A DNA stretch of 64,000 nt from the NCBI RefSeq assembly GCF_021554725.1, contig NZ_JAIZDP010000004.1, positions 62,001 to 126,000 on the forward strand, in the 5' to 3' direction. Under the pieces are notes generated by a model. That model was not told the DNA's origin. It was given only the letters and a program-made list of their open reading frames with translations, and made no database searches. The DNA comes from Sinomonas notoginsengisoli (GTDB taxonomy: Bacteria; Actinomycetota; Actinomycetes; Actinomycetales; Micrococcaceae). This document shows, in pieces, positions 1 to 64,000 of the stretch. The position numbers and the translations under genes were made by a program. Position 1 is the first letter of the stretch; the number at the start of each line of letters is the position of its first letter.

Positions 1-687
1 GAGGTACTGGCCCGGGCCGTGCTCCGGGCGATTCGGGTCGCCGGGGCGTTGGCCGGCGCCCTGAGCTGCCCGCTGCGGCTCGCCGTTCTCGCCGATGACC
101 ACGCCGGGGGCGATCATCGTCCCGGGCGGGAGCTGGCGAAGCTGCACCTGGGCGGCCGCGAGCTGGTGGGCGGCCTGCTGCGCCGCGATGGCCGTCTGGA
201 TGCCGTGGAACAGGCCCTCGAGCCAGCCGACGAGCTGTGCTTGGGCCACGCGGAGCTCGGGCTCCGAGGGGACCGACTCGTCGGAGAACGGCAGGGAGAT
301 GCGGTGCAGCTCGTCAACAAGCTCGGGTGCGAGACCGTCCTCGAGCTCGGCGATGGAGCGCTCGTGGATCTCGGCGAGGCGCTCGCGTGCTGCCTCGTCC
401 AGCGGGGCGCCCTTCACCTCCTCGAGAAGCTGGCGGATCATCGTTCCGATCCGCATCACCTTGGCGGGCTGGTCCACGAGCTCCTGAAGGTTGGCCCGCT
501 TGGCGGGCTGCTGGGCGGACGACGCCGCGTGGTCGGCGTCCGCACTCGGGGCGCCGTCGCGCGGGGCCTGGCCGGCGAACCCGTGGCCAGGAGCATGGTG
601 CGCGGCGCCGTCAATGGGGGTTCCCTCAACCGGTTCCTCGGCGCGGTTGCCCGCTCCTGGCATGTGCTCGCTCCCCGCTGCAGTCAT
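1..687 (-). CDS. bpa: bacterial proteasome activator Bpa (DUF2587), stop codon just outside window
   Basis: Bpa (PafE) is an ATP-independent ring that opens the 20S proteasome gate and feeds it unfolded or heat-damaged proteins in actinobacteria. The reverse frame is open from ATG 687 to the window edge (229 codons). Its last four residues are Gly-Gln-Tyr-Leu, the family's C-terminal tail that docks into the proteasome alpha ring, so only the stop codon is missing. The conserved helical core begins near residue 65 (LQELVDQPAKVMRIGTMI). Roughly 60 N-terminal residues rich in Ala, Gly and Pro look disordered and make the protein longer than the mycobacterial one (about 180 aa). A second in-frame ATG at 663 could be the start instead. 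Proteasome genes themselves are not in the window. Confidence 0.9.
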   Translation of the reverse strand, partial: MTAAGSEHMPGAGNRAEEPVEGTPIDGAAHHAPGHGFAGQAPRDGAPSADADHAASSAQQPAKRANLQELVDQPAKVMRIGTMIRQLLEEVKGAPLDEAARERLAEIHERSIAELEDGLAPELVDELHRISLPFSDESVPSEPELRVAQAQLVGWLEGLFHGIQTAIAAQQAAHQLAAAQVQLRQLPPGTMIAPGVVIGENGEPQRAAQGAGQRPGDPNRPEHGPGQYL

Positions 688-765
688 GTCGCCATACTCT
701 CACGGGCGCCGGACAACCTCGACTGGGACGGGGCGCAAGGCCGGCCGCGCGCCGTCGTGCGCCGG

Positions 766-1749
766 TCAGATGGTGAGAAGGATCTTGCCCACGTGCTCGC
801 CCGAGTCGAAGTACTCGTGTGCGGCCACGACGTTGGCGAGGGGGAAGGTCTTGTCGACGAGCGGCTTGATGCGACCGTCTGCGACGAGGGGCCAGACGTG
901 CTCCTTGACGGCCGCCATGATCGCCCCCTTCTCCTCCACGGGGCGGGGACGGAGCGACGTCGCAATGACGGCGGCGCGCTTGTTCATGAGCATGCCGAGG
1001 TTGAGCTCGGCCTTCGCCCCGCCCTGGAGGCCGATGATGACGAGCCGGCCGTAGGTCGCGAGCGCCTCGACATTCCGCTCGAGGTACTTCGCACCCACCA
1101 CATCGAGGATCACGTCCGCGCCGTGGCCGTCAGTCGCCTCGCGGAGTGCCTCGACGAAGTCCTGCTCCTTGTAGTTGATGGCAATGTCCACGCCCAGGAA
1201 CGCGCGCGCCGCCGAGACTTTCTCCTCCGTGCCGGCCGTCGCCGCGACCCGAACCCCGTAGGCCCTGGCCATCTGGACCGCCATGGTCCCGATGCCGCCC
1301 GTGGCGCCGTGGACGAGAAGGAGTTCACCCGGCTGCAGCTGGGCCGTCATGAAGAGGTTGGAGTACACGGTGGCGGCCGTCTCGGCGAGGGCGGCTGCGG
1401 TCACCACGTCCACGCCCTGGGGGATGCGCACCACCTGTTCGGCCCGCACGGCGACCTTTTCGGCGTAACCGCCTCCTGCCAGGAGTGCCATGACCTTGTC
1501 CCCAACGGAGAAAGGCCGGGTCACGTCGGGCCCGAAGGCAGCGATGCGCCCTGAGACCTCGAGTCCGGGGATCTCGGACGCTCCGGGCGGCGGCGGGTAG
1601 AAGCCGCGGCGCTGCTGGACATCGGCCCGGTTGATGCCCGCGGCCACAACGTCGATGAGCACCTCCCCCGGACCGGGCACGGGAGCGTCGACCTCGCGGA
1701 CCTGCAGGACCTCCGGCCCCCCTGGCTCAGTGATGAAAACGGCCTTCAT
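766..1749 (-). CDS. NADPH:quinone oxidoreductase-like zinc-free MDR protein
   Basis: A 327-residue member of the quinone oxidoreductase branch of the medium-chain dehydrogenase/reductase superfamily, which probably reduces quinones or activated alkenes with NADPH. The GroES-like N-terminal part carries GPGEVLIDVVAAGINRADVQQRRG (in pieces, residues 26-49), and the Rossmann part has the nucleotide loop HGATGGIGT at residues 147-155. The zinc ligands of alcohol dehydrogenases are absent. The start chosen is ATG 1749 because the protein then begins MKAVFITEPGG as in its family; a longer open frame to 1896 would run antisense through a tRNA gene. An inverted repeat lies upstream at 1782-1809. Confidence 0.9.
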   Translation of the reverse strand: MKAVFITEPGGPEVLQVREVDAPVPGPGEVLIDVVAAGINRADVQQRRGFYPPPPGASEIPGLEVSGRIAAFGPDVTRPFSVGDKVMALLAGGGYAEKVAVRAEQVVRIPQGVDVVTAAALAETAATVYSNLFMTAQLQPGELLLVHGATGGIGTMAVQMARAYGVRVAATAGTEEKVSAARAFLGVDIAINYKEQDFVEALREATDGHGADVILDVVGAKYLERNVEALATYGRLVIIGLQGGAKAELNLGMLMNKRAAVIATSLRPRPVEEKGAIMAAVKEHVWPLVADGRIKPLVDKTFPLANVVAAHEYFDSGEHVGKILLTI

Positions 1750-1781
1750 ACTTGTGCTGCTCCTCCCCCGCTGGGGCGTCG

Positions 1782-1809
1782 GTTTCACGAGGTCACTGCA
1801 CTGTGAAAC
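1782..1809. promoter_or_regulatory. inverted repeat GTTTCAC-N14-GTGAAAC
   Basis: GTTTCAC at 1782-1788 is matched by GTGAAAC at 1803-1809. The repeat sits 33 bp upstream of the quinone oxidoreductase start and just before the tRNA-Ser gene on the other strand. It could be an operator for the oxidoreductase, but no regulator can be assigned. Confidence 0.35.
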
Positions 1810-1823
1810 ACTACTAGGCACAA

Positions 1824-1911
1824 GGAAGGTTGTCCGAGCGGCCGATGGAGCTGGTCTTGAAAACCAGTGTGCGGTAACCCCGTACCAAGGGTTCAAATCC
1901 CTTACCTTCCG
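1824..1911 (+). tRNA. tRNA-Ser (anticodon TGA)
   Basis: The acceptor stem GGAAGGT (1824-1830) pairs with ACCTTCC (1904-1910), followed by discriminator G. The anticodon arm CTGGT-CTTGAAA-ACCAG gives anticodon TGA, reading UCA-type serine codons. A long variable arm of the type II class and GGTTCAAATCC in the T arm are present. CCA is not encoded. Confidence 0.95.
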
Positions 1912-1918
1912 CTGGAAC

Positions 1919-1952
1919 AGGAACGGCGCCCCGCATCTGGGGCGCCGTTCCT
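1919..1952 (+). terminator. hairpin terminator after tRNA-Ser
   Basis: A perfect 14-bp stem (AGGAACGGCGCCCC at 1919-1932 with its complement at 1939-1952) has a 6-nt loop and starts 7 nt after the tRNA. No T run follows, as is common in high-GC actinobacteria. Confidence 0.75.
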
Positions 1953-2061
1953 GCGTAACGGGACCCTCGGCGTCGAGACCCCCTTGAAAAGTGTCGGAAC
2001 CCCCACATAGCGTCGATCACGTTCGGCTAGACACCCTGACAGACCGACACGAGGAGCTTCC

Positions 2062-2862
2062 ATGCCCACTCCCGATCTCACCCCTGGCGCACCCTGCTGG
2101 GTTGATCTGTTGACAACCGACCTCGAGAAGGCGAAGGAGTTCTACTCCGAGCTCTTCGGCTGGACCTACGAGACCGGCGACCAGGAGATGTACGGCGGCT
2201 ACACGACGGCGTTCCGCGACGGGAGGATGGTGGCCGGCCTCATGGGCAAGATGGAGGAGCAGGCCGCCGCTCCGGATGCGTGGACCGTCTATTTCAAGAC
2301 TGACGACATCAACGCGACGGCCAGCGCGGTCTCCGCCGCGGGCGGTCAGGTCTACATGCCTCCCATGGAGGTCCCCGAGCAGGGCCACATGGCCGTCTTC
2401 GGCGACTCTGACGGGGCGGCCTTCGGCTCGTGGCAGGCTGCTGAGCACACCGGATTCCTCGCTGTCGCCGAACCCGGCACCCCGGCATGGTTCGAGTTGC
2501 ACGCGCGGGACTATGACAGCGCGGTCGCCTTCTACGCGAAGGCACTCGGCTGGGACCTCGCGGTCATGGGCGACACCACTGACTTCCGCTACTCGACGTA
2601 CGGTGAGGGGCCGGAGTCCAAGGCCGGGATCTTCGACGCCGCCAATGACCTCCCCGACGGGGTGCCCCCGCACTGGCTGGTGTACTGGGCGGTCGAGGAC
2701 GCGGACCAGACGGTCGAGAAGGCAACAGCGCTCGGTGCGGAGGTGGTCCTGCCCGCAGTCGACACGCCGTTCGGACGCATGGCGCAGCTCGCGGACCCGT
2801 GGGGAGCGCCATTCCGCATCACGCAGGACCTCGGCCAGGGCGGGGAGCAGGCCGGACAGTAG
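2062..2862 (+). CDS. two-domain VOC (glyoxalase/bleomycin-resistance fold) protein
   Basis: A 266-residue protein made of two tandem VOC modules of about 120 residues each: CWVDLLTTDLEKAKEFYSELFGW near residue 12 and WFELHARDYDSAVAFYAKALGW near residue 143. It resembles the actinobacterial CFP30B/27-kDa antigen type. VOC proteins bind metals or small hydrophobic molecules and include lyases, dioxygenases and resistance proteins, so the substrate cannot be named. The start is supported by GAGGAG at 2051-2056. It stands alone between a tRNA terminator and a convergent gene. Confidence 0.85.
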   Translation: MPTPDLTPGAPCWVDLLTTDLEKAKEFYSELFGWTYETGDQEMYGGYTTAFRDGRMVAGLMGKMEEQAAAPDAWTVYFKTDDINATASAVSAAGGQVYMPPMEVPEQGHMAVFGDSDGAAFGSWQAAEHTGFLAVAEPGTPAWFELHARDYDSAVAFYAKALGWDLAVMGDTTDFRYSTYGEGPESKAGIFDAANDLPDGVPPHWLVYWAVEDADQTVEKATALGAEVVLPAVDTPFGRMAQLADPWGAPFRITQDLGQGGEQAGQ

Positions 2863-3029
2863 CCGCACACTCGGAGCGGGCCGTGGCGTCCCTGGCCAAG
2901 GACTGCGCGACGGTCTGCGGCAAGCGATCCCATCACTGACCGGGCAAGCGTGCAGTGACAGCCGGCGGCTTTCGTGAGGAGGTCGCCGGCCGTCGTCGTC
3001 CTCCCGCAAGGTCCGCCCCCCGCTGGGAG

Positions 3030-5024
3030 TCACCTTCCGGAGGGCATCGCCAGAATGTGCTGGGCGATGGCGTCCGCGTCACGGAGGGTGCGCTGAGCGC
3101 TCGGGTACGGGGCGCCCTCGCGCGCCTCGCCGGGCGCGGCGAAGGGGTGTGCCTCGGCGGCGATCGCCGTGCCCCACTGCACGGCGGACAGCTGCAGCCC
3201 TAGGACGTAGAGGCCCTCGACAGGTTGGCCGTTGACGTCGAGCGCGCGGTACGGCGGCAGCGTGACGTCCAGCCCCGACGCGGCCTGGGGGACTCCGTCG
3301 GCACCGGCGAGGAATCGGGGCCGCACGAGGCCGTCGGCGAGAAGCCCCTCGAGGAGCTGGGACTCCGCGCGTCCCACGATGTTCGCGGGCGCGAGCGCCT
3401 CCACGAACCATCGTGCACGCACCTCGGGGCCGCCCACCCAGGGCGAGGCCGCGGTGAACGCCGGGCCTCCCAGACCTAAACGGTCGATCGAGAAGCGCGG
3501 CTCGGGCCCCACGGTACTCACGACGCCGGCCCGCACGAGCGCTGCCAGCTGGCGGATCCGCTGGGCGGGCGGACCACTCGCGAGGCCCTCGATGAGGCCC
3601 TCGAACCAGCCGCGCAACCCCGAGACCCAGGAGGCCTCGGTGATCCCGCCGTCGGCGACGGCCTCCTTGAGAACCGCCCGGCCGCGGTGAAGGGCGGCGA
3701 TGGCCATCTTGAGCGGGTTATCCTCGCCTGCCGCGGACCCGGCCGCGTCAGCGTCGAGGTGCTCGAGGACGCGTGCGTCCAGATCAGCACGGTCGTGGGC
3801 ATGCCAGCCGGCCAGCGGCACGCCGAGCGCGCGGAGGTCCAACCGCCGCGCCGGGACCACGCCGTCGTGCACCACTTGGGACGCGCGGGTCTCCCAGCCA
3901 GGCCCCTCCACCTCGAGGGCGTCGTCAAGCCGGGCGAGGAACCCTTCGGACACCGTTCCCGGGTCAACGCGGGCGAGCGTCGTGTAGTACGCCCAGAGGG
4001 TGTCGCGGTGCAGGAGGGGCCAGAGGTCCTGGTCGAAGGAGGGCTGGATGCCGGCGCGCCTCGGCGCGAGCGCGGCCTCCCGCGTGAACCAGCGCAGCTG
4101 GACCGAGGGCGCATAGTAGGCGCCCAGCTCCGCTTTCCCCCGGTACGGGACCCCACGCCGGGAGGCCGCGACGATGTGGGGCTCACGGCCGGACGGCGTG
4201 TACGCGAGGCGGCCACCCGCGCCTTCCGAGAACCGCCCGCCGCGGCCCTCGGTCAGCGCAGCCATCACATCGAAGAAGTTCAGGCCCATCCCGCGGACCA
4301 GGATGGTCTGGCCGGCGGGGAGTGCGTCCCACTCGACGTCCGCCGGCGCCGCGGGCGGGAAGTAGTGCAGGCCGAGCCGTGCGGCGGCGTCAGCGAGCGC
4401 CTGCTGGTCGCCGCCGAGCCTGGCCGGCACATGGCCCAGCGCGAGCACGACGGCGTCCGCCTCCTGTGCACGAGCGTTGACGCACGTGACGGCGAACCCA
4501 TGCGGGGTGCGGCCCACGCGCGCGACCTCGGCGGCGACATGCCGCACGCTGACGCCCTGCGGAGCCGCGGCGACGAGGGCCGCCCACGTCTCCTCGAGGT
4601 ATCGGCCGTACAGAGCGCGCGGCGGGAAGTCGTTGGACTCAAGGCCCTTGAGCTCCGCCTGCTCCTCGGGGCCGAGGGCGCACGTCCCCGCCTCGATGGC
4701 CTCGCGCTGGCACGCACGCCACTCGTCGAAGGTGCTGCCGGCGAGCGGGGCCGCGAGTCCGGGCTCGCTCGGGATGAGCGTCGGGTAGAACGATGGCGTG
4801 TTCATGAGGAAGAGTCGCGGCTGATCCGTGCGCCACACCCTGCCCGGTCCTGGGCGGAACGGATCGTAGACCGTGACGTCGAGGCGCACGACCTGGTGGG
4901 CACGCGGCGAAAGCGCGGCGCTGCGCGTCTGCTGGGCATACACGGCAAAGAGCCGCTCGACTGCGGAAGCGCCGCGCGGGCCGCCGCCCACCACCGCCAC
5001 GCGCAGAATCCCGCCCCGAACCAT
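3030..5024 (-). CDS. FAD/NAD(P)-binding protein (PF13454-type)
   Basis: A large (664 aa) flavoprotein-like enzyme of the FAD-NAD(P)-binding family. The dinucleotide fold starts at once (RVAVVGGGPRGASAVERL, residues 8-25). Further family signatures are RPGPGRVWRTDQP in the first 80 residues, an internal ALGHVPA segment that closes the first nucleotide site, and GMGLNFFDVMAAL, a second Rossmann turn. The reaction is unknown. The start ATG 5024 follows a TAAGCT box by 7 nt (minus strand, 5037-5032), so transcription is probably leaderless. It is divergent from the prolyl oligopeptidase with only 38 bp between start codons. Confidence 0.8.
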   Translation of the reverse strand: MVRGGILRVAVVGGGPRGASAVERLFAVYAQQTRSAALSPRAHQVVRLDVTVYDPFRPGPGRVWRTDQPRLFLMNTPSFYPTLIPSEPGLAAPLAGSTFDEWRACQREAIEAGTCALGPEEQAELKGLESNDFPPRALYGRYLEETWAALVAAAPQGVSVRHVAAEVARVGRTPHGFAVTCVNARAQEADAVVLALGHVPARLGGDQQALADAAARLGLHYFPPAAPADVEWDALPAGQTILVRGMGLNFFDVMAALTEGRGGRFSEGAGGRLAYTPSGREPHIVAASRRGVPYRGKAELGAYYAPSVQLRWFTREAALAPRRAGIQPSFDQDLWPLLHRDTLWAYYTTLARVDPGTVSEGFLARLDDALEVEGPGWETRASQVVHDGVVPARRLDLRALGVPLAGWHAHDRADLDARVLEHLDADAAGSAAGEDNPLKMAIAALHRGRAVLKEAVADGGITEASWVSGLRGWFEGLIEGLASGPPAQRIRQLAALVRAGVVSTVGPEPRFSIDRLGLGGPAFTAASPWVGGPEVRARWFVEALAPANIVGRAESQLLEGLLADGLVRPRFLAGADGVPQAASGLDVTLPPYRALDVNGQPVEGLYVLGLQLSAVQWGTAIAAEAHPFAAPGEAREGAPYPSAQRTLRDADAIAQHILAMPSGR

Positions 5025-5062
5025 AGGGTTGAGCTTAACGCGCAGCGTGGAAGGATGGCTTC

Positions 5063-7231
5063 ATGACTGCTCCGGCGCCAGACCCCACTGCAGACACCGC
5101 CACGCTTGCCCATGTCCCTGGCGAGCCGGTGGACGAGAACCTGTGGCTCGAGGACATCCACGGCGCGGACCAGCTCGCGTGGGTACGCGAGCAGAACGCC
5201 CGCACCGAGGAACTCCTCGAGACCGGCGACTACCCTGAGCTCGAGGCACGAATCCTCGAGGTCATGGACTCGACCGATCGCATCCCCATGGTCAGCAAGC
5301 GTGGGGACTGGTACTACAACTTCTGGCGCGACGCCGAGCACCCCAAGGGCCTGTGGCGCCGAACCCGCTGGGACTCCTATACAACGGAGACACCCGAGTG
5401 GGAGGCCGTGCTCGACCTCGATGCCCTCGCCGCGGAGGAGGGCGTCGAGTGGGTGTGGGGCGGCGCGAGCTTCCTCCGGCCAGCCGACGGGGTATCGTGG
5501 CGCCACTGCATGGTCCGCCTCTCCCCCGATGGCGGCGACGCGGCCGCCGTGCGGGAGTACGACGTCGAGCAGCGCGCCTTCGTGGCGACGGCGGACGGCG
5601 GCTTCTCCCTTCCGCCCGCGAAGGGCGGCGTGGACTGGCTCGATGCGGACACGCTCATTGTCTCCTCAACCCTGGGGAAGGACGCGGTGACCACGTCGTC
5701 CTACCCGCGGATCGTGCGGAAGCTCCCGCGCGGCGTCGACCTGGCCGACGCCGAGGTGATCTTCGAGGTCCCGGCTGGGCACATGATGGCCGCTGCTGGG
5801 TTCGACGACACCCCCGGGTTCGAGCGCCTCATCGCGAGTGACCGCATCAGCTTCTTCGACGTGACGCATTCGATCTGGTGGGAGGGCGCGTGGGCTCCGA
5901 TCTCCGTGCCCACCGACGTGGACGTGGACCTGCACCGCGAGTGGATCCTGTTCAGGCCCCAGCGGGACTGGCACCTCGACGGCGACGCGGAAACCGATGG
6001 GCAGGTGTTCCCGGGCGGATCACTGCTCGTGGCTGATTTCGAGAAGTTCATGGCCGGCTCGCGGGACGTGACCGTGCTGTTCTCCCCGGACGGCCACACC
6101 TCGCTTCAGTCGTGGTCCTGGACCAAGAGCCACCTCATGCTCAACCTCCTGCGCGACGTCTCCTCGGAGATCCGCGTCCTGACCCCGCCGGAGGGGTCGA
6201 GTGCCGTCGAAACCCCCTCGCACGACGGCGCGTGGTCGCCCACCGTGCTCGACGCGTGCCCGCCGCTACACCTCGTCGAGAGCTACGCCGTGGACGACGA
6301 GGACCCCGGGGCCGGGGATGACTACTGGCTGGTCGCCACCGGTTTCCTGACCCCGACCACCTTGCTGCGCGGCACCCTCGGCGGGCGTCATGCGGAAGTG
6401 AAGCGGGCGCCGTCGTTCTTCGACGAGTCCCGGTTCACGGTGGAGCAGCACTTCGTGGTCTCTGCGGACGGGACGAAGGTGCCGTACTTCCAGATCGGGC
6501 CCAAGGACCTCGAACTGGACGGTACCGCACCCACACAGCTGTCCGGTTACGGCGGGTTCGAGATCGCGCGAACACCGTCCTACTCAGGCGCCGTGGGACG
6601 GGCCTGGCTTGAAAAGGGTGGCGTGTACGTCGTGGCGAACATCCGCGGGGGCGGTGAGTACGGCCCCTCCTGGCACCAAGCGGCGCTCAAGGCCAACCGC
6701 CACCGCGCCTACGAGGACTTCGCGGCCGTGGCCCGAGACCTCGTGCGCCGGGATGTGACCTCGCCGGAGAATCTGGGCTGCACGGGCGGGTCCAACGGCG
6801 GACTGCTCGTGGGGAACATGCTCGTGAGCTACCCGCAGCTGTTCGGTGCGGTCTCCTGCGGGGTGCCGCTGCTGGACATGCGCCGGTACGCCAAGCTCTC
6901 CGCTGGCTATTCGTGGATCGCCGAGTACGGAGATCCGGACAAGCCAGAGGAATGGGAGTACATCCGGACCTTCTCGCCGTACCATCTCCTGCGCGATGGC
7001 GTGGACTACCCTGACACGTTCATCTGGACCGCCACCTCCGACGACCGGGTGGGGCCCGTCCAAGCGCGCAAGATGGCCGCTCGCATGGAGGCCATGGGCA
7101 TCCCCAACGTGTGGTTCCACGAGGCTCTGGAGGGCGGGCATGCCGGGGCGAGCGACAACCGGCAGGCCGCCGCCCTGCAAGCGAGGAGCCAGAGCTTCCT
7201 ATGGCGGGCGCTCACGGGCACGCTCCGCTGA
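5063..7231 (+). CDS. prolyl oligopeptidase family serine peptidase (S9A)
   Basis: A 722-residue serine peptidase that should cleave short proline-containing peptides in the cytoplasm; no signal peptide is seen. The N-terminal part (about 60-430) forms the predicted beta-propeller that limits substrate size. The catalytic domain carries the nucleophile in GGSNGG (Ser577), the acid in TSDDRVGP (Asp660 or Asp661) and His693 in EGGHAG, with spacing close to that of porcine prolyl oligopeptidase. The length is normal for the family. GGAAGGATGG just before ATG 5063 serves as the ribosome site. Some S9A members hydrolyse other acyl-peptides, so the exact specificity is open. Confidence 0.9.
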   Translation: MTAPAPDPTADTATLAHVPGEPVDENLWLEDIHGADQLAWVREQNARTEELLETGDYPELEARILEVMDSTDRIPMVSKRGDWYYNFWRDAEHPKGLWRRTRWDSYTTETPEWEAVLDLDALAAEEGVEWVWGGASFLRPADGVSWRHCMVRLSPDGGDAAAVREYDVEQRAFVATADGGFSLPPAKGGVDWLDADTLIVSSTLGKDAVTTSSYPRIVRKLPRGVDLADAEVIFEVPAGHMMAAAGFDDTPGFERLIASDRISFFDVTHSIWWEGAWAPISVPTDVDVDLHREWILFRPQRDWHLDGDAETDGQVFPGGSLLVADFEKFMAGSRDVTVLFSPDGHTSLQSWSWTKSHLMLNLLRDVSSEIRVLTPPEGSSAVETPSHDGAWSPTVLDACPPLHLVESYAVDDEDPGAGDDYWLVATGFLTPTTLLRGTLGGRHAEVKRAPSFFDESRFTVEQHFVVSADGTKVPYFQIGPKDLELDGTAPTQLSGYGGFEIARTPSYSGAVGRAWLEKGGVYVVANIRGGGEYGPSWHQAALKANRHRAYEDFAAVARDLVRRDVTSPENLGCTGGSNGGLLVGNMLVSYPQLFGAVSCGVPLLDMRRYAKLSAGYSWIAEYGDPDKPEEWEYIRTFSPYHLLRDGVDYPDTFIWTATSDDRVGPVQARKMAARMEAMGIPNVWFHEALEGGHAGASDNRQAAALQARSQSFLWRALTGTLR

Positions 7232-7313
7232 CACCGACTCACGGTTCCCCTCCGAGTCGAAGATGGGCTTCCCTCGCCTGTGTGTCCTAGCCTTCCACGA
7301 CGCACTCCTGTAG

Positions 7314-7333
7314 TATCGAATATATATTCGATA
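7314..7333. promoter_or_regulatory. perfect 20-bp AT-rich palindrome, LexA-box-like
   Basis: TATCGAATATATATTCGATA is a perfect palindrome 26 bp before the DUF222-HNH start. Its inner 16 bp (7316-7331) have the layout of the actinobacterial SOS box TCGAAC-N4-GTTCGA, with C and G of the core symmetrically replaced by T and A. It is one of the most AT-rich 20-mers in the window and may also contain the -10 region. LexA control is inference. Confidence 0.55.
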
Positions 7334-7358
7334 TCTTAAGCGGGCGGGAGGGGTTGCT

Positions 7359-8915
7359 GTGAACATTTCCGCGCAGGCCATCGACCTGCCCATGTCTGCG
7401 CCGATCGCCTTCACCTCGCGGGATCCGGCTGCACTCCATGGTGCGTTGTGGGTTGATCCGGCCATCCTTGTCACGCCGGGCGGGGCAGCGCGGGCCCTGA
7501 GGGCGATCACGGATTTCGAGGCCTACGCGGCCGGAGCCAAGGCGTTCCTCGTGAACCTGATAGGGCAGCAGATTGCCGAGGAGCCGATCCAGGGCCGGGA
7601 CGGGCAGCCAACCCGGCTCGGCGGGGAACTGGCCCACGCGGCGACCGTATCCGAGATCGCGCTGCTGACCAACACGTCCGAGGCCGCCGCCGCACGGACC
7701 GTGAGCTTTTCGAATGGGCTTGTGGACCGGCACCCCGCCGCGCACGAGGCTCTCCTGTCCGGGGACACGACCGAGGCCCACGTCAAGGTGATCCTGGACC
7801 AGGCCTCGACCCTGCCGGACGAGGCAGCTGAGGCCTTTGGAGTCGAGGCGCTGTCCCGGCTGTACACGCGCAAGGGCCATCCGCGCACGCCTGGCGAATT
7901 GCGCACAGTGATCAAGGCGCTGCGGGAACGGATGCATCCCGAGTCCATCACCCCGCGCAAGGCAAGGGCCTTAGCCGACCGTGACGTGTGGCTCCAGCCT
8001 GAGGACGACGGGATGTGCACGCTCACTGCGCTGCTGCCCGCCGAGGTCGGGCACGCGGCATATCGGCGGATCGACGCCATAGCCCAGACTGCCCACCGGG
8101 CGGACGGCGAGTACCGGACCAAGCCCCAGCTTCGCGCGGACGCCCTGGCCCAGGCCCTCCTCGGCGGCGAGGCTGCCCTGAACGGCGAGGCTCTCCTGAC
8201 TGGCGGGAGCGCGGCCGTGGGCGACTCGAAGGGTCCTGAGCCGTCCGAGCCCAAGGCCGCGGAGCCGGTTCCTGTCCCCATTCCCGAGAACCTCACGGAC
8301 CTGATTCGGGCCGAGATCGTGGTCCACCTTCCCGCTGCCGTGCTGGTGGGTTCCTCGGACGATGTTGCGGAACTCGAAGGGTACGGCGTCATCGACGCCC
8401 ACACCGCACGGGAACTCGCAGCGGCCGAACCCACATGGCAGCGGATCTGGGACGACGAGGACTCCGTTCCTGTCAAACTCGGCCGCACCGCCTACCGGCC
8501 GCCCGAACCGCTCCGAAGGTTCATTCGCTACCGAGACGGCGTCTGCCTCGTGCCCGGCTGTACGTGCGCCGCCCGGCGAGCAGAGGTGGACCACACCATC
8601 GAGTGGCAGGACGGCGGCACCACGGACGCCGACAACCTCGCGCTCCTGTGTCCCAAGCACCATGCGCTCAAATCGCTTGCCCTCTGCACGCTCCACCGCG
8701 CGGCCGGACCGGACGCCGGCTCCCTGAACGGCGAGCTTGTCTGGACAACGCTCCTGGGCTTCGAACATCCCGCCGAACCCCTCGCCCGCGACCACATCCT
8801 CGCACCACGCACCGTCGACCCGCCTCCCTTCCCTTCAAGCCGCGACCCGGCCCCACGCGCCTCCGACCTACCCGCGGCATTCACGCAGCAGGCCAACTGG
8901 CCGCCTCCGTTCTAG
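7359..8915 (+). CDS. DUF222 domain HNH endonuclease-like protein (13E12-repeat family)
   Basis: A 518-residue member of the DUF222-HNH family, abundant and multicopy in actinobacteria (13E12 repeats in mycobacteria). The DUF222 part covers about residues 30-330. The C-terminal HNH zinc-finger nuclease has Cys396, Cys401, the catalytic Asp411-His412, Asn426 and Cys431-x2-His434-His435. All motif residues are present, so nuclease activity is plausible, but the biological role of the family is not settled. GTG 7359 is preceded by GGGAGGGG. The gene stands alone behind a LexA-box-like palindrome. Nothing marks it as part of a transposon or intron. Confidence 0.9.
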   Translation: MNISAQAIDLPMSAPIAFTSRDPAALHGALWVDPAILVTPGGAARALRAITDFEAYAAGAKAFLVNLIGQQIAEEPIQGRDGQPTRLGGELAHAATVSEIALLTNTSEAAAARTVSFSNGLVDRHPAAHEALLSGDTTEAHVKVILDQASTLPDEAAEAFGVEALSRLYTRKGHPRTPGELRTVIKALRERMHPESITPRKARALADRDVWLQPEDDGMCTLTALLPAEVGHAAYRRIDAIAQTAHRADGEYRTKPQLRADALAQALLGGEAALNGEALLTGGSAAVGDSKGPEPSEPKAAEPVPVPIPENLTDLIRAEIVVHLPAAVLVGSSDDVAELEGYGVIDAHTARELAAAEPTWQRIWDDEDSVPVKLGRTAYRPPEPLRRFIRYRDGVCLVPGCTCAARRAEVDHTIEWQDGGTTDADNLALLCPKHHALKSLALCTLHRAAGPDAGSLNGELVWTTLLGFEHPAEPLARDHILAPRTVDPPPFPSSRDPAPRASDLPAAFTQQANWPPPF

Positions 8916-8997
8916 ACGGCTGCCGTGGTGGGCGTTAGCGCGATTCCTCTCGAGCCACACGGCTGCAGATCTCTGATCCTCGGACCACGCAGCCCTT

Positions 8998-9027
8998 TTG
9001 CGTCTCTGCCCTGGGTTTGGGTACGCT
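8998..9027 (+). promoter_or_regulatory. probable promoter of tRNA-Ser(GCT)
   Basis: TTGCGT at 8998-9003 and TACGCT at 9022-9027 are 18 bp apart, ending 20 bp before the tRNA. This is a moderate match to the housekeeping sigma consensus. Confidence 0.45.
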
Positions 9028-9047
9028 TGTCAGGCTGGCGACAGCGA

Positions 9048-9136
9048 GGAGACGTGCCAGAGCGGCCGAATGGACTTCACTGCTAATGAAGGGTCCGGGG
9101 AAACTTGGACCGGGGGTTCAAATCCCCCCGTCTCCG
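9048..9136 (+). tRNA. tRNA-Ser (anticodon GCT)
   Basis: The acceptor GGAGACG (9048-9054) pairs with CGTCTCC (9129-9135), then discriminator G. The anticodon arm CTTCA-CTGCTAA-TGAAG gives anticodon GCT. The long variable arm marks a type II serine tRNA. CCA is not encoded. Confidence 0.95.
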
Positions 9137-9142
9137 CCGCGT

Positions 9143-9167
9143 AGACCCCCGGAGCATCCGGGGGTCT
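9143..9167 (+). terminator. hairpin terminator after tRNA-Ser(GCT)
   Basis: An 11-bp perfect stem AGACCCCCGGA/TCCGGGGGTCT with a 3-nt loop starts 6 nt after the tRNA and is followed by TCTCGTTG. Confidence 0.8.
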
Positions 9168-9207
9168 TCTCGTTGTAGCTCCGCCCCACGCGTGCTTTTG
9201 CGAATGG

Positions 9208-10176
9208 TCAGTGGCGGGTTTTGAACCAGAACAGGATTCCGCCGGCCACGGCGACACCAATCATGATTCCCCAGGCGAGCGGACCCGGACCTCCCACCGA
9301 GGCCTGAACAACCCGGTCATCCCGGCGCGTCACCACGTCGTCGTGCTGCGGCGTCACGGTCTGCGCGGCATGAGCGGTACCCGCAGCCGTCGATCCTGGC
9401 TGCTCCGAGGACTTGCCTGCAGGAGCAGGAGCAGCGTGGCTCGGAGATTCCGCGTCCAATGGCTGCAACGACGGCGCCAGCGCCGCAGGCTCCGGCACCG
9501 TGGGGCAGGGGTCCGCCGTGAAGGTGTGCGTCCACTGGGACGGTTGGCTCAAGCTGTAGCCGGGCTGCGCGACCGCCTCGACCGTCACGGTGCCAATGGC
9601 GGCATTGGGGCCCGGTGCGAGCGTCGATCCGCCCACGAGGTAGTCCACCCCTATGATCCGCGGGACAATGACGGCGTCGCGCTCGGTGCCGCAGAGGTCA
9701 TTGAACGCCGGCAGATCAGCGGCAACAGAGACGGGGCAGGGGTTCCGCAGGCCCACTGCGGCGGTGCTCGCAAGCGGCAGGCTGCTGGAAGTTTCACTCA
9801 CGCTCGCCGTGTAGTCATGCCCCGAGGACAGCGAGAGCACGCGATCGGTCGACCCGTTGAAGGTACCGGAAGCCGCGACATTGCCGGACTCGTCGGCGAC
9901 CCGGTACGAGAGTGTCGCGCTGGAGGCCGTTCGAGCAGACAGGCGCACTCCATCGCAAGCCTCGGGAACTAAGCTCACCTGCACACTGGGGGGCGCCGGG
10001 TTCGGAGACGGGGTTTTCGGAGAAGGTCTCGGACCCGGGGCGGGCGAGACAGCGTCCGATGCCTTGGCCGGGGCACCAGTCTGGACAAGTGCAAGGGCGA
10101 GCATGACCGAGAAGGCACCGAGGAGGACGGCGAGAGTCGCCAGACGCCGGATGGTGGGCGGGGCCAAACGGGTCAC
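9208..10176 (-). CDS. secreted surface protein with C-terminal membrane anchor, unknown function
   Basis: From GTG 10176 the protein has 322 residues. A basic start and a hydrophobic stretch (LATLAVLLGAFSVMLALALV) form a signal peptide. It is followed by a Pro/Ser/Lys linker and two Cys-containing beta-rich segments that look like small Ig-like repeats. A long Ala/Pro/Ser spacer and a C-terminal membrane helix (WGIMIGVAVAGGILFWF) with a short basic tail end it. No LPXTG sorting motif is seen, so it is probably held by the helix. GTG 10176 is preferred over GTG 10221 because AAGGAA lies 10 nt before it. The ligand or role is unknown. Confidence 0.75.
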   Translation of the reverse strand: MTRLAPPTIRRLATLAVLLGAFSVMLALALVQTGAPAKASDAVSPAPGPRPSPKTPSPNPAPPSVQVSLVPEACDGVRLSARTASSATLSYRVADESGNVAASGTFNGSTDRVLSLSSGHDYTASVSETSSSLPLASTAAVGLRNPCPVSVAADLPAFNDLCGTERDAVIVPRIIGVDYLVGGSTLAPGPNAAIGTVTVEAVAQPGYSLSQPSQWTHTFTADPCPTVPEPAALAPSLQPLDAESPSHAAPAPAGKSSEQPGSTAAGTAHAAQTVTPQHDDVVTRRDDRVVQASVGGPGPLAWGIMIGVAVAGGILFWFKTRH

Positions 10177-10288
10177 GGGGGCCGTTTCCTTCAGATCACA
10201 GTGCAACAGAACCACCCCCACCCTACCGAAACGTGATCATTTCGTAATCATCGCGTGACGTGTGGCGTGTCACAGTTCGCGCTCATGC

Positions 10289-12517
10289 CTAGCCTGCCCG
10301 CGCGAGGACGAGAGGCAGCACTGCCGCGGCTCCCTGCCTTTTGAGCAGCCGGCCGGCGACCGTGAGCGTCCACCGGCTGTCGACGAGGTCGTCGACCAGC
10401 AGCACCGGCCGCCCCGTGGCTCCTGCGAGAGCGTCGCTCAGGTCGGGGCCGACGTCGAACGCCTCCCAGACCCCGGCCAGCCGGAACGCGCTGTTGCCAC
10501 CGCCCTGGCCGGACCTCGCTGCCTCCGTGCGCTCTAGCGCACCCAAGTATGGCAGCCGGCCCACCTGCGCAATCCCGCGTGCCAGCGACTCGACGAGACG
10601 AGGTCGCGTCGCCGAGGGAATGCTCACCACGGCGGCTGGCCGCCCGATGCCGCTCCACGCACCACCCGGCGAATCGTCCCGCGCCCACGCCGCCAGCAGC
10701 TCGACACAGGCCGTCGCGAGTGCAGCAGGGACCTCGGTGTCCGGCGCTCCGGCGGCGAAGAGCTCGCGCAGCGGCCCGCCATAGCCGAGATCGGTGAGGC
10801 GGGCCAAGGCCCTGCCCTCGGCGAGCTGCTCCTCCGCCGGGATCCGGCCCTTGACGGATATCCCAAGCTTGTCCATACCGGAGGGCCATTGGGCGCGGGG
10901 TTCGACCGGAATCCCCGCGTGGCGGAGCCGCGCCCCCGCGCTGTCGAGGAGGCTTGGGTCCACGTCATCCGGGAACCAGCGGCCCGCGCAGTTATCGCAC
11001 CGGCCGCAGGGGGCAGCAGTCTCATCGTCGAGCACGCTTGTGATGTACTCCATGCGGCATCCGGCGGTCTCCTCGTAGACGAGCATCGAATCCTGCTCGG
11101 CGATCCGGGCCTCGGAGATGCGCGCGTACCGATCCGCGTCGTACTCCCATGGGAGCCCGGTGGCCTGCCATCCTCCGGCCACGCGCTCCACCACACCGTC
11201 CACGGCGAGGACCTTCAGCAGCAGGTCAAGCTGTGTGCGGCGCAGCTCGACGAGGGGCTCGAGGGCCACCGTGGACAACGGCCGCCCGGCCTCGACGAGC
11301 ACGGCGATCACGGCCTGGGCCTTGGCCTCGTCCGGCATCGAGGCGGTCGCGAAGTAGCGCCAGATGTCCCTGTCCTCAGGCCCGGGCAGCAGGAGGACGT
11401 CCGCGTTCGCGGAGCCGCGGCCTGCTCGGCCCACCTGCTGGTAGTAGGCGACAGGGCTTGAGGGTGCGCCCAGATGGATGACGAACCCGAGGTCCGGCTT
11501 GTCGAAGCCCATTCCGAGGGCGCTCGTGGCCACGAGCGCCTTGACCGCGTTGTCCTTGAGGAGCTGCTCTGCCCGTTCGCGGTCCTCGGTGTCCGTCTTG
11601 CCGGTGTACGCGAGGACGCTGTGGCCGGCGTCGGAGAGGATGCGCGCTGTATCCTCGGCCGCCGAGACGGTCAGCGTGTAGATGATGCCGCTTCCCGGGA
11701 GCCCCTCAAGGTGCGCGAGGAGCCAGGCGAGCCGGTGCCCAGCATCCGGCAGCCGCAAGACGCCGAGGCGCAGCGACTCGCGGCCGAGTGGACCCCTTAG
11801 TGTCAGAACTCCGGCGCCGAGCTGCTCCTCGATATCGTGGACCACCCGCGCGTTCGCCGTCGCGGTGGTGGCGAGCACGGGCACCGTCGCAGGGAGCTCG
11901 TCGAGGAGCGCGGCGATCCGCCGGTAGTCGGGCCGGAAGTCGTGGCCCCAATCGGAGATGCAATGCGCCTCGTCCACCACGAGCAGGCCCGTGCGCGCTA
12001 GAAGCTCTGGCAGATGCTGCTCCCGGAAGCCCGGATTGGTCAGACGCTCAGGCGAGATGAGCACGACGTCGGCGGAGTCTGCCTCGAGCGCCGCATGCAC
12101 CTCGTCCCACTCGAGTCGGTTCGCCGAGTTGATGGCGACAGCACGGACGCCGGCCCGGGCCGCCGCCGCCACCTGGTCGCGCATGAGGGCCAGGAGCGGG
12201 GAAACGATGAGCGTGGGACCAGCCCCTCGCGCCCGCAGGAGCAAGGACGCGACGAAGTACACCGCCGACTTCCCCCAGCCGGTGCGCTGGACCACGAGGG
12301 TGCGCCGACGGTGCTCCACGAGCGCGTCGATCGCCTCGAACTGGCCGGGGTGGAAGGCCGCGTCCTCCCGCCCCACGAGGGCGCGCAGGATGGCCAAGGC
12401 GTCAGCCCGGAGCCCTCCCGCACCCGAGGGCGGAAGGGCGGCTGCGCCGTCGTGCGCCACGTCACGTTCTGTCACATATTCCGCTGAATGGACGTTTCCA
12501 CTGATGTTCCCAGCCAT
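10289..12517 (-). CDS. RecQ-like ATP-dependent DNA helicase with C-terminal phosphoribosyltransferase-like domain
   Basis: A 742-residue superfamily 2 helicase that should unwind DNA 3' to 5' in recombinational repair. Walker A is RTGWGKS (78-84) and Walker B is DEAHCISDWGHDF (182-194), the RecQ form. A four-Cys RecQ zinc site follows near residue 500 (Cys, 16 residues, CGRCDNC). The tail departs from classic RecQ: instead of an HRDC domain it ends in a PRTase-like fold with VLLVDDLVDS (705-714), the shape of a PRPP loop. About 45 residues precede the helicase core and include one copy of the GCACGACGGC motif. It is divergent from the ThDP enzyme gene, with 100 bp between starts. Confidence 0.88.
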   Translation of the reverse strand: MAGNISGNVHSAEYVTERDVAHDGAAALPPSGAGGLRADALAILRALVGREDAAFHPGQFEAIDALVEHRRRTLVVQRTGWGKSAVYFVASLLLRARGAGPTLIVSPLLALMRDQVAAAARAGVRAVAINSANRLEWDEVHAALEADSADVVLISPERLTNPGFREQHLPELLARTGLLVVDEAHCISDWGHDFRPDYRRIAALLDELPATVPVLATTATANARVVHDIEEQLGAGVLTLRGPLGRESLRLGVLRLPDAGHRLAWLLAHLEGLPGSGIIYTLTVSAAEDTARILSDAGHSVLAYTGKTDTEDRERAEQLLKDNAVKALVATSALGMGFDKPDLGFVIHLGAPSSPVAYYQQVGRAGRGSANADVLLLPGPEDRDIWRYFATASMPDEAKAQAVIAVLVEAGRPLSTVALEPLVELRRTQLDLLLKVLAVDGVVERVAGGWQATGLPWEYDADRYARISEARIAEQDSMLVYEETAGCRMEYITSVLDDETAAPCGRCDNCAGRWFPDDVDPSLLDSAGARLRHAGIPVEPRAQWPSGMDKLGISVKGRIPAEEQLAEGRALARLTDLGYGGPLRELFAAGAPDTEVPAALATACVELLAAWARDDSPGGAWSGIGRPAAVVSIPSATRPRLVESLARGIAQVGRLPYLGALERTEAARSGQGGGNSAFRLAGVWEAFDVGPDLSDALAGATGRPVLLVDDLVDSRWTLTVAGRLLKRQGAAAVLPLVLARAG

Positions 12518-12617
12518 GGTTCAAGTATGGCGGTGACCTCTGACACTCTTCGCTCACCCAAGCGGTCGAACACCGATACCGTTGTGTTATCTCAGTGCCA
12601 AGAGAAGGAAACCTGAC

Positions 12618-14324
12618 ATGACGGCGACGGTGCCGCCCCTTTCTGATGCCCTCCACCCCGATTCGCCTGGCCAGCAGGCCGAGCAGACGCCGCCCCGGAA
12701 GAGCGCGGGCCACGTGATCGTGGACTCGCTCGCAGCCCACGGCGTGAAGCGGACCTACGTGGTCCCGGGCGAGTCGTTCCTGGACGTGCTCGACGGACTC
12801 CACGGCGCGGACATTGAGACGATCGTGTGCCGCCACGAGGGCGGCGCCGCCTATATGGCCGAGGCCGACGGCAAGATGAACCAGCTCCCCGGTGTGGCCA
12901 TGGTCACGCGGGGCCCGGGCGCCGCGAATGCCCACGTGGGGCTCCACACTGCATGGCAGGACTCCACCCCATTGGTGTTGTTCGTGGGCCTCATCCCGTT
13001 CGCGCACCGCGGACGTGAGGCGTTCCAGGAGTTCGACATCAAGTCCTGGTTCGACACGGGCGCCAAACGCGTCATGGTCCTGGACGCCGCCGAGCGCGCC
13101 TCCGAGGTCGTGGCCGAGGCCATGTTCTCCGCCATGAGCGGCCGTCCCGGCCCCGTCGTGGTGGGCCTGCCCGAGGACATCATCCAGCGCCAGATCGATG
13201 CGACGATCCACCCAGTCATCCCGGTGGCCGAGGGCGGCATGACCGTCACCGACTGGAAGGCGCTCAAGTCCGCCCTGTCCGAGGCCGAGAAGCCGCTCTT
13301 CGTGGTCGGCGGCAACGACTGGAGCGAAGAGGGCGCCACCGCGCTGACCAACTGGCTCGAGGATCACCACATCCCCGCCGCGGCGGAGTGGCGCTGCGAG
13401 GGCACCATCCCGTTCGACTCCCCCTCCTACGTCGGTCCGATCGGCTATGGCCGGCCCAAGCCCACCTATAACCTCCTGGAGGAGACCGACCTCCTCGTGT
13501 TCGTGGGCACCGTCCCCGGGGATGTCATCACCGACGGCTTCCTCGTGCGCCAGGACTGGTCCAAGAAGAACTTCATCGTCACGATCGACCCGTCCCTGCG
13601 CGGCCGTTCCGGGCCCGTCTCGCACCAGATCGTGGCGAAGCCGGATTCGTTCGTGCGCGACCTCGCCCTGATGAACCTGCCCGTGCGCGAGGAGTGGAAG
13701 GCCTGGACCGAGCGGATGCGGGGCGAGCAGGAGAAGTTCGCCGCCCTGCCCCCGGCCACCCCGTCCGAGGGCCAGGCCCGTATGGACACCCTCATGGCCA
13801 ACCTCGTCGCCGGCCTGCCGGAGGATGCGATGATCACCCTCGGCGCGGGCGAGCACACCAACTGGGCCCACCGCTACTTCCCCACCCAGCGCTACGCGTC
13901 GATGCTCTCCGCCCGCAACGGCTCCATGGGCTATTCCGTGCCGTCCGCCATCGCGGCCTCGCTCGCGAACCCGGGCCGTCGCGTCGTGACCATCGCCGGC
14001 GACGGCGAGTTCCTCATGAACGGGCAGGAGCTCGCGACCGCCGCCCAGTACGGTGCAACCCCGCTGGTAGTCGTCATGGACAACCAGGAGTACGGCACGA
14101 TCCGTTCCCATCAGGAGCGCCAGTACCCCCACCGCATCTCCGGCACCCAGCTGAAGAACCCCGACTTCGCCCTCATGGCCCAGGCCTTCGGCGGCTTCGG
14201 CGTGCGGGTCGAGAAGGATGCCGACGTCCCCGCAGCCCTCGAGGCAGCACTCAAGGCGATCGACGAGGACGGGACGTTCGCGCTCATCCACCTCATCGTT
14301 CAGCAGCGGGTCAGAGCCTATTGA
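12618..14324 (+). CDS. thiamine-diphosphate-dependent enzyme, acetolactate synthase-like
   Basis: A 568-residue ThDP enzyme with the standard PYR, central and PP domains. The activating Glu sits in CRHEGGAAYMAEA. The cofactor motif is GDGEFLMNGQELATAAQYG followed by the metal-site DNQEYGT. These features fit acetolactate synthase, but no regulatory subunit or other branched-chain amino-acid gene is nearby, so a decarboxylase or carboligase with another substrate is equally possible. The start ATG 12618 follows GAAGGAAAC; a longer frame to 12582 lacks family similarity. A strong hairpin terminates the gene. Confidence 0.85.
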   Translation: MTATVPPLSDALHPDSPGQQAEQTPPRKSAGHVIVDSLAAHGVKRTYVVPGESFLDVLDGLHGADIETIVCRHEGGAAYMAEADGKMNQLPGVAMVTRGPGAANAHVGLHTAWQDSTPLVLFVGLIPFAHRGREAFQEFDIKSWFDTGAKRVMVLDAAERASEVVAEAMFSAMSGRPGPVVVGLPEDIIQRQIDATIHPVIPVAEGGMTVTDWKALKSALSEAEKPLFVVGGNDWSEEGATALTNWLEDHHIPAAAEWRCEGTIPFDSPSYVGPIGYGRPKPTYNLLEETDLLVFVGTVPGDVITDGFLVRQDWSKKNFIVTIDPSLRGRSGPVSHQIVAKPDSFVRDLALMNLPVREEWKAWTERMRGEQEKFAALPPATPSEGQARMDTLMANLVAGLPEDAMITLGAGEHTNWAHRYFPTQRYASMLSARNGSMGYSVPSAIAASLANPGRRVVTIAGDGEFLMNGQELATAAQYGATPLVVVMDNQEYGTIRSHQERQYPHRISGTQLKNPDFALMAQAFGGFGVRVEKDADVPAALEAALKAIDEDGTFALIHLIVQQRVRAY

Positions 14325-14343
14325 GCCTCACTTAGGCAAGCAG

Positions 14344-14391
14344 ACGCACGACGGCGCGTCCCCACCTCAGGCGGGACGCGCCGTCGTGCGT
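14344..14391. terminator. bidirectional terminator built from paired GCACGACGGC motifs
   Basis: A perfect 19-bp stem (14344-14362 with 14373-14391) has a 10-nt loop, between the convergent ThDP enzyme and VOC genes. Both arms contain the dispersed 10-mer, in opposite orientation. Confidence 0.85.
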
Positions 14392-14407
14392 GTAGGCAGG
14401 AACGGGG

Positions 14408-14836
14408 CTACGCGCCGAAGCTGCCGCGATGCTCGACCGGGATGAGCGGCTTGTCGGCACGGGCCCGGATCTGCTGCACGGCCCACGAGTTGCCGTCGGG
14501 ATCGGCGAAGCCAAAAAACGTGCCGCCGTCGTCGGGTGAGAAGACCATGAGCTCGGAGCACTCGACCCCGCGGCCGGTGAGCTCGGCCCGGGCGGCCTCC
14601 GCGTCGGCGACCACGAGCTGAAGGCCCTTGAGCGAGCCGGGCTCCATCTCGCGCTGCGGCGGCAGGTCGCCGAACACGATCGAGCAGCCCGAGCCCTCGG
14701 GCGTGAGCTGCACCACGTGCATGTGCTCGTTCACCGTGTTGTGGTCGAGGTGGAAGCCCACCTTGTCCCGGTAGAACTCGATGGCGCGGTCAATGTCGGA
14801 AACGGGCAGGATGACTACTTCGAGGGTCCAGTCCAT
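14408..14836 (-). CDS. single-domain VOC protein
   Basis: A 142-residue VOC protein starting MDWTLEVVILPVSDIDRAIEFY, with the second conserved block FGFADPDGNSWAVQQI near residue 107. It is a close relative of the VOC protein at 46610-46984 (same MDW start, VGFHLD, SGCSIVFG/SACSIAFG blocks). This subgroup is usually annotated as glyoxalase or dioxygenase-like without known substrate. TAGGTT at 14848-14843 (minus strand) lies 6 nt before the start, so the mRNA is probably leaderless. Confidence 0.85.
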   Translation of the reverse strand: MDWTLEVVILPVSDIDRAIEFYRDKVGFHLDHNTVNEHMHVVQLTPEGSGCSIVFGDLPPQREMEPGSLKGLQLVVADAEAARAELTGRGVECSELMVFSPDDGGTFFGFADPDGNSWAVQQIRARADKPLIPVEHRGSFGA

Positions 14837-14904
14837 GGGCTCAACCTAGACGGGGTTGCGCGCGCGCTCAATCAACGGGACCGAAGGATTGTCGGACCCC
14901 ATCG

Positions 14905-14910
14905 TAGAAT
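14905..14910 (+). promoter_or_regulatory. -10 box for leaderless phosphohexomutase mRNA
   Basis: TAGAAT ends 7 nt before GTG 14918, and no Shine-Dalgarno sequence is present. This spacing fits transcription starting at the start codon. Confidence 0.55.
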
Positions 14911-14917
14911 CGAGCCC

Positions 14918-16369
14918 GTGACCAGCAACGTTAACGCCGCACCCGATTCCTCCGCCCAGGCCAGCAGCGCCTTTCCCGACCTCTCGGGCTCGTTCAAGGC
15001 GTATGACGTCCGCGGGATTGTCGGCGAGACCATCGATGCGACGGTCGTCGAAGCGGCCGGCGCTGCATTCGTCGATGTGCTTGGCCTGACTGGGAAGACC
15101 GTGCTCGTGGGCGGCGACATGCGCCCCTCCTCCCCCGAGTTCATCGACGCGTTCGCGAAGGGCGCCGCGGCCCGAGGCGGAAAGGTCGAGAAGCTCGGCC
15201 TCATCTCCACCGACGAGCTGTACTATGCGTGCGGCGCGCTCGACGCCGCGGGGGCCACGTTCACCGCGAGCCACAACCCGGCCCAGTACAACGGGATCAA
15301 GATGGCCAAGGCCGGCGCGCAGCCCGTCTCCTCCGAGACGGGATTGAAGGAGATCCAGGCTGCTACCGAGGCGTACCTCGCCGCGGGATTCGTGCCGGGC
15401 GTGGATGCGCCGGGCACCGTCGCCGAGCGGGAGATCCTCGCAGACTATGCCGCGTACCTGCGCAAGCTCGTGGACCTCTCCGGCATCCGTCCGCTCAAGG
15501 TCGTCGTGGACGCGGGCAACGGCATGGCCGGAATGACCACGCCTGCAGTACTCGGGGACCAGCTCCTCCCGGCCCTGCCGCTGGACATCGTCCCGCTGTA
15601 CTTCGAGCTCGACGGCACCTTCCCCAACCACCCTGCCAACCCGCTCGAACCCGCAAACCTGCATGACCTGCAGAGGGCCGTCGTGGAGCACCGGGCGGAC
15701 ATCGGCCTCGCGTTCGATGGCGACGCCGACCGCTGCTTCGTGATCGACGAGAAGGGCGAGCCAGTCTCGCCATCGGCCATCACGGGTCTCGTGGCCCGGC
15801 GCGAGATTGCCCGCGCGAAGGCGGCCGGCGAGCACCATCCCGTGATCATCCACAACCTCATCACCTCGCGTGCCGTCCCTGAGCTCGTGGAGCACGACGG
15901 CGGGCGGCCAGTGCGCACCCGGGTGGGCCATTCATTCATCAAGGCCGTCATGGCCGAGAAAGGCGCGGTGTTCGGCGGCGAGCATTCGGCGCACTACTAC
16001 TTCCGTGACTTCTGGAACGCGGACACGGGCATGCTTGCGGCCATGCACGTGCTCGCGGCCCTCGGCGGCCAGGACGCCCCGCTGTCCGAGCTGGCAGCTG
16101 AGTACGAGCCGTACGTGGCCTCAGGCGAGATCAATTCCGAGATCGAGGACAAGGCCGCCGCGGTGGCCCGTGTGCGCGAGGAGTACGAGGGCGATGACGT
16201 GGCGATCGACGAGCTCGACGGCACCACGTTCTCCGCGGCGGACGGCACCTGGTGGTTCAACCTCCGCCCCTCCAACACGGAGCCGTTCCTGCGGTTCAAC
16301 GGTGAGGCCAAGGACCTCGCGACGCTCGAGTCCATGCGGGACAACGTGCTCGCAATCGTCAGAGCGTGA
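14918..16369 (+). CDS. manB: phosphomannomutase/phosphoglucomutase
   Basis: An alpha-D-phosphohexomutase (483 aa) that interconverts hexose 1- and 6-phosphates and so supplies precursors for cell-wall polysaccharides and GDP-mannose. The catalytic phosphoserine lies in TASHNPAQYNG (Ser118). The metal loop is DGDADR near residue 260, the sugar loop is GEHSAHYYFRDF, and the phosphate loop is RPSNTEPFLR near the C terminus. The order and length are standard. The start is GTG 14918, judged by the -10 box and by the family N terminus. The next gene starts within its stop codon. Confidence 0.9.
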   Translation: MTSNVNAAPDSSAQASSAFPDLSGSFKAYDVRGIVGETIDATVVEAAGAAFVDVLGLTGKTVLVGGDMRPSSPEFIDAFAKGAAARGGKVEKLGLISTDELYYACGALDAAGATFTASHNPAQYNGIKMAKAGAQPVSSETGLKEIQAATEAYLAAGFVPGVDAPGTVAEREILADYAAYLRKLVDLSGIRPLKVVVDAGNGMAGMTTPAVLGDQLLPALPLDIVPLYFELDGTFPNHPANPLEPANLHDLQRAVVEHRADIGLAFDGDADRCFVIDEKGEPVSPSAITGLVARREIARAKAAGEHHPVIIHNLITSRAVPELVEHDGGRPVRTRVGHSFIKAVMAEKGAVFGGEHSAHYYFRDFWNADTGMLAAMHVLAALGGQDAPLSELAAEYEPYVASGEINSEIEDKAAAVARVREEYEGDDVAIDELDGTTFSAADGTWWFNLRPSNTEPFLRFNGEAKDLATLESMRDNVLAIVRA

Positions 16370-16854
16370 GCGATGACGCGGCACAGGGCCTGAGCATGGC
16401 GGAGATCCCGCAGAAGACCCAGCAGGCCCAGCTGCGCGAGGTCCTCGGCACCGCTCTCGGGCTCGCGCAGGAGCACCTCGAACAGAACGGCGGCTTCCTG
16501 CCTTTCGGCGTGATATTGGATCACGACGGCGAGCTGCGGCTGGTGATGGTAACCCCGCCGGAACCGGGGGCGGACGGGGACCTCGATGCCGAGGGCATGA
16601 TGGCGGACATCCTCGAGCTCCTCCGGCAGGGCCGCGACGGCTCTCAGGCAGTCGCCTTCGCCTCCGACGTGCACCTCCCCGAATACGGCTCGGACGGCAT
16701 CCATGGCGCCGCCGAGCACTCCGGCGGCGGGGTCATGGCCGCCGTCGTGCCCTACGAGCTCACCCCGGAGGGCTACGTGTTCGCCGCGCTCGAGCCGGAT
16801 GCCCATGAGGCGGCGGTCTTCGGACCCGAGGGTGAGCGCGAACCGACAGCGTAG
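16366..16854 (+). CDS. conserved hypothetical protein coupled to phosphohexomutase
   Basis: A 162-residue acidic soluble protein whose GTG start overlaps the manB stop by 4 nt (GTGA), so translation is probably coupled. It begins with a helical segment and contains a compact alpha/beta pattern (LPFGVILDHDGELRLVMVTPP; MAAVVPYELTPEGYVFAALEP). No catalytic motif is recognised. Its place in the operon suggests a link to sugar-phosphate metabolism, but this is inference. Confidence 0.7.
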   Translation: MSDDAAQGLSMAEIPQKTQQAQLREVLGTALGLAQEHLEQNGGFLPFGVILDHDGELRLVMVTPPEPGADGDLDAEGMMADILELLRQGRDGSQAVAFASDVHLPEYGSDGIHGAAEHSGGGVMAAVVPYELTPEGYVFAALEPDAHEAAVFGPEGEREPTA

Positions 16855-16858
16855 ACTA
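16853..16858 (+). promoter_or_regulatory. -10 box for leaderless Rrf2 gene
   Basis: TAGACT overlaps the previous stop codon and ends 6 nt before ATG 16865. Confidence 0.5.
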
Positions 16859-16864
16859 TTCGGC

Positions 16865-17317
16865 ATGCGCATGACGGCCTTCGAGGATGTGAGTCTGCGC
16901 GCCCTCATGCTGCTCGCCGCGAATGACACGGGCGAGACGCTCCCCACCCGCACGATCGCCGAGGGTATCGGAACCCCGTACAACCACGTGAGCAAGGCGG
17001 TGCTCAAGCTCCGCGAACTCGGCTTCATCGAGGCCACGCGGGGCCGCTCAGGCGGTGTCCAGCTCAGCGACGCCGGCCGCGAGGCAACCGTGGGCGGCGT
17101 CCTCCGTGCGCTCGATACCCGCGCGGACCTCGCCGACTGCGAGACCCCGAACGGCGACTGTCCCCTGAACCTCCAATGCGGGCTGCGGGGTGCACTGCGG
17201 CGTGCGCGTGAGGCGTTCTACCGCGAGCTCGACGGCGTGCTGGTCGCCGCCCTGCCTCACGAGCGGCAGATGGGGCCGGTCCTGGTGCGGATTGGGCTCC
17301 GCCCGCCCGCGGCCTGA
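16865..17317 (+). CDS. nsrR: Rrf2 family iron-sulfur regulator, NsrR-like
   Basis: A 150-residue winged-helix repressor of the Rrf2 family. The HTH (TIAEGIGTPYNHVSKAVLKLRELGFIEATRGRSGG in pieces, residues 34-68) is followed by three cysteines spaced like an NsrR cluster site (DCETPNGDCPLNLQCGL). NsrR binds an Fe-S cluster that nitric oxide destroys, releasing flavohaemoglobin genes. The hmp gene lies directly downstream with palindromes between, which supports that role. The start ATG 16865 follows a TAGACT box by 6 nt; ATG 16871 is an alternative. Confidence 0.85.
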   Translation: MRMTAFEDVSLRALMLLAANDTGETLPTRTIAEGIGTPYNHVSKAVLKLRELGFIEATRGRSGGVQLSDAGREATVGGVLRALDTRADLADCETPNGDCPLNLQCGLRGALRRAREAFYRELDGVLVAALPHERQMGPVLVRIGLRPPAA

Positions 17318-17344
17318 GCCGCCAGTCCACCTGGGTGACTGGCG

Positions 17345-17438
17345 ATGACGTCATGTGACGATCGTCATGCCGCCGCAAATTGCCATTTTCTACACGTCGT
17401 AGAAGACTGGGCCTAATTCAGCATCGCGGATGCAGAAT
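17345..17438. promoter_or_regulatory. hmp upstream region with four palindromes
   Basis: ATGACGTCAT (17345-17354), TGACGATCGTCA (17356-17367), TTCTAC-N5-GTAGAA (17388-17404) and ATTCAGCATC-GCG-GATGCAGAAT (17416-17438, one mismatch) follow each other. They end 48 bp before the hmp start. The last two contain elements like NsrR half-sites and are the best operator candidates. The second also resembles a CRP/FNR-type site. Confidence 0.5.
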
Positions 17439-17485
17439 AACCGAAGACGCCCCTGAAGGGGCCAGTCCCAGTTTGAGGAGTCTCA

Positions 17486-18706
17486 ATGCTCTCGGATACC
17501 GCGCGGCCTGTCATCGAAGCCACGCTGCCGCTCGTCGGCAGCCGGATCGGCGAAATCACGCCGCTGTTCTACCAGAAGATGTTCGCTGCGCATCCCGAGC
17601 TCCTCAACGGGATCTTCTCTCGCGCCAACCAGGCCAACGGCCAGCAGCGCCAGGCCCTCGCCGGCGCCATCGCCGCATTCGCGAGCCACCTCGTGAACCA
17701 CCCCGGCACCCTTCCCGAGGCGGTCCTGAGCCGGATCGCCCACAAGCACACGTCCCTCGGCATCACCGAGGACCAGTACCCGATCGTCTACAAGTACCTC
17801 TTCGAGGCCATCGCCGAGGACCTCGCCGAGGTCATCACCCCGGAGATCGCCGAAGCCTGGACCGAGGTCTACTGGCTCATGGCAGACGCCCTGATCAAAA
17901 TCGAGAAGGGCCTCTACGCCAAGCAGGCCAACGACAAGATGTGGATGCCGTGGAGGGTCGTCGAGAAGACTCCGGCGAGCCCGACCACGATGACGTTCGT
18001 CTTCGAGCCCGCCGACGAGACCCCGGTGACCCCGGGCGAGCCCGGCCAGTTCGTCTCGGTCCGCATCCCCGTTGCCGATGGCCTTCTCCAGGCCCGCCAG
18101 TACACACTCTCTGCGGACGCCGAGTCCACTGAGCGCCGCGTCATCACCACCAAGTTCAACGACGGCGGCGAGGTTTCGCCCATCATGCACGAAAAGATCC
18201 AGGTAGGGGACGTCGTCGAGCTCTCCAACCCGTACGGCGACGTGACGCTTGACGACGGCGACGGCCCGCTCGTGCTCGCCACCGCCGGCATCGGCTGCAC
18301 CCCGGCTGCCTCGATCCTGCGCACGCTTGCCAACAACGGCTCGGGACGCGAGGTCCTCGCCCTCCACGCCGATCGCAGCCTCGACACGTGGGCACTCTCC
18401 GACCAGATGCTCGGCGATGTGCAGAAGATCGACGGCGCGAGCCTCAAGGTCTGGCTCGAACAGCCCCAGGCCGAGCTCGCCGCCGTGGGCGCGGGAGCTG
18501 GCGCTGGCGCTGGCGCCGCCGAGACACACGAGGGCTTCATGAACCTCGCCGACGTCGAGATCCCCGAGAACGCGAACGTCTACCTCTGCGGCCCGCTGCC
18601 CTTCATGCAGAAGGTCCGCTCCCAGGCGATCGCCAAGGGCATCCCGGCCACGAAGATCCACTACGAGGTCTTCGGGCCCGATCTCTGGCTCGCCTCACAG
18701 AACTAG
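17486..18706 (+). CDS. hmp: flavohaemoglobin, nitric oxide dioxygenase
   Basis: Hmp converts NO and O2 to nitrate using NADPH, protecting against nitrosative stress. The 406-residue protein has a globin domain (1-140) with Tyr29 at the distal B10 position and His88 as proximal haem ligand (IAHKHTSLGI). An FAD domain with RQYTLS follows, then an NAD domain with GIGCTPAASIL and CGPLPFMQ. A Gly/Ala-rich insertion (about 335-345, AGAGAGAGA) lies in the NAD domain. The ribosome site is GAGGAG. The upstream Rrf2 repressor and palindromes indicate NO-dependent control. Confidence 0.93.
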   Translation: MLSDTARPVIEATLPLVGSRIGEITPLFYQKMFAAHPELLNGIFSRANQANGQQRQALAGAIAAFASHLVNHPGTLPEAVLSRIAHKHTSLGITEDQYPIVYKYLFEAIAEDLAEVITPEIAEAWTEVYWLMADALIKIEKGLYAKQANDKMWMPWRVVEKTPASPTTMTFVFEPADETPVTPGEPGQFVSVRIPVADGLLQARQYTLSADAESTERRVITTKFNDGGEVSPIMHEKIQVGDVVELSNPYGDVTLDDGDGPLVLATAGIGCTPAASILRTLANNGSGREVLALHADRSLDTWALSDQMLGDVQKIDGASLKVWLEQPQAELAAVGAGAGAGAGAAETHEGFMNLADVEIPENANVYLCGPLPFMQKVRSQAIAKGIPATKIHYEVFGPDLWLASQN

Positions 18707-18720
18707 ATCACCGCATTCCA

Positions 18721-18783
18721 ACGCCTGAGGGTCACCTCCTGAAGGTCACATCACGTGACTCTCAGGAGGTGACCCTCAGGCGT
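18721..18783. terminator. 22-bp perfect hairpin between convergent genes
   Basis: Arms 18721-18742 and 18762-18783 are exact complements. The 19-nt loop holds a second small stem, GTCAC-N5-GTGAC. It lies between hmp and the convergent NAD(P)-binding gene and can serve both. The arms contain TGAGGGTCACCTCC, reminiscent of the repeat unit at 24 kb. Confidence 0.8.
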
Positions 18784-18798
18784 AGGCGCGGCTTGCCA

Positions 18799-19407
18799 TC
18801 AGTTGGAGGCGGTGAAGAACGTCCCGCGGAACTGAGGCTGCTCAAGCTCATCGAGCGCGGCGACGGCGAAGTCCTGCGACGAGATCGTGTCACCGGCCGC
18901 GGGAACGCCGACGGCGGTGACGTACTTGCCCGTGCGCGCACCCGGCGCGATCACGGCCGCGGGAGCCTGGACCGTGAGGTCAGTGCCGGCGTCGCGCAGC
19001 GCCTCATAGGCGGCGAAGGCAGCATCCGACTCGCCCTTGTACATTGCCGGGAAGTCCGGGGTGTCCTTGATCGGCGTACCGTCTGGGGTTTTGAGCCCGC
19101 CAAAGCCGCCCACCATGTACAGACGTGCCGTGGTCGGCACCGTCGAGATCGCACGGTGCGCATCGAGGTAGGGCTCGCGCGAACCGCCGGTGCGGTCCGG
19201 AGACGTCGCCAGGACAACGGCGTCGTTCGCCTCCGCTACCTCACGGTACGTCTCGGCGTCGGCCAGATCCGCAGCACGCACGACGGCGGCACCCTCCACC
19301 GGGGTCCCCTTGCGGCTGATCGCGGTCACCTCGTGGCCGCGGCGCGCGGCCTCGGCGACGATCTGGCTTCCCACCATGCCGGTGGCTCCGTAGACGGCGA
19401 TCTTCAT
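18799..19407 (-). CDS. NAD(P)-binding oxidoreductase, atypical SDR (NmrA/YwnB-like)
   Basis: A 201-residue Rossmann protein starting MKIAVYGATGMVGSQIVAEAARRGHEV, the GxxGxxG pattern of atypical short-chain dehydrogenases. It is too short to carry a classical Tyr-x3-Lys catalytic pair. Such proteins bind NADP and often act as redox sensors or reductases of flavins or quinones. The start is ATG 19407 because AGGAGCCC lies just before it; a longer frame lacks this. Confidence 0.85.
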   Translation of the reverse strand: MKIAVYGATGMVGSQIVAEAARRGHEVTAISRKGTPVEGAAVVRAADLADAETYREVAEANDAVVLATSPDRTGGSREPYLDAHRAISTVPTTARLYMVGGFGGLKTPDGTPIKDTPDFPAMYKGESDAAFAAYEALRDAGTDLTVQAPAAVIAPGARTGKYVTAVGVPAAGDTISSQDFAVAALDELEQPQFRGTFFTASN

Positions 19408-19478
19408 GAGGGCTCCTAAAAGTTGAAGTGTAAACATTTCAACATCACCAATGCGCGCTCATATTCCTGCGACGGGGG

Positions 19479-21203
19479 TCAGAAGACCCGGCGCCAGTTG
19501 GCCCGAGCGAGGTCGAGCACCTCGTCCCCCCGGCCCGATAGCACCGTCCGCAGGGCGTACAGTGTGAAGCCGCCGGCCTGCTGAGCGGTGATGGTGGGCG
19601 GCATCGCGAGCTCCTCCCGCATCGTGGCCACGTCCACGAGCGCCGGGCCATCGTGCGCGAGCGCCTCCTTGAGCCCGGTCTCAAGCTCCGAGGAGTCGTT
19701 GACCCGCACGCCCTTGATACCCATCGCCTCGGCCACCGCGGCGAAGTTCGGATTGTCCAGCCCGGTGCCGAAGTTCACGAACCCCACGGACTTCATCTCG
19801 AGCTCGATGAAGTTCAGGGAGGAGTTGTTGAAGACCACGAGCCTGACCGGCAGCCGGTTCTGCACGATGGTCAGAAGCTCCCCCAGGAGCATGGAGAGGC
19901 CGCCGTCGCCTGCGAGGGCCACCACCTGCCGGCCCGGGAACGCTGCCTGGGCGCCCATCGCGTGGGGCAGCGCGTTCGCCATGGATCCGTGCGTGAACGA
20001 GCCGACCAGCCGGCGTCGTCCGTTCATCGTCAGGTAGCGGGCGGCCCAGATCACGGGCGTACCGACGTCCGCAGTGAAGACCGCGTCGTCTGCAGCGAGC
20101 CGATCGAGCGTGCGGGTGATGAACTGCGGGTGGAGCGGGTGCCCCTTCTTGGTCGGGGTTGCGAGGTCGTCGAGCTTTGACCGCGCCTTCGCGTAGTGCT
20201 TGAGCGACGAATCCAGATGCGTGCGGCGCCTCTTCCGCGACAGCAGCGGCATCAGCGCCGCGGCGGTGTCCCGCACGCCCCCGACCAGGCCGAGGTCGAG
20301 CGGCACGCGGCGGCCGAGCTGCTCCCCGCGGATATCGACTTGGATGACCTTGGCCTTCGCCGGGTAGAACTGCTGGTAGGGGAAGTCGGTTCCGAGCATG
20401 AGCAGCGCATCACAATCCTCCATGGCGCGGTAGCCCGAGCTGAATCCGAGGAGGCCGGTCATGCCGACGTCGAACGGATTGTCATACTCGATGAACTCTT
20501 TGCCGCGCATCGCGTGGACGATCGGCGCGCCAAGCACATCCGCGAGCGCCACCACCTCGTCGTGCGCGCCCTCGACCCCGGCGCCCGCCAGGATCGTGAC
20601 TTTGCCGGCGGCGTTCAGGAGGTCCGCGGCCTCACGGAGCTCGGCATCGCTCGGCACTACGCGCGGCCGGGTCCGACGCACCACCGTGACCCGCTCCGAA
20701 TTCATGGCCGTGAGGCCCACGTCGCCGGAGAGCACCACCACGGAGACGCCCCGCTTCTCAATGGCGGTGCGCATCGCGATCTCGAGGATGCGCGGCATCT
20801 GCGCAGGATCCGTGACCTCCTCGGCGTAGACGCTGCACTCGCGGAAGACCTCCTGCGGGTGCGTCTCCTGGAAGTAGTTCGAGCCGATCTCGGTGCTGGG
20901 GATGTGGGCGGCGACCGCGAGGACCGGCACGCGCGAGCGGTTGGCGTCGTAGAGGCCGTTGATGAGGTGCAGGTTCCCCGGCCCCGCCGATCCTGCGCAG
21001 ACGGCGATCTCGCCGGTGAGCGCGGCCTCCGCTGCGGCCGCGAAAGCGCCGGCCTCCTCGTGCCGGACGTGCACCCACTCGATGCTCGGCTCAGTGCGGA
21101 GTGCGTCCGTGAATCCGTTGAGCGAGTCTCCAGGGAGGCCGTACACGCGGCGCACCCCATTGGCGGCAAGGGTCTCGACGATGTTGTGGGCGATGGTCGT
21201 CAT
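19479..21203 (-). CDS. poxB: pyruvate oxidase / pyruvate:quinone oxidoreductase
   Basis: A 574-residue ThDP- and FAD-dependent enzyme that decarboxylates pyruvate to acetate and passes electrons to quinone. The N-terminal ThDP region has YGLPGDSLNGF and the activating Glu in HEEAGAFAAAAEA. The PP domain has GDGGLSMLLGELLTIVQ ending in FNNSSLNFIE. Family features such as SAGPGNLHLINGLYDA and IGSNYFQETHP are intact. The C-terminal part is shorter on membrane-binding sequence than E. coli PoxB. TAGGTT at 21215-21210 (minus strand) lies 6 nt before the start, suggesting a leaderless message. It is divergent from the Clp ATPase gene. Confidence 0.9.
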   Translation of the reverse strand: MTTIAHNIVETLAANGVRRVYGLPGDSLNGFTDALRTEPSIEWVHVRHEEAGAFAAAAEAALTGEIAVCAGSAGPGNLHLINGLYDANRSRVPVLAVAAHIPSTEIGSNYFQETHPQEVFRECSVYAEEVTDPAQMPRILEIAMRTAIEKRGVSVVVLSGDVGLTAMNSERVTVVRRTRPRVVPSDAELREAADLLNAAGKVTILAGAGVEGAHDEVVALADVLGAPIVHAMRGKEFIEYDNPFDVGMTGLLGFSSGYRAMEDCDALLMLGTDFPYQQFYPAKAKVIQVDIRGEQLGRRVPLDLGLVGGVRDTAAALMPLLSRKRRRTHLDSSLKHYAKARSKLDDLATPTKKGHPLHPQFITRTLDRLAADDAVFTADVGTPVIWAARYLTMNGRRRLVGSFTHGSMANALPHAMGAQAAFPGRQVVALAGDGGLSMLLGELLTIVQNRLPVRLVVFNNSSLNFIELEMKSVGFVNFGTGLDNPNFAAVAEAMGIKGVRVNDSSELETGLKEALAHDGPALVDVATMREELAMPPTITAQQAGGFTLYALRTVLSGRGDEVLDLARANWRRVF

Positions 21204-21274
21204 GGGGTCAACCTAACGGTGTGACGGACCTCTCGGACACCCCCGGGGAATATCTCGTTGGACCCAGCGTTGAA

Positions 21275-21295
21275 CCTGAGCGTAATCCGCTCAAC
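21275..21295 (+). promoter_or_regulatory. HAIR-like HspR operator
   Basis: CCTGAG-N9-CTCAAC matches the HAIR layout CTTGAG-N9-CTCAAG at 10 of 12 defined positions with exact spacing. It ends 17 bp before the Clp ATPase start codon. In actinobacteria HspR uses HAIR sites to repress dnaK and clpB. Confidence 0.6.
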
Positions 21296-21312
21296 TCTTT
21301 GGAGGACTTCGA

Positions 21313-24030
21313 ATGCCACTGTTCTTCGGCCCCGCCGCCGGCAACGGCTCCTTCGACGAGTTCCTCGCCCGCTATCTGCAGGGCCAAGGTGCTCGCCAGC
21401 CAGGACGCCCCCTCGACATGACGCGGCTCGTGAGCCGCGGGACCCAGACGGTCCTCAATGCCGCCGGCCGCTACGCCAAGGACCACGGACACCGCGAGGT
21501 GGATGCCCTGCATCTGCTGCGCGCTCTCACGGACGCCGACTCCGTGGCCGGGCTCATCGAACGCGCCGGGGCCGACCCCGCCGCGATCGCCGCGGCCGCC
21601 GAGGAGCGACTCCCCGGCACCGTCGCCCACGACGCCGACGACGAGCGGATGCCTTCCCTGACCACGAGCGCGCAACACGCGTTCCTCGACGGGTACAAGG
21701 TGGCGCGCTCTGTCGGGTCCACGTACATCGACCCCGAACACCTCTTCCTCGCGCTCGTGCTCAACTCGGATGCCGCCGCCGGCCAGATCCTGGCCGCCGC
21801 TGGCGTCTCCCCGCAGACCATGCAGGACGGGGATGCCTCCGCGCGCGCTGACGGCGCGGACTCCGCGCACGACGCCGCCCAGTCGCCTCGCACGGGGCCC
21901 CGTCCCCTGCGCGCCACGGCGGACCAGAAGGGCCGGCGCGCCAAGAAGGGCTCCATGCTCGAGAAATTCGGCACCGACCTGACCGCCCTCGCGCGTGACG
22001 GCCAGCTGGACCCCGTGATCGGCCGCGCCGCCGAGATCGAACAGGCCATCGAGATCCTCGCCCGCCGCACCAAGAACAACCCGGTGCTCATCGGCGAGGC
22101 TGGCGTGGGCAAGACCGCGATCGTCGAAGGCCTCGCGCAGGCCATCGCCTCCGGCAGCGTGCCCGCACAGCTGGCCGGGAAGACGGTTGTGTCCCTCGAC
22201 CTGCCCGCGATGCTCGCGGGCACCCGGTACCGGGGCGACTTCGAGGAACGCCTCACCAAGACCATGGATGAGATCGCCTCCGACGGCAGCGTCATCGCGT
22301 TCGTCGACGAGATCCACACCGTGGTCGGTGCCGGAGGCGGTGGCGAGGGCGGCATGGACGCAGGGAACATCCTCAAGCCGCGGCTGGCCCGGGGCGAGCT
22401 GCACCTGGTCGGCGCCACAACCCTCAACGAGTACCGCAAGATCGAGAAGGACCCCGCGCTCGAGCGGCGGTTCCAGCCGGTCACCGTGGGCGAGCCGAGC
22501 GTCGAGGACGCGGTGGCGATTCTGGATGGGCTCAAGTCCCGCTACGAGGAGCACCACGGCGTCACCTACGCCGAGGACGCAATCCGCGCCGCGGTGGAGC
22601 TCTCGCACCGCTACATCACCGACCGGTACCTACCCGACAAGGCCATCGACCTCATCGACCAGGCGGGTGCACGCCTGAGCCTCGCCCGCGGGCCGCGCGT
22701 TGACCTCGAGGCCCTGCGGGCGGAACTCGAAGCCCAAGCCGCTGAGCTCACGGCGCAGAAGGAGGCCGCGATCGCCAGGGAGGACTACGAGGAGGCCTCG
22801 CGGCTGCGCGATGCCATCGAGTCCATCGCCACGCAGATCAAGGCCGAATTCCCCGGAACCGCCACTCCCGCCGAGGCGGGCAACGCCGAGACCGGGGCCG
22901 AGAGCGCAAGCCGGCCGGACGCCGTCGTGCGTGATGTTGTCCGCGAGGCGGATATCGCGGCCGTCGTGGCGCGCGCCACCGGCATCCCGGCAGCCCGACT
23001 CACCGAGGGCGAGCGCGAACGGCTCGCGCGCCTCGAGGACGAGCTCCACGGGCGCGTGGTGGGCCAGGAGGACGCGGTGTCCGCGATCGCGAAGTCGGTG
23101 CGGCGCAACCGGACGGGCCTCGGTGACTCCGGGCGGCCCGTGGGCAGCTTCCTGTTCCTCGGCCCAACTGGCGTGGGCAAGACCGAACTCGCGAAGGCGC
23201 TTGCTGCCTCGCTATTCGGCGACGAGTCAGCGATGGTCCGGTTCGACATGAGCGAATTCTCCGAAAGGCACAACGCGGCGCGCCTTGTGGGCGCGCCTCC
23301 GGGGTACGTTGGCTACTCCGAGGCCGGCCAGCTGACCGAGCGCGTGCGGCGGCACCCCTACTCGGTGGTGCTGCTGGATGAGGTCGAGAAGGCGCACCCG
23401 GACGTGTTCAACCTGCTCCTGCAGGTGCTCGACGACGGGCGGCTCACCGACGGCCAGGGGCACACCGTGGACTTCCGGAACACCGTGGTGATCATGACCT
23501 CGAACCTCGGCTCCGAGTTCCTCGCGACGCGCGGTGCCTCGCTCGGCTTCACAGCTGGCGGTGCTGACGGCGGACCCTCTGAGGCCGAGCTGCGGGCGCG
23601 GGTCATGGGCCGGCTACGGGAGACGATGCGGCCGGAATTCCTCAACCGCATTGACGAGATCGTGCTGTTCCGGAAGCTCACGCGGGAGCAGCTGCATGAC
23701 ATCGTGCGGCTGCAGCTGCGCGGCACGGAGGCCCGGCTGGCGGCTCAGGGCATCGCCCTGTCCGTCGACGACGCCGCCGTGGACTGGATCGCCGAGCGCG
23801 GCTACGAGCCCGAGTTCGGTGCCCGTCCGCTGCGCCGTGTGATCCAGCGCGAGCTCGAGGACCGCGTGGCGGACCTGCTCGTCGCCGGCGAGGTCGTCGA
23901 GGGCGGCCGGGTCACCGTGGGCGTTTCCGGCAGCGCGGAGGGTGCCGTGGCAGGCGAGGCCGGGACGCACGACGGCGCCGAGCTCACCGTGAGCGCGCAC
24001 GCCGCCGAGGCGGTCCCCGCCGCCCTCTGA
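21313..24030 (+). CDS. Clp/Hsp100 ATPase, ClpC-like
   Basis: A 905-residue class I Hsp100 unfoldase. The order is: a 35-residue leader, Clp N repeats (about 40-170), a charged linker, and AAA1 with GEAGVGKT (Lys267). A short UVR-type middle segment (EDYEEASRLRDAI, 490-502) follows, then AAA2 with GPTGVGKT (Lys623). Leu-Gly-Phe at 744-746 sits where ClpC carries its ClpP-docking loop, so it may work with ClpP rather than act only as a ClpB-type disaggregase; the long ClpB coiled coil is missing. An acidic tail contains one GCACGACGGC copy. GGAGG precedes ATG 21313, and the HAIR-like site predicts heat-shock control. Confidence 0.9.
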   Translation: MPLFFGPAAGNGSFDEFLARYLQGQGARQPGRPLDMTRLVSRGTQTVLNAAGRYAKDHGHREVDALHLLRALTDADSVAGLIERAGADPAAIAAAAEERLPGTVAHDADDERMPSLTTSAQHAFLDGYKVARSVGSTYIDPEHLFLALVLNSDAAAGQILAAAGVSPQTMQDGDASARADGADSAHDAAQSPRTGPRPLRATADQKGRRAKKGSMLEKFGTDLTALARDGQLDPVIGRAAEIEQAIEILARRTKNNPVLIGEAGVGKTAIVEGLAQAIASGSVPAQLAGKTVVSLDLPAMLAGTRYRGDFEERLTKTMDEIASDGSVIAFVDEIHTVVGAGGGGEGGMDAGNILKPRLARGELHLVGATTLNEYRKIEKDPALERRFQPVTVGEPSVEDAVAILDGLKSRYEEHHGVTYAEDAIRAAVELSHRYITDRYLPDKAIDLIDQAGARLSLARGPRVDLEALRAELEAQAAELTAQKEAAIAREDYEEASRLRDAIESIATQIKAEFPGTATPAEAGNAETGAESASRPDAVVRDVVREADIAAVVARATGIPAARLTEGERERLARLEDELHGRVVGQEDAVSAIAKSVRRNRTGLGDSGRPVGSFLFLGPTGVGKTELAKALAASLFGDESAMVRFDMSEFSERHNAARLVGAPPGYVGYSEAGQLTERVRRHPYSVVLLDEVEKAHPDVFNLLLQVLDDGRLTDGQGHTVDFRNTVVIMTSNLGSEFLATRGASLGFTAGGADGGPSEAELRARVMGRLRETMRPEFLNRIDEIVLFRKLTREQLHDIVRLQLRGTEARLAAQGIALSVDDAAVDWIAERGYEPEFGARPLRRVIQRELEDRVADLLVAGEVVEGGRVTVGVSGSAEGAVAGEAGTHDGAELTVSAHAAEAVPAAL

Positions 24031-24031
24031 T

Positions 24032-24215
24032 GATGAGGGGTCATGTCCCTGCGATGAGGGGTCATGTCCCTGCCATGAGGGGTCAGGTCCCTGCGATGAG
24101 GGGTCAGGTCCCTGCGATGAGGGGTCAGGTCTCAATGAACTGCTCCCTCACCGCCATGTTCTGACCCGTCAGCGGCGGGCATCTGACTCCTCGACGGCAG
24201 GGACATGACCCCTCA
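24032..24215. repeat. five tandem 21-bp repeats plus an inverted copy
   Basis: Units start at 24032, 24053, 24074, 24095 and 24116 (the last broken after about 17 bp). The core is TGAGGGGTCA followed by T or G and GTCCCTGC. Units 1-2 carry CATG and units 3-5 carry CAGG. An exact inverted 19-bp copy lies at 24197-24215. The array begins right after the clp stop codon and the inverted copy lies 8 bp from the stop of the convergent gene, so pairing would make a long terminator hairpin. Confidence 0.85.
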
Positions 24216-24223
24216 ACGACCGA

Positions 24224-26674
24224 TCAGGCCGGATCGACCCTTCCGCGGGTCCCGTCGACGCGGACGCGCTGGCCCTCTCGCAGCACGGCCGTTCCATCCC
24301 CCGTCCCCATGACGGCCGGTACCCCGTACTCCCTCGCGACGATCGCCGCGTGCGAACCAAGGCCGCCCGTGTCCACGACCACGGCTGCAGCGCGCGCGAA
24401 GAGCGGCGTCCACGACGGGTTGGTATTAGGGCACACGAGCACCTCCCCCGCACGCAGCGTCGCGAAGCCCTCCGGCCCGCGCACCACTCGGACCGGTCCC
24501 TCGGCAACACCGGCACTCGCGGCCGTGCCGACGAGCAGCGCCCCCGCCGCGTCTGCAAGCCGCTCACCCTGGCCGAAGAGCCCGGGGTCGAGCATCGGGA
24601 CGCCCGCATACTCCCGCCTCAGCCGTGCCCGACGGTCGGCGAGGTCGCGCACCGGGGTGGCGGCGCCGTCGTCCATCACCACGGGATCGGCCAGGGCGCG
24701 GAGCTCCTCGAGCCGCAGATGGAAGACGTCCTCAGCCTCCGCGAGGGCCCCCACCTCCTTAAGTCGCCCGCCCAATTCGACGAACGTGGCACGCAGCGGG
24801 GGCATCACGCGAGTGATGTGGAAATGGGTGTCCTCGCGGAAAGCAAGCCCGCGCCGGCAGGCCTCGACGAGGCGCCGCGCGAGCGCGGACGCCCGCGGGT
24901 CCCGAAGCATCGGATGCGCGAGCAGTTCGTCGAGTGCGGACGCGCCGGGATCTGCCCGCTGCGGTACGGGGGACCCAGCGGCAAGGGATTGGAGGATCGC
25001 GGCCACCGGGGTCGGATCATCCCGCCACGTGGGCGGCGTCGCCATGACCACGCTCACGGACTCGCGGTGCCCGTACTCCGCGAGGTAGGCCTCAAGCCTT
25101 GCCGCGAACGCGCCGAACTCGGGCTGCGTGCGGACCGCGGCGAGGAACTCCGCGGCATCGTGCTCGCGTGCCGCCCGGGCCAGTTCCGGATCTGCCCGCA
25201 CGACGGCGGCGAGCGCCTCGAGCGCGTCGTTCCCCTCCCGTGTCCGGGTGCGACCGCCGGCGACCAGCGGAGACGCGAGACGGCCGAGCCCGAGGACCGC
25301 GAGCAGGAGCCGCAGCGGAGCGAAGGGCAGGAAGGAGGACGGAAGGTACCGCACGCGGACCTGCGCGAGGGGCACCATGGCCTCATTGCAGCGATCCACC
25401 CGCCGCACCAGGTCCCCCCAGGGGAGCGCCGCAAGCGCCTGGGCCTCGAGCGCGGCGACTCGGGTCTCAAACTCGGTGAAGAGCGGGTCCTTGGTCCAGC
25501 GGCGGACGTCGTAGGCGCGCACCCGCCGGGCCACAGACAGGGGCGCGCCGATAACGCGCGGGCCTGGACGCGGGCGTGGCGGGATGAGCTGGAGGGGCAC
25601 GCCGTCGCGCTCCCGGAGGAGTTCAGGCAGCGGCGGGAAGCGGACCCCCACACTGTCGGCCATCATGTGGAGCATCCGCAGCACTCCGGGCCCAAGCCAC
25701 CCGGTGACGTCCAGCGGATACGGCCTCACTGTGAACATTTCGAGGAAGAACGGGCCCACCACGCGCTGGACCGCATTAAGCCGGGGCGGCTCGAACGGCA
25801 GCGCCGTCATGGGCCGGGCTTGGATGAGGCTGATCCTCCCGTCCGCGAGGGCCCACTCGATGTCCTGCGGCCGTTCTTCCCCGGCAAGCCGGGAGAAATG
25901 CTCCTCAGCCGTGACCGCGAAGGCGGCGAGTTGGGCGGCGGCCCGGTCTTCGAGGACGCGCTGCGCACCCTCATGCTGGAGGACCACCGAGCGGACCCCT
26001 CCGTCCCGGCCCAACACGAGGTGCTCTGGGGTGACCTGCCCGGACACGACCGCCTCACCGAGGCCCGGTGCCGCGTCCACGACCAATTCCTCACGGCGCC
26101 CGGTGATGGGATTGGCCGTGAAGAGGACCCCTGCCGCCTCCGCGGGGACCATCCGCTGGACGACGACGGCGATCGCCACTGTTGCGGGATCGATCTCCTG
26201 CCGCTTGCGGTAGTCCACGGCCCGGTCGGTCCACAGCGAGGCCCAGCACCGCCGCACGGCGTCGATCACGGCATCGTTGCCAGAAACGTCGAGGAACGTG
26301 TCCTGCTGGCCCGCGAAGGCTGCGCCCGGGAGGTCCTCGGCGGTCGCGCTCGATCGCACGGCCACTGCGGTGCCCGCAGGGCCGAGTTCTGCGAGCGCGG
26401 CGGACACGGCGTGCGCGACGGCAGGGTCGAGGGGCGCGGAGGCCAGGAGCTCGCGGGCGCGAGCGGGGTCCCTGACGGCGGCCGCAGGATTGAGTCCGGC
26501 GGACGCCGCGTGGGCGCGGTAGGCGGCGGTCGTCACCACAAAGCCCGGCGGCACCGGGAGGCCTGCACTGATGAGCTCCCCCAGGTTCGCGGCCTTGCCG
26601 CCTACCACCGCACCATCCGCCGCGCCCACGGAGGCGAGGGTCAGGACCGGTGGCGAGGTTGTGCCGTCGTGCAT
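24224..26674 (-). CDS. PEP-utilising enzyme: ATP-grasp and swivelling-His domains, rifampin phosphotransferase-like layout
   Basis: An 816-residue relative of PEP synthase. The N-terminal ATP-grasp domain has GGKAANLGELISAGLPVPPGFVVTT (in pieces, from residue 25) and AVRSSATAEDLPGAAFAGQQDTFLDV. The C terminus is the swivelling phosphohistidine domain TGGLGSHAAIVAREYG with His775. The large PEP/pyruvate-binding TIM barrel that ends true PEP synthases is missing; about 400 residues of other sequence lie between the two domains. That is the domain order of rifampin phosphotransferase (Rph), which inactivates rifamycins. A different small-molecule phosphotransferase is equally possible. Start ATG 26674 lies 6 nt after TAGGTT (leaderless type); GTG 26677 is an alternative. 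Confidence 0.8.
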   Translation of the reverse strand: MHDGTTSPPVLTLASVGAADGAVVGGKAANLGELISAGLPVPPGFVVTTAAYRAHAASAGLNPAAAVRDPARARELLASAPLDPAVAHAVSAALAELGPAGTAVAVRSSATAEDLPGAAFAGQQDTFLDVSGNDAVIDAVRRCWASLWTDRAVDYRKRQEIDPATVAIAVVVQRMVPAEAAGVLFTANPITGRREELVVDAAPGLGEAVVSGQVTPEHLVLGRDGGVRSVVLQHEGAQRVLEDRAAAQLAAFAVTAEEHFSRLAGEERPQDIEWALADGRISLIQARPMTALPFEPPRLNAVQRVVGPFFLEMFTVRPYPLDVTGWLGPGVLRMLHMMADSVGVRFPPLPELLRERDGVPLQLIPPRPRPGPRVIGAPLSVARRVRAYDVRRWTKDPLFTEFETRVAALEAQALAALPWGDLVRRVDRCNEAMVPLAQVRVRYLPSSFLPFAPLRLLLAVLGLGRLASPLVAGGRTRTREGNDALEALAAVVRADPELARAAREHDAAEFLAAVRTQPEFGAFAARLEAYLAEYGHRESVSVVMATPPTWRDDPTPVAAILQSLAAGSPVPQRADPGASALDELLAHPMLRDPRASALARRLVEACRRGLAFREDTHFHITRVMPPLRATFVELGGRLKEVGALAEAEDVFHLRLEELRALADPVVMDDGAATPVRDLADRRARLRREYAGVPMLDPGLFGQGERLADAAGALLVGTAASAGVAEGPVRVVRGPEGFATLRAGEVLVCPNTNPSWTPLFARAAAVVVDTGGLGSHAAIVAREYGVPAVMGTGDGTAVLREGQRVRVDGTRGRVDPA

Positions 26675-26733
26675 CACCCCAACCTACCCGCCGGCGGTGA
26701 TGGAGTCAGCCGTTGGGATGGGCGGGAAAAAGC

Positions 26734-26768
26734 GGGAGGGCCGCCCCGTGCAGCGGGGCAGCCCTCCC
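26734..26768 (-). terminator. rho-independent terminator of pckG
   Basis: On the minus strand an 8-bp stem (GGGAGGGC/GCCCTCCC), one mismatch and a 5-bp stem (GGGGC/GCCCC) enclose a 7-nt loop. The hairpin is followed by GCTTTTTCCC. It lies 42 bp past the pckG stop. Confidence 0.85.
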
Positions 26769-26809
26769 TGAGAACCGGCGCCGTCTAAACCGCCGGAATC
26801 CGTGGCGCG

Positions 26810-28633
26810 TCAGGAAAGGCGCGCCTTGAGGCCCTGGAGCTCGGCCGTGATGCTCTTCGGCAGCGAGCCGCCGAAGCGGTCGAACCACTCGGTGACGCCC
26901 GGGAGCTCCTTGAGCCACTCCTCGCGATCGAAGTGGGTGGCCTCCTCGACCTCCGCTTCGGACATGTCCAGGCCCTTGAGGTCCAGGCTGGAGGACGTCG
27001 GGATGAAGCCGATCGGGGTCTCGATGGCGTCAGCCTTGCCCTCGATGCGCTCGATGGCCCACTTGAGGACACGGCTGTTGTCGCCGAAGCCCGGCCAGGC
27101 GAAGCCACCGTCCTTGGTGCGGCGGAACCAGTTCACGAGGAAGATCTTGGGCAGCCTCTCGGGGTTGGCCTTGCCCGAGACCTTGACCCAGTGGCCGAGG
27201 TAGTCGCCCGCGTCGTACCCGATGAACGGCAGCATCGCCATCGGATCGCGGCGCACGACGCCGACTGCACCGGCAGCCGCCGCCGTCGTCTCCGAGGAGA
27301 GCGTGGCGCCCATGAAGATGCCGTTCGCCCAGCTGCGGGACTGGGTGACCAGCGGGATGGTGGTCTTGCGGCGGCCGCCGAAGAGGATCGCGTTGATCTC
27401 AACGCCCTCCGGGGCAAAGTACTCGGGGGCAAGCATGTCGATCTGGTCGATCGGGGTGCAGAACCGCGAGTTCGGGTGGGCGGCCGGCCGGCCGGCGTCC
27501 GGGGTCCAGTCGTTGCCCTTCCAGTCGGTGAGGTGGGCCGGGACCTCATCGGTCATGCCCTCCCACCACACGCCGCCCTCGTCCGTGAGGGCCACGTTGG
27601 TGAAGATGCTGTTGCCCTTGGCGATGGCGCGCATCGCGTTCGGGTTGGTGCCCCAGCCGGTGCCGGGGGCCACGCCGAACAGGCCTGCCTCCGGGTTAAC
27701 CGCGCGGAGCTCGCCCTCCTTGCCGAAGCGCATCCACGTGATGTCGTCGCCGAGGGTCTCGACCTTCCAGCCCTCGATGGTGGGGTCGAGGAGCGCAAGG
27801 TTGGTCTTGCCACATGCCGACGGGAACGCGCCGGAGATGTGGTAAGCCTTGCCCTCCGGGCTGGTCAGCTTGAGGATGAGCATGTGCTCGGCGAGCCAGC
27901 CCTCGTCCCGGGCCATGACCGAGGCGATGCGCAGCGCGTAGCACTTCTTGCCGAGCAAGGCGTTGCCGCCGTAGCCCGAACCGTAGGACCAGATGGAGCG
28001 CTCCTCCGGGAAGTGCACGATCCACTTCTCCGGGTTGCACGGCCACGCGACGTCCTCCTGGCCCTCCTCGAGGGGGGCGCCGACCGAGTGGAGCGCGGGC
28101 ACGAAGAACGCGCGGGTCTGCTCGATCTTCTTCAGGACATCGGTGCCGATGCGGGCCATGACGCGCATCGAGGCGACAACGTAGGCTGAGTCAGTGATCT
28201 CGACCCCGAACTTCGGGTCCTCGGCGTCGAGGTGGCCCATGACGAACGGGATGACGTACATGGTGCGGCCGCGCATGGAACCGTCGAAGAGGCTTGTCAG
28301 CTTCTCCTTCATGGCGTCCGGGTCCATCCAGTTGTTCGTGAAGCCGGCGTCGCGCTCGTTATTCGAGCAGATGAAGGTCTGCTCCTCCACGCGGGCCACG
28401 TCCGCAGGATCGGAGAACGCGGCGAAGGAGTTCGGGAACAGCTCGGGGTTGAGGCGCGTGAGGGCGCCCGCGGCGACGAGCTCGTCGGTCAGCTGGCGGT
28501 ACTCCGCCTCGGAACCATCAACCCAGTGGATGCGGTCGGGCTTGGTGAGCTCAGCGACTTCTTCGACCCAGAGGAGCAGCGGCTCGTACGTGGTGGGGGC
28601 TTCCGCGATCAGCGGCAGACGAGTTTCGCCCAT
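26810..28633 (-). CDS. pckG: phosphoenolpyruvate carboxykinase (GTP)
   Basis: PckG makes PEP from oxaloacetate and GTP, the first step of gluconeogenesis. The 607-residue protein contains the kinase loop [11 protein letters not shown] with the reactive Cys274. It also has [11 protein letters not shown] near the start, [13 protein letters not shown] (Asn-rich substrate region) and the nucleotide segment [18 protein letters not shown]. The start is ATG 28633 because AAAGGAGACC lies before it; the frame stays open upstream without similarity. A CRP-like site lies 148 bp upstream. The neighbouring gene to its 3' side also handles PEP but is separated by a terminator. Confidence 0.95.
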
Positions 28634-28780
28634 GTCGGTCTCCTTTGTTGGGGTCGGCGTGTCCTTCCATGCTAGGGAAGGTGGTCTGTACCACCGGACG
28701 CCGAAAGGGCGGAAAATGAGAGCCATACCTTCAAAACACCGCTTTTACCGGGATGAGAACGTGGGCAGCGACCCTTTTAA

Positions 28781-28794
28781 GTGACTAACGTCAC
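28781..28794. promoter_or_regulatory. CRP/GlxR-like site upstream of pckG
   Basis: GTGACTAACGTCAC fits GTGA-N6-TCAC, the cAMP-receptor-protein core. It lies in the 319-bp gene-free stretch 28634-28952 between pckG and tRNA-Arg. The rest of that stretch is moderately AT-rich and contains the tRNA promoter. Confidence 0.5.
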
Positions 28795-28876
28795 GTAGAC
28801 CGGTCTACCTTGTATGACCTCGGAGTGTAAGTTGTGTGACCTTCCAGGAACGTTCCGACGGCCATATTGGGGGGAT

Positions 28877-28905
28877 TTGGCGTTGGGTAGCTGTTCGCGT
28901 AAAGT
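28877..28905 (+). promoter_or_regulatory. promoter of tRNA-Arg
   Basis: TTGGCG (28877-28882) and TAAAGT (28900-28905) are separated by 17 bp and end 47 bp before the tRNA. The same TAAAGT -10 and 17-bp spacer occur before tRNA-Ser at 53.8 kb. Confidence 0.65.
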
Positions 28906-28952
28906 AATTCGAGCCGAACGGGAGCGGGAAGTGCTTCGCGAACGGCAGGTAA

Positions 28953-29026
<74 letters not shown>

Positions 29027-29133
29027 CAGCAGAAAATTGGCAAATGGACTCGGCCCCACGGCTGGGTCCATCTGCTTTTCGGGGTGCTTTTCGGCCGCAC
29101 CGAATCGGCGAGTGCGCCTGCGCATCTCTCCCG

Positions 29134-29139
29134 TAGCAT
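29134..29139 (+). promoter_or_regulatory. -10 box for leaderless flavoprotein mRNA
   Basis: TAGCAT ends 6 nt before GTG 29146. Confidence 0.45.
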
Positions 29140-29145
29140 GCTGGG

Positions 29146-30558
29146 GTGGACAGCGAGTATGACGTCATCGTGATCGGCGGCGGCGCGGCCGGCGAGAACG
29201 CAGCGAACCGTGCGGTCAAGGGCGGCCTCACGGCAGCCATCGTGGAGAAGTCGCTGCTCGGCGGCGCCTGCTCGTACTGGGCCTGCGAGCCCTCCAAAGC
29301 CCTCCTCCGCCCGGGCACCGCACTCCATGCCGCGCGGCGTGTCCCCGGCGCCCGGGAGGCCGTCACCGGGGAGCTCGATGTCCCCGCCGCCCTCGCCCAC
29401 CGCGACGAGGCCTCAAGCCACTGGGACGACGCCAGCCAAGTCGAGTGGGCCGAAGGCGCCGGCATCGCGGTGATCCGCGGCACCGCCCGCCTCACGGGCG
29501 CGAAACGCCTCTGGGTGACCGACGACGGCGGCAACCACTTCACGCTCACGGCGCTCCACGCCGTCGTACTCGCCACCGGCTCGCAGCCGGTGATCCCCAA
29601 GGTCTCGGGCCTGCACAACGTCCCCCTGTGGACCACCGCCGACGCCACGAGCACGCAGGAGGTGCCCGAAAGCCTGGCGGTCATCGGCGCGGGCGTGGCG
29701 GGCGCCGAGCTCGCCCAGGCGTTCGCCCGGTTGGGATCGAAGGTGACGGTACTGGCGCGCGGGACATTCCTAAGCGCATTCCCCGAGGACGCGCGCACCC
29801 TCGTCGCGGAGGGCCTGCGCGCGGACGGGGTGGAAATCCTCGAGGGGGTCACCCCGGAGCGCGCCGAGGCCGGGGACGACGGCGCCGTGCGGCTCGCGCT
29901 TCCCGGGGACCGCACGCTCGAGGTAGCCCGCCTTCTCGTCGCCGCGGGGCGCCGCGCCGCACTGGACGGCCTCGGGCTCCCCGCCTTCGGAGTCGAGCCC
30001 CACGCACTGCGGGTGGACGACACGGGACAGGTGCAGGGCCTCGCGTGGCTCTACGCCGTGGGCGACTGCTCGGGCGGACCGAAGCTCACCCATCAGGGCA
30101 AGTACCAGGCGCGCATCACCGGGGACGCGATCGTGGCCCGCGCGCAAGGAGAGATCTCCACCGCGCCCCCGCCATGGAGCCGCTACGCCCGTACCGCCGA
30201 TGTCCTCGCGGTCCCCCACGTGGTCTTCACGGATCCAGAGCTCGCCTCCGTGGGCCTGACCGAGGAGGACGCGTGGGAAGCCGGTATCCGAGTTCGGAGC
30301 GTGGAGCTCCCGATCTCCGTGGCGGGCGCGTGGCAGCACGCAGAGGACTACGAGGGCTGGGCGCAGTTTCTCGTCGACGAGGATGCGCGGACGGTCATCG
30401 GTGCCTGCTTTGCGGGGCCCGACGTCGCCGAACTCCTGCATGCAGCGACGATCGCGATCGTCGGCGAGGTTCCCCTCGACCGTCTGTGGCACGCGACCCC
30501 AGCGTTCCCGACCATTTCCGAGGTATGGCTGCGGTTCCTCGAGGCGTACGGACTGTAG
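29146..30558 (+). CDS. pyridine nucleotide-disulfide oxidoreductase (class I) with Phe at the catalytic His position
   Basis: A 470-residue FAD protein related to lipoamide dehydrogenase, mycothione reductase and mercuric reductase. It has the FAD fold VIVIGGGAAGENAA (7-20), a redox pair CSYWAC (Cys42/Cys47), the NAD fold VIGAGVAGAE near 184 and the second FAD motif YAVGDCSGG. In class I enzymes the C-terminal dimer region supplies His-Pro-Thr-x-x-Glu; here it reads FPTISE, with Phe454 in place of His and Glu459 kept, while His449 lies five residues before. So it probably reduces something other than a classical disulfide, for example a quinone or a metal ion. The start is GTG 29146. Confidence 0.85.
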   Translation: MDSEYDVIVIGGGAAGENAANRAVKGGLTAAIVEKSLLGGACSYWACEPSKALLRPGTALHAARRVPGAREAVTGELDVPAALAHRDEASSHWDDASQVEWAEGAGIAVIRGTARLTGAKRLWVTDDGGNHFTLTALHAVVLATGSQPVIPKVSGLHNVPLWTTADATSTQEVPESLAVIGAGVAGAELAQAFARLGSKVTVLARGTFLSAFPEDARTLVAEGLRADGVEILEGVTPERAEAGDDGAVRLALPGDRTLEVARLLVAAGRRAALDGLGLPAFGVEPHALRVDDTGQVQGLAWLYAVGDCSGGPKLTHQGKYQARITGDAIVARAQGEISTAPPPWSRYARTADVLAVPHVVFTDPELASVGLTEEDAWEAGIRVRSVELPISVAGAWQHAEDYEGWAQFLVDEDARTVIGACFAGPDVAELLHAATIAIVGEVPLDRLWHATPAFPTISEVWLRFLEAYGL

Positions 30559-30639
30559 CGGTTTTGCGCTTGGCCGCCGGATTGCACACGCCCTATAGAT
30601 AACACCAGCAACAGGAAAAACTCCTGTCACACTGTACAC

Positions 30640-31206
30640 ATGCCTCTGCGCTTCCGACCTCTGCGCACCAGTGCCAGGGCCACGCTCTGGACGGCGGGCA
30701 CCACGGTGGCCCTCAGCCTCATCGCCGGCGCGACGCTCGATGGCGTTGCCGTGTCACTCGCGCTCGTCTCGCTGGGCGCATTCGTGGCCTGTGCGCTCTA
30801 TGCGGTGCTGGGCATGTCCCGCTAAGCGGTCGCGGCCTGTGCGGCAGCCAGCTCGGCACTCGCCATCGGCTCGGCCCTCGCGTTCCTGCGACTCCTCGGC
30901 CTCGCGTGGGATCAGGACCCGGACGCCATCACGAACGTCTCGGGCCGCGACGCGGACCCCCTCTTCTTCACCGCAGTCGCCTCCGCGGGTGTGACGCTCG
31001 CGCTACTTCTCGCGGGTGCCGCGTGGCCAGAGGTGCCGCCCGCCTCCAAGAGGCGCCATCCAGCCGCTGGCGCCGCAGCGCGCCGCCCCGTCCACCCGGC
31101 GTCGTCCGCTCCACGGAAGGTGGCACCGACCGTCCCCCGCGCCACGATCCGGCGTGCTGCGGGCCGCGTCAGTGCTTCTTCGGTGCGCGGGGCGCGGCGA
31201 ACCTGA
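30640..31206 (+). pseudogene. four-helix membrane protein interrupted by an in-frame TAA
   Basis: ATG 30640 opens a 61-residue piece with two predicted membrane helices, ending at TAA 30823-30825. The same frame then stays open without a start codon until TGA 31204. It reads through two more hydrophobic segments (SSALAIGSALAFLRLLGLAW and AVASAGVTLALLLAGAAW) separated by an acidic loop DQDPDAITNVSGRDADP, and ends in a basic Ala/Pro tail. The simplest reading is one roughly 187-residue protein cut by a nonsense codon; two separate genes, readthrough or a base-calling error are alternatives. The family is not recognised. Its 3' end overlaps the convergent phosphatase gene by 38 bp. Confidence 0.55.
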
Positions 31207-31705
31207 CCAGCCGGGCATCCTGGCCGTCAAGCTCGGCCCACGGCGTCTCGGTCTCGAAGACGGCGAGACCCGTGGTCGGGAAGTGGCTCGCGGCGTCCAT
31301 GTACGCATCCTGATCCGAATCCCGGGAGGCTAGGCGCAGCGCGAGGTCCTGGACCCCGGGCATGTGCGCAACGATCATGAGCGAGCGGACCGTCTCCGGG
31401 ACATGGTTCACCACAGCCAGCATCCGGGCCGCGCTTGCGGCGTAGAGGCCTGACTCGAGCTTGGGCGTTGGAGCCTTCTCGCCGAGCACGTCGCAGACCC
31501 ATGTAGTGGTCTGGCGCGTGCGCAGAGCGGTCGAGGTGAGGATGAAGTCAGGGATGACGCCGTTCCTCACGAGCCATTTGCCGGCCTCCGGGGCGTCTGC
31601 GTGCCCCCGCTCGGCGAGCGGCCTGTCAGCATCAGCCACCCCTTGGGGCCACGCCGCCTTGGAATGGCGCAGGATGATGAGCCGCTTGAGGTGATGCCTT
31701 GCCAC
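31169..31705 (-). CDS. SixA-like histidine phosphatase
   Basis: A 178-residue member of the histidine phosphatase (phosphoglycerate mutase-like) superfamily. The catalytic signature is LRHSKA (Arg13-His14, with Ser in place of Gly as in SixA), and the second His is in IVAHMPG near residue 114. SixA proteins remove phosphate from phosphohistidine proteins; the substrate here is unknown. GTG 31705 lies 6 nt after TAGGCT, suggesting leaderless expression. Confidence 0.85.
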   Translation of the reverse strand: MARHHLKRLIILRHSKAAWPQGVADADRPLAERGHADAPEAGKWLVRNGVIPDFILTSTALRTRQTTTWVCDVLGEKAPTPKLESGLYAASAARMLAVVNHVPETVRSLMIVAHMPGVQDLALRLASRDSDQDAYMDAASHFPTTGLAVFETETPWAELDGQDARLVRFAAPRAPKKH

Positions 31706-31778
31706 AGCACTAGCCTACGGGGCACCCACAACGCGATCTTGGCGGCCCGGGTGACCGGCCGGCCTGGACGCCGCGGAG

Positions 31779-32600
31779 CTAGATCGAGTACTCGGGCGCA
31801 GCCCAGACGATGACCTCGGGGTGCTCGTAGAAGCGGTAGCCCTGGCCGCGAACGGTGCGGACGGTGTTGGCGAGGCGGCCCAGCTTGGAGCGGAGCCGGC
31901 GGATGTGCACATCGATCGTGCGCTCGTTCGGCACCTCCTCGGCATTCTTCCAGAGGCTCTCGAGCAGCTCATCGCGGCTCACAGTGCGGGCCCCGTTCTC
32001 GACGAGGTAGTTGAGGAGCTCGAACTCCTTGAAGGTCAGGTTCAGGGTCTCGCCATCAAGGTGGACCTCCCGACGGGCGAGGTCGATGAGGACCCCGGCC
32101 GGGCGGGTCTCAGAGGAGGCAGCGGGCCGCGGCTCGGGGCGCGGTTGCTGACGGGAGGCGATGGTCGGATCGCCGAAGGTCGAACGGACCACATCGAGCG
32201 AGGTGCCGGGGGCATCCCCGGGTGCCACGGCCACGGCCGCATAGCTCTCGATGCCGTCGACGAGCGTCTGCGCGTAGGCGCGGATCTCCTGGGCGATCCG
32301 GGCGATCGACGTCCCAGCAGTTGCAGCCTGCTGCTCGGAGAGGCCGACGTAGACGACGAAGCCGTGGGCAACGTTGTCCGCGGCCACGGCGCGAACGGAC
32401 TCGGCCCCGGGCTGGACCACTGGGGTCGGCGCCGTCATCGGCGCCCCATCCCCCACCGGCCGCAGCTGCGCTGCGGACCCTTGCTGATAGGCCTCCGCCG
32501 GGGCGCCGAAGCGGGAGCCGAACTGCTGGCGGCGTGCGGGCTTCTGGGCCTTCTGGGCGTTTCGGACTGAGATGTGGACGTAGCCGGATGCAATAGACAT
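31779..32600 (-). CDS. winged-helix (OmpR/PhoB-type) transcriptional regulator without receiver domain
   Basis: A 273-residue protein. The last 100 residues are a clear OmpR-type winged helix: VLIDLARREVHLDGETLNLTFKEFELL, then the recognition-helix region ERTIDVHIRRLRSKLG, then VRTVRGQGYRF. The N-terminal 150 residues are Ala/Gln/Pro-rich with a possible helical segment (SIARIAQEIRAYAQTLVDGIE) but no receiver-domain aspartates. Activity is therefore not set by classical phosphorylation. GAGG precedes ATG 32600. It is transcribed away from the riboswitch-controlled hydrolase gene and shares its long upstream region. Confidence 0.85.
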   Translation of the reverse strand: MSIASGYVHISVRNAQKAQKPARRQQFGSRFGAPAEAYQQGSAAQLRPVGDGAPMTAPTPVVQPGAESVRAVAADNVAHGFVVYVGLSEQQAATAGTSIARIAQEIRAYAQTLVDGIESYAAVAVAPGDAPGTSLDVVRSTFGDPTIASRQQPRPEPRPAASSETRPAGVLIDLARREVHLDGETLNLTFKEFELLNYLVENGARTVSRDELLESLWKNAEEVPNERTIDVHIRRLRSKLGRLANTVRTVRGQGYRFYEHPEVIVWAAPEYSI

Positions 32601-33217
32601 GGATTGAACCTCAAAGAACTAGCCGTAATGGCTTCGAATGCGGAGCGTTAGCGCCCGCGGAGCGGATGTGCCCGACGCTGGGCGGCGACAAGACTGGGGC
32701 TGATTGCTGGGGTGGTGCAGTTAGCTCGACATTCGACAGCAGCACATGGATCGACTGGCGGGTGTGCCAGTGGGCTGTTCTGCGGCTGCAGGTGCTGCTG
32801 AGTCATTGTTCACACTGAGAGTGTGGCCCGTAACAATGGCTACAGGCAAGTAACAATGTTGCCTTTGTCTCACCATGCGAGACGATCACCGCTTGATGTG
32901 ACGAGCATCACTATTCGGTTAACCGCCGATATGAACGCATATTTTCACAGTTTCGACGAGAACTTTCCCTTGGGTCGAAGATTATTCGGTCTGTGTTCGC
33001 TTGGCGTTCATGCGAGGGAGCGGTGAGTCACTTCTCACTATCCGGACGTCGTTGGACAGGCCGGTCTGGGACGCTCTTCCCGGTGGACACACACCCCTCA
33101 AAAGAGCTAAACGGCCGCAGCCCGCGGGGCCCCTTGGCCGTTACCCAAATGTGACAATGGCGCGGTCGTCCCGTAGGGTAGATGGGTGCCGCCGGATGGC
33201 GAGCATCCTCCGAGCAT
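32601..33217. other. 617-bp intergenic regulatory region, AT-richer than its surroundings
   Basis: No gene is seen. The part from about 32800 to 33020 is unusually AT-rich for this window. It contains GTAACAATG twice (32830 and 32850), an inverted repeat AGGCAA-N9-TTGCCT (32844-32864) and a CRP-like site (32897-32912). It likely holds the promoters of the winged-helix regulator (leftward) and of the riboswitch-hydrolase transcript (rightward). Confidence 0.6.
32897..32912. promoter_or_regulatory. CRP/GlxR-like site
   Basis: TGTGACGAGCATCACT matches TGTGA-N6-TCACA except for the last base. It lies about 320 bp upstream of the riboswitch. In mycobacteria and streptomycetes cAMP-CRP activates rpfA, a related cell-wall hydrolase gene. 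Confidence 0.55.
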
Positions 33218-33400
33218 GTCCGCCGAGCTCTGCCGACGCCTTGGACGGACACGTGAAGGCAGAGACGGAGGACCCACTCAGCCGGCTGCGCCCCCTCGTG
33301 ACGAGCGTGCGGTGCGGCCTCGGGGGTGAAGCCCGGGCCATTGGCCGGGCCGGATGGCTCTCATCCGAACCCGACAGCTAACTTCGCAGGCGCAAACGAG
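33218..33400 (+). promoter_or_regulatory. c-di-AMP riboswitch (ydaO/yuaA type)
   Basis: The sequence carries the conserved blocks of actinobacterial ydaO RNAs in order: GCCGAGCTCTGCC near 33222, GGACGGACAC near 33243, GGAGGACCCA near 33267, GGGGGTGAAGCCCGGGCC near 33323, and CCGACAGCTAAC with CGCAGGCG close to the 3' end. It ends about 13 nt before the start codon of the transglycosylase-like gene. This RNA class binds c-di-AMP and turns off genes for wall hydrolases and ion transport. The boundaries are approximate and recognition is by memory of the family consensus. Confidence 0.85.
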
Positions 33401-33413
33401 AGGCCCTACAGCT

Positions 33414-34148
33414 TTGAGCAAGACCCCGAACAGCGCTGCCGCACGCCCTCATGGCCGACGCCGCGCTGAAGCCCCCACCCGTTCCGCCCTTGCCCGGGTG
33501 GCTGCGAAGTCCGGGCTCAAGCCCGGCTCCGAGCGCTTCGGGCACCGCAGCGCCGTCGTGGCCCTCTCCCTCGGGCTCCTCGCCGTTGCCGGCGGAGGGG
33601 CAGCCGCGACCGCCAACGCCACAGACTTGGCGAACGTCGCGGCCGTCACGAAGACCGCTGCCTCCTCGGCTCCCAACGCCGAACAGACCGAGTCGAGCGT
33701 CCTCGCCAAGGCCGCGGCTGATGCCCGATCTGCCGCGGCAGACAAGGCAGCGGCAGACAAGGCAGCTGCCGAGAAGGCTTCTGTGGAGAAGGCAGCCGCT
33801 GACAAGGCCGCAGCCGACAAGGCCGCAGCCACACCCGTCAACGACCCATCCGGCGCCCAGGCCTACGCCGCCAGTCGCCTCGCCGCATTCGGCTGGGGTC
33901 AGGACCAGATGAGAGCGCTGGTCACGCTGTGGAACAAGGAGTCCGACTGGACTACCACAGCCACCAATCCCTCGAGCGGCGCCTACGGCATCGCGCAGTC
34001 GCTGCCCGGAGACAAGATGGCCAACGCCGGCGGTGACTGGCAGACCAACTACAAGACCCAGATCGAGTGGGGGCTGGGCTACATCAAGGAGCGCTACGGC
34101 TCGCCCGCGGGAGCGCTCGGCTGGCACCTCGCGCACAACTGGTACTGA
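33414..34148 (+). CDS. secreted lytic transglycosylase-like protein
   Basis: From TTG 33414 the protein has 244 residues. A basic Arg-rich leader is followed by a hydrophobic signal segment (about 46-68) ending in ATANAT. A lysine/alanine repeat region comes next (residues 98-139, repeated AAADK), likely an extended helix. The C-terminal domain of 95 residues resembles aggregation-promoting-factor or SLT-like muramidases, with Glu176 in LWNKESDW as candidate catalytic acid, NPSSGAYGIAQS and GLGYIKERYGSP. An earlier ATG at 33354 lies inside the riboswitch, so TTG 33414 is preferred; GAGAGG precedes it. It should trim peptidoglycan during growth or resuscitation. Confidence 0.85.
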   Translation: MSKTPNSAAARPHGRRRAEAPTRSALARVAAKSGLKPGSERFGHRSAVVALSLGLLAVAGGGAAATANATDLANVAAVTKTAASSAPNAEQTESSVLAKAAADARSAAADKAAADKAAAEKASVEKAAADKAAADKAAATPVNDPSGAQAYAASRLAAFGWGQDQMRALVTLWNKESDWTTTATNPSSGAYGIAQSLPGDKMANAGGDWQTNYKTQIEWGLGYIKERYGSPAGALGWHLAHNWY

Positions 34149-34186
34149 CCGTCGCTGGTACTGAGCGTCGCTGGTACTGAGCGTCG
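34139..34186 (+). repeat. three tandem 16-bp units over the stop codon
   Basis: CTGGTACTGAGCGTCG is repeated at 34139, 34155 and 34171; the first copy differs at one base. The first copy contains the last codons and stop (TGG TAC TGA) of the transglycosylase-like gene, so the stop region has been duplicated twice downstream. Confidence 0.85.
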
Positions 34187-34210
34187 GCCGCTCTTGGGGC
34201 GCCGGGGGCG

Positions 34211-35087
34211 TCAGTTGGTGCCGGCGATCAGCACCATCTGGGCGGCCAGCCCGTCCTTGAGGGCGGTGACGCTCACCGTCTGGCCTTGCGCCAGGGATGT
34301 CGAGGAGCTCGTCCCCGAGCTGCCCGTGTTCCCCTGGCCACGCAAGCCGCGAGCACCGATCTGCGTCTCGGACGACATCGCGTAGGTCTGCGTAAACCCG
34401 TCAGCGCTCTTCACGGTCACCGACTGACCCGACACTGCCGTGACGGAGCCGGTCTGCGCGACCATGGCCACGTTGGCGTTGTCCCGGACCACCACGAACT
34501 CGCCGTGCAGCACCTCGCCGAGCATGCCCATGCCGAGGCCACCAGCGCCGAAACTCTGGCCGCGCGCGCCTCCTTGGGCGCCGAAGCCCTGCCCGTTCTG
34601 CGTCCCGTTCTGGCCAGCCTGCCCCCCGAACCCTTGGCCCGGTCCCCCTTGGGCGCCGAGCGCATTCCCGTTCGTGCCGGCGTTGGCCGAGGTTGCGGCC
34701 CACACGGCCGCCCCCGCGCCCCCTGCAATGGACAACAGCCGCGGCTCCGGCGGCGAGACCCTTCTGCGCACTGGTGAGGCGGTGCCACCGCACGCTTCCG
34801 GGTCGCGGTGACCCCGGGGCGGGGGCGCCCCACCCGCCGGGCCCCTGAAGGTGCAGCTGCTCGGGCGCGCCCCAGCCTGGGGCGGGCTGCCCTTGGTCCT
34901 GCTGGGATGAGCCCCACCCCGGGGAAGGCTGCTGCGGCTGCCGCCGCGCGCCGTCGTACGGCCCCGCCTGCTGCGGCGCACCCCAGCCCGCTGAGTGGTC
35001 CGCGTGCGCGGCCGCCTCCCGCGCCGACGGCTTGGTCGGCTCGGGAACCAGGGGCTCTTCGGGGCGCGGGGGCTGCTGCTGGTCCAT
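34211..35087 (-). pseudogene. membrane-anchored Gly-rich DUF5666-like protein, frameshifted
   Basis: AGGAGGACAG precedes ATG 35087. The first frame reads MDQQQPPRPEEPLVPEPTKP, then a Gln/Pro/Gly-rich cytoplasmic part and the start of a membrane helix (GLAAGAAAVV), after which it becomes nonsense. The continuation is in the +1 frame: IAGGAGAAVWAATSAN, a Gly/Gln-rich stretch and a C-terminal domain with TGSVTAVSGQSVTVKSADG, typical of DUF5666. Removing one C from the CC at 34731-34730 (minus strand) restores a single 290-residue protein with an intact helix. A real mutation, phase variation or a base-calling error are all possible. Confidence 0.7.
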
Positions 35088-35252
35088 CTGTCCTCCTGGT
35101 GTGAGAGCTTCTGTTCCCAGCGTTGGCACGGAGGCTGTGTCACGGCTGTGCCACCCTGCTGTGGCGACTGTGACCGGCGCTAGGCTTGCCTCCACAGGCG
35201 CATCACAGCTGCCGCTCAGGCTCAGGCTATTTCTCACAGGGAGTCTCGAACC

Positions 35253-35993
35253 ATGGCAAGCCCCTTCTCGACGAACAACCTTCCGGCCCTGACCCACCCG
35301 GACGGCACACCGATCCGTGCCCTCGTGGTCGACGACGAGCCCAGCCTGTCCGAACTCATGAGCATGGGCCTGCGGATGACCGGCTGGAGCGTCCAGATCG
35401 CCTCGGACGGCCCGTCCGCGGTCAAGGCCGCGCGGGAGTTCCGGCCGGACGTGCTCGTGCTCGATGTCATGATGCCCGGGTACGACGGCGTCGAGGCGCT
35501 GACGCGCATCCGCCAGTTCATGCCCGAGGTCCCGGCCCTGTTCCTCACCGCCAAGGACGCCGTTGAGGACCGCATCACGGGTCTCGCCGCGGGCGGCGAC
35601 GACTACGTGACGAAGCCGTTCAGCATGGAGGAGGTCATGCTGCGCCTCCACCGGCTAGTACAGCGCTCCGGCGTGGCCGCGCAGGACGACGCCGAGCTGG
35701 TGGTCGGTGATCTCGTCCTGAACACCGACACTCGCGAGGTCACCCGCAGGGGCGAAGACATCCAGCTGACGGCCACCCAGTTCGAGCTCCTGCGCTACCT
35801 CATGGAGAACCCCAAGCGCGTGGTCAGCAAGGCCCAGATCCTGGACCGCGTGTGGCAGTACGACTTCGGCGGGCAGGCGAACATCGTGGAGCTGTACATC
35901 TCCTACCTGCGCAAGAAGATCGATGTGGACCGCGCGCCAATGATCCACACGGTCCGCGGCGCGGGCTATGTCATCAAGCCTGCTGAGACGTGA
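35253..35993 (+). CDS. OmpR-family response regulator
   Basis: A 246-residue two-component regulator. The receiver domain begins near residue 22 (ALVVDDEPSLSELM) with phosphoacceptor Asp71 in VLVLDVMMPG and the conserved Lys in YVTKPF. A winged-helix DNA-binding domain follows (about 145-243, LTATQFELLRYLMENPKRVVSKAQI; VRGAGYVIKP). It is most like actinobacterial PrrA/TcrX/CseB-type regulators. The cognate kinase starts in its stop codon. The signal is unknown. Confidence 0.92.
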   Translation: MASPFSTNNLPALTHPDGTPIRALVVDDEPSLSELMSMGLRMTGWSVQIASDGPSAVKAAREFRPDVLVLDVMMPGYDGVEALTRIRQFMPEVPALFLTAKDAVEDRITGLAAGGDDYVTKPFSMEEVMLRLHRLVQRSGVAAQDDAELVVGDLVLNTDTREVTRRGEDIQLTATQFELLRYLMENPKRVVSKAQILDRVWQYDFGGQANIVELYISYLRKKIDVDRAPMIHTVRGAGYVIKPAET

Positions 35994-37552
35994 GCGCCGG
36001 CACGGAAGGAAGGTTGACCTTGGGAAAGCTCTCGGGCGCGGAGCCGCGTTCGGGGCACAGCTGGCTCCACCTCGACACATGGCACCTGCGGACCAAGCTC
36101 GTCGCCGTAACGACACTGCTGCTCGTGGGGATCTGCACCGTCGTGGGCATACTCCTGTACGCGGCCATGGACCGGGTGCTCACGCAGCAGCTCGACGGTC
36201 AGCTCGCCCAGGCCAGCCGCCGCGCCGTCGAGTTCGGCTCGCCTTCGGGCGGCCTCCGCCGCGACCCTCTGGATGCCCCGGGCCAGGGCGCCGGGACCCT
36301 CAACGCCCGGGTCAGCAACGGGGTCCTCCTCACGAGCGGTCTGCGGAACGGTGAGGGAAAGATTGTGTCCATCACCCAGTCCGACGCCGAGGCGCTCGCG
36401 TCGCTCCCCGTCGTGAGCCAGACGCCCGGTGCGCCACCGAGCAGCGAACTGCCCAACGCGGTCGACCGCCGGCTCAGCGCGGGATCGTTCAGGCTTGTCG
36501 CGGTCCAGGTCGCCAACGGCGATGTGGTGGTGACGGGCCTCCCGCTCGCAGCAGTGCAGGCAACGCTGGGATCGCTCGTGCTGACCACTGTGATCGTCTC
36601 GCTCGGCGGACTCGTGCTCGTCGGGCTGCTCGGCACGATCATCATCCGCCGCACCATGAAGCCCCTCGATCAGCTCTCGCAGGTGGCGGGCCAGGTGGCC
36701 CAGCTTCCGCTCGACGCCGGCGAGGTGGCCCTCGCGGTGCGCGTTCCGGAGGCGGCCGCGAACCCGGGAACCGAGGTGGGGCAGGTGGGGAATGCGCTCA
36801 ACCGAATGCTGGACAACGTGGCCGGCGCGCTCGAGGCGCGGCAGGCCTCGGAGATGAAGGTGCGCCAGTTCGTCGCAGACGCCTCCCACGAACTGCGCAC
36901 GCCGCTCACCGCCATCCGCGGCTACACGGACATGCTGCGCCTCACGGAGAGGCTCTCGGAGCAGGGCGCCGAGTCGCTGGGGCGTGTTGAGACGCAGTCC
37001 CTGCGCATGTCGCGGCTCGTCGAGGATCTCCTCACGCTGGCCCGGCTCGATGAGGGGCAGCCGCTCAAGCGCCAGCCGGTTGACCTCACGCAGCTCCTCG
37101 TGGAGACCGTGACGGACCAGAAGGTGATCGCCCCGGACCACGTCTGGCGGCTCGACCTCCCCGAGGAGCCGTTGGAGATCACCGCGGACGGCGCGAAGCT
37201 GCACCAGGTGCTGGTGAACCTGCTGAGCAACGCGCGCAAGCACACCCCTGCCGGTACCACGGTGACTGCCTCAGCGGGCAGATCTGCGCGGGGCGACGCC
37301 GTGCTGACCGTGACCGACGACGGGCCGGGCATCCCCGCAGACCTCCAGGGCGCCGTGTTCGCCCGGTTCACCCGCGCCGACAAGGCACGCACGGCCGGCG
37401 GTGAGGGCTCCGCGGGACTCGGGCTCTCGATCGTGGACGCGATCGTCAAAGCGCACGGCGGGACGATCGACCTCAGCTCGCGGCCCGGCCGGACCGAGTT
37501 CGCGGTGTACCTGCCGGCCGCCGCAGCACAGGCGCCCGCGCCGGCCGGGTAG
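35990..37552 (+). CDS. sensor histidine kinase
   Basis: A 520-residue membrane kinase. Helix 1 (about 38-58) and helix 2 (about 190-212, TTVIVSLGGLVLVGLLGTIII) enclose an extracytoplasmic sensor domain of 130 residues. HAMP, the dimerisation/phosphoacceptor motif FVADASHELRTPLTAIRGY with His300, and the ATPase domain (NLLSNARKHTPAGT; DDGPGIPADL; GLGLSIVDAIV) follow. Its GTG start overlaps the regulator stop by 4 nt. It should phosphorylate the preceding response regulator. Confidence 0.92.
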   Translation: MSAGTEGRLTLGKLSGAEPRSGHSWLHLDTWHLRTKLVAVTTLLLVGICTVVGILLYAAMDRVLTQQLDGQLAQASRRAVEFGSPSGGLRRDPLDAPGQGAGTLNARVSNGVLLTSGLRNGEGKIVSITQSDAEALASLPVVSQTPGAPPSSELPNAVDRRLSAGSFRLVAVQVANGDVVVTGLPLAAVQATLGSLVLTTVIVSLGGLVLVGLLGTIIIRRTMKPLDQLSQVAGQVAQLPLDAGEVALAVRVPEAAANPGTEVGQVGNALNRMLDNVAGALEARQASEMKVRQFVADASHELRTPLTAIRGYTDMLRLTERLSEQGAESLGRVETQSLRMSRLVEDLLTLARLDEGQPLKRQPVDLTQLLVETVTDQKVIAPDHVWRLDLPEEPLEITADGAKLHQVLVNLLSNARKHTPAGTTVTASAGRSARGDAVLTVTDDGPGIPADLQGAVFARFTRADKARTAGGEGSAGLGLSIVDAIVKAHGGTIDLSSRPGRTEFAVYLPAAAAQAPAPAG

Positions 37553-37628
37553 TGGACGCTCGGCACGTCAGGCGCCGCCGAGGTTCTGGGGCACGTCAGT
37601 GCTCGTCATGCTGTGACATCGTTCTCCT

Positions 37629-38534
37629 TCAGGTCGGCGTTGCCGACCGGGTCCGCTCGAGGCCACTCGGCGCCGGCTCCGCCTCGGACGCACTCCGGCG
37701 CGTGGCCATGAACACGCCCGCGAGAACGAGGACCGCGCCGAGGCCGATGAGCGGCGTGAGCGGGTCGCCGTGGAGGGTGACCCCGAGCGCGAGGGCCACC
37801 ACCGGGTTGACGTATGCGATCGCCGTGGCCCGTGCGGGACCGGCATCGGCGATGAGGCGGAAGAACAGCAGGAACGCGAGAGCCGTGCACAGCAGGCCGA
37901 GGAGCGCGAGTGAGCCGGTGGCCAGGGCCGAGGGCGGCTCGGACGGCCACGTCGTGATTGCGAACGGCAGCGAGACGAGCGCGGCCACGCTCAGGCATAC
38001 CGCTGTCAGGGGCAGAGCGGGCACGTCCCGCAGCCTGGTGGCGGCGACCTGCGGCGCGACCGCATAGCCGACGGCCACGAGCATCATCTCAATCACCGGC
38101 CAGGGGCCCGAGGCCTCCATCCCGCCCCCACCCAGGGCAGCCACTCCCCCGACAGCGACCACCAAACCCACGATCCTCCCGCGCCCGATCCGCTTCTCGA
38201 GCCCGATGATCCGCGCGACCACGAGCGCGAGCACAGGTGCGAACGCGATGAGAAGCCCCGCCAAGGAACTCGTGATGAACCGCTCGGCGTCGCTGAGCAG
38301 GAACCACGGCCCCACCATCTCGAGCAGCGCGAACGCGAGCACGGGCCAGCGGTGCTCCCACACGATGCGCATACCCCGGCGGGCGAAGGGGAGAAGCACG
38401 ATGGCGCCGATCGCCGTCCGCGCGAACACGACCACCGCGGGGCTCACCTCGGCGACGGCCTGGCTGATCAGCAGGTACGGAACGCCCCAGATGAGGCTCA
38501 TGGCCACGAAGAGGATCCAGGCCCGGCGGCTCAT
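37629..38534 (-). CDS. EamA/DMT-family transporter
   Basis: A 301-residue protein with ten predicted membrane helices in two EamA halves (ILFVAMSLIWGVPYLLISQ at the start and VALALGVTLHGDPLTPLIGLGAVLVLAGVFM at the end). DMT exporters carry amino acids or metabolites; the substrate is unknown. GGAGG precedes ATG 38534, which also gives the family N terminus. Confidence 0.88.
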   Translation of the reverse strand: MSRRAWILFVAMSLIWGVPYLLISQAVAEVSPAVVVFARTAIGAIVLLPFARRGMRIVWEHRWPVLAFALLEMVGPWFLLSDAERFITSSLAGLLIAFAPVLALVVARIIGLEKRIGRGRIVGLVVAVGGVAALGGGGMEASGPWPVIEMMLVAVGYAVAPQVAATRLRDVPALPLTAVCLSVAALVSLPFAITTWPSEPPSALATGSLALLGLLCTALAFLLFFRLIADAGPARATAIAYVNPVVALALGVTLHGDPLTPLIGLGAVLVLAGVFMATRRSASEAEPAPSGLERTRSATPT

Positions 38535-38746
38535 CGCGTCAGGCCCCTCCCTGCAGTGCTGCGCATCACAGGGAAACTCTAAGCCTGCCCTCCGACGGCC
38601 CTGAAAGGATTCGTGCTCGGCCGAATCCTGGCGCCGAGGCCAGGGTGCCGCGGCCGGGAGGTCGGGCCTGCACCTCGGAAGCAGCTCACAGCCCGAGCAC
38701 AGCATCTCGCAATGAGCATCCAAAGCTGGCCCGGGAGAGTCAGTGC

Positions 38747-40096
38747 ATGACGCTCACCGACCCGGCCCTCACGGGCACAGCCGCTACGGCCCCGACCACC
38801 GGCTCCGGTGAGCCTGCCGCACAGCCGGCGGCCGCCGTCGTCCCTCAGCGTTCCCTCCCCCGGCTCCGCCCGGGCATCGAGATCGATGCGTCCGCACACG
38901 ACGCCGCCAGCATCCCGGTTCTGGACATCACCATCCCGGTGTACAACGAGGAGGAGGACCTCGAGGAGTGCGTGCGCGGACTCCACGCCCACCTGAGCCG
39001 CACATTCGAGCACGGCTTCCGCATCACGGTCGCAGACAACGCCTCAACCGACGCGACGCTGCGCGTGGCCGAGCGCCTGGCCCGCGAACTGCCCGAGGTC
39101 CGCGCAGTGCACCTGGAGCAGAAGGGACGTGGCAACGCGCTGCGGCGCGTGTGGCTCGCCTCGGACGCGCCAGTCCTGGCGTACATGGACGTGGACCTCT
39201 CCACTGACCTGGCCGCGATCGGCCCGCTCGTGGCCCCGCTGCTCTCAGGCCACTCGGACCTCGCGATCGGCACGCGCCTCGCCCGCACATCCCGCGTGAT
39301 CCGCGGCCCCAAGCGCGAGTTCGTCTCGCGCTCGTACAACTTCCTGCTGCACTCCCTGATGGGCGCCGGGTTCTCGGACGCACAGTGCGGTTTCAAGGCC
39401 CTCCGCGCCGACGTCGCGCAGCAGCTTCTCCCCCACACTCTGGACACCGCGTGGTTCTTCGACACCGAGCTCCTCATCCTGGCCGAGCGTTGCGGCCTGC
39501 GCTGCCACGAGGTCCCCGTCGACTGGACCGAAGACCCCAACTCCACGGTGGACGTGGTCCGCACGGCCCTCGACGACCTGCGCGGCATGTACCGGCTCAC
39601 CACGGACCTGACCCGCGGCCGCATCCCACTCGCCGAGCTCGGCGCGACCGTTGCCCGCGGACCGCTGCCAGCGCGCGAGCGCACCGGGGAGACGGGCCGG
39701 CGGCAGGGCCTTTTCGGCCAGCTCGCGCGCTTCGGCGCGATCGGCGTCGCCTCGACACTGGCCTATGCGGCCCTGTACGTGCTCGGCCGGGAGTTCATGG
39801 ACGCGCAGGCCGCGAACGTGGTCGCCCTGCTCATCACGGCCGTGGCGAACACGGCCGCGAACCGGCGCTTCACCTTCGGCGTCCTCGGCGTCCAGGGGCT
39901 CGGGCGGCACCACGTCGAGGGGCTCGCCGTCTTCGGCATGGGCTGGGCCCTCACGGCCGGTGCGCTCGCGTGGATACACACGATTGCCACCCCGGCGACA
40001 GGGCTCGAGCTCGGGGTCCTCATCCTCGCGAACCTCGCCGCGACCGCCGTCAGGTTCCACCTCTTCCGGCGCTGGGTATTCCGCCGGCGCCCGTGA
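38747..40096 (+). CDS. polyprenyl-phosphate glycosyltransferase (GT2) fused to GtrA-like membrane domain
   Basis: A 449-residue fusion. Residues 60-290 form a GT2 domain of the dolichol-phosphate-mannose synthase type: ITIPVYNEEEDLEECV, ADNASTDAT, the DxD-like YMDVDLSTD and QCGFKALR. Residues 320-445 are a four-helix GtrA-like domain (LARFGAIGVASTLAYAALYVL; VANTAANRRFTFG). The protein should load a sugar on polyprenyl phosphate at the inner membrane face, and the GtrA part may help it cross the membrane. The next two genes are membrane glycosyltransferases that use such donors. ATG 38747 follows GGGAGAG. Confidence 0.9.
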   Translation: MTLTDPALTGTAATAPTTGSGEPAAQPAAAVVPQRSLPRLRPGIEIDASAHDAASIPVLDITIPVYNEEEDLEECVRGLHAHLSRTFEHGFRITVADNASTDATLRVAERLARELPEVRAVHLEQKGRGNALRRVWLASDAPVLAYMDVDLSTDLAAIGPLVAPLLSGHSDLAIGTRLARTSRVIRGPKREFVSRSYNFLLHSLMGAGFSDAQCGFKALRADVAQQLLPHTLDTAWFFDTELLILAERCGLRCHEVPVDWTEDPNSTVDVVRTALDDLRGMYRLTTDLTRGRIPLAELGATVARGPLPARERTGETGRRQGLFGQLARFGAIGVASTLAYAALYVLGREFMDAQAANVVALLITAVANTAANRRFTFGVLGVQGLGRHHVEGLAVFGMGWALTAGALAWIHTIATPATGLELGVLILANLAATAVRFHLFRRWVFRRRP

Positions 40097-40153
40097 CGCG
40101 CGTGAGGCGGACCCAGAAGCTGACCCAGAACGTGACCCCAGAAAGGGCTTCCG

Positions 40154-42319
40154 ATGACCACCTCCCTCAGCTCCGACTCCGGTGCGAGCGTCGACACGCC
40201 ACCTCCCCGCACTCTCCCTCCCGGCACGAGCGGTGAGCGCACGACGGCGGCCGCCTCCCGCCGTCGTGCGCTCACCACCGGCGCTGGCAGCCTCGGATGG
40301 CGCCGCCTGGCCTTCGGCACCGGCCAGCCGCGCTGGGCCCGACCGTCCGCAGTCGGGCTGGTCGTCGCCTCGGCGTTCCTGTACCTGTGGAACCTGACGA
40401 ACTCCGGCTGGGCCAACGAGTTCTACGCCGCGGCCATCCAGGCCGGCAGCAAGGACTGGACGGCATGGTTCTTCGGCTCCCTCGACGCTGGCAACGCGAT
40501 CACCGTGGACAAGCCCCCGGCCGCATTCTGGATCCCCGGACTCCTGGGCCGAATCTTCGGGTTCAACTCCTTCACGATGCTCCTGCCCGAGGCCCTCATG
40601 GGTGTGGCCTCGGTGGCCCTGGTGTACGCGGCCCTCAAGCGGGTCAGCGGGCCCGCCGCAGGCCTCGTCGCTGGAGCCACGCTCGCGGCAACCCCGGTCG
40701 CGGCGCTCATGTTCCGGTTCAACAACCCCGACGCCATGCTCACGTTCTGCCTCGTCCTCGCGGCCTACATGACCGTGCGGGCGATCGAGAAGGCGGGCTG
40801 GCCGTGGCTCGTGGGAGTGGGTGCCGTCCTTGGCATCGCGTTCCTCACGAAGATGCTCGCTGGGCTCATCATCGTCCCCGCTCTCGGCCTCGCCTACCTG
40901 TGGGCGGCGCCCACCACGCTGCGCCGGCGGATCGTGCACCTGTTCGGCGCGGTGGCCGGCCTCGTCGCCGTCGCTGGAGCCTACATCGCCGCGTTCACGC
41001 TCACCCCCACGAACGTGCGGCCCTATATGGCCGGGTCGCAGGCCAACAGCTTCCTCGAGCTCACCTTCGGGTACAACGGGCTCGCGCGCATCTTCGGCAA
41101 CCGGGGCGGTGCTGGCTCCGGCGGCGCAGCGCGGGACGGCGCGTCCGACGCCGCTGCTGCCGCCGGCGATGCTGCCACAGGCGGCTTCCCGGCAGGCGGA
41201 TTCACCGGCGGCGCACCCGGCGGAGGAGGCCCGGGCGGAGGCTTCGGCGGAGCGGCGGGGATCACGCGCATGTTCGGCACAACCTTCGGCACCGAGATCT
41301 CCTGGCTCCTGCCCGCCGCGCTCATCCTCCTCGTGGCCGGTTTCTGGTTCACCCGGCGGGCGGTGCGCACAGACCGCGTCCGCGCGTCTCTGGTGATCTG
41401 GGGCGGCTGGACCATTTTCACCGCCCTCGTCTTCTCATTCATGACGGGGACGGTGCACAACTACTACGCGATCGCGCTCGCTCCCGGAATCGCCGGGGTC
41501 GTGGGCATCGGCGCCGCAGAGCTATGGCGCGGGCGGGCGTACTGGCCTTCGCGGATCGTGCTCGCCGTCGTGGTGCTCGGTACAAGCATCTGGACCGCCG
41601 TGCTGCTCGGCGGCGATTCCTCCTGGCTCCCGTGGCTGCGCGTGGCTGTCGTGGTCCTCGGTGTCCTTGCCGCTCTCGGCTTCCTCGCACGGCTCGACCG
41701 CGTCGGCGCGGGCAGGTTCCGCGCGGGGGCGGTGGCCCTCGCTGTCACTGCCCTCCTCGCCGGCGGGCTCGGCACGACGGCGTTCACCGTCGCCACGGCC
41801 TCAGTAGGCCACAGCGGCGCGATCCCCACCTCGGGCCCGTCCGGCGGCGATGGGTTCGGGGCCCGCGCAGGGTTCGGGCAGGTCCGCGACCGCACCAGCG
41901 CAGACCGCAGTGACGCCTCCCCGGATGCCCCCGGCGGCCTCCCCGGAGACGCCCCAGGGCAGCCTGGCGGAGGGTTCGGCGGCGGCGCTTCCGCCTCGAG
42001 CGAGCTCGTGGCGCTCCTGCAGCAGACCACCACAAAGTGGTCTGCGGCGACCAACGGCTCCAACACCGCCGCGGCGCTCGAGCTCGCCTCCTCCACGAAT
42101 GTGATCGCTATGGGCGGCTTCACGGGCAGCGACCCGTACCCGAGCCTCGACGAGTTCACGGCGATGGTGGCCAAGGGCGAGGTGACGTACTACGTCGCGG
42201 GCGGCGGCTTCGGCGGGCGCGGCGGCAGCGACACCTCAGCGATCAGCCAGTGGGTCCAGGCGAACTTCCAGGCGCAGACCGTAGGCTCGTCAACCGTGTA
42301 CAGGCTGGTGGGACGATGA
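40154..42319 (+). CDS. GT39/ArnT-like membrane glycosyltransferase (copy 1)
   Basis: A 721-residue integral membrane protein with about 11-12 helices. The family start LYLWNLTNSGWANEFYAAAIQAGSKDW (in pieces) carries the GT-C acidic region, then DAGNAITVDKPPAAFWI and FRFNNPDAMLTF. A Gly-rich extracytoplasmic loop and a C-terminal soluble domain (residues 610-721) follow. It should transfer a sugar from polyprenyl phosphate to an envelope acceptor. The N-terminal 60 residues are disordered and encode a 19-bp perfect hairpin (40232-40276). The start follows AGAAAGGGC. The stop overlaps the next start (ATGA). Confidence 0.88.
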   Translation: MTTSLSSDSGASVDTPPPRTLPPGTSGERTTAAASRRRALTTGAGSLGWRRLAFGTGQPRWARPSAVGLVVASAFLYLWNLTNSGWANEFYAAAIQAGSKDWTAWFFGSLDAGNAITVDKPPAAFWIPGLLGRIFGFNSFTMLLPEALMGVASVALVYAALKRVSGPAAGLVAGATLAATPVAALMFRFNNPDAMLTFCLVLAAYMTVRAIEKAGWPWLVGVGAVLGIAFLTKMLAGLIIVPALGLAYLWAAPTTLRRRIVHLFGAVAGLVAVAGAYIAAFTLTPTNVRPYMAGSQANSFLELTFGYNGLARIFGNRGGAGSGGAARDGASDAAAAAGDAATGGFPAGGFTGGAPGGGGPGGGFGGAAGITRMFGTTFGTEISWLLPAALILLVAGFWFTRRAVRTDRVRASLVIWGGWTIFTALVFSFMTGTVHNYYAIALAPGIAGVVGIGAAELWRGRAYWPSRIVLAVVVLGTSIWTAVLLGGDSSWLPWLRVAVVVLGVLAALGFLARLDRVGAGRFRAGAVALAVTALLAGGLGTTAFTVATASVGHSGAIPTSGPSGGDGFGARAGFGQVRDRTSADRSDASPDAPGGLPGDAPGQPGGGFGGGASASSELVALLQQTTTKWSAATNGSNTAAALELASSTNVIAMGGFTGSDPYPSLDEFTAMVAKGEVTYYVAGGGFGGRGGSDTSAISQWVQANFQAQTVGSSTVYRLVGR
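40232..40276. repeat. 19-bp perfect inverted repeat inside the GT39 gene
   Basis: Arms 40232-40250 and 40258-40276 are exact complements around a 7-nt loop. Each arm holds one GCACGACGGC copy. In the protein the arms encode GERTTAA and SRRRALT, in the disordered leader. The arrangement is the same as in the terminator at 14344. Confidence 0.9.
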
Positions 42320-44376
42320 CGGGCACCCTCGAATACGAGTCCTCGTCTGCGCCTGCGGCTCGGCGCCAGTCCCGTCTCCCCCGCCTGAGAGCCAAACTGG
42401 GAGCCACCGTCTGGAGGCCGCGGCCTGCGGTCACGGCCTCCGTCCCGGGTGCCTTGCGCCGGCGGGCCGAGCTCGTGGCGGTGCTCGCGGCGATCGCGAT
42501 CCTGTACCTGTGGAACCTGTCCGCAAACGGGTGGGCCAATGCGTTCTACTCCGCGGCGGCGCAGGCCGGCAGCCAAAACTGGGAGGCATTCTTCTTCGGC
42601 TCCTCGGACGCGGGCAACTCCATCACGGTGGACAAGCCGCCCGCCTCGCTGTGGGTCACCGACGTGAGCGTGCGGGTCTTCGGCCTGAGCACGTGGTCGA
42701 TCCTCGTCCCCGAAGTACTGATGGGCGTGGCCACGGCCTGGCTCCTGTACCTCGCGGTGCGCAGGGCCGTCTGCCCGGCGACCGGGAGCGAGGCCGCCGC
42801 CCACCGCGCGGGACTCGTCGCCGCCGTCGTGCTCGCCCTGACCCCCGTAGCCGCCCTCATGTTCCGGTTCAACAATCCCGATGCGCTGCTGGTGCTGCTG
42901 ATGACCGGGGCGGGATACGGCGTGGTGCGCTCGGTCCAGGAGGGAAAGGCTCGCTGGCTCGTCGCCGCCGGGGCGCTCCTTGGCTTCGGGTTCCTCACCA
43001 AACAGCTCCAGGTGCTGCTCGTGGTGCCGGGGTTCGGCCTCGCATATCTGTGGGCGGCCCCGCATTCGCTCGGGCGCCGGCTCGCGCACCTCGCGGCGGG
43101 ACTCGCCGCGATGGTGGCCGCCGCGGGGTGGTGGATCCTCGCGGTCGAGCTCACCCCCTCCAGCGCGCGCCCGTTCATCGGCGGTTCCCAGACCAACTCG
43201 ATCCTCGAGCTCACGTTCGGGTACAACGGCCTCGGGCGAATCGACGGCAACGAGGTCGGCTCGGTGGGAGGCCGCACCGGCTGGGGACAGCCGGGACTGG
43301 CTCGCCTGTTCTCCGACTCGTTCGGCGGCCAGATCGCGTGGCTCCTCACCGGGGCTCTCATCCTGGGTGCGGCAGTGCTGTGGGCGGGCCGGCGGGCGCC
43401 CCGGACCGATGCTGTGCGCGCCTCCGTTCTGGTGTGGGGCGGGTGGGTCCTCGTCACGGGGCTGACGTTCAGCCTCATGGCGGGGATCATCCATGAGTAC
43501 TATTCGGTGGCCCTGGCACCCGGAATCGCGGCGCTCGTTGGACTCGGCGGCGGGATTCTGTGGCATCGCCGCCGCGCGCGCTTCGATGCGGTGGCGCTTG
43601 GCCTTGCAGTCCTCGCCGGGGGCCTGACGGGGGCCGCCCTGCTTGGCCGCCCCGCAGGATTCGCGCCGTGGCTCGCCCCGGTGGTCGCGGTGGCGGGGGT
43701 ACTCGCGGCCCTCGCCGTCGGCGCCTACGGCTTTGGTGTGCGGCTCGCACCCCGCTGGGACGGCTGGGCCTCACGCACGACGGCGGCACTCTCCATCGTC
43801 GCGGGCCTCGCCGGGCCCTTCGCATTCACCGCCCAAACCGTGTCCACCGCGCACACCGGTGCGATAGTGAGCGCCGGGCCCTCCTCGGGGTTCGGGCGAG
43901 GCGGATTCCAGAACCAACGGCAGTTCATCCAGGGACAGCTCGGCCAGGGGACCAGTGGTCCCGGGGCCGGGGGCTTCGGGCAGGGCGGCTTCGCCGGCGG
44001 TACGGGTGGCCGCGGAGGTGTGGGCGGCCTCCTGGGTGCCAGCGCGCCGTCGTCCGAGGTCGTCGCGGCCCTCGCGGCGGACGCCTCGAAGTACACGTGG
44101 GCCGCCGCGGTGGTGGGGTCCAACAACGCCGCGGGCTACCAGCTCGCGTCGGGCCTGCCCGTGATGGCCCTCGGCGGGTTCAACGGAACCGACCCGTCGC
44201 CCACGCTCGCCCAGTTCCAAGACCTTGTGGCCCAGGGGAAGGTCCACTGGTTCATCGCCGCGACCCTCATGCAGGGCAGTTCCGGCTCGGATGCGGCGCG
44301 GCAGATTGCAGCGTGGATCGAGGCGAACTACACGGCCCAGAGCATCGGAGGCGCCACGGTCTACAGGCTCGGGTGA
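42316..44376 (+). CDS. GT39/ArnT-like membrane glycosyltransferase (copy 2)
   Basis: A 686-residue paralogue of the preceding gene with the same blocks in the same order: LYLWNLSANGWANAFYSAAAQAG, DAGNSITVDKPPASLWV, FRFNNPDALLVL, SILELTFGYNGLGRI. It also has a Gly-rich loop and a C-terminal extracytoplasmic domain ending AQSIGGATVYRLG (copy 1 ends AQTVGSSTVYRLVGR). The two likely arose by tandem duplication and may use different acceptors or sugars. The start overlaps the previous stop by 4 nt, so translation is coupled. Confidence 0.88.
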   Translation: MTGTLEYESSSAPAARRQSRLPRLRAKLGATVWRPRPAVTASVPGALRRRAELVAVLAAIAILYLWNLSANGWANAFYSAAAQAGSQNWEAFFFGSSDAGNSITVDKPPASLWVTDVSVRVFGLSTWSILVPEVLMGVATAWLLYLAVRRAVCPATGSEAAAHRAGLVAAVVLALTPVAALMFRFNNPDALLVLLMTGAGYGVVRSVQEGKARWLVAAGALLGFGFLTKQLQVLLVVPGFGLAYLWAAPHSLGRRLAHLAAGLAAMVAAAGWWILAVELTPSSARPFIGGSQTNSILELTFGYNGLGRIDGNEVGSVGGRTGWGQPGLARLFSDSFGGQIAWLLTGALILGAAVLWAGRRAPRTDAVRASVLVWGGWVLVTGLTFSLMAGIIHEYYSVALAPGIAALVGLGGGILWHRRRARFDAVALGLAVLAGGLTGAALLGRPAGFAPWLAPVVAVAGVLAALAVGAYGFGVRLAPRWDGWASRTTAALSIVAGLAGPFAFTAQTVSTAHTGAIVSAGPSSGFGRGGFQNQRQFIQGQLGQGTSGPGAGGFGQGGFAGGTGGRGGVGGLLGASAPSSEVVAALAADASKYTWAAAVVGSNNAAGYQLASGLPVMALGGFNGTDPSPTLAQFQDLVAQGKVHWFIAATLMQGSSGSDAARQIAAWIEANYTAQSIGGATVYRLG

Positions 44377-44421
44377 GCAATGGGTGCCGCAACGGCGGGT
44401 GCGGCAGCTACGGTTGGCCCC

Positions 44422-46605
44422 ATGGCGGATTCTGAAATCCTGCAGGTGGACGGCCCCAACGGTGTGCGGGAGGTCAAGCTGACCAGCCCCGACAAAGTGC
44501 TGTGGCCCGCTGTCGAGGGCAATGAACCGCTGACCAAGCGCGATCTCGCCCACTACTTGGTCTCGGCGGCATCCCCCTTCCTGCAGCTCAACGGCGATCG
44601 GCCCATGACGCTGCAGCGCTTTCCCGAGGGGATCGACGGCGAGGAGTTCTTCTCGAAGCGGCCGCCGAGGGGCGCGCCCCCCTACCTCAGGACGGTGACC
44701 TGCACCTACCCCTCGCGCCGGCGTCACGACCAACTCGTGTTCGACGAGCCCGCAGCGCTCGCGTGGGCGGCGCAGATGGGAACCATCACATTCCACCCGT
44801 GGCCGGTGCGGACGGCCAATCTGGACAATCCCGACGAGCTGCGGATCGACCTCGATCCCCAGCCCGGGCGCGTCTTCCGCGACGCCGTCACCGCTGCGCA
44901 CGCCCTCCGGGAAGTCATGGCCGAGGCGGGCCTCACGGCCTTCGCGAAGACCTCGGGAAACCGGGGCGTTCACGTGTACGCGCGCATCCGGCCCACGCAC
45001 GAATTCCAGGATGTGCGGCATGCCGTCATCGGAATCGCCCGCGAGTTGGAGCGGCGCCTGCCGGAGCTGGTCACCACCTCGTGGTGGAAGGAGGAGCGCG
45101 GCGAGCGGGTCTTCGTGGACTTCAACCAGGCCAACAGGGACAGGACGATCGCTGCCGCCTATTCTCCGCGGCCCCTGCCGCACGCCCCCGTCTCGACTCC
45201 GTTGACGTGGGACGAGCTGGACGACGCCGATCCGCGCGACTTCACCGTCCGCACAGTCCCCGCGCTCCTGGCCACGCGGGGCTGCCCCTGGGCCGACATC
45301 GACGCCACGGCGGCCGACGTCCGCGGCGCGCTGGCCCTGTGGGAGCAGGACCTCGAGCGCGGGCTGGGAGAGCTCAACTTCCCGCCCGACTACCCCAAGA
45401 TGCCGGGCGAGCCCCCGCGCGTGCCCCCCAGCAAGCGCAAGGCCGACCGCGCGGACGAGGAATACATGGCCCCAAAGGCGGAGCGGGACGCCGAGTGGGG
45501 CACTGCGATCGCGCCCCCCTACGGGCCGATGCTGGCCAAGCCGGTCAAGAAGCTCCCGGTCGGCGACTTCCTGTATGAGCCCAAGTGGGACGGCTTCCGC
45601 TCGATCGTGTGGCGCTCCGGAGAGCGGGTCGAGATCGGATCGCGCAACGCCCTGCCCATGACGCGCTACTTCCCAGAGCTCGTCGACGCCATCGTGGCGA
45701 ACTTCCCGGACCATTCGGTCATCGACGGCGAGATCGTGCTCGTGGACGCGGTCACTGGCGACCGGCTCGACTTCGACGCCCTCCAGCAGCGCATCCATCC
45801 GGCGGCCTCGCGCATCGCGAAGCTGAGCGCGGCGACGCCGGCGAGCTTCGTGGCGTTCGACCTCCTCGCGCTGGGCCAGACCAACTTCGTGGAGCGGCCG
45901 TTCCGCGAGCGGCGCGCGGCCCTCGAAGAGGCCCTCAAGGACGCCAGGCCTCCGGTCTACCTCACTCAGGCAACCGGCGATCCCGAGCTCGCGATGGAGT
46001 GGTTCAGCAGATTCGAGGGCGCGGGACTCGACGGCGTGGTCGCCAAGCCGCTCGATGAGCCGTACGCCGAGGACAAACGGGTCATGTCCAAGCTCAAGCA
46101 CGAGCGGACGGCGGACTGCGTCGTGGCCGGCTACCGACTGTACAAGGACGAGCCCGACGCGATCGGCTCGCTGCTTCTGGGCTTGTACAACGACGCGGGC
46201 CAGCTCAATTCGGTGGGGGTCATCGGGGCGTTCCCGATGGGCCGCCGGCGGGAACTGTTCGCGGAGCTCCAGCCACTCGTCACCACATTCGAGGGCCACC
46301 CGTGGGCGTGGGCGCAGCCGGCCGAGACGACGCCGGACAACCGCGACCAGTCGACGCCGCGCACGCCGACCGCTGCCGCGCACTCGCGCTGGAACGCGAA
46401 GAAGGACCTCTCGTTCGTCCCGCTGCGACCGGAGCGGGTGGTCGAGGTCAGATACGACCATATGGAGGGCGAGCGATTCCGCCACACCGCCCAGTGGGCC
46501 CGGTGGCGCGAGGACCGGACACCGGAGTCATGTACATATGACCAGCTTGAGGAACCGGTCAGCTACGACCTCTCCTCGGTCCTGAGCCCGAAGGGCAGCG
46601 CTTAG
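44422..46605 (+). CDS. ligD: LigD-type ATP-dependent DNA ligase fused to primase-polymerase domain, no nuclease domain
   Basis: A 727-residue two-domain enzyme of bacterial non-homologous end joining. Residues 10-300 are the LigD polymerase domain (TSPDKVLWP; the metal site in RIDLDPQPG; KTSGNRGVHVYARI). Residues 355-720 are the ATP ligase domain with the nucleotidyl lysine Lys388 in EPKWDGFRS, DGEIVLVD and LKHERTADCVVAGY. The phosphoesterase domain found in mycobacterial LigD is absent; only a charged linker (SKRKADRADEE) joins the two. Ku is not in the window. ATG 44422 is chosen over an upstream in-frame start. Confidence 0.9.
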   Translation: MADSEILQVDGPNGVREVKLTSPDKVLWPAVEGNEPLTKRDLAHYLVSAASPFLQLNGDRPMTLQRFPEGIDGEEFFSKRPPRGAPPYLRTVTCTYPSRRRHDQLVFDEPAALAWAAQMGTITFHPWPVRTANLDNPDELRIDLDPQPGRVFRDAVTAAHALREVMAEAGLTAFAKTSGNRGVHVYARIRPTHEFQDVRHAVIGIARELERRLPELVTTSWWKEERGERVFVDFNQANRDRTIAAAYSPRPLPHAPVSTPLTWDELDDADPRDFTVRTVPALLATRGCPWADIDATAADVRGALALWEQDLERGLGELNFPPDYPKMPGEPPRVPPSKRKADRADEEYMAPKAERDAEWGTAIAPPYGPMLAKPVKKLPVGDFLYEPKWDGFRSIVWRSGERVEIGSRNALPMTRYFPELVDAIVANFPDHSVIDGEIVLVDAVTGDRLDFDALQQRIHPAASRIAKLSAATPASFVAFDLLALGQTNFVERPFRERRAALEEALKDARPPVYLTQATGDPELAMEWFSRFEGAGLDGVVAKPLDEPYAEDKRVMSKLKHERTADCVVAGYRLYKDEPDAIGSLLLGLYNDAGQLNSVGVIGAFPMGRRRELFAELQPLVTTFEGHPWAWAQPAETTPDNRDQSTPRTPTAAAHSRWNAKKDLSFVPLRPERVVEVRYDHMEGERFRHTAQWARWREDRTPESCTYDQLEEPVSYDLSSVLSPKGSA

Positions 46606-46609
46606 CGCT

Positions 46610-46984
46610 TCAGCCGTTGGGGCGGTTCGGCAGGTACTGGATAGCCCAGCGGTTGCCGTCCGGGTCCTCGAAGTTCACGAAGTGGCCCCAGTCCAGGATC
46701 TGGACGTCGCTGACCGGGACCCCGCGGGAGGCGAGCTCGTCATGGGCTTGGGTGATGTCCCCCACCACGATCTGCAGGGCCGAGGTGCCCGGGGGGTTCG
46801 GAGACAACCCCTCGCCGAATGCGATCGAGCAGGCCGAGCCCGGCGGGGTGATCTGCACGAAACGCAGATGCTCGTTGACCCGCTGGTCGTAGTCGAGGTG
46901 GAAACCCACCTTGTTGACATAGAAGTCGATCGCGCGGTCGACGTCGCTGACGGGGATGAAGGCCAGTTCGAGTTTCCAATCCAT
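46610..46984 (-). CDS. single-domain VOC protein
   Basis: A 124-residue VOC protein, MDWKLELAFIPVSDVDRAIDFYVNKVGFHLDYD, with HFVNFEDPDGNRWAIQYLP near the end. It is closely related to the VOC protein at 14408-14836. The substrate is unknown. TAGCGT at 46996-46991 (minus strand) lies 6 nt before the start, and GGAGG is also present. It converges with ligD, 4 bp from its stop. Confidence 0.85.
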   Translation of the reverse strand: MDWKLELAFIPVSDVDRAIDFYVNKVGFHLDYDQRVNEHLRFVQITPPGSACSIAFGEGLSPNPPGTSALQIVVGDITQAHDELASRGVPVSDVQILDWGHFVNFEDPDGNRWAIQYLPNRPNG

Positions 46985-47046
46985 GCCTCCACGCTAGGGG
47001 CAGAGGACGCCGCGCGGCACCTTCCGCTGACGGGCGTCGGCGGCGG

Positions 47047-47682
47047 CTACTTCGCGAGGCCGTAGAGGCGATCGCCGGCGTCACCGAGGCCGGGCACGAT
47101 GTAGGCCTTCTCGTTGAGCCGCTCATCGATCGAGGCGAGCACGATCTTCACGTTCGCGTCCCCAAGGCCCTCCTCGAGCCGGGCCAGTCCCTCCGGTGCC
47201 GCGAGCAGGCAGATGCACGTCACGTCGCTCGCACCGCGGCGGAACAGGAACGTGATGGCCTCCCTCAGGGTCCCGCCGGTGGCAAGCATCGGGTCGAGCA
47301 CGAACACCTGGCGCCCCGTCAGGTCCTCGGGAAGGCGCTCGGCGTACGTGACGATGTCCAGGGTCTCCTCGTCGCGGGCCATGCCGAGGAACCCGACCTC
47401 GGCGGTGGGGACGAGCTTGACCATGCCCTCGAGCATCCCCAGGCCGGCCCGCAGGATCGGCACGACGAGCGGGGTCGGCTTCGTGAAGGCCGTTCCCACG
47501 GTCTTGGCGATCGGGGTCTCGATCGTAACCGGCACGGTGCGCACCTCACGGGTGGCCTCGTAGGCCAGGAGGGTCACGAGCTCCTCGGCCAGCTGCCGGA
47601 AGACGGGGCTGGGCGTGTTCTTGTCCCGCAGGACGGTCAGCTTGTGGGCGACCAAGGGGTGCTCGACGACGAGAGTTCGCAT
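47047..47682 (-). CDS. upp: uracil phosphoribosyltransferase
   Basis: A 211-residue enzyme that salvages uracil to UMP with PRPP. The PRPP-binding loop is [14 protein letters not shown], the family N terminus is [20 protein letters not shown], and [12 protein letters not shown] and the C-terminal [14 protein letters not shown] are intact. TAGGTT at 47695-47690 (minus strand) lies 7 nt before ATG 47682, so the mRNA is probably leaderless. Confidence 0.95.
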
Positions 47683-47724
47683 GGCAGAGAACCTACCAGC
47701 CGTGCGTTCACGGCTCACCCCAGC

Positions 47725-48519
47725 TCACCCCGGCCGGGAGGAGGACGACGGCGGCAGCTCCCCGCCGCCGTCGTGCGCGCCCTTCGCGGAACCCGGTGTG
47801 GACCGCGAATGCCGCACGAGATGGAAGACCTGATGGGCCACGATGACCACTGTCAGCCACGCGCATCCCAGGAGCCACCCGGCAATGACGTCCGTGAGCC
47901 AGTGGTGGCCGAGGAACACGCGCGAGAAGCCCACCGCAGACGCGTACAGCCCGCCCACCGTGATCGTCACCGCCCGCGCCCACGCGCGGCGGAGCCTGAG
48001 GCAGATGAGGTACACGACCACGCCGGCGATTACGGTCGCGTTGAGCGTGTGGCCGCTGGGGAAGGAGGCCGAGTACTCGTACGGCGGGACGGCGAGGTCC
48101 AGCGGCGGTCGGGCACGGCCGGCGAGCTGCTTGCCGAACAGGGTCATGAGGAGGGATCCGACGCCCGCGGCCGGAACGAGGACGAGAGGCCGCCAGTGCC
48201 GCATCCAGACCGCCAGGACCACCATCGCCACCACCGCGATGATCGGGGCGGCCACCCCGCCCGCGAGGTTCGTAAAGGCCGTGACGGCGGCGTCCAGGGA
48301 CGGGCTGCGCAGGGCAACGGCCTCGGCGAGGACCGGCTGGTCCATGGCTGCGAGAGAGCCCTTCTCGACCACGGATTCGTACACCTCCCCGCCCGCCCAC
48401 GAGAAGCCGAGGGAGAGCGCGAGCCCCAGGGCAAGGAGCGTCCACATGGAGGCGTGCGGGCCCAGCCAGCGCGCCAGACCCTCGACGACGCGCTGCAGCG
48501 GCCTTCTCTTCCCCTGCAC
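47725..48519 (-). CDS. PAP2-family membrane phosphatase
   Basis: A 264-residue protein with five to six membrane helices. The three PAP2 motifs are complete: KQLAGRARP, PSGH (in SASFPSGHTLNA) and SRVFLGHHWLTD. Such enzymes dephosphorylate undecaprenyl pyrophosphate or phosphatidic acid at the outer membrane face. A Ser/Pro-rich tail contains a GCACGACGGC copy. The start is GTG 48519, after AGGAGGTGG. Confidence 0.9.
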   Translation of the reverse strand: MQGKRRPLQRVVEGLARWLGPHASMWTLLALGLALSLGFSWAGGEVYESVVEKGSLAAMDQPVLAEAVALRSPSLDAAVTAFTNLAGGVAAPIIAVVAMVVLAVWMRHWRPLVLVPAAGVGSLLMTLFGKQLAGRARPPLDLAVPPYEYSASFPSGHTLNATVIAGVVVYLICLRLRRAWARAVTITVGGLYASAVGFSRVFLGHHWLTDVIAGWLLGCAWLTVVIVAHQVFHLVRHSRSTPGSAKGAHDGGGELPPSSSSRPG

Positions 48520-48563
48520 GGCGGGCCCACCTCCTCGTCAGGGGCGAACCTATCATTGGAGCC

Positions 48564-49073
48564 ATGCCCGCCCCCGGAGAACCGCTCGACCCGCTTGCTC
48601 AGGACGACCTCTATGAAGCGTGGATGCGACTCGCCCTCGAGCAGGCCGAAGGTGCCCGCAGGACGGGAGATGTGCCCATCGGCGCGGTTGTGGTCGGGCC
48701 GGCCGGGGAGCTGCTCGCCGCTGGCCGCAACGAGCGGGAAGCACTCGGCGACCCGACCGCGCACGCCGAGCTCCAGGCAATCCGCGCCGCGGCGGCAGCC
48801 CTGGCGCACGACGGCGCCGGCGAGGGCTGGCGGCTGGCCGACTGCACGCTCGTGGTCACGCTCGAGCCGTGCGCAATGTGCGCGGGGGCGATCGTGCTTG
48901 CTCGGATCCCGCGGGTTGTGTTCGGCGCGTGGGACGAGAAGGCGGGGGCCGCGGGGAGCGTGTTCGACATCCTCCGCGAGCGCCGGCTCAACCACTGGGT
49001 CGAGGTGTACCCGGGCGTGCTCGAGGACGAGTGCGGGGCAATCCTGCGGGAATTCTTCGCCGGGCACCGTTAG
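48564..49073 (+). CDS. tadA: tRNA-adenosine deaminase
   Basis: TadA turns A34 of tRNA-Arg(ACG) into inosine, and that tRNA is encoded in this window. The zinc and catalytic residues are His67-Ala-Glu69 and PCAMC (Cys103, Cys106). The 169-residue length is normal, but a short loop, AHDGAGEG at 81-88, is longer than usual and is encoded by a GCACGACGGC copy. TATCAT (48551-48556) ends 7 nt before ATG 48564, suggesting a leaderless mRNA; GGAG is also present. Confidence 0.9.
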   Translation: MPAPGEPLDPLAQDDLYEAWMRLALEQAEGARRTGDVPIGAVVVGPAGELLAAGRNEREALGDPTAHAELQAIRAAAAALAHDGAGEGWRLADCTLVVTLEPCAMCAGAIVLARIPRVVFGAWDEKAGAAGSVFDILRERRLNHWVEVYPGVLEDECGAILREFFAGHR

Positions 49074-49082
49074 CCCGGGCCG

Positions 49083-50123
49083 TCACGCGTGGGGCACCAC
49101 CACTGCCCGCCCGCTGACCTCACCGGCCTCGAGCTTCCGGTACGCGTCCAGGGCCTGATCGAGGGAGAACCGCTGGACTTGCGGGGCGATCTGGCCAGCA
49201 CGGTACATGGCCACGACCTCGTGGAGGTCCTCGATGGTGCCCCAGTAGGTGTTGGTGATGGTCGACTCGTACGGCGTCGTGAAGAAGCTCCACTCGTGGG
49301 AGCCGTTGGCGATGCCCACTACAGTGAGCCGTGAGCGCTTCGCCATCACCGAGGCGGCAAGGTTGATCGTGGGGCCCGCGCCGACAAAGTCGAAGGCCGC
49401 ATCCACGCCCTTCCCGCCGGTGAGCTCGAGGATGCGTTCCGATTGCCCCTCGGTGCCCGGAATGGTGATCGCCCCGTTGGCCTCGGCCATCCGCATCGCG
49501 TCCTCCTTCATGTCCGTCGCGATCACGGTGGCCCCTGTGAGGGCCTTGAGGATCTGCACGGCGATCTGGCCGAGTCCGCCGAGTCCTATGACGAGGGCGT
49601 GGCGTCCGCCGCCGTTGAGATGGGGCAGCGCCAGCTTGATGGCGTGGTACGGGGTCAGGCCAGCATCCGCCAACGGCGCGGCATCGACAGGGTCGGCGTC
49701 CCCGAGCGGCACGAGATTGCGGACGGGGACGGTCACATACTCGGCCATGCCCCCGTCCCTGCCGAGCCCGATGCCGAGGTAGGGCATCTCGGCCACATTC
49801 TCGCAGTAGGTGTCCTGGCCTCGCGAGCAGGCCTTGCAGTGCCCACAGCCGATGGGCCCGTAGACGAGGAACGCGTCTCCGACCGTGATGCCGGAGACGC
49901 CGGGGCCGAGTTCCTCGACCCAGCCGGAGTTCTCATGGCCGAGCGTGAAGGCGGGCTTGACGGAGCCTGGAGCGCCCTCCTGGAAGTTGTAGACGGCCAC
50001 GTCAGAGTGACAGGCACCGGCACCGGCCACCTTCAGCAGGACCTCGCCGGGTCCCGGCGTAGGCCTGTTCACCTCCTTGAGGACCGGGAATGTCTGCCAG
50101 TTCTCGAAGACGACGGCGCGCAT
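49083..50123 (-). CDS. zinc-dependent alcohol dehydrogenase (MDR)
   Basis: A 346-residue alcohol dehydrogenase. The catalytic zinc ligand Cys lies in GACHSDVAVY, with the conserved GHENSGWVEELG following. The structural zinc site is GCGHCKACSRGQDTYC, and the NAD fold is VIGLGGLGQIAVQ. The sequence resembles actinobacterial NAD-dependent dehydrogenases of broad alcohol range. ATG 50123 follows GAGGAGGC. Confidence 0.9.
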   Translation of the reverse strand: MRAVVFENWQTFPVLKEVNRPTPGPGEVLLKVAGAGACHSDVAVYNFQEGAPGSVKPAFTLGHENSGWVEELGPGVSGITVGDAFLVYGPIGCGHCKACSRGQDTYCENVAEMPYLGIGLGRDGGMAEYVTVPVRNLVPLGDADPVDAAPLADAGLTPYHAIKLALPHLNGGGRHALVIGLGGLGQIAVQILKALTGATVIATDMKEDAMRMAEANGAITIPGTEGQSERILELTGGKGVDAAFDFVGAGPTINLAASVMAKRSRLTVVGIANGSHEWSFFTTPYESTITNTYWGTIEDLHEVVAMYRAGQIAPQVQRFSLDQALDAYRKLEAGEVSGRAVVVPHA

Positions 50124-50246
50124 GGAGCCTCCTCGACAGTGGGTGATTTCGGGCCCTAGGCAGGCCGCGGGCCCCAGTCTTTCCCCGCGCATGAGGAGCG
50201 TCAAGGGTTGCCCCACCGTCGTGTACGCCAGCGTGGGCCCTTCGGT

Positions 50247-50273
50247 GGAATGATGGTCGGGATCATGCCGTCC
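50247..50273 (+). promoter_or_regulatory. ECF-type promoter of the alkylation-repair operon
   Basis: GGAAT (50247-50251), a 17-bp spacer and CGTCC (50269-50273) match the -35 GGAAC/T and -10 CGTC form recognised by many ECF sigma factors. It lies about 40 bp before the sigma gene, so the operon may be self-activated. An ATGAT-N7-ATCAT inverted repeat overlaps the spacer. Confidence 0.5.
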
Positions 50274-50311
50274 GACCTCACACTTCCGGCCCCTGCAGCG
50301 TCTGCATAGTG

Positions 50312-50818
50312 ATGGACACCAAACAGCCCTTCGAGAAGATCGTCGATCTCCATGGACCGACGGTTCTGCGGGTGTGCCGCGCCGTCGTCGGCCCGCTGGA
50401 CGCCGACGACGTGTGGCAGGAGACCTTCATCTCCGCGCTCCGCGCGTATCCAGACCTGCCCGTCGACGCCAACGTCGAGGCTTGGCTCGTCACGATTGCG
50501 CACCGGCGATCGTTGGACTCAGTCCGCGCGGAAGTCCGCCGGCCCGTTCCCGTTGACAGAGTTCCCGACAGCACATCTCCGCTGGGGAATCCGTCACCGC
50601 CAGCAGACGGCGTCTGGGCTCACGTGGCCCGGCTGCCCGACAAGCAGCGCAGGGTCATCGCGTACCGTTATCTGGCGGATCTCCCCTTCGGGGAGATTGC
50701 CGGGATCGTCGGCGGCACGCCCGCTGCCGCCCGTCGCGCGGCAGCGGACGGGCTCAAGAAGCTTCGTATCCTCGTCACGGCTGACCAGCCGGAAGGAGAC
50801 CGCCATGAACACCCCTGA
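50312..50818 (+). CDS. ECF-family RNA polymerase sigma factor
   Basis: A 168-residue sigma-70-type factor of the extracytoplasmic-function group. Region 2 covers about residues 10-75 (DADDVWQETFISALRAYPDL; EAWLVTIAHRRSLDSVR). Region 4 covers about 105-155 (LPDKQRRVIAYRYLADLPFGEIAGIVGGTPAAARRAAADGLKKL, read in pieces). No anti-sigma gene is adjacent; instead the next gene, overlapping by 14 nt, is ogt, followed by alkB, tag and alkA. It probably directs transcription of this operon when DNA is alkylated. GTG 50309 is an alternative start. Confidence 0.88.
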   Translation: MDTKQPFEKIVDLHGPTVLRVCRAVVGPLDADDVWQETFISALRAYPDLPVDANVEAWLVTIAHRRSLDSVRAEVRRPVPVDRVPDSTSPLGNPSPPADGVWAHVARLPDKQRRVIAYRYLADLPFGEIAGIVGGTPAAARRAAADGLKKLRILVTADQPEGDRHEHP

Positions 50819-51443
50819 GATGCCAGAGCGAGGCCCCGGGGCCGTCGATCTTGCCTTCTCTCCCCATCTGGCCGCCATCGCGCCGGAGGTTCTCGCCAAG
50901 CTCCGCGGCTCGCTGGCCGCGGAAGCGAGCCGTGAGGGCCTGCTTGATGTGGCCTACCGGATCATCGATTCGCCCGTGGGGCGCCTTCTCATTGCGGCGA
51001 CAGAACGGGGACTGGTCCGGGTGGCCTACGAGCGGGAGGGCCTCGACACGGTCCTGCAGGTGCTCTCCGACAGGCTGAGCCCCCGGATCCTCGAGGCACC
51101 CGAGCGGCTGGGGTCCGCCGCCCGTGAGATGGAGGAATATTTCGCCGGCACTCGCACACAGTTCGACCTCCCGCTCGATCTCAGCCTCTCCGGCGGGTTC
51201 CGGCGAACGGTCCTGGCCCATCTCGAGATCATCCCGTTCGGTGCGACGGAGAGCTACACGGAGGTTGCGCGCGCGGTAGGCAACCCCAAGGCCGTCCGGG
51301 CGGTCGGCACCGCCTGCGCCACGAATCCCCTGCCGGTGGTGGTGCCGTGTCACCGTGTGCTCCGCTCCGACGGGAGCCTGGGCGGGTACATCGGAGGCCT
51401 TGAGGCGAAGACCGCGCTCCTCGCTCTCGAGGCGGCAGCGTGA
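50805..51443 (+). CDS. ogt: methylated-DNA-protein cysteine S-methyltransferase with N-terminal extension
   Basis: Ogt takes the methyl group off O6-methylguanine onto its own cysteine. The acceptor is Cys182 in VVVPCHRV, with SLGGYIGGLEAK after it and SYTEVARAVGNPKAVRAVG before it. The protein is 212 residues. About 48 residues (SPHLAAIAPEVLAKLRGSLAAEAS region) precede the usual start of the Ogt fold and have no known function. GGAAGGAG precedes ATG 50805. It overlaps the sigma gene by 14 nt and alkB by 4 nt. Such coupling is unusual for a repair protein and a sigma factor. Confidence 0.92.
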   Translation: MNTPEMPERGPGAVDLAFSPHLAAIAPEVLAKLRGSLAAEASREGLLDVAYRIIDSPVGRLLIAATERGLVRVAYEREGLDTVLQVLSDRLSPRILEAPERLGSAAREMEEYFAGTRTQFDLPLDLSLSGGFRRTVLAHLEIIPFGATESYTEVARAVGNPKAVRAVGTACATNPLPVVVPCHRVLRSDGSLGGYIGGLEAKTALLALEAAA

Positions 51444-52111
51444 ATACGGCACTCTTCGGCGACGAGCTGTTGGAGCGGCCTCGCCGCGAGCTCAGCCCGG
51501 GCGCAGTGCACGTCCCGGGCTGGCTCAGTCTCCCGCAGCAAGCCTGGATTACCGCTCGATTCCACGAGTGGTCCGCGGGACCGGTCCCGCTCCGGGCTGC
51601 GAGCGTGCGTGGCCACGAGATGTCGGTCAGGACCCTTTGCCTGGGCTGGCACTGGCAGCCGTACCGGTACACGCGTGAGGCCACCGACGTCAATGGCGCC
51701 CGAGTTCTGCCACTCCCGGAGTGGCTGGCGCGGGTCGGCCGCCTCGCCGTCGCCGAGGCCTACGGACAGAGCACCGAGGGCGAGGACTACACACCGGACA
51801 CCGCACTTGTGAACTTCTACGACGAGTCGGCGCGGATGGGCATGCACCAGGACAGGGACGAACTCTCGCGGGCACCGGTCGTGTCCCTCTCCGTCGGCGA
51901 CAGCTGCCTGTTCCGCTTCGGCAACACCGGCACCCGGACGAGGCCCTACGAAGACATCACCATCGCGTCCGGAGACCTGTTTGTGTTCGGCGGCCCCGCG
52001 CGGCTCTCGTTCCATGGCGTCATGAAGACCTTTCCGGGAACGGCACCCGCCGCGTGCGGGCTCCCGTCCGGGCGTATTAACATCACACTCCGCGTGACGG
52101 GACTTGCCTGA
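51440..52111 (+). CDS. alkB: AlkB-type alpha-ketoglutarate/Fe(II) dioxygenase
   Basis: AlkB repairs 1-methyladenine and 3-methylcytosine by oxidation. In the 223-residue protein the iron ligands are His136, Asp138 (MHQDRDE) and His192 (SFHGV). The ketoglutarate arginines are Arg212 and Arg218 (GRINITLR). The spacings equal those of E. coli AlkB (131/133/187/204/210) apart from a small shift. NFYDESARMGMH is also conserved. The GTG start overlaps the ogt stop by 4 nt. Confidence 0.92.
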   Translation: MNTALFGDELLERPRRELSPGAVHVPGWLSLPQQAWITARFHEWSAGPVPLRAASVRGHEMSVRTLCLGWHWQPYRYTREATDVNGARVLPLPEWLARVGRLAVAEAYGQSTEGEDYTPDTALVNFYDESARMGMHQDRDELSRAPVVSLSVGDSCLFRFGNTGTRTRPYEDITIASGDLFVFGGPARLSFHGVMKTFPGTAPAACGLPSGRINITLRVTGLA

Positions 52112-52135
52112 AGCTGGGCGGGAAAGGGGAACACC

Positions 52136-52744
52136 ATGAGCGAGGCGGCACTCATCACAGGTGAGGACGGGCTGGCCAGACCCTCGTGGGCCGGCTCGGA
52201 TGCTCTCATGCGCGAGTACTACGACACCGAGTGGGGCATGCCGATCCGGGACGAACAGGGCCTTTACGAGCGCATCTGCCTTGAGGGCTTCCAGGCTGGT
52301 CTGTCGTGGGCGACCATCCTCCGCAAGCGGCCCGCCTTCAGAAACGCCTTCGCCGACTTCGATCCGGACGCCGTGGCGCTGTTCACCGAGGACGATGTCG
52401 AGAGGCTCATGCTCGATCCGGGCATCGTCCGCAACCGGGCGAAGATCAACGCCGCGATCACGAATGCCAAGGCCACCATCGCGCTGCGCCGGGAAGGAGG
52501 GCTCGTAGAGTTCGTGTGGTTCTTCCAGCCGCCCGAGACGCCCGCTCCGGCATCGTTCGCCGAGATCCCTTCGACGTCCCCTGAGTCTGTTGCACTGTCG
52601 AAGGCCCTGCGCAGGAAAGGGTTCGCCTTCGTCGGCCCCACCACAATGTTCGCCCTGATGGAGGCGGTAGGCATCATCGATACCCATCTCGTGGGGAGCC
52701 ATCGGCGCGGAAGCTCGGGCGTATGGCCCCTCACGCAGGTTTAG
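52136..52744 (+). CDS. tag: DNA-3-methyladenine glycosylase I
   Basis: Tag removes 3-methyladenine. The 202-residue protein has YYDTEWGMPIRDEQGLYERICLEGFQAGLSW, with the catalytic Glu of the CLEG block, and RKGFAFVGPTTMFALMEAVG. Compared with E. coli Tag the zinc ligands are altered: the N-terminal Cys is missing, the His of the YHDNEW block is Tyr, and the C-terminal DHVVGC is THLVGSH. The zinc site is probably lost or replaced. GGGAAAGGGG precedes ATG 52136, 24 bp after alkB. Confidence 0.9.
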   Translation: MSEAALITGEDGLARPSWAGSDALMREYYDTEWGMPIRDEQGLYERICLEGFQAGLSWATILRKRPAFRNAFADFDPDAVALFTEDDVERLMLDPGIVRNRAKINAAITNAKATIALRREGGLVEFVWFFQPPETPAPASFAEIPSTSPESVALSKALRRKGFAFVGPTTMFALMEAVGIIDTHLVGSHRRGSSGVWPLTQV

Positions 52745-52767
52745 CGGACAAAGTGGAGAGGGGCTCG

Positions 52768-53688
52768 GTGGAAGGCGATACGGCAGTAATGCGCGGCAGA
52801 GGGGCGAAGTCGCAACCCGAACTGTCTGACGTGCCCGTGCGCCTTCTCGCGGAGGACGGACTTGAGCCACGAGCGATGGTGGCGAGCTTGGCTGCACACA
52901 CCGTTCCCGCCGCCGAACGCACTGACTCCGAGAATGCCACACACCAACGCCTCATCCACACGGTTCAAGGTCCGGTCGCGGTATCCGTTCACCTGGGCGC
53001 TGACGGGGTGGACGTAGTTGGACAGGGCATCTCGGCAACGGACGAGCCGGTCCTCGGCGCAATCCGAGTCTGGCTTGACTTGGATGCGGACCTCGTTCGG
53101 GTCCATTCCATCCTCGCTCGCGACCCACTCCTCAGGCCGCTTGTGCTGGCCCGTCCAGCGCTACGCGTCATCGGCACAACGGACTCGTTCCAGACGGCCG
53201 TCACGACCGTCCTCGGGCAACAGGTTTCGCTCGCCGCTGGACGGACGTTTGCGGGGCGGCTCGTCGCAGCATACGGCGCACCGGGGCCCTCCGGCCTGCG
53301 TCAGTTTCCCGACTCCCAGACTCTTGCAGCAGCTGATGTCGCGCAGATGCGCGCTGCCATTGGGCTGACGGAGTCCCGGGCGCGCACAGTGAAGGCCGTC
53401 GCGGGTGCCTTCTCAGAGCGGGGCCATCCCCGAGGCGGTCAGACGCTGCCCCTCACACGAGACGAACTTCTCGGTCTTCCCGGAGTCGGCCCGTGGACGG
53501 CCGACTACATCGAGGTGCGCACCGGGAATCAGGACGCCTTCACGCCCGGCGACCTCGTGCTCCGACGCGCCCTCGGCGGGATCACCAGCCGGGCCGCGGC
53601 GAATCGTGCCGAGGCTTGGAGACCTTTCAGGGCGTATGCCCTGGCACACTTGTGGACGGCGACCGCCTATGTCTCAGGCGTGGGCTAG
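52768..53688 (+). CDS. alkA: AlkA-type DNA-3-methyladenine glycosylase II
   Basis: AlkA excises many alkylated purines. From GTG 52768 the protein has 306 residues: an N-terminal beta domain, then the helix-hairpin-helix core with FQTAVTTVLGQQVSLAAGRTF, the HhH motif LPGVGPWTADYI and the catalytic Asp in FTPGDLVLRRALG. The start is uncertain. ATG 52723 would overlap tag by 22 nt, and ATG 52789 is also possible; GAGAGGGG before 52768 favours the GTG. It is the last gene of the operon, and no Ada domain is attached. Confidence 0.85.
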   Translation: MEGDTAVMRGRGAKSQPELSDVPVRLLAEDGLEPRAMVASLAAHTVPAAERTDSENATHQRLIHTVQGPVAVSVHLGADGVDVVGQGISATDEPVLGAIRVWLDLDADLVRVHSILARDPLLRPLVLARPALRVIGTTDSFQTAVTTVLGQQVSLAAGRTFAGRLVAAYGAPGPSGLRQFPDSQTLAAADVAQMRAAIGLTESRARTVKAVAGAFSERGHPRGGQTLPLTRDELLGLPGVGPWTADYIEVRTGNQDAFTPGDLVLRRALGGITSRAAANRAEAWRPFRAYALAHLWTATAYVSGVG

Positions 53689-53824
53689 CGGGCTCCCCAC
53701 GAGGCGGTTCGGCGACGAGCCATACGCGCGAACGCCTCCGGTGTCGATCGTTCTGGTGCAGGGGTCGTCCGGCGCTTCGTGCCGCGTGGGTCTCCCCCAA
53801 TCGAGGCGAGGCCAGCGCCGCGGT

Positions 53825-53853
53825 TTGGAGTGGCGGGAACATGCCGGTAAAGT
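53825..53853 (+). promoter_or_regulatory. promoter of tRNA-Ser(CGA)
   Basis: TTGGAG (53825-53830), 17 bp, TAAAGT (53848-53853), then 11 bp to the tRNA. It is very similar to the tRNA-Arg promoter. Confidence 0.65.
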
Positions 53854-53864
53854 AAATGCCTGCT

Positions 53865-53951
53865 GGTGGTGTGTCCGAGCGGCCGAAGGTGCATCACTCG
53901 AAATGATGTTTGGTGTAAAAGCCAACGGGGGTTCAAATCCCTCCACCACCG
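53865..53951 (+). tRNA. tRNA-Ser (anticodon CGA)
   Basis: The acceptor GGTGGTG (53865-53871) pairs with CACCACC (53944-53950), then G. The anticodon arm CATCA-CTCGAAA-TGATG gives CGA. The long variable arm of type II tRNAs is present. CCA is not encoded. Confidence 0.95.
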
Positions 53952-53960
53952 CCCAGCACG

Positions 53961-54002
53961 AAGGCCCCCACGGCCCCGGAATCACAGGGAAGTGGGGGCC
54001 TT
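53961..54002 (+). terminator. terminator after tRNA-Ser(CGA)
   Basis: An 11-bp perfect stem AAGGCCCCCAC/GTGGGGGCCTT has a 20-nt loop and starts 9 nt after the tRNA. Confidence 0.75.
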
Positions 54003-54062
54003 AGTCATGCTCCCGTCGTGCCGTTTGGGCACCTCTCGGAATAGGACCCAGGCGGCACGGGA

Positions 54063-54093
54063 CGACCCCCGGCTCACAACGAGTCGGGGGTCG
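54063..54093. terminator. hairpin, probably terminator of the small leftward frame
   Basis: CGACCCCCGGCTC and GAGTCGGGGGTCG pair over 13 bp with one G-T wobble and a 5-nt loop. It lies 10 bp beyond the stop of the short minus-strand reading frame. Confidence 0.6.
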
Positions 54094-54103
54094 CTCGTTG
54101 TCC

Positions 54104-54196
54104 TCAGAGCTCCACGAAGCCCAGTTCAACCATAGACAGGATGTTCAGCGGCCAGTCGGGGAAGTCGGCAATTCCGTCATAGTCCATGCCATCCAT
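54104..54196 (-). CDS. possible 30-residue peptide or gene remnant
   Basis: ATG 54196 to TGA 54104 encodes MDGMDYDGIADFPDWPLNIL followed by ten more residues ending GFVEL. The composition is acidic and aromatic and a terminator-like hairpin follows. No ribosome site is seen. It could be a real micro-ORF or the tail of a lost gene. The surroundings (53952-54297) hold nothing else recognisable. Confidence 0.25.
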   Translation of the reverse strand: MDGMDYDGIADFPDWPLNILSMVELGFVEL

Positions 54197-54297
54197 CGTA
54201 GGACCGGCACGCCGCCAATTTGCCCCACGCTCCGACAAGGGAAATAGGGCATGGGGATAACCTGCTCAACCCGGACGGTTTACGCCAGAGTGGTCGC

Positions 54298-54676
54298 ATG
54301 ACTTCACCACAACTCGTGCGGCCCGCACGCGTCATGAACACCCAGCGCAGCTTCTATAGCTTGACCGTCCAGAACCTGGCGGACCGGGCCGGCGTAGGCC
54401 TCCGCACGATGCATGGATGGCTCAGGGCTGAGAACGCGCCGCAGGTTGCGAGCCGGGGTGCACTGCCGTGAGGCGCGAGAAGAGCAGCTGGCTGACGCCG
54501 ATCCCCAGCGGCGGCCGCCACAGGGTCGGCCGCCCGAGCTGTGGGACAGGAGGGCCGCAAGGGTCGCGAACGAGGCCGCAGCAAGCCCGCGCAGCATCCG
54601 GGGAGGGCCACGACCTCGGGATGACATCATTTTCACCGCGCACAGGGCGCGCCCCGACCTAGGGAACCAGTGCTGA
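54298..54676 (+). pseudogene. HTH protein remnant with a frameshift
   Basis: From ATG 54298 the frame reads an N-terminal piece with a helix-turn-helix-like segment (VQNLADRAGVGLRTMHGWLRAENAPQV, in pieces) and stops at 54471. The +1 frame, open to 54676, continues with a protein-like charged sequence (CREAREEQLADADPQRR; WDRRAARVANEAAASPR; PRDDIIFTAHRARPDLG). One extra base near 54455-54465 would explain the break. Two overlapping unrelated frames cannot be excluded. Confidence 0.35.
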
Positions 54677-54716
54677 CGTATGATACGGGCCACACGTCAG
54701 GGAACGGAGAGTGCCG

Positions 54717-55103
54717 ATGTCGGTCAAATGGCTCAAGGAGCCGGAGGATCAGGACTACCCGGCCGCGGCAGCCTACCTTTCGCTACTCGTGCCGCCGCAG
54801 GACGTCAAGCTGGTCGTGAAGGCCCTGCGCAAGGCGCCCGTCACCGTGCAGAAGGCGAAGGACATCCTGCGCGCCTCACGTCTGGACCTGCTCGACGAGT
54901 CCAATGCCCACGTCCGCTCAGACCTGGCGAAGATCCACAAGGGCGAGAAGCTGTCCCCCATCCTGCTGGTGCGCGGCGACCTCGTCTCTGGGGTGCCGCT
55001 GCACATAGCGGACGGGTACCACCGGGTGTGCGCTAGCTACCACACAGACGAGAACACAGATATCCCAGTCAAGGTCGCAGACTTCCCTACCCGGAATGCG
55101 TGA
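54717..55103 (+). CDS. ParB/sulfiredoxin-fold-like conserved hypothetical protein
   Basis: A 128-residue protein. The C-terminal half, AHVRSDLAKIHKGEKLSPILLVRGDL followed by PLHIADGYHRVCASYHTDE, resembles ParB N-terminal/sulfiredoxin-like folds, in which a G-x-HR-x-x-A segment binds a nucleotide. Its role is unknown. No ParA or DNA-binding HTH is present, so chromosome segregation is unlikely. ATG 54717 lies 6 nt after GGAGAG; GTG 54711 is a weaker start. The antiporter gene starts 13 nt downstream. Confidence 0.75.
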   Translation: MSVKWLKEPEDQDYPAAAAYLSLLVPPQDVKLVVKALRKAPVTVQKAKDILRASRLDLLDESNAHVRSDLAKIHKGEKLSPILLVRGDLVSGVPLHIADGYHRVCASYHTDENTDIPVKVADFPTRNA

Positions 55104-55115
55104 GGACGCGCGGGC

Positions 55116-56306
55116 GTGTCCTTCTTCGAACTCTCACTGATCTGCATCGTCGCCCTCGTGGGACCCGCACTCGCCGCGAAGCGCTCGTGGCACCTGCCTC
55201 TCGTGCTCGGGGAACTCATCGCAGGCGTCATTGTCGGCAAGTCCATCCTGGACTGGGTCAACGCCGGGGACGAGACACTGACGTTCCTCGCGGACATCGG
55301 CTTCGCGCTCATGATGTTCGTAGCCGGCACCCATGTCCCCATGCGGGACCGGACCATCCGGGCCGCGGTGGGCAGGGGAGCTCTCCGCATGGTCCTCACG
55401 ACCGCGGTGGCAACCGCCATCGGCATCGGAATCGCTCTCCTTTTCGCCTCGCACAACGCCCCCCTGTACGTCGTGCTGATCGCCTCGTCCTCGGCCGCAC
55501 TCGTCCTCCCCATCGTCACCTCGCTCAAGCTGACCGGACGGACCGTCCTCGAACTCACGGCGCAGGTGGCCCTCGCGGACGTCGCGGCGATCGTGGCCCT
55601 CCCCCTCGCCATCGATCCGGCCAACGCTGGCCCGAAGGCCGCCGGTGCGGGCGCGGTGGCCGCATCCGCCGTCGTGCTCTGGGCGTTCCTGAGGCGCTTC
55701 GAGAACAACGGTTCGAGGGAGCGCCTCCATGACTTCTCCGAGGAGCGCAAGTTCGCCCTCGAGCTGCGGATCCAGCTCTCGATCCTCTTCGCGCTCGCGG
55801 GGCTGGCCGCCTTCACCCACGTCTCGATCATGCTCGCGGGGTTCGCGTTCGGGTTGGCCGTTTCCGCAGTAGGCGAGCCACGGCGGCTTGCGCGCCAGCT
55901 GTTCGCCGTCAACGACGGCTTCCTCGGGCCGGTCTTCTTCGTCTGGCTTGGGGCCTCGATCGACCTCCGCCAGCTCGGAGGCCACCCCCAGATGATCCTC
56001 CTCGGCGTCCTGCTGGGTCTGGGTGCCGTAGTGGCTCACTCCCTCAATCGGCTCATAGGGCTGCCGCTTCCGTTCGCGATCGGCTCGGCGGCCCAGCTCG
56101 GCGTGCCGGTCGCCGCGGCGACGATCGGCCGCACCGTGGGGGCCCTCGCGCCTGGGGAGGACTCTGCGCTCCTGCTCGGCGCCCTCGTGACCATCGCGAG
56201 TACGACGGCGGCCGCTGCCTGGGCGGCCAGGCGAGCGGCGGCGGCGGGGCCAGCTCCGGCCTCCGGTCCACCGCCCCCACAGGACGGGGTGCAGCCCGCG
56301 CAGTAA
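55116..56306 (+). CDS. cation:proton antiporter (CPA2/Kef-like)
   Basis: A 396-residue membrane protein with about 12 helices of the Na+/H+ exchanger domain family: LIAGVIVGKSILDWV, FALMMFVAGTHVPM (acidic residues replaced), ALADVAAIVALPLAI with the ion-site Asp, and FVWLGASIDLRQLGG. There is no C-terminal RCK domain. The ion is unknown. GTG 55116 lies 13 nt after the preceding gene, so the two may be co-transcribed. Confidence 0.85.
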   Translation: MSFFELSLICIVALVGPALAAKRSWHLPLVLGELIAGVIVGKSILDWVNAGDETLTFLADIGFALMMFVAGTHVPMRDRTIRAAVGRGALRMVLTTAVATAIGIGIALLFASHNAPLYVVLIASSSAALVLPIVTSLKLTGRTVLELTAQVALADVAAIVALPLAIDPANAGPKAAGAGAVAASAVVLWAFLRRFENNGSRERLHDFSEERKFALELRIQLSILFALAGLAAFTHVSIMLAGFAFGLAVSAVGEPRRLARQLFAVNDGFLGPVFFVWLGASIDLRQLGGHPQMILLGVLLGLGAVVAHSLNRLIGLPLPFAIGSAAQLGVPVAAATIGRTVGALAPGEDSALLLGALVTIASTTAAAAWAARRAAAAGPAPASGPPPPQDGVQPAQ

Positions 56307-56349
56307 ATCCTCGTCAGCATTGCGCTCGTCCGGAGGAGAGCCCTCAAGG

Positions 56350-56399
56350 CCTGACGTCGCCCCGGTCCGGCCCCATCGCGCCGCGGCCGGCACGTCAGG
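56350..56399 (+). terminator. possible terminator of the antiporter gene
   Basis: CCTGACGT at 56350-56357 pairs with ACGTCAGG at 56392-56399, with further GC-rich pairing inside. No T run follows. Confidence 0.45.
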
Positions 56400-56488
56400 G
56401 CTACGGCTGGGCATGTTGCCGAAGCGTGACCCGCTCAGAACGGCATTGCGCCTTGACGGCAGTGTGGCGGGAGTGAATGGTGGGACCC

Positions 56489-57151
56489 ATGAAACGGATT
56501 CGGCGTGCCCTCGTCCTCGCCTCCCCGCTCGTGTTGGCAGCGGGGTTGGCTGGCTGCGGATCGGGAGGGGCGGCGCCGACCGCCTCGTCGGCGTCGTCGA
56601 GCGCGTCCTCCAGTTCCACGCAGAGCCCGTCGCAGAGCCCGTCGCAAACCCCCACGTCCAGTGCTTCCTCGGGCGAGAGCACTGCCCCGGCCTCGCCGAG
56701 CGGGACGCCGAGCACGCCCGCGGCGGGAGGCACAGCGCGGTGCCTCTCGACCCAGCTCGAGGGCAGCATCCAGCCTGGGGCCGGCGGGGCGGCCGGGACT
56801 GTGTACGCCAAGATTGCGCTCAAGAACGTCTCCCAGGCCCCTTGCCTCCTGCAGGGCTTTGCGGGCGTCTCGCTCATCAACGGGCCCGAGGGCGAACCGA
56901 TCGGGGCCCCGGCAGACCGGGACACCTCCGTTGCGGTGGTTCCCATCATCCTCCAGCCGGGGCAGAGCGGTGCTGCGGACTTCGGCCTGCGACAGGCACG
57001 CAATTTCCAAGGATGCACAGTGGTGGATGCGGCCGGTTACCGGGTATATCCGCCTGAGGACTATGGCTCGCTGTTCATTCCGTCTCCCGCAACGGCCTGC
57101 GGCAATGCGGACATCCATCTGCTCACGCTGCGGGCATTCCAGCCCTTCTAG
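56489..57151 (+). CDS. DUF4232 lipoprotein
   Basis: A 220-residue exported lipoprotein. The signal peptide MKRIRRALVLASPLVLAAGL ends in the lipobox LAGC, then a 60-residue Ser/Thr/Pro linker leads to a DUF4232 domain. That domain has paired Cys residues and the pattern YAKIALKNVSQAPCLLQGFAGVSL followed by VPIILQPGQSGAADFGL. DUF4232 proteins are common on the actinobacterial surface; their function is unknown. ATG 56489 follows GGTGGG; ATG 56477 is an alternative. Confidence 0.88.
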   Translation: MKRIRRALVLASPLVLAAGLAGCGSGGAAPTASSASSSASSSSTQSPSQSPSQTPTSSASSGESTAPASPSGTPSTPAAGGTARCLSTQLEGSIQPGAGGAAGTVYAKIALKNVSQAPCLLQGFAGVSLINGPEGEPIGAPADRDTSVAVVPIILQPGQSGAADFGLRQARNFQGCTVVDAAGYRVYPPEDYGSLFIPSPATACGNADIHLLTLRAFQPF

Positions 57152-57207
57152 GATATGCCGGGCCTTGCGAGAAAACCGGGGCCTGGAGAAACGCCCCGAA
57201 ACGTGAT

Positions 57208-57242
57208 GGACGGCCGGAGCGCGGCACGCTCTCCGGCCGTCC
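57208..57242. terminator. hairpin terminator
   Basis: A 12-bp perfect stem GGACGGCCGGAG/CTCCGGCCGTCC has an 11-nt loop, between the lipoprotein gene and the convergent small gene. It can serve both. Confidence 0.75.
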
Positions 57243-57340
57243 GGGCCAGCAGCTTTACCTGTGACTCAACGCGGCAAACCGCGGAATCCGGCTACTGGCC
57301 GACCCTCTGCGCGCCCAGCGTCAGAAGCCAGGTGGAACTG

Positions 57341-57472
57341 TCAGAGGGCGCCCTTGCGGCGCCACGGAAGGAATTGATCCGCGGACGACTTCGCCTTCTT
57401 CTCGACGCGCTTTTCCTTGATGGACTTTCCCTGTTTGAGGTTCTTGCTACTTCGCGGAGATTTTCCTGACAT
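57341..57472 (-). CDS. 43-residue lysine-rich conserved small protein
   Basis: ATG 57472 to TGA 57341 encodes MSGKSPRSSKNLKQGKSIKE, KRVEKKAKSSADQFLPWRR and KGAL. GGAG lies 6 nt before the start. The composition is strongly basic with a helical middle, and the AT-rich codons differ from nearby genes. I recall similar tiny proteins in Arthrobacter relatives, but the function is unknown; RNA or ribosome binding would fit the charge. It is divergent from lhr. Confidence 0.7.
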   Translation of the reverse strand: MSGKSPRSSKNLKQGKSIKEKRVEKKAKSSADQFLPWRRKGAL

Positions 57473-57609
57473 TTCAGCTCCCTACTCGAAAAAAAATCGA
57501 AACCGGCATACCTGTATCCATGACCATACCCGAGAAAAAAATAAAAGCCAGTGCTCGAGATGGACCGGGCGGAGCGAGGAGTGTCGGTGGGGTAGAGGAT
57601 GATGGTGCC

Positions 57610-60600
57610 GTGACCCGGGAGCAGGCAGGACGCGCGGCAGTGATGGACCGGTTCGGTGCGCCTACACGCGAGTGGTTCCTGGGCGCCTTCCGCGACCCCA
57701 CGCCCGCCCAGGCCGGCGCATGGGAGGCCATCTCCTCGGGCCGGCACGCGCTCGTGGTTGCTCCGACCGGTTCGGGAAAGACGCTCGCGGCGTTCCTCTG
57801 GTCTCTGGACAGACTCCTCGCGCACGACGGCGCCCGCCCGGCTGAGGCGTCAGGCGTGCCGGGCGCTGGACGCGGCGACGCCCTGCCGGGGCTGGGCAGG
57901 ACCGATCTGCCTGCTGCCCAAGACAGCGGCGATCCGGCGGCTGGCCGAGGGCGGCGCCGTCGTGCGCCCAAGAATCACACCAAGGTCCTGTACATCTCCC
58001 CGCTCAAGGCTCTCGGGGTGGACGTCGAGCGCAACCTGCGCGCCCCGCTCATTGGCATCTCACAGACGGCGCGTCGGCTGGGCGTGCCGGTGCCAGAGGT
58101 GAGTGTAGGCGTGCGCAGCGGTGACACCTCGGCGTCGGATCGGCGCGCGCTGCTCTCAAACCCACCGGACATCCTCATCACCACACCCGAGTCGCTCTAC
58201 CTGATGCTGACCTCCCAGGCGCGCGAGACGCTCACGCAGGTCGAGACGGTGATCGTGGACGAGGTCCACGCTGTCGCAGGGACCAAGCGAGGCGCGCATC
58301 TTGCCGTCACTCTCGAGCGACTCGATGCGGTCCTGGGGCGTCCCGCGCAGCGTATCGGCCTCTCCGCGACGGTCGAGCCCAAGGAGCTCGTGGCGCAGTT
58401 CCTAGCCGGGCAGACACCATGCGAGGTCGTGGCACCGCCCGCGGCCAAGACCTGGGAGCTAACGGTCACCGTGCCCGTCGAGGACATGAGCGACTTGGCC
58501 GCAGCTGCCGCTGCCCACGACACGGGCCCGGCATCGGGGCTCCAGCCAAGCGCCTCCATCTGGCCCCACGTCGAGGAGAAGATCGTCGATCTCATCCTCG
58601 CGAACCGGTCCACCATTGTCTTCTCCAACTCGCGTCGCCTCGCCGAGCGGCTCACGGGCCGGCTCAACGAGATCTACGCCGAGCGGATGCAGCCGAGCGT
58701 CTGGGACGAGCCACTCGCCGCGGAGCCAGGGGACGAAGGTCTCGGGCTCACGACGGCGGGAGGCGCCGTGTCCACGGTGGTTGAGCGGCGTCGGAACCAG
58801 ACCCGCACTCCTGCCGAGATGATGGCCCAGGCGGGCCAGACAGCGGGCGCCGACCCTGTGCTCGCGCGCGCCCACCACGGCTCGGTCTCGAAGGAGCAGC
58901 GGGCACAGATCGAGGACGACCTCAAGTCCGGGCGCCTGCGCTGCGTGGTCGCGACGAGCAGCCTCGAACTCGGGATCGACATGGGCCTGGTGGACCTCGT
59001 GATCCAGGTCGAGTCGCCTCCATCCGTCGCGTCCGGCCTGCAGCGCGTGGGCCGCGCGGGCCACCAGGTCGGAGAAGTCTCCCAGGGCGTGCTGTTCCCA
59101 AAGCACCGCGCGGACCTCGTGCATACCGCGATCACCGTCGAGCGGATGCTCGCGGGCCAGATCGAGGCCCTGCGCCTCCCCGCCAATCCCCTGGACATCC
59201 TCGCGCAGCAGACCGTGGCGGCCACAGCACTCGGGCCCGTGGACGTCGAGGAATGGTTTGACACGCTCCGCCGGTCCGCGCCGTTCGCGACTCTGCCGCG
59301 CTCGGCGTTCGAGGCGACGCTGGATCTGCTCTCAGGCAAGTACCCCTCGGATGAGTTCGCCGAGCTGCGCCCGCGCATCGTCTGGGACCGCACAGAAGGA
59401 ACCATTGTGGGCCGACCCGGCGCCCAGCGACTCGCCGTGACCTCCGGCGGGACCATCCCGGACCGCGGGCTCTTCGGGGTGTACATCGTCGGGACCGAGG
59501 AGGAATCTGGCACGGCGGCGCAGGCGGCGCGCGGCGGGCGGCGCGTCGGGGAACTCGACGAGGAGATGGTCTACGAGTCGCGTGTCGGGGACATCTTCGC
59601 TCTGGGGGCCACGAGCTGGAAGATCGAGGACATCACGCATGACCGCGTGCTCGTCTCCCCTGCCTTCGGCCAGCCCGGGAAGCTGCCGTTCTGGAAGGGC
59701 GACGGCGTGGGCCGCCCCGTCGAGCTCGGACGCGCCCTCGGAGCGTTCCAGCGCGAGGTCTCCGGCGCCGACCGCGAACGCGCTACGGAACGCATCGAGG
59801 CAGCTGGGCTCGACGCCTTCGCTGCCGGGAACCTCCTGCAGTACCTGGAGGAGCAGAAGCAGGCCACGTCGATCGTGCCGAGCGACCGGACGCTCTTGGT
59901 CGAGCGGTTCCAGGACGAACTCGGGGACTGGCGCGTGGTCCTGCACTCCCCATTCGGGATGCCCGTGCACGCGCCGTGGGCCCTCGCAGTCGGCCGGCGG
60001 CTGAGCGAACGGTACGGCCTCGACGGCTCGGCGATGGCCGCCGACGACGGCATCGTGCTGAGGGTGCCCATGATGGAAGACGAGCCTCCGGGTGCCGAGC
60101 TGTTCGTGTTCGATCCCGAGGAGCTCGAGGGAATCGTCACCGAGGAGGTCGGCGGATCCGCCCTGTTCGCCGCACGGTTCCGCGAATGCGCCGCCCGGGC
60201 GCTCCTGCTCCCCCGCCCGAATCCTGGCAAGCGCCAGCCGCTCTGGCAGCAGCGCCAGCGGGCGTCGCAGCTGCTCGACGTCGCCAAGAAGTACCCGCAG
60301 TTCCCGATCATCCTTGAGGCCGTGCGCGAGTGCCTTCAGGATGTCTACGACCTTCCGGGCCTGCGCGACGTCGCGGGTGCGGTGCAGCGCCGCGAACTCC
60401 GGCTGGTCGAGGCGACCACGCAGCAGCCCTCCCCATTCGCCCGCTCCCTGCTCTTCGGGTATGTTGCGCAGTTCCTCTACGAGGGCGATTCGCCCCTCGC
60501 CGAGCGTCGCGCCGCCGCGCTGTCCCTCGATTCGACCCTGCTCAACGAGCTCCTCGGCCGAGCGGAGCTGAGCGATCTGCTCGACCCCAAGGTCATCGAG

Positions 60601-62538
60601 CAGACCGAACGCGAACTGCAGAGGCTCACCGAGGACCGCAAGCTCAAGGGACTCGAAGGGGCAGCGGACCTGCTGCGGCTGCTGGGGCCGCTGTCAGTCG
60701 AGGAGGTGACGGAGCGGCTCCAGGACACTGACGGCGCGCCTGCTCATCTCGAGCACCTTGTTGCCGGCCGCCGGGCACTTCTGGTGAATGTTGGCGGCGT
60801 GGAGCGGTTTGCCGCGATCGAGGATGCCGCGCGGCTCCGGGATGCTCTCGGCGTGCCCCTGCCGATGGGCATTCCGCTCGCGTTCATCGAGCCGGTGGCC
60901 GATCCCCTCGGAGACCTTGTCGGGCGGTACGCCCGCACGCATGGGCCGTTCGTCGCCGGGGAAGCCGCAGCCCGGCTCGGACTGGGCGTCGCCGTCGTGC
61001 ACACCACCCTCAAGCGGCTTGCCGCGGACGGTCGCGCGGTCGAGGGCTCCTTCCGCCCGCGCTCAGGCGAGTCGGTGGCATCGCCCGCTGAGGAGTGGTG
61101 TGATGCCGAGGTGCTGCGGAAGATCCGCCGCCGCTCGCTCGCCGCGCTGCGGGCCGACATCGAGCCCGTGGACCAATCGGCGTTCGCGCGCTTCCTCGCG
61201 GCGTGGCAGCACATCGGGAGCGTGCGCGGGAGCCAGCCGCGCGGCACCCTCAAGGGCCACGACGGCGTCCTGGCGGTCGTCGACCAGCTCGCCGGCGTGC
61301 CGATCCCCGCGAGCGCGTGGGAGTCCCTTGTGATGCGCTCGCGCGTCTCCGACTACGCGCCGTCGATTCTGGACGAGCTCATGGCCAGCGGCGAGGTGAT
61401 GTGGACGGGCGCCGGGTCGATCCCCGGGAACGACGGCTGGGTCAGCCTCCACCTCACCGACTCGGCAGCCCTCACCCTCGCGCCGGATGGGGAGTTCACA
61501 CCCGACGCCGCGCAACAGCGCATCCTCGACTACCTCGCCGGAGGTGGCGGCTACTTCTTCCGTCAGCTTGCCGAGGCAGCCGGGGGGATGGACGCCGTGC
61601 TCTCCGACGAGGCCGCCCTGCAGGCGCTCTGGGACCTCGTCTGGGCCGGGCGCCTCACCGGGGACACCTTCGCCCCGGTGCGGGCGATGCTCGACGCCGG
61701 GCACACGGCACACCGGCAACCCTCGCGCACGCCCCGGGTACGCTCATACGGCTACGGCGGGAGCCTGCGCCGCGGACGGCTGCCCCGAATGGGACGCCTC
61801 GGCGCAGTGGGCGTGAACGGATTCGAGCCGCCCTCTGCCGCCGCGCCGCCGACGGCAGTGGGTCGCTGGTCCGCAGTGCCGCATCCGGACCTCGACACGA
61901 CGGTCAAGGCCCACGCGCTAGCGCAGCTGCTGATGGACCGCTACGGCGTGCTGACTCGCGGCTCGGTGACTGCCGAGAACGTCCCGGGTGGGTTCGGCCT
62001 CCTGTACAAGGTCCTGGCGCGGCTCGAAGAGTCCGGCGTGTGCCGCCGCGGGTACTTCGTGGACCGGCTTGGCGCGGCCCAGTTCGCCGTCCCCGCCACC
62101 GTGGACCGCCTGAGGACGTTCGTGCGCGACGACACCCTCGCCGCGGAGCCCGCCGCCGCACCCCCGCGCGACGCGCTCGCCCTCGCGGCCACGGACCCCG
62201 CAAACCCTTACGGCGCCGCTCTCGCCTGGCCGGAAGTCCCTGGGGCCGCGACCGGCCACCGGCCGGGGAGGAAGGCCGGCGCCCTCGTCGTGACGGTCGA
62301 CGGCGCACTCGCCCTCTACGTAGAGCGCGGCGGCAAGACGCTCCTCGCCTTCAGTGAGGACGAATCCGTGCTGGCACCTGCGGCTGAGGCACTGGTGGGA
62401 GTGGTCCGTGCCGGAGCGGTGGACAGGTTGGCCATGGAGAAGGTCAACGGACATGATCTCCTCGACACCCCACTGGCCCGGGCCCTCACCGGTGCGGGCG
62501 CCTACTCGACCCCGCGCGGCGTGCGGATTAGGGCGTGA
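57610..62538 (+). CDS. lhr: Lhr-type large superfamily 2 helicase
   Basis: A 1642-residue ATP-dependent 3'-5' helicase of the actinobacterial long Lhr group. Walker A is APTGSGKT, with DEVHAVAG as motif II and QRVGRAGHQ as motif VI. A winged-helix/Lhr-core region and a long C-terminal domain of about 600 residues follow. Between motif I and VLYISPLKALGVDVERNL an extra linker of about 45 residues is bounded by two opposed GCACGACGGC copies (57822, 57956). The start GTG 57610 gives the family beginning TREQAGRAAVMDRFG and follows GAGG; an ATG at 57520 would add 30 unconserved residues. nei2 follows after 6 nt. Confidence 0.92.
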   Translation: MTREQAGRAAVMDRFGAPTREWFLGAFRDPTPAQAGAWEAISSGRHALVVAPTGSGKTLAAFLWSLDRLLAHDGARPAEASGVPGAGRGDALPGLGRTDLPAAQDSGDPAAGRGRRRRAPKNHTKVLYISPLKALGVDVERNLRAPLIGISQTARRLGVPVPEVSVGVRSGDTSASDRRALLSNPPDILITTPESLYLMLTSQARETLTQVETVIVDEVHAVAGTKRGAHLAVTLERLDAVLGRPAQRIGLSATVEPKELVAQFLAGQTPCEVVAPPAAKTWELTVTVPVEDMSDLAAAAAAHDTGPASGLQPSASIWPHVEEKIVDLILANRSTIVFSNSRRLAERLTGRLNEIYAERMQPSVWDEPLAAEPGDEGLGLTTAGGAVSTVVERRRNQTRTPAEMMAQAGQTAGADPVLARAHHGSVSKEQRAQIEDDLKSGRLRCVVATSSLELGIDMGLVDLVIQVESPPSVASGLQRVGRAGHQVGEVSQGVLFPKHRADLVHTAITVERMLAGQIEALRLPANPLDILAQQTVAATALGPVDVEEWFDTLRRSAPFATLPRSAFEATLDLLSGKYPSDEFAELRPRIVWDRTEGTIVGRPGAQRLAVTSGGTIPDRGLFGVYIVGTEEESGTAAQAARGGRRVGELDEEMVYESRVGDIFALGATSWKIEDITHDRVLVSPAFGQPGKLPFWKGDGVGRPVELGRALGAFQREVSGADRERATERIEAAGLDAFAAGNLLQYLEEQKQATSIVPSDRTLLVERFQDELGDWRVVLHSPFGMPVHAPWALAVGRRLSERYGLDGSAMAADDGIVLRVPMMEDEPPGAELFVFDPEELEGIVTEEVGGSALFAARFRECAARALLLPRPNPGKRQPLWQQRQRASQLLDVAKKYPQFPIILEAVRECLQDVYDLPGLRDVAGAVQRRELRLVEATTQQPSPFARSLLFGYVAQFLYEGDSPLAERRAAALSLDSTLLNELLGRAELSDLLDPKVIEQTERELQRLTEDRKLKGLEGAADLLRLLGPLSVEEVTERLQDTDGAPAHLEHLVAGRRALLVNVGGVERFAAIEDAARLRDALGVPLPMGIPLAFIEPVADPLGDLVGRYARTHGPFVAGEAAARLGLGVAVVHTTLKRLAADGRAVEGSFRPRSGESVASPAEEWCDAEVLRKIRRRSLAALRADIEPVDQSAFARFLAAWQHIGSVRGSQPRGTLKGHDGVLAVVDQLAGVPIPASAWESLVMRSRVSDYAPSILDELMASGEVMWTGAGSIPGNDGWVSLHLTDSAALTLAPDGEFTPDAAQQRILDYLAGGGGYFFRQLAEAAGGMDAVLSDEAALQALWDLVWAGRLTGDTFAPVRAMLDAGHTAHRQPSRTPRVRSYGYGGSLRRGRLPRMGRLGAVGVNGFEPPSAAAPPTAVGRWSAVPHPDLDTTVKAHALAQLLMDRYGVLTRGSVTAENVPGGFGLLYKVLARLEESGVCRRGYFVDRLGAAQFAVPATVDRLRTFVRDDTLAAEPAAAPPRDALALAATDPANPYGAALAWPEVPGAATGHRPGRKAGALVVTVDGALALYVERGGKTLLAFSEDESVLAPAAEALVGVVRAGAVDRLAMEKVNGHDLLDTPLARALTGAGAYSTPRGVRIRA

Positions 62539-62544
62539 GGGTCC

Positions 62545-63411
62545 GTGCCTGAGGGCGACAACGTCTACCAGGCCGCCCAGAAGATGCACAGGGCCCTCGC
62601 GGGCAAGCGCCTCGCGGCGAGCGACTTCCGGGTTCCCGGCTTCGCGACTCTGGACCTCGCCGGCTGGACCGTTCTCGAGGTCGTCTCCCGAGGCAAGCAC
62701 CTGCTGCACCGGCTCGCTCCACCGGTGACCGAGGACGGGGACACGGGGCCTGGACCGCACGACGGCGCGGGGCGGCTCAGCATCCACTCGCACCTGTCCA
62801 TGGAGGGCAGTTGGCAGGTGTATGCCCCCGGCCAGAGGTGGCGGAAACCTGGCCACACGGCGCGCGTGGCGCTCACGGCCGAGGACGGCACGGGGGCGGT
62901 CGGCTTCTCCCTCGGCCTGCTCGAGGTGATCCCGACCGTCGAGGAGAACGCCGCGGTCGGGCATCTCGGGCCCGACCTCCTGGGCCCGGACTGGGACCCC
63001 GCCCGTGCGGAAGCGAACCTGCGCGCGGATCCCGGCCGGGCCGTGGGCCTCGCGCTCCTGGACCAGCGGAACCTGGCCGGGATGGGCAACATCTACCGCT
63101 GCGAAGTGTGCTTCCTCAGCCGCGTCCATCCCGCGACGCCCGTCGAGAACGTCCCGGACCTCGCCGGCATAGTTGCCCTGGCAAAGAGGCTCCTCGAGGC
63201 GAACAAGGCACGGCCACGCAACACGGTGGGCGGGTTCGGTCCGCGCAACGGCACGTGGGTCTACGGCAGGACGGGCCAGCCGTGCCTGAGGTGCCGCACG
63301 CGGATCGAGCACGGCACGCTTGCCGAACCCACTCCCGGCACCGGGACGCGTATCGGGGAGACGCGCGAACGGGACATCTGGTTCTGCCCGAGCTGCCAGC
63401 CGCTCCGCTGA
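62545..63411 (+). CDS. nei2: endonuclease VIII-like DNA glycosylase (Nei2)
   Basis: A 288-residue Fpg/Nei glycosylase that removes oxidised pyrimidines and cuts the abasic site. After Met removal Pro2-Glu3 (MPEGDNVYQAAQKMH) is the catalytic nucleophile/acid, with the lysine in SRGKHLLHRL. The helix-two-turn-helix is ALLDQRNLAGMGNIYRCEVCF, and the zinc finger is PCLRC with FCPSC. It is co-transcribed with lhr, an arrangement that suggests joint work in base-damage repair. The GTG start is read as Met. Confidence 0.93.
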   Translation: MPEGDNVYQAAQKMHRALAGKRLAASDFRVPGFATLDLAGWTVLEVVSRGKHLLHRLAPPVTEDGDTGPGPHDGAGRLSIHSHLSMEGSWQVYAPGQRWRKPGHTARVALTAEDGTGAVGFSLGLLEVIPTVEENAAVGHLGPDLLGPDWDPARAEANLRADPGRAVGLALLDQRNLAGMGNIYRCEVCFLSRVHPATPVENVPDLAGIVALAKRLLEANKARPRNTVGGFGPRNGTWVYGRTGQPCLRCRTRIEHGTLAEPTPGTGTRIGETRERDIWFCPSCQPLR

Positions 63412-63457
63412 CTCTTCCCTCTTGGGAGAACGCCTCTGGGGGAGAACGCCTCTGAGG

Positions 63458-64000
63458 CTAGCGGCGCCCGGCGGCGACCCCGTGCCCCGGCGGGCGGCGG
63501 AACTTCGCCCTGCCCGTGTGCACGAGGAACGGCACAGCGCGACGATGGACCCGGGACCGGCCGTGGTGCAGGCCCACGGCCCGGGCGGCTGCGCGGGCCT
63601 CGGCCCGACCGGGGGCCTCGCGTCCGGCGCGGGCATCCTCCGCCCGGTAGTAGAAGTACTTGGCGATCTCCACGAGCACCAGATACAGGAGCACCATGCC
63701 CACCAGCGCGAGGAAGAAGTCCGCGGGGAGCGGCGAGAAGCCGACGAGCTCGCCGATCGGCGTGTACGGGAGCACGGCACCGATCGCCACCACGGCCAGG
63801 ACACTCGCGGTCAGCGCCGCCGATGCGCGGGAGCGGACGAAGGGGATGCGCCGCGTACGGATCACGAAGACGATGAGCGTCTGCGTGGCAAGGGACTCGA
63901 CGAACCAGCCCGCACGGAACTCCTCGGGGGCGGCCTGGAAGACCCACAGCATGAGCCCGAACGTGGCGAAGTCGAACAGCGAGGAGATCGGCCCGAACGC
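63458..64000 (-). CDS. mgtA: magnesium-translocating P-type ATPase, C-terminal part
   Basis: The frame enters from the right edge with FGPISSLFDFATFGLMLWVF and continues ESLATQTLIVFVIRTRRIPF and FFLALVGMVLLYLVLVEIAKYFYY. This is the final membrane helices of Mg2+ P3B-type ATPases. The catalytic domains lie outside the window. After the last helix a basic, Ala/Arg-rich tail of about 65 residues extends to TAG 63458, longer than in enterobacterial MgtA. The stop is 44 bp from the convergent nei2 end. Confidence 0.88.
   Translation of the reverse strand, partial: AFGPISSLFDFATFGLMLWVFQAAPEEFRAGWFVESLATQTLIVFVIRTRRIPFVRSRASAALTASVLAVVAIGAVLPYTPIGELVGFSPLPADFFLALVGMVLLYLVLVEIAKYFYYRAEDARAGREAPGRAEARAAARAVGLHHGRSRVHRRAVPFLVHTGRAKFRRPPGHGVAAGRR

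Follow-up and report, generated by a model that had tools for sequence, protein, structure and literature searches.

Bacteria can respond to DNA alkylation through Ada, in which a self-methylating protein is the sensor for a set of repair genes. The genome of the soil bacterium Sinomonas notoginsengisoli gave no match to the Ada Zn-binding domain PF02805, in agreement with the possible Ada-independent response suggested in the initial annotation of a 64,000-nt stretch of this genome (the window). The window carries an ECF sigma factor gene followed by ogt and three further repair genes. The locus raises the question of whether such an operon can sense alkylation by itself. We propose that the sigma factor and Ogt may form an alkylation alarm without need of Ada.

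The five-gene operon and its conservation

The open reading frames of the window included five consecutive genes on the plus strand:

50312..50818, + strand: ECF sigma factor, 168 aa (PF04542 and PF08281 above cut-off)
50805..51443, + strand: ogt2, O6-alkylguanine-DNA alkyltransferase with an N-terminal extension, 212 aa, active Cys182 (PF01035, PF02870)
51440..52111, + strand: alkB, 2OG-Fe(II) dioxygenase, 223 aa, GTG start (PF13532, 152 bits)
52136..52744, + strand: tag, 3-methyladenine DNA glycosylase I, 202 aa (PF03352, 220 bits)
52723..53688, + strand: alkA, 3-methyladenine DNA glycosylase II, 321 aa (PF06029, PF00730)

Three of the four junctions were overlaps, of 14, 4 and 22 bases, and the other was a gap of 24, in agreement with the gene order and tight spacing (no more than about 25 bp) first described. 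A GTG at 50309 is a possible alternative start of the sigma gene.

All five products exceeded the curated Pfam cut-offs, and those of alkB, tag and alkA scored under the stricter equivalog or subfamily cut-offs of NCBIfam. The sigma factor consisted of the sigma2 and sigma4 domains only (TIGR02937, 53.2 bits; cut-off 42.9). It scored 70.1 bits against the SigE family TIGR02983, for which the curated cut-off is 141.55, and its other matches in its own genome were weak (E 5e-7 or more). Ogt had the PCHR site of Ogt/AGT alkyltransferases and matched PF01035 (104 bits) and PF02870 (46 bits). These were its only domains; PF02805, the domain expected of an Ada regulator, was absent.

Homologous loci in Actinomycetota were gathered by similarity of the sigma factor alone. 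ogt lay directly downstream of the sigma gene in 215 of 217 of them, with 206 distinct Ogt proteins, compared with none of five weaker ECF loci. The pair is thus kept outside its own genome, a point on which the initial annotation had made its proposal depend. One locus (L060) had the sigma gene without ogt, and no single-frame sigma-Ogt fusion was found in 222 loci. In 210/215 loci, ogt began before the sigma stop codon was complete. The overlap was of the 4-base type in 178/215 (ATGA 160, GTGA 16 and TTGA 2), the starts having been picked in favour of such overlaps. Tight linkage of this kind would be equally expected if Ogt were merely the first target gene.

The repair genes farther downstream were more variable. 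At least 71 of the 215 loci had alkB among the genes that follow, at least 27 had tag, and at least 13 had the alkA cluster. A separate Ogt was encoded just upstream of the sigma gene in 68/215 loci, and repair alone would therefore not need the long Ogt. Among 72,556 plasmid records, three contained a relative of the sigma factor.

Besides Ogt and the repair genes, no conserved neighbour of the sigma gene was found within 5 kb when 80 loci were clustered (reading frames of at least 70 codons, single-linkage). The sensitivity of this clustering was limited, as it gathered the sigma factor itself in only 59/80 loci and Ogt in 77/80. Within this limit, no conserved anti-sigma gene was found beside the sigma gene, and none had been noted in the operon of the window.

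In 197 family genomes, a high-scoring long-type Ogt (at least 273 bits) was present in all 101 genomes with the sigma factor. It was present in 103 genomes altogether; the two without the sigma factor, G030 and G134, are described below. Ada and the sigma factor occurred together in 10/197 genomes, compared with 31.8 expected from a calculation that ignores phylogeny.

The promoter of the operon

The initial annotation had placed the operon behind a GGAAT-N17-CGTCC box. A de novo search for dyads in 165 non-redundant upstream regions gave a different element, situated 30 bp downstream of that box and kept in relatives:

50247..50273, + strand: GGAAT-N17-CGTCC box of the initial annotation, not conserved
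50277..50303, + strand: predicted autoregulatory promoter CTCAC-N17-CGTCT

The predicted promoter comprises CTCAC (50277-50281), a 17-nt spacer and CGTCT (50299-50303), and the sigma ATG follows 8 nt later. An mRNA initiated from it would be nearly leaderless. Its strict form was found at 140/215 sigma-ogt loci, and its relaxed form upstream of 200/215, compared with about 1.5 in shuffles.

The GGAAT box was rejected as the promoter. Its class was present at 5/215 loci, compared with 2.8 in shuffles. Two of these five (L001 and L120) were this same locus, and another two (L016 and L106) shared one sequence. With one mismatch allowed, the window contained two sites, compared with 5.7 expected from shuffles.

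The usual -35 element of ECF promoters is GGAAC, from which the candidate -35 element of this operon, CTCAC, differs. The sigma factor itself probably uses CTCAC-N17-CGTCT.

Scanning 27 genomes with the sigma factor gave 41 motif sites, and the reversed pattern gave 12. When the 41 were sorted by hand, 23 belonged to the sigma operon or to the ogt upstream of it, three to other repair genes, and 15 were assigned to nothing. The motif preceded two PF09859 oxygenase genes and one remote ogt. A scan of 27 genomes lacking the sigma factor gave 19 sites, compared with 12 with the reversed pattern, and no site among these 19 adjoined the repair genes tested.

The N-terminal extension of Ogt

The window Ogt has two cysteines, Cys171 and Cys182, of which Cys182 lies within PCHR. 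Cys182 was present in 99/99 aligned close sequences. The catalytic cysteine was kept in 266 of 267 rows when divergent members were included, the remaining row having a gap.

The alkyltransferase match began at residues 46-53. This indicated that the extra N-terminus is real and about 47 residues long, close to the 48 given initially:

50805..50945, + strand: N-terminal extension of Ogt, residues 1-47 (alignment and AF2 model)

The AF2 model of Ogt had a pLDDT of 92.7 and a pTM of 0.84. Two helices were predicted in the extension, at residues 16-23 (block pLDDT 60-84) and 27-43 (84-92). Leu33 and Leu37, and Asp48 that follows the extension, were invariant in the 99 close sequences. With divergent members (267 rows) they were kept in 227, 235 and 254 rows, respectively. 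The extension of sigma-paired Ogt was at least 18 residues long (median 38, by alignment count) and was shortest in divergent members. The reduction to 18 residues and the variation of the leucines in divergent members count against an anti-sigma function.

The extension was also looked for in Ogt proteins that are not paired with the sigma factor. G143 encoded a second Ogt under the same promoter, without an adjacent sigma gene, and this paralog lacked the extension. Of four Ogts inspected in genomes lacking the sigma factor, three (L363, L364 and L365) had no extension and one (L367) was unreadable. Counting against the proposal, six of 28 parsable upstream Ogts likewise had 21-47 residues ahead of the fold, possibly through misassigned starts.

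The two genomes with long-type Ogt and no sigma factor look like cases in which the sigma gene was lost. The Ogt extension of G030 is directly preceded by what resembles the N-terminus of a sigma factor (MRKPFE, recognized by eye), whereas that of G134 has disappeared.

Possible regulation by Ogt and relation to known systems

The gene order, the overlap, the extension, the promoter, the conservation across the phylum and the rarity with Ada are results of computation. That Ogt regulates the sigma factor is moderately likely. That it acts as an anti-sigma released by alkylation is the weakest step.

Such an operon would be a self-contained alkylation-response module. The sigma factor would recognize CTCAC-N17-CGTCT and transcribe its own gene together with those of long Ogt, AlkB, Tag and AlkA, so that positive feedback would arise. 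Long Ogt, being translationally coupled to the sigma factor, would most likely serve as both brake and sensor. Unmodified Ogt would hold the sigma factor through the N-terminal helix, the alkyltransferase body or both. On taking an alkyl group from DNA, the active cysteine would cause Ogt to change shape or be degraded, and the sigma factor would be freed. The repair genes would then rise until fresh unmethylated Ogt again exceeded the sigma factor.

We consider the chances about even that the sigma factor drives its own repair operon and that long Ogt holds it until the active cysteine is alkylated. The more specific reading, of a suicide anti-sigma in which one irreversible methyl transfer repairs the lesion, frees the ECF sigma factor and provides Actinomycetota with a damage-counting response in place of Ada, is put forward tentatively.

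Neither folding nor covariation established physical contact. A fused chain, made by reading a natural in-frame sigma-Ogt stretch through one stop codon, gave a pTM of 0.54 and no confident docking in AF2; as the alignment was shallow and unpaired, this counts only weakly against contact. Covariation (267 rows, Neff 172) gave a best inter-protein Z of 6.8 and a mean of 4.7 for the top 20. When the pairs were shuffled 20 times, a procedure that also wipes out shared ancestry, the mean best was 3.6, the highest 5.9 and the mean of the top 20 was 2.6. Pairs joining sigma2 to the extension numbered 14 among the top 100, compared with 8.6 expected, and 25 among the top 200, compared with 17.3. This enrichment is only modest, and sigma4-extension pairs showed none. 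The distance matrices of sigma and Ogt2 correlated at 0.71 (68 loci) and 0.78 (71 loci), which discriminates little, as sigma-Ogt1 gave 0.60 and sigma-AlkB 0.75.

Neither the fold nor the covariation was decisive against control of the sigma factor at the level of its synthesis or stability, or through another input, with Ogt as the most conserved target, coupled for dosage. The strong candidate autoregulatory promoter and the minimal sigma factor, in which no extra domain was found, are in keeping with this explanation. It does not account for an extension on the sigma-adjacent Ogt that the G143 paralog lacks under the same promoter, nor for its loss in G134 where the sigma factor is missing, and we consider it unlikely. 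Methylated Ada contacts region 4 of sigma70. Alkylated Ogt might similarly be a co-activator that contacts the sigma factor, for example at region 4, and stimulates it instead of freeing it. The linkage and the extension speak for this model too, and four of the top 11 covarying inter-protein pairs join sigma4 residues 126-132 to Ogt 77-81 or 108, a result that is not statistically secure. The fused chain lent this model no structural support, and by itself it leaves unexplained how a self-activating sigma factor is restrained before damage; it appears distinctly improbable.

An anti-sigma encoded elsewhere, with the extension serving some other purpose, for example in DNA binding or stability, is very improbable. 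ECF sigma factors usually have an anti-sigma, according to the part of PMC8999054 consulted. The same part places ECF122 among the groups without a cognate one, and the clustering of neighbours within 5 kb in 80 loci gave no conserved candidate among reading frames of at least 70 codons. Ogt itself had no Pfam match to an anti-sigma domain at E 0.1. The preferred reading is still that long Ogt holds the sigma factor.

The sigma-ogt linkage has already been published as ECF122. As described in that part of PMC8999054, ECF122 of the 2021 classification has a 6-O-methylguanine DNA methyltransferase as its conserved neighbour, no cognate anti-sigma, a representative from Cellulomonas sp. Root930 and a mechanism listed as unknown. 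The present sigma factor likewise lacks an adjacent anti-sigma and adjoins such a methyltransferase, which was its only conserved neighbour besides the repair genes; membership is judged from this neighbour gene. PMC8999054 was the only paper with the linkage found in a literature search that did not cover the primary classification. The part consulted gives no promoter, extension, regulon or relation to Ada for ECF122. The conserved promoter, the Ogt extension, the natural cases of sigma loss with a changed or missing extension and the rarity with Ada make the mechanism directly testable.

Like ECF sigma/anti-sigma pairs such as SigH-RshA, the locus has a two-gene unit with the sigma gene first and a candidate autoregulated promoter. 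The partner here differs in being a DNA-repair enzyme without a recognized anti-sigma domain. Ogt of M. tuberculosis and the C-domain of E. coli Ada (PDB 4bhb and 1sfe) have the same alkyltransferase fold, and the Ogt portion of the L105 model showed 38% identity. Matches in sequence start no earlier than residue 47 of the window Ogt and therefore leave the extension uncovered.

Were Ogt the regulator, a single irreversible chemical event would both count DNA lesions and switch transcription, and an alkylation regulon would be predicted for many Actinomycetota. This would be a second solution to the problem that Ada solves. The Ada response has a self-methylating sensor and an overlapping set of repair genes, as proposed here. 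Ada is an activator, whereas here a sigma factor would stand in its place and an O6-type cysteine would sense the damage.

The sigma-ogt operon and its relatives

The row sigma-ogt-alkB-tag-alkA described in the initial annotation was recovered as five consecutive plus-strand genes, all with Pfam matches.

Features of the operon in the window
50277-50303, +, predicted promoter CTCAC-N17-CGTCT (conserved motif; the sigma ATG, 50312, lies 8 bases past CGTCT)
50312-50818, +, ECF sigma factor (the sigma); above the Pfam curated cut-off
50805-51443, +, ogt (ogt2, the long Ogt), 212 aa, Cys182 within PCHR; above the Pfam curated cut-off
51440-52111, +, alkB; above the Pfam curated cut-off, below NCBIfam's stricter one
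52136-52744, +, tag; above the Pfam curated cut-off, below NCBIfam's stricter one
52723-53688, +, alkA; above the Pfam curated cut-off, below NCBIfam's stricter one

The nearest named relatives of this sigma were in seven Sinomonas loci (69-83% identity). A tRNA-Ser (CGA) gene lies directly 3' of alkA (53864-53955). The Tag protein (52136-52744) appears to be without most of the zinc-site residues of E. coli Tag.

Loci were collected by similarity to the sigma alone, and those scoring at least 90 bits against the sigma profile were counted. The pair extended beyond its own genome, ogt being directly downstream in 215 of 217 loci. In one of the other two (L130) the contig stops 21 bases past the sigma; the other (L060, a metagenome assembly) continues for 1,640 bases past it with no ogt. 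None of five weaker ECF loci (below 90 bits) had ogt downstream. With later loci added, the pair was present in 316 of 318, duplicates included. The 215 loci gave 206 distinct Ogt proteins, some loci having been drawn from both of two collections.

In 210 of the 215 loci, ogt begins before the sigma stop codon is complete. The overlap was four bases in 178 (ATGA 160, GTGA 16, TTGA 2), the script having favoured an overlap-forming start where alternatives existed. The sigma was detected in 63/396 genomes of a phylum sample (E 1e-25), 46/394 of a class sample (E 1e-40) and 105/197 family genomes (E 1e-10), of which 101 were counted after four weak ones were dropped. The sigma-ogt pair is old.

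In 68 of the 215 loci a second Ogt gene immediately preceded the sigma. Of 50 such proteins in a prior set, 37 were 163-177 aa long. The 28 that could be parsed had a median of 9 residues ahead of the S/T-P-x-G motif; six had 21-47, perhaps through wrong start choices.

The predicted conserved promoter and its candidate targets

The GGAAT-N17-CGTCC box first proposed as the promoter (50247) did not hold up. With one mismatch it was no commoner than in shuffles. Upstream of 215 related loci the class GGAA-N15..19-CGTC turned up five times, two of these being the window locus itself, versus 2.8 in shuffles. A search without a prior motif found TCAC-N18-GTCT in 82 of 165 non-redundant upstream regions (about 1 expected), with the consensus CTCAC-N17-CGTCTaC.

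The strict form was upstream of 140 of the 215 pairs, and the relaxed form YTCACR-N15..17-CGTY of 200, versus about 1.5 in shuffles. The regions scanned extended beyond the start codon and took in 180 bp ahead of the sigma, or 900 bp if an ogt was upstream. The spacer was 17 in 153 of 154 strict sites. For sigmas without an upstream ogt, the start codon was 7-8 bases past CGTCT in 56 of 78 strict sites. This suggested that the mRNAs are nearly leaderless.

The exact motif was present at the sigma operon in all 15 Sinomonas genomes. A second exact CTCAC-N17-CGTCT site in the own genome (G000:C12:22429-22457, L235) precedes a LysR-type gene. This site was found in six Sinomonas genomes (L235, L227, L229, L231, L242 and L246), with the same protein context in all (Pfam HTH_1 checked in one) and a conserved MTPITC start five bases past it in five. 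It may possibly be a short leaderless leader or a second sigma target.

In 27 other sigma genomes there were 41 motif sites (reversed pattern, 12), which were sorted by hand. Twenty-three belonged to the operon or to the ogt upstream of it, one was before a remote ogt, two were five bases ahead of start codons of PF09859 oxygenases (263 and 267 bits) and 15 were without assignment. In 27 sigma-lacking genomes there were 19 sites (reversed pattern, 12), none adjoining the repair genes tested. The genes after ogt2 in the 215 loci included alkB in at least 71, tag in at least 27, a PF09859 cluster in at least 23, an alkA cluster in at least 13 and, in at least seven, a gene for an Ada-type Zn domain standing alone; many loci were truncated, and non-reference clusters were identified by Pfam on one member each. 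From the site distribution and these genes, the sigma seems to control chiefly the operon it belongs to, along with a small number of other repair genes.

In L046 and six other loci, the first or second gene after ogt2 encodes a small protein with little beyond an Ada Zn-binding domain (PF02805; 98 aa and 34.6 bits in L046), perhaps a separate phosphotriester methyl acceptor. A further protein is encoded second or third after ogt2 in L046 and six other loci; in L046 it has 177 aa, and its sole match was sub-threshold (PF13458, 25.8 bits versus a cut-off of 31.7).

The N-terminal extension and a candidate brake

Family and PDB matches to the window Ogt started at residues 46-53, which leaves about 47 additional residues at the N-terminus, in agreement with the initial annotation. 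Across 99 close sequences there was no variation at Leu33, Leu37 or Asp48, and Ala41 was present in 97; Cys182, His183, Arg184, Asn174, Arg165 and Glu209 were all invariant. In 267 rows that included divergent members, Leu33 was retained in 227, Leu37 in 235, Asp48 in 254 and Cys182 in 266, with a median of 38 residues (minimum 18) before Asp48. For the window Ogt, AF2 predicted helices at 16-23 (block pLDDT 60-84) and 27-43 (84-92), followed by the normal fold (about 95-98; pTM 0.84). The ogt2 product of Mycobacterium sp. SM1 (L059) has GCHR in place of PCHR, with the Cys retained.

An Ogt of the sigma-paired type (at least 273 bits) was present in all 101 sigma genomes among the 197 family genomes, and in two without the sigma (G030 and G134). 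The G030 frame (L362) starts MRKPFE like a sigma and continues straight into the extension, the arrangement that a deletion of the sigma would leave. In L362, alkB-like and tag-like frames follow ogt. The extension was absent from the G134 Ogt; an ECF-like gene (L363:3977-4417) is encoded on the opposite strand at a distance of about 1.6 kb, with at most 42.7 bits to the sigma. The second Ogt of family genome G143 has its own CTCAC...CGTCT site and no extension, and the 4 kb fetched held no credible sigma match. Of three other Ogts from sigma-lacking genomes, two were without the extension and one was unreadable.

A self-activating sigma would require a brake. The sole gene beside nearly every sigma was ogt (77/80 loci by clustering within 5 kb; 79/80 by profile search), and repair genes came next in the 80 clustered loci. 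Because translation is coupled, the sigma-paired Ogt carries the extension and its cysteine is irreversible and used once, we infer that the long Ogt is the best candidate for both brake and sensor. Alkylated AGT proteins become unstable. A single-chain AF2 model from a Frankiaceae locus with both genes in one frame had good domains and a pTM of 0.54 from a shallow, unpaired alignment, so no docking was taken from it. Covariation across 267 paired rows gave no decisive signal of contact.

Relation to Ada and to ECF122

No Ada Zn domain was detected in the own genome or in 10 other genomes of the genus in the family sample; 62 of the 197 family genomes had one. The sigma and Ada occurred together in 10 of 197, versus 31.8 expected (Fisher 1e-11, shared ancestry ignored). 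Among 28 genera with either, 14 had the sigma only, seven Ada only and seven both kinds; in five of the last (g9, g19, g20, g26 and g28) both were in single genomes.

A literature search found no paper on the pair's promoter, extension, relation to Ada or mechanism, some of which the 2021 ECF classification may hold. In its ECF122 entry, which cites that classification, PMC8999054 lists no anti-sigma, a conserved neighbouring 6-O-methylguanine DNA methyltransferase and the mechanism class 'unknown mechanism'. The sigma-ogt linkage is thus already published, as ECF122.
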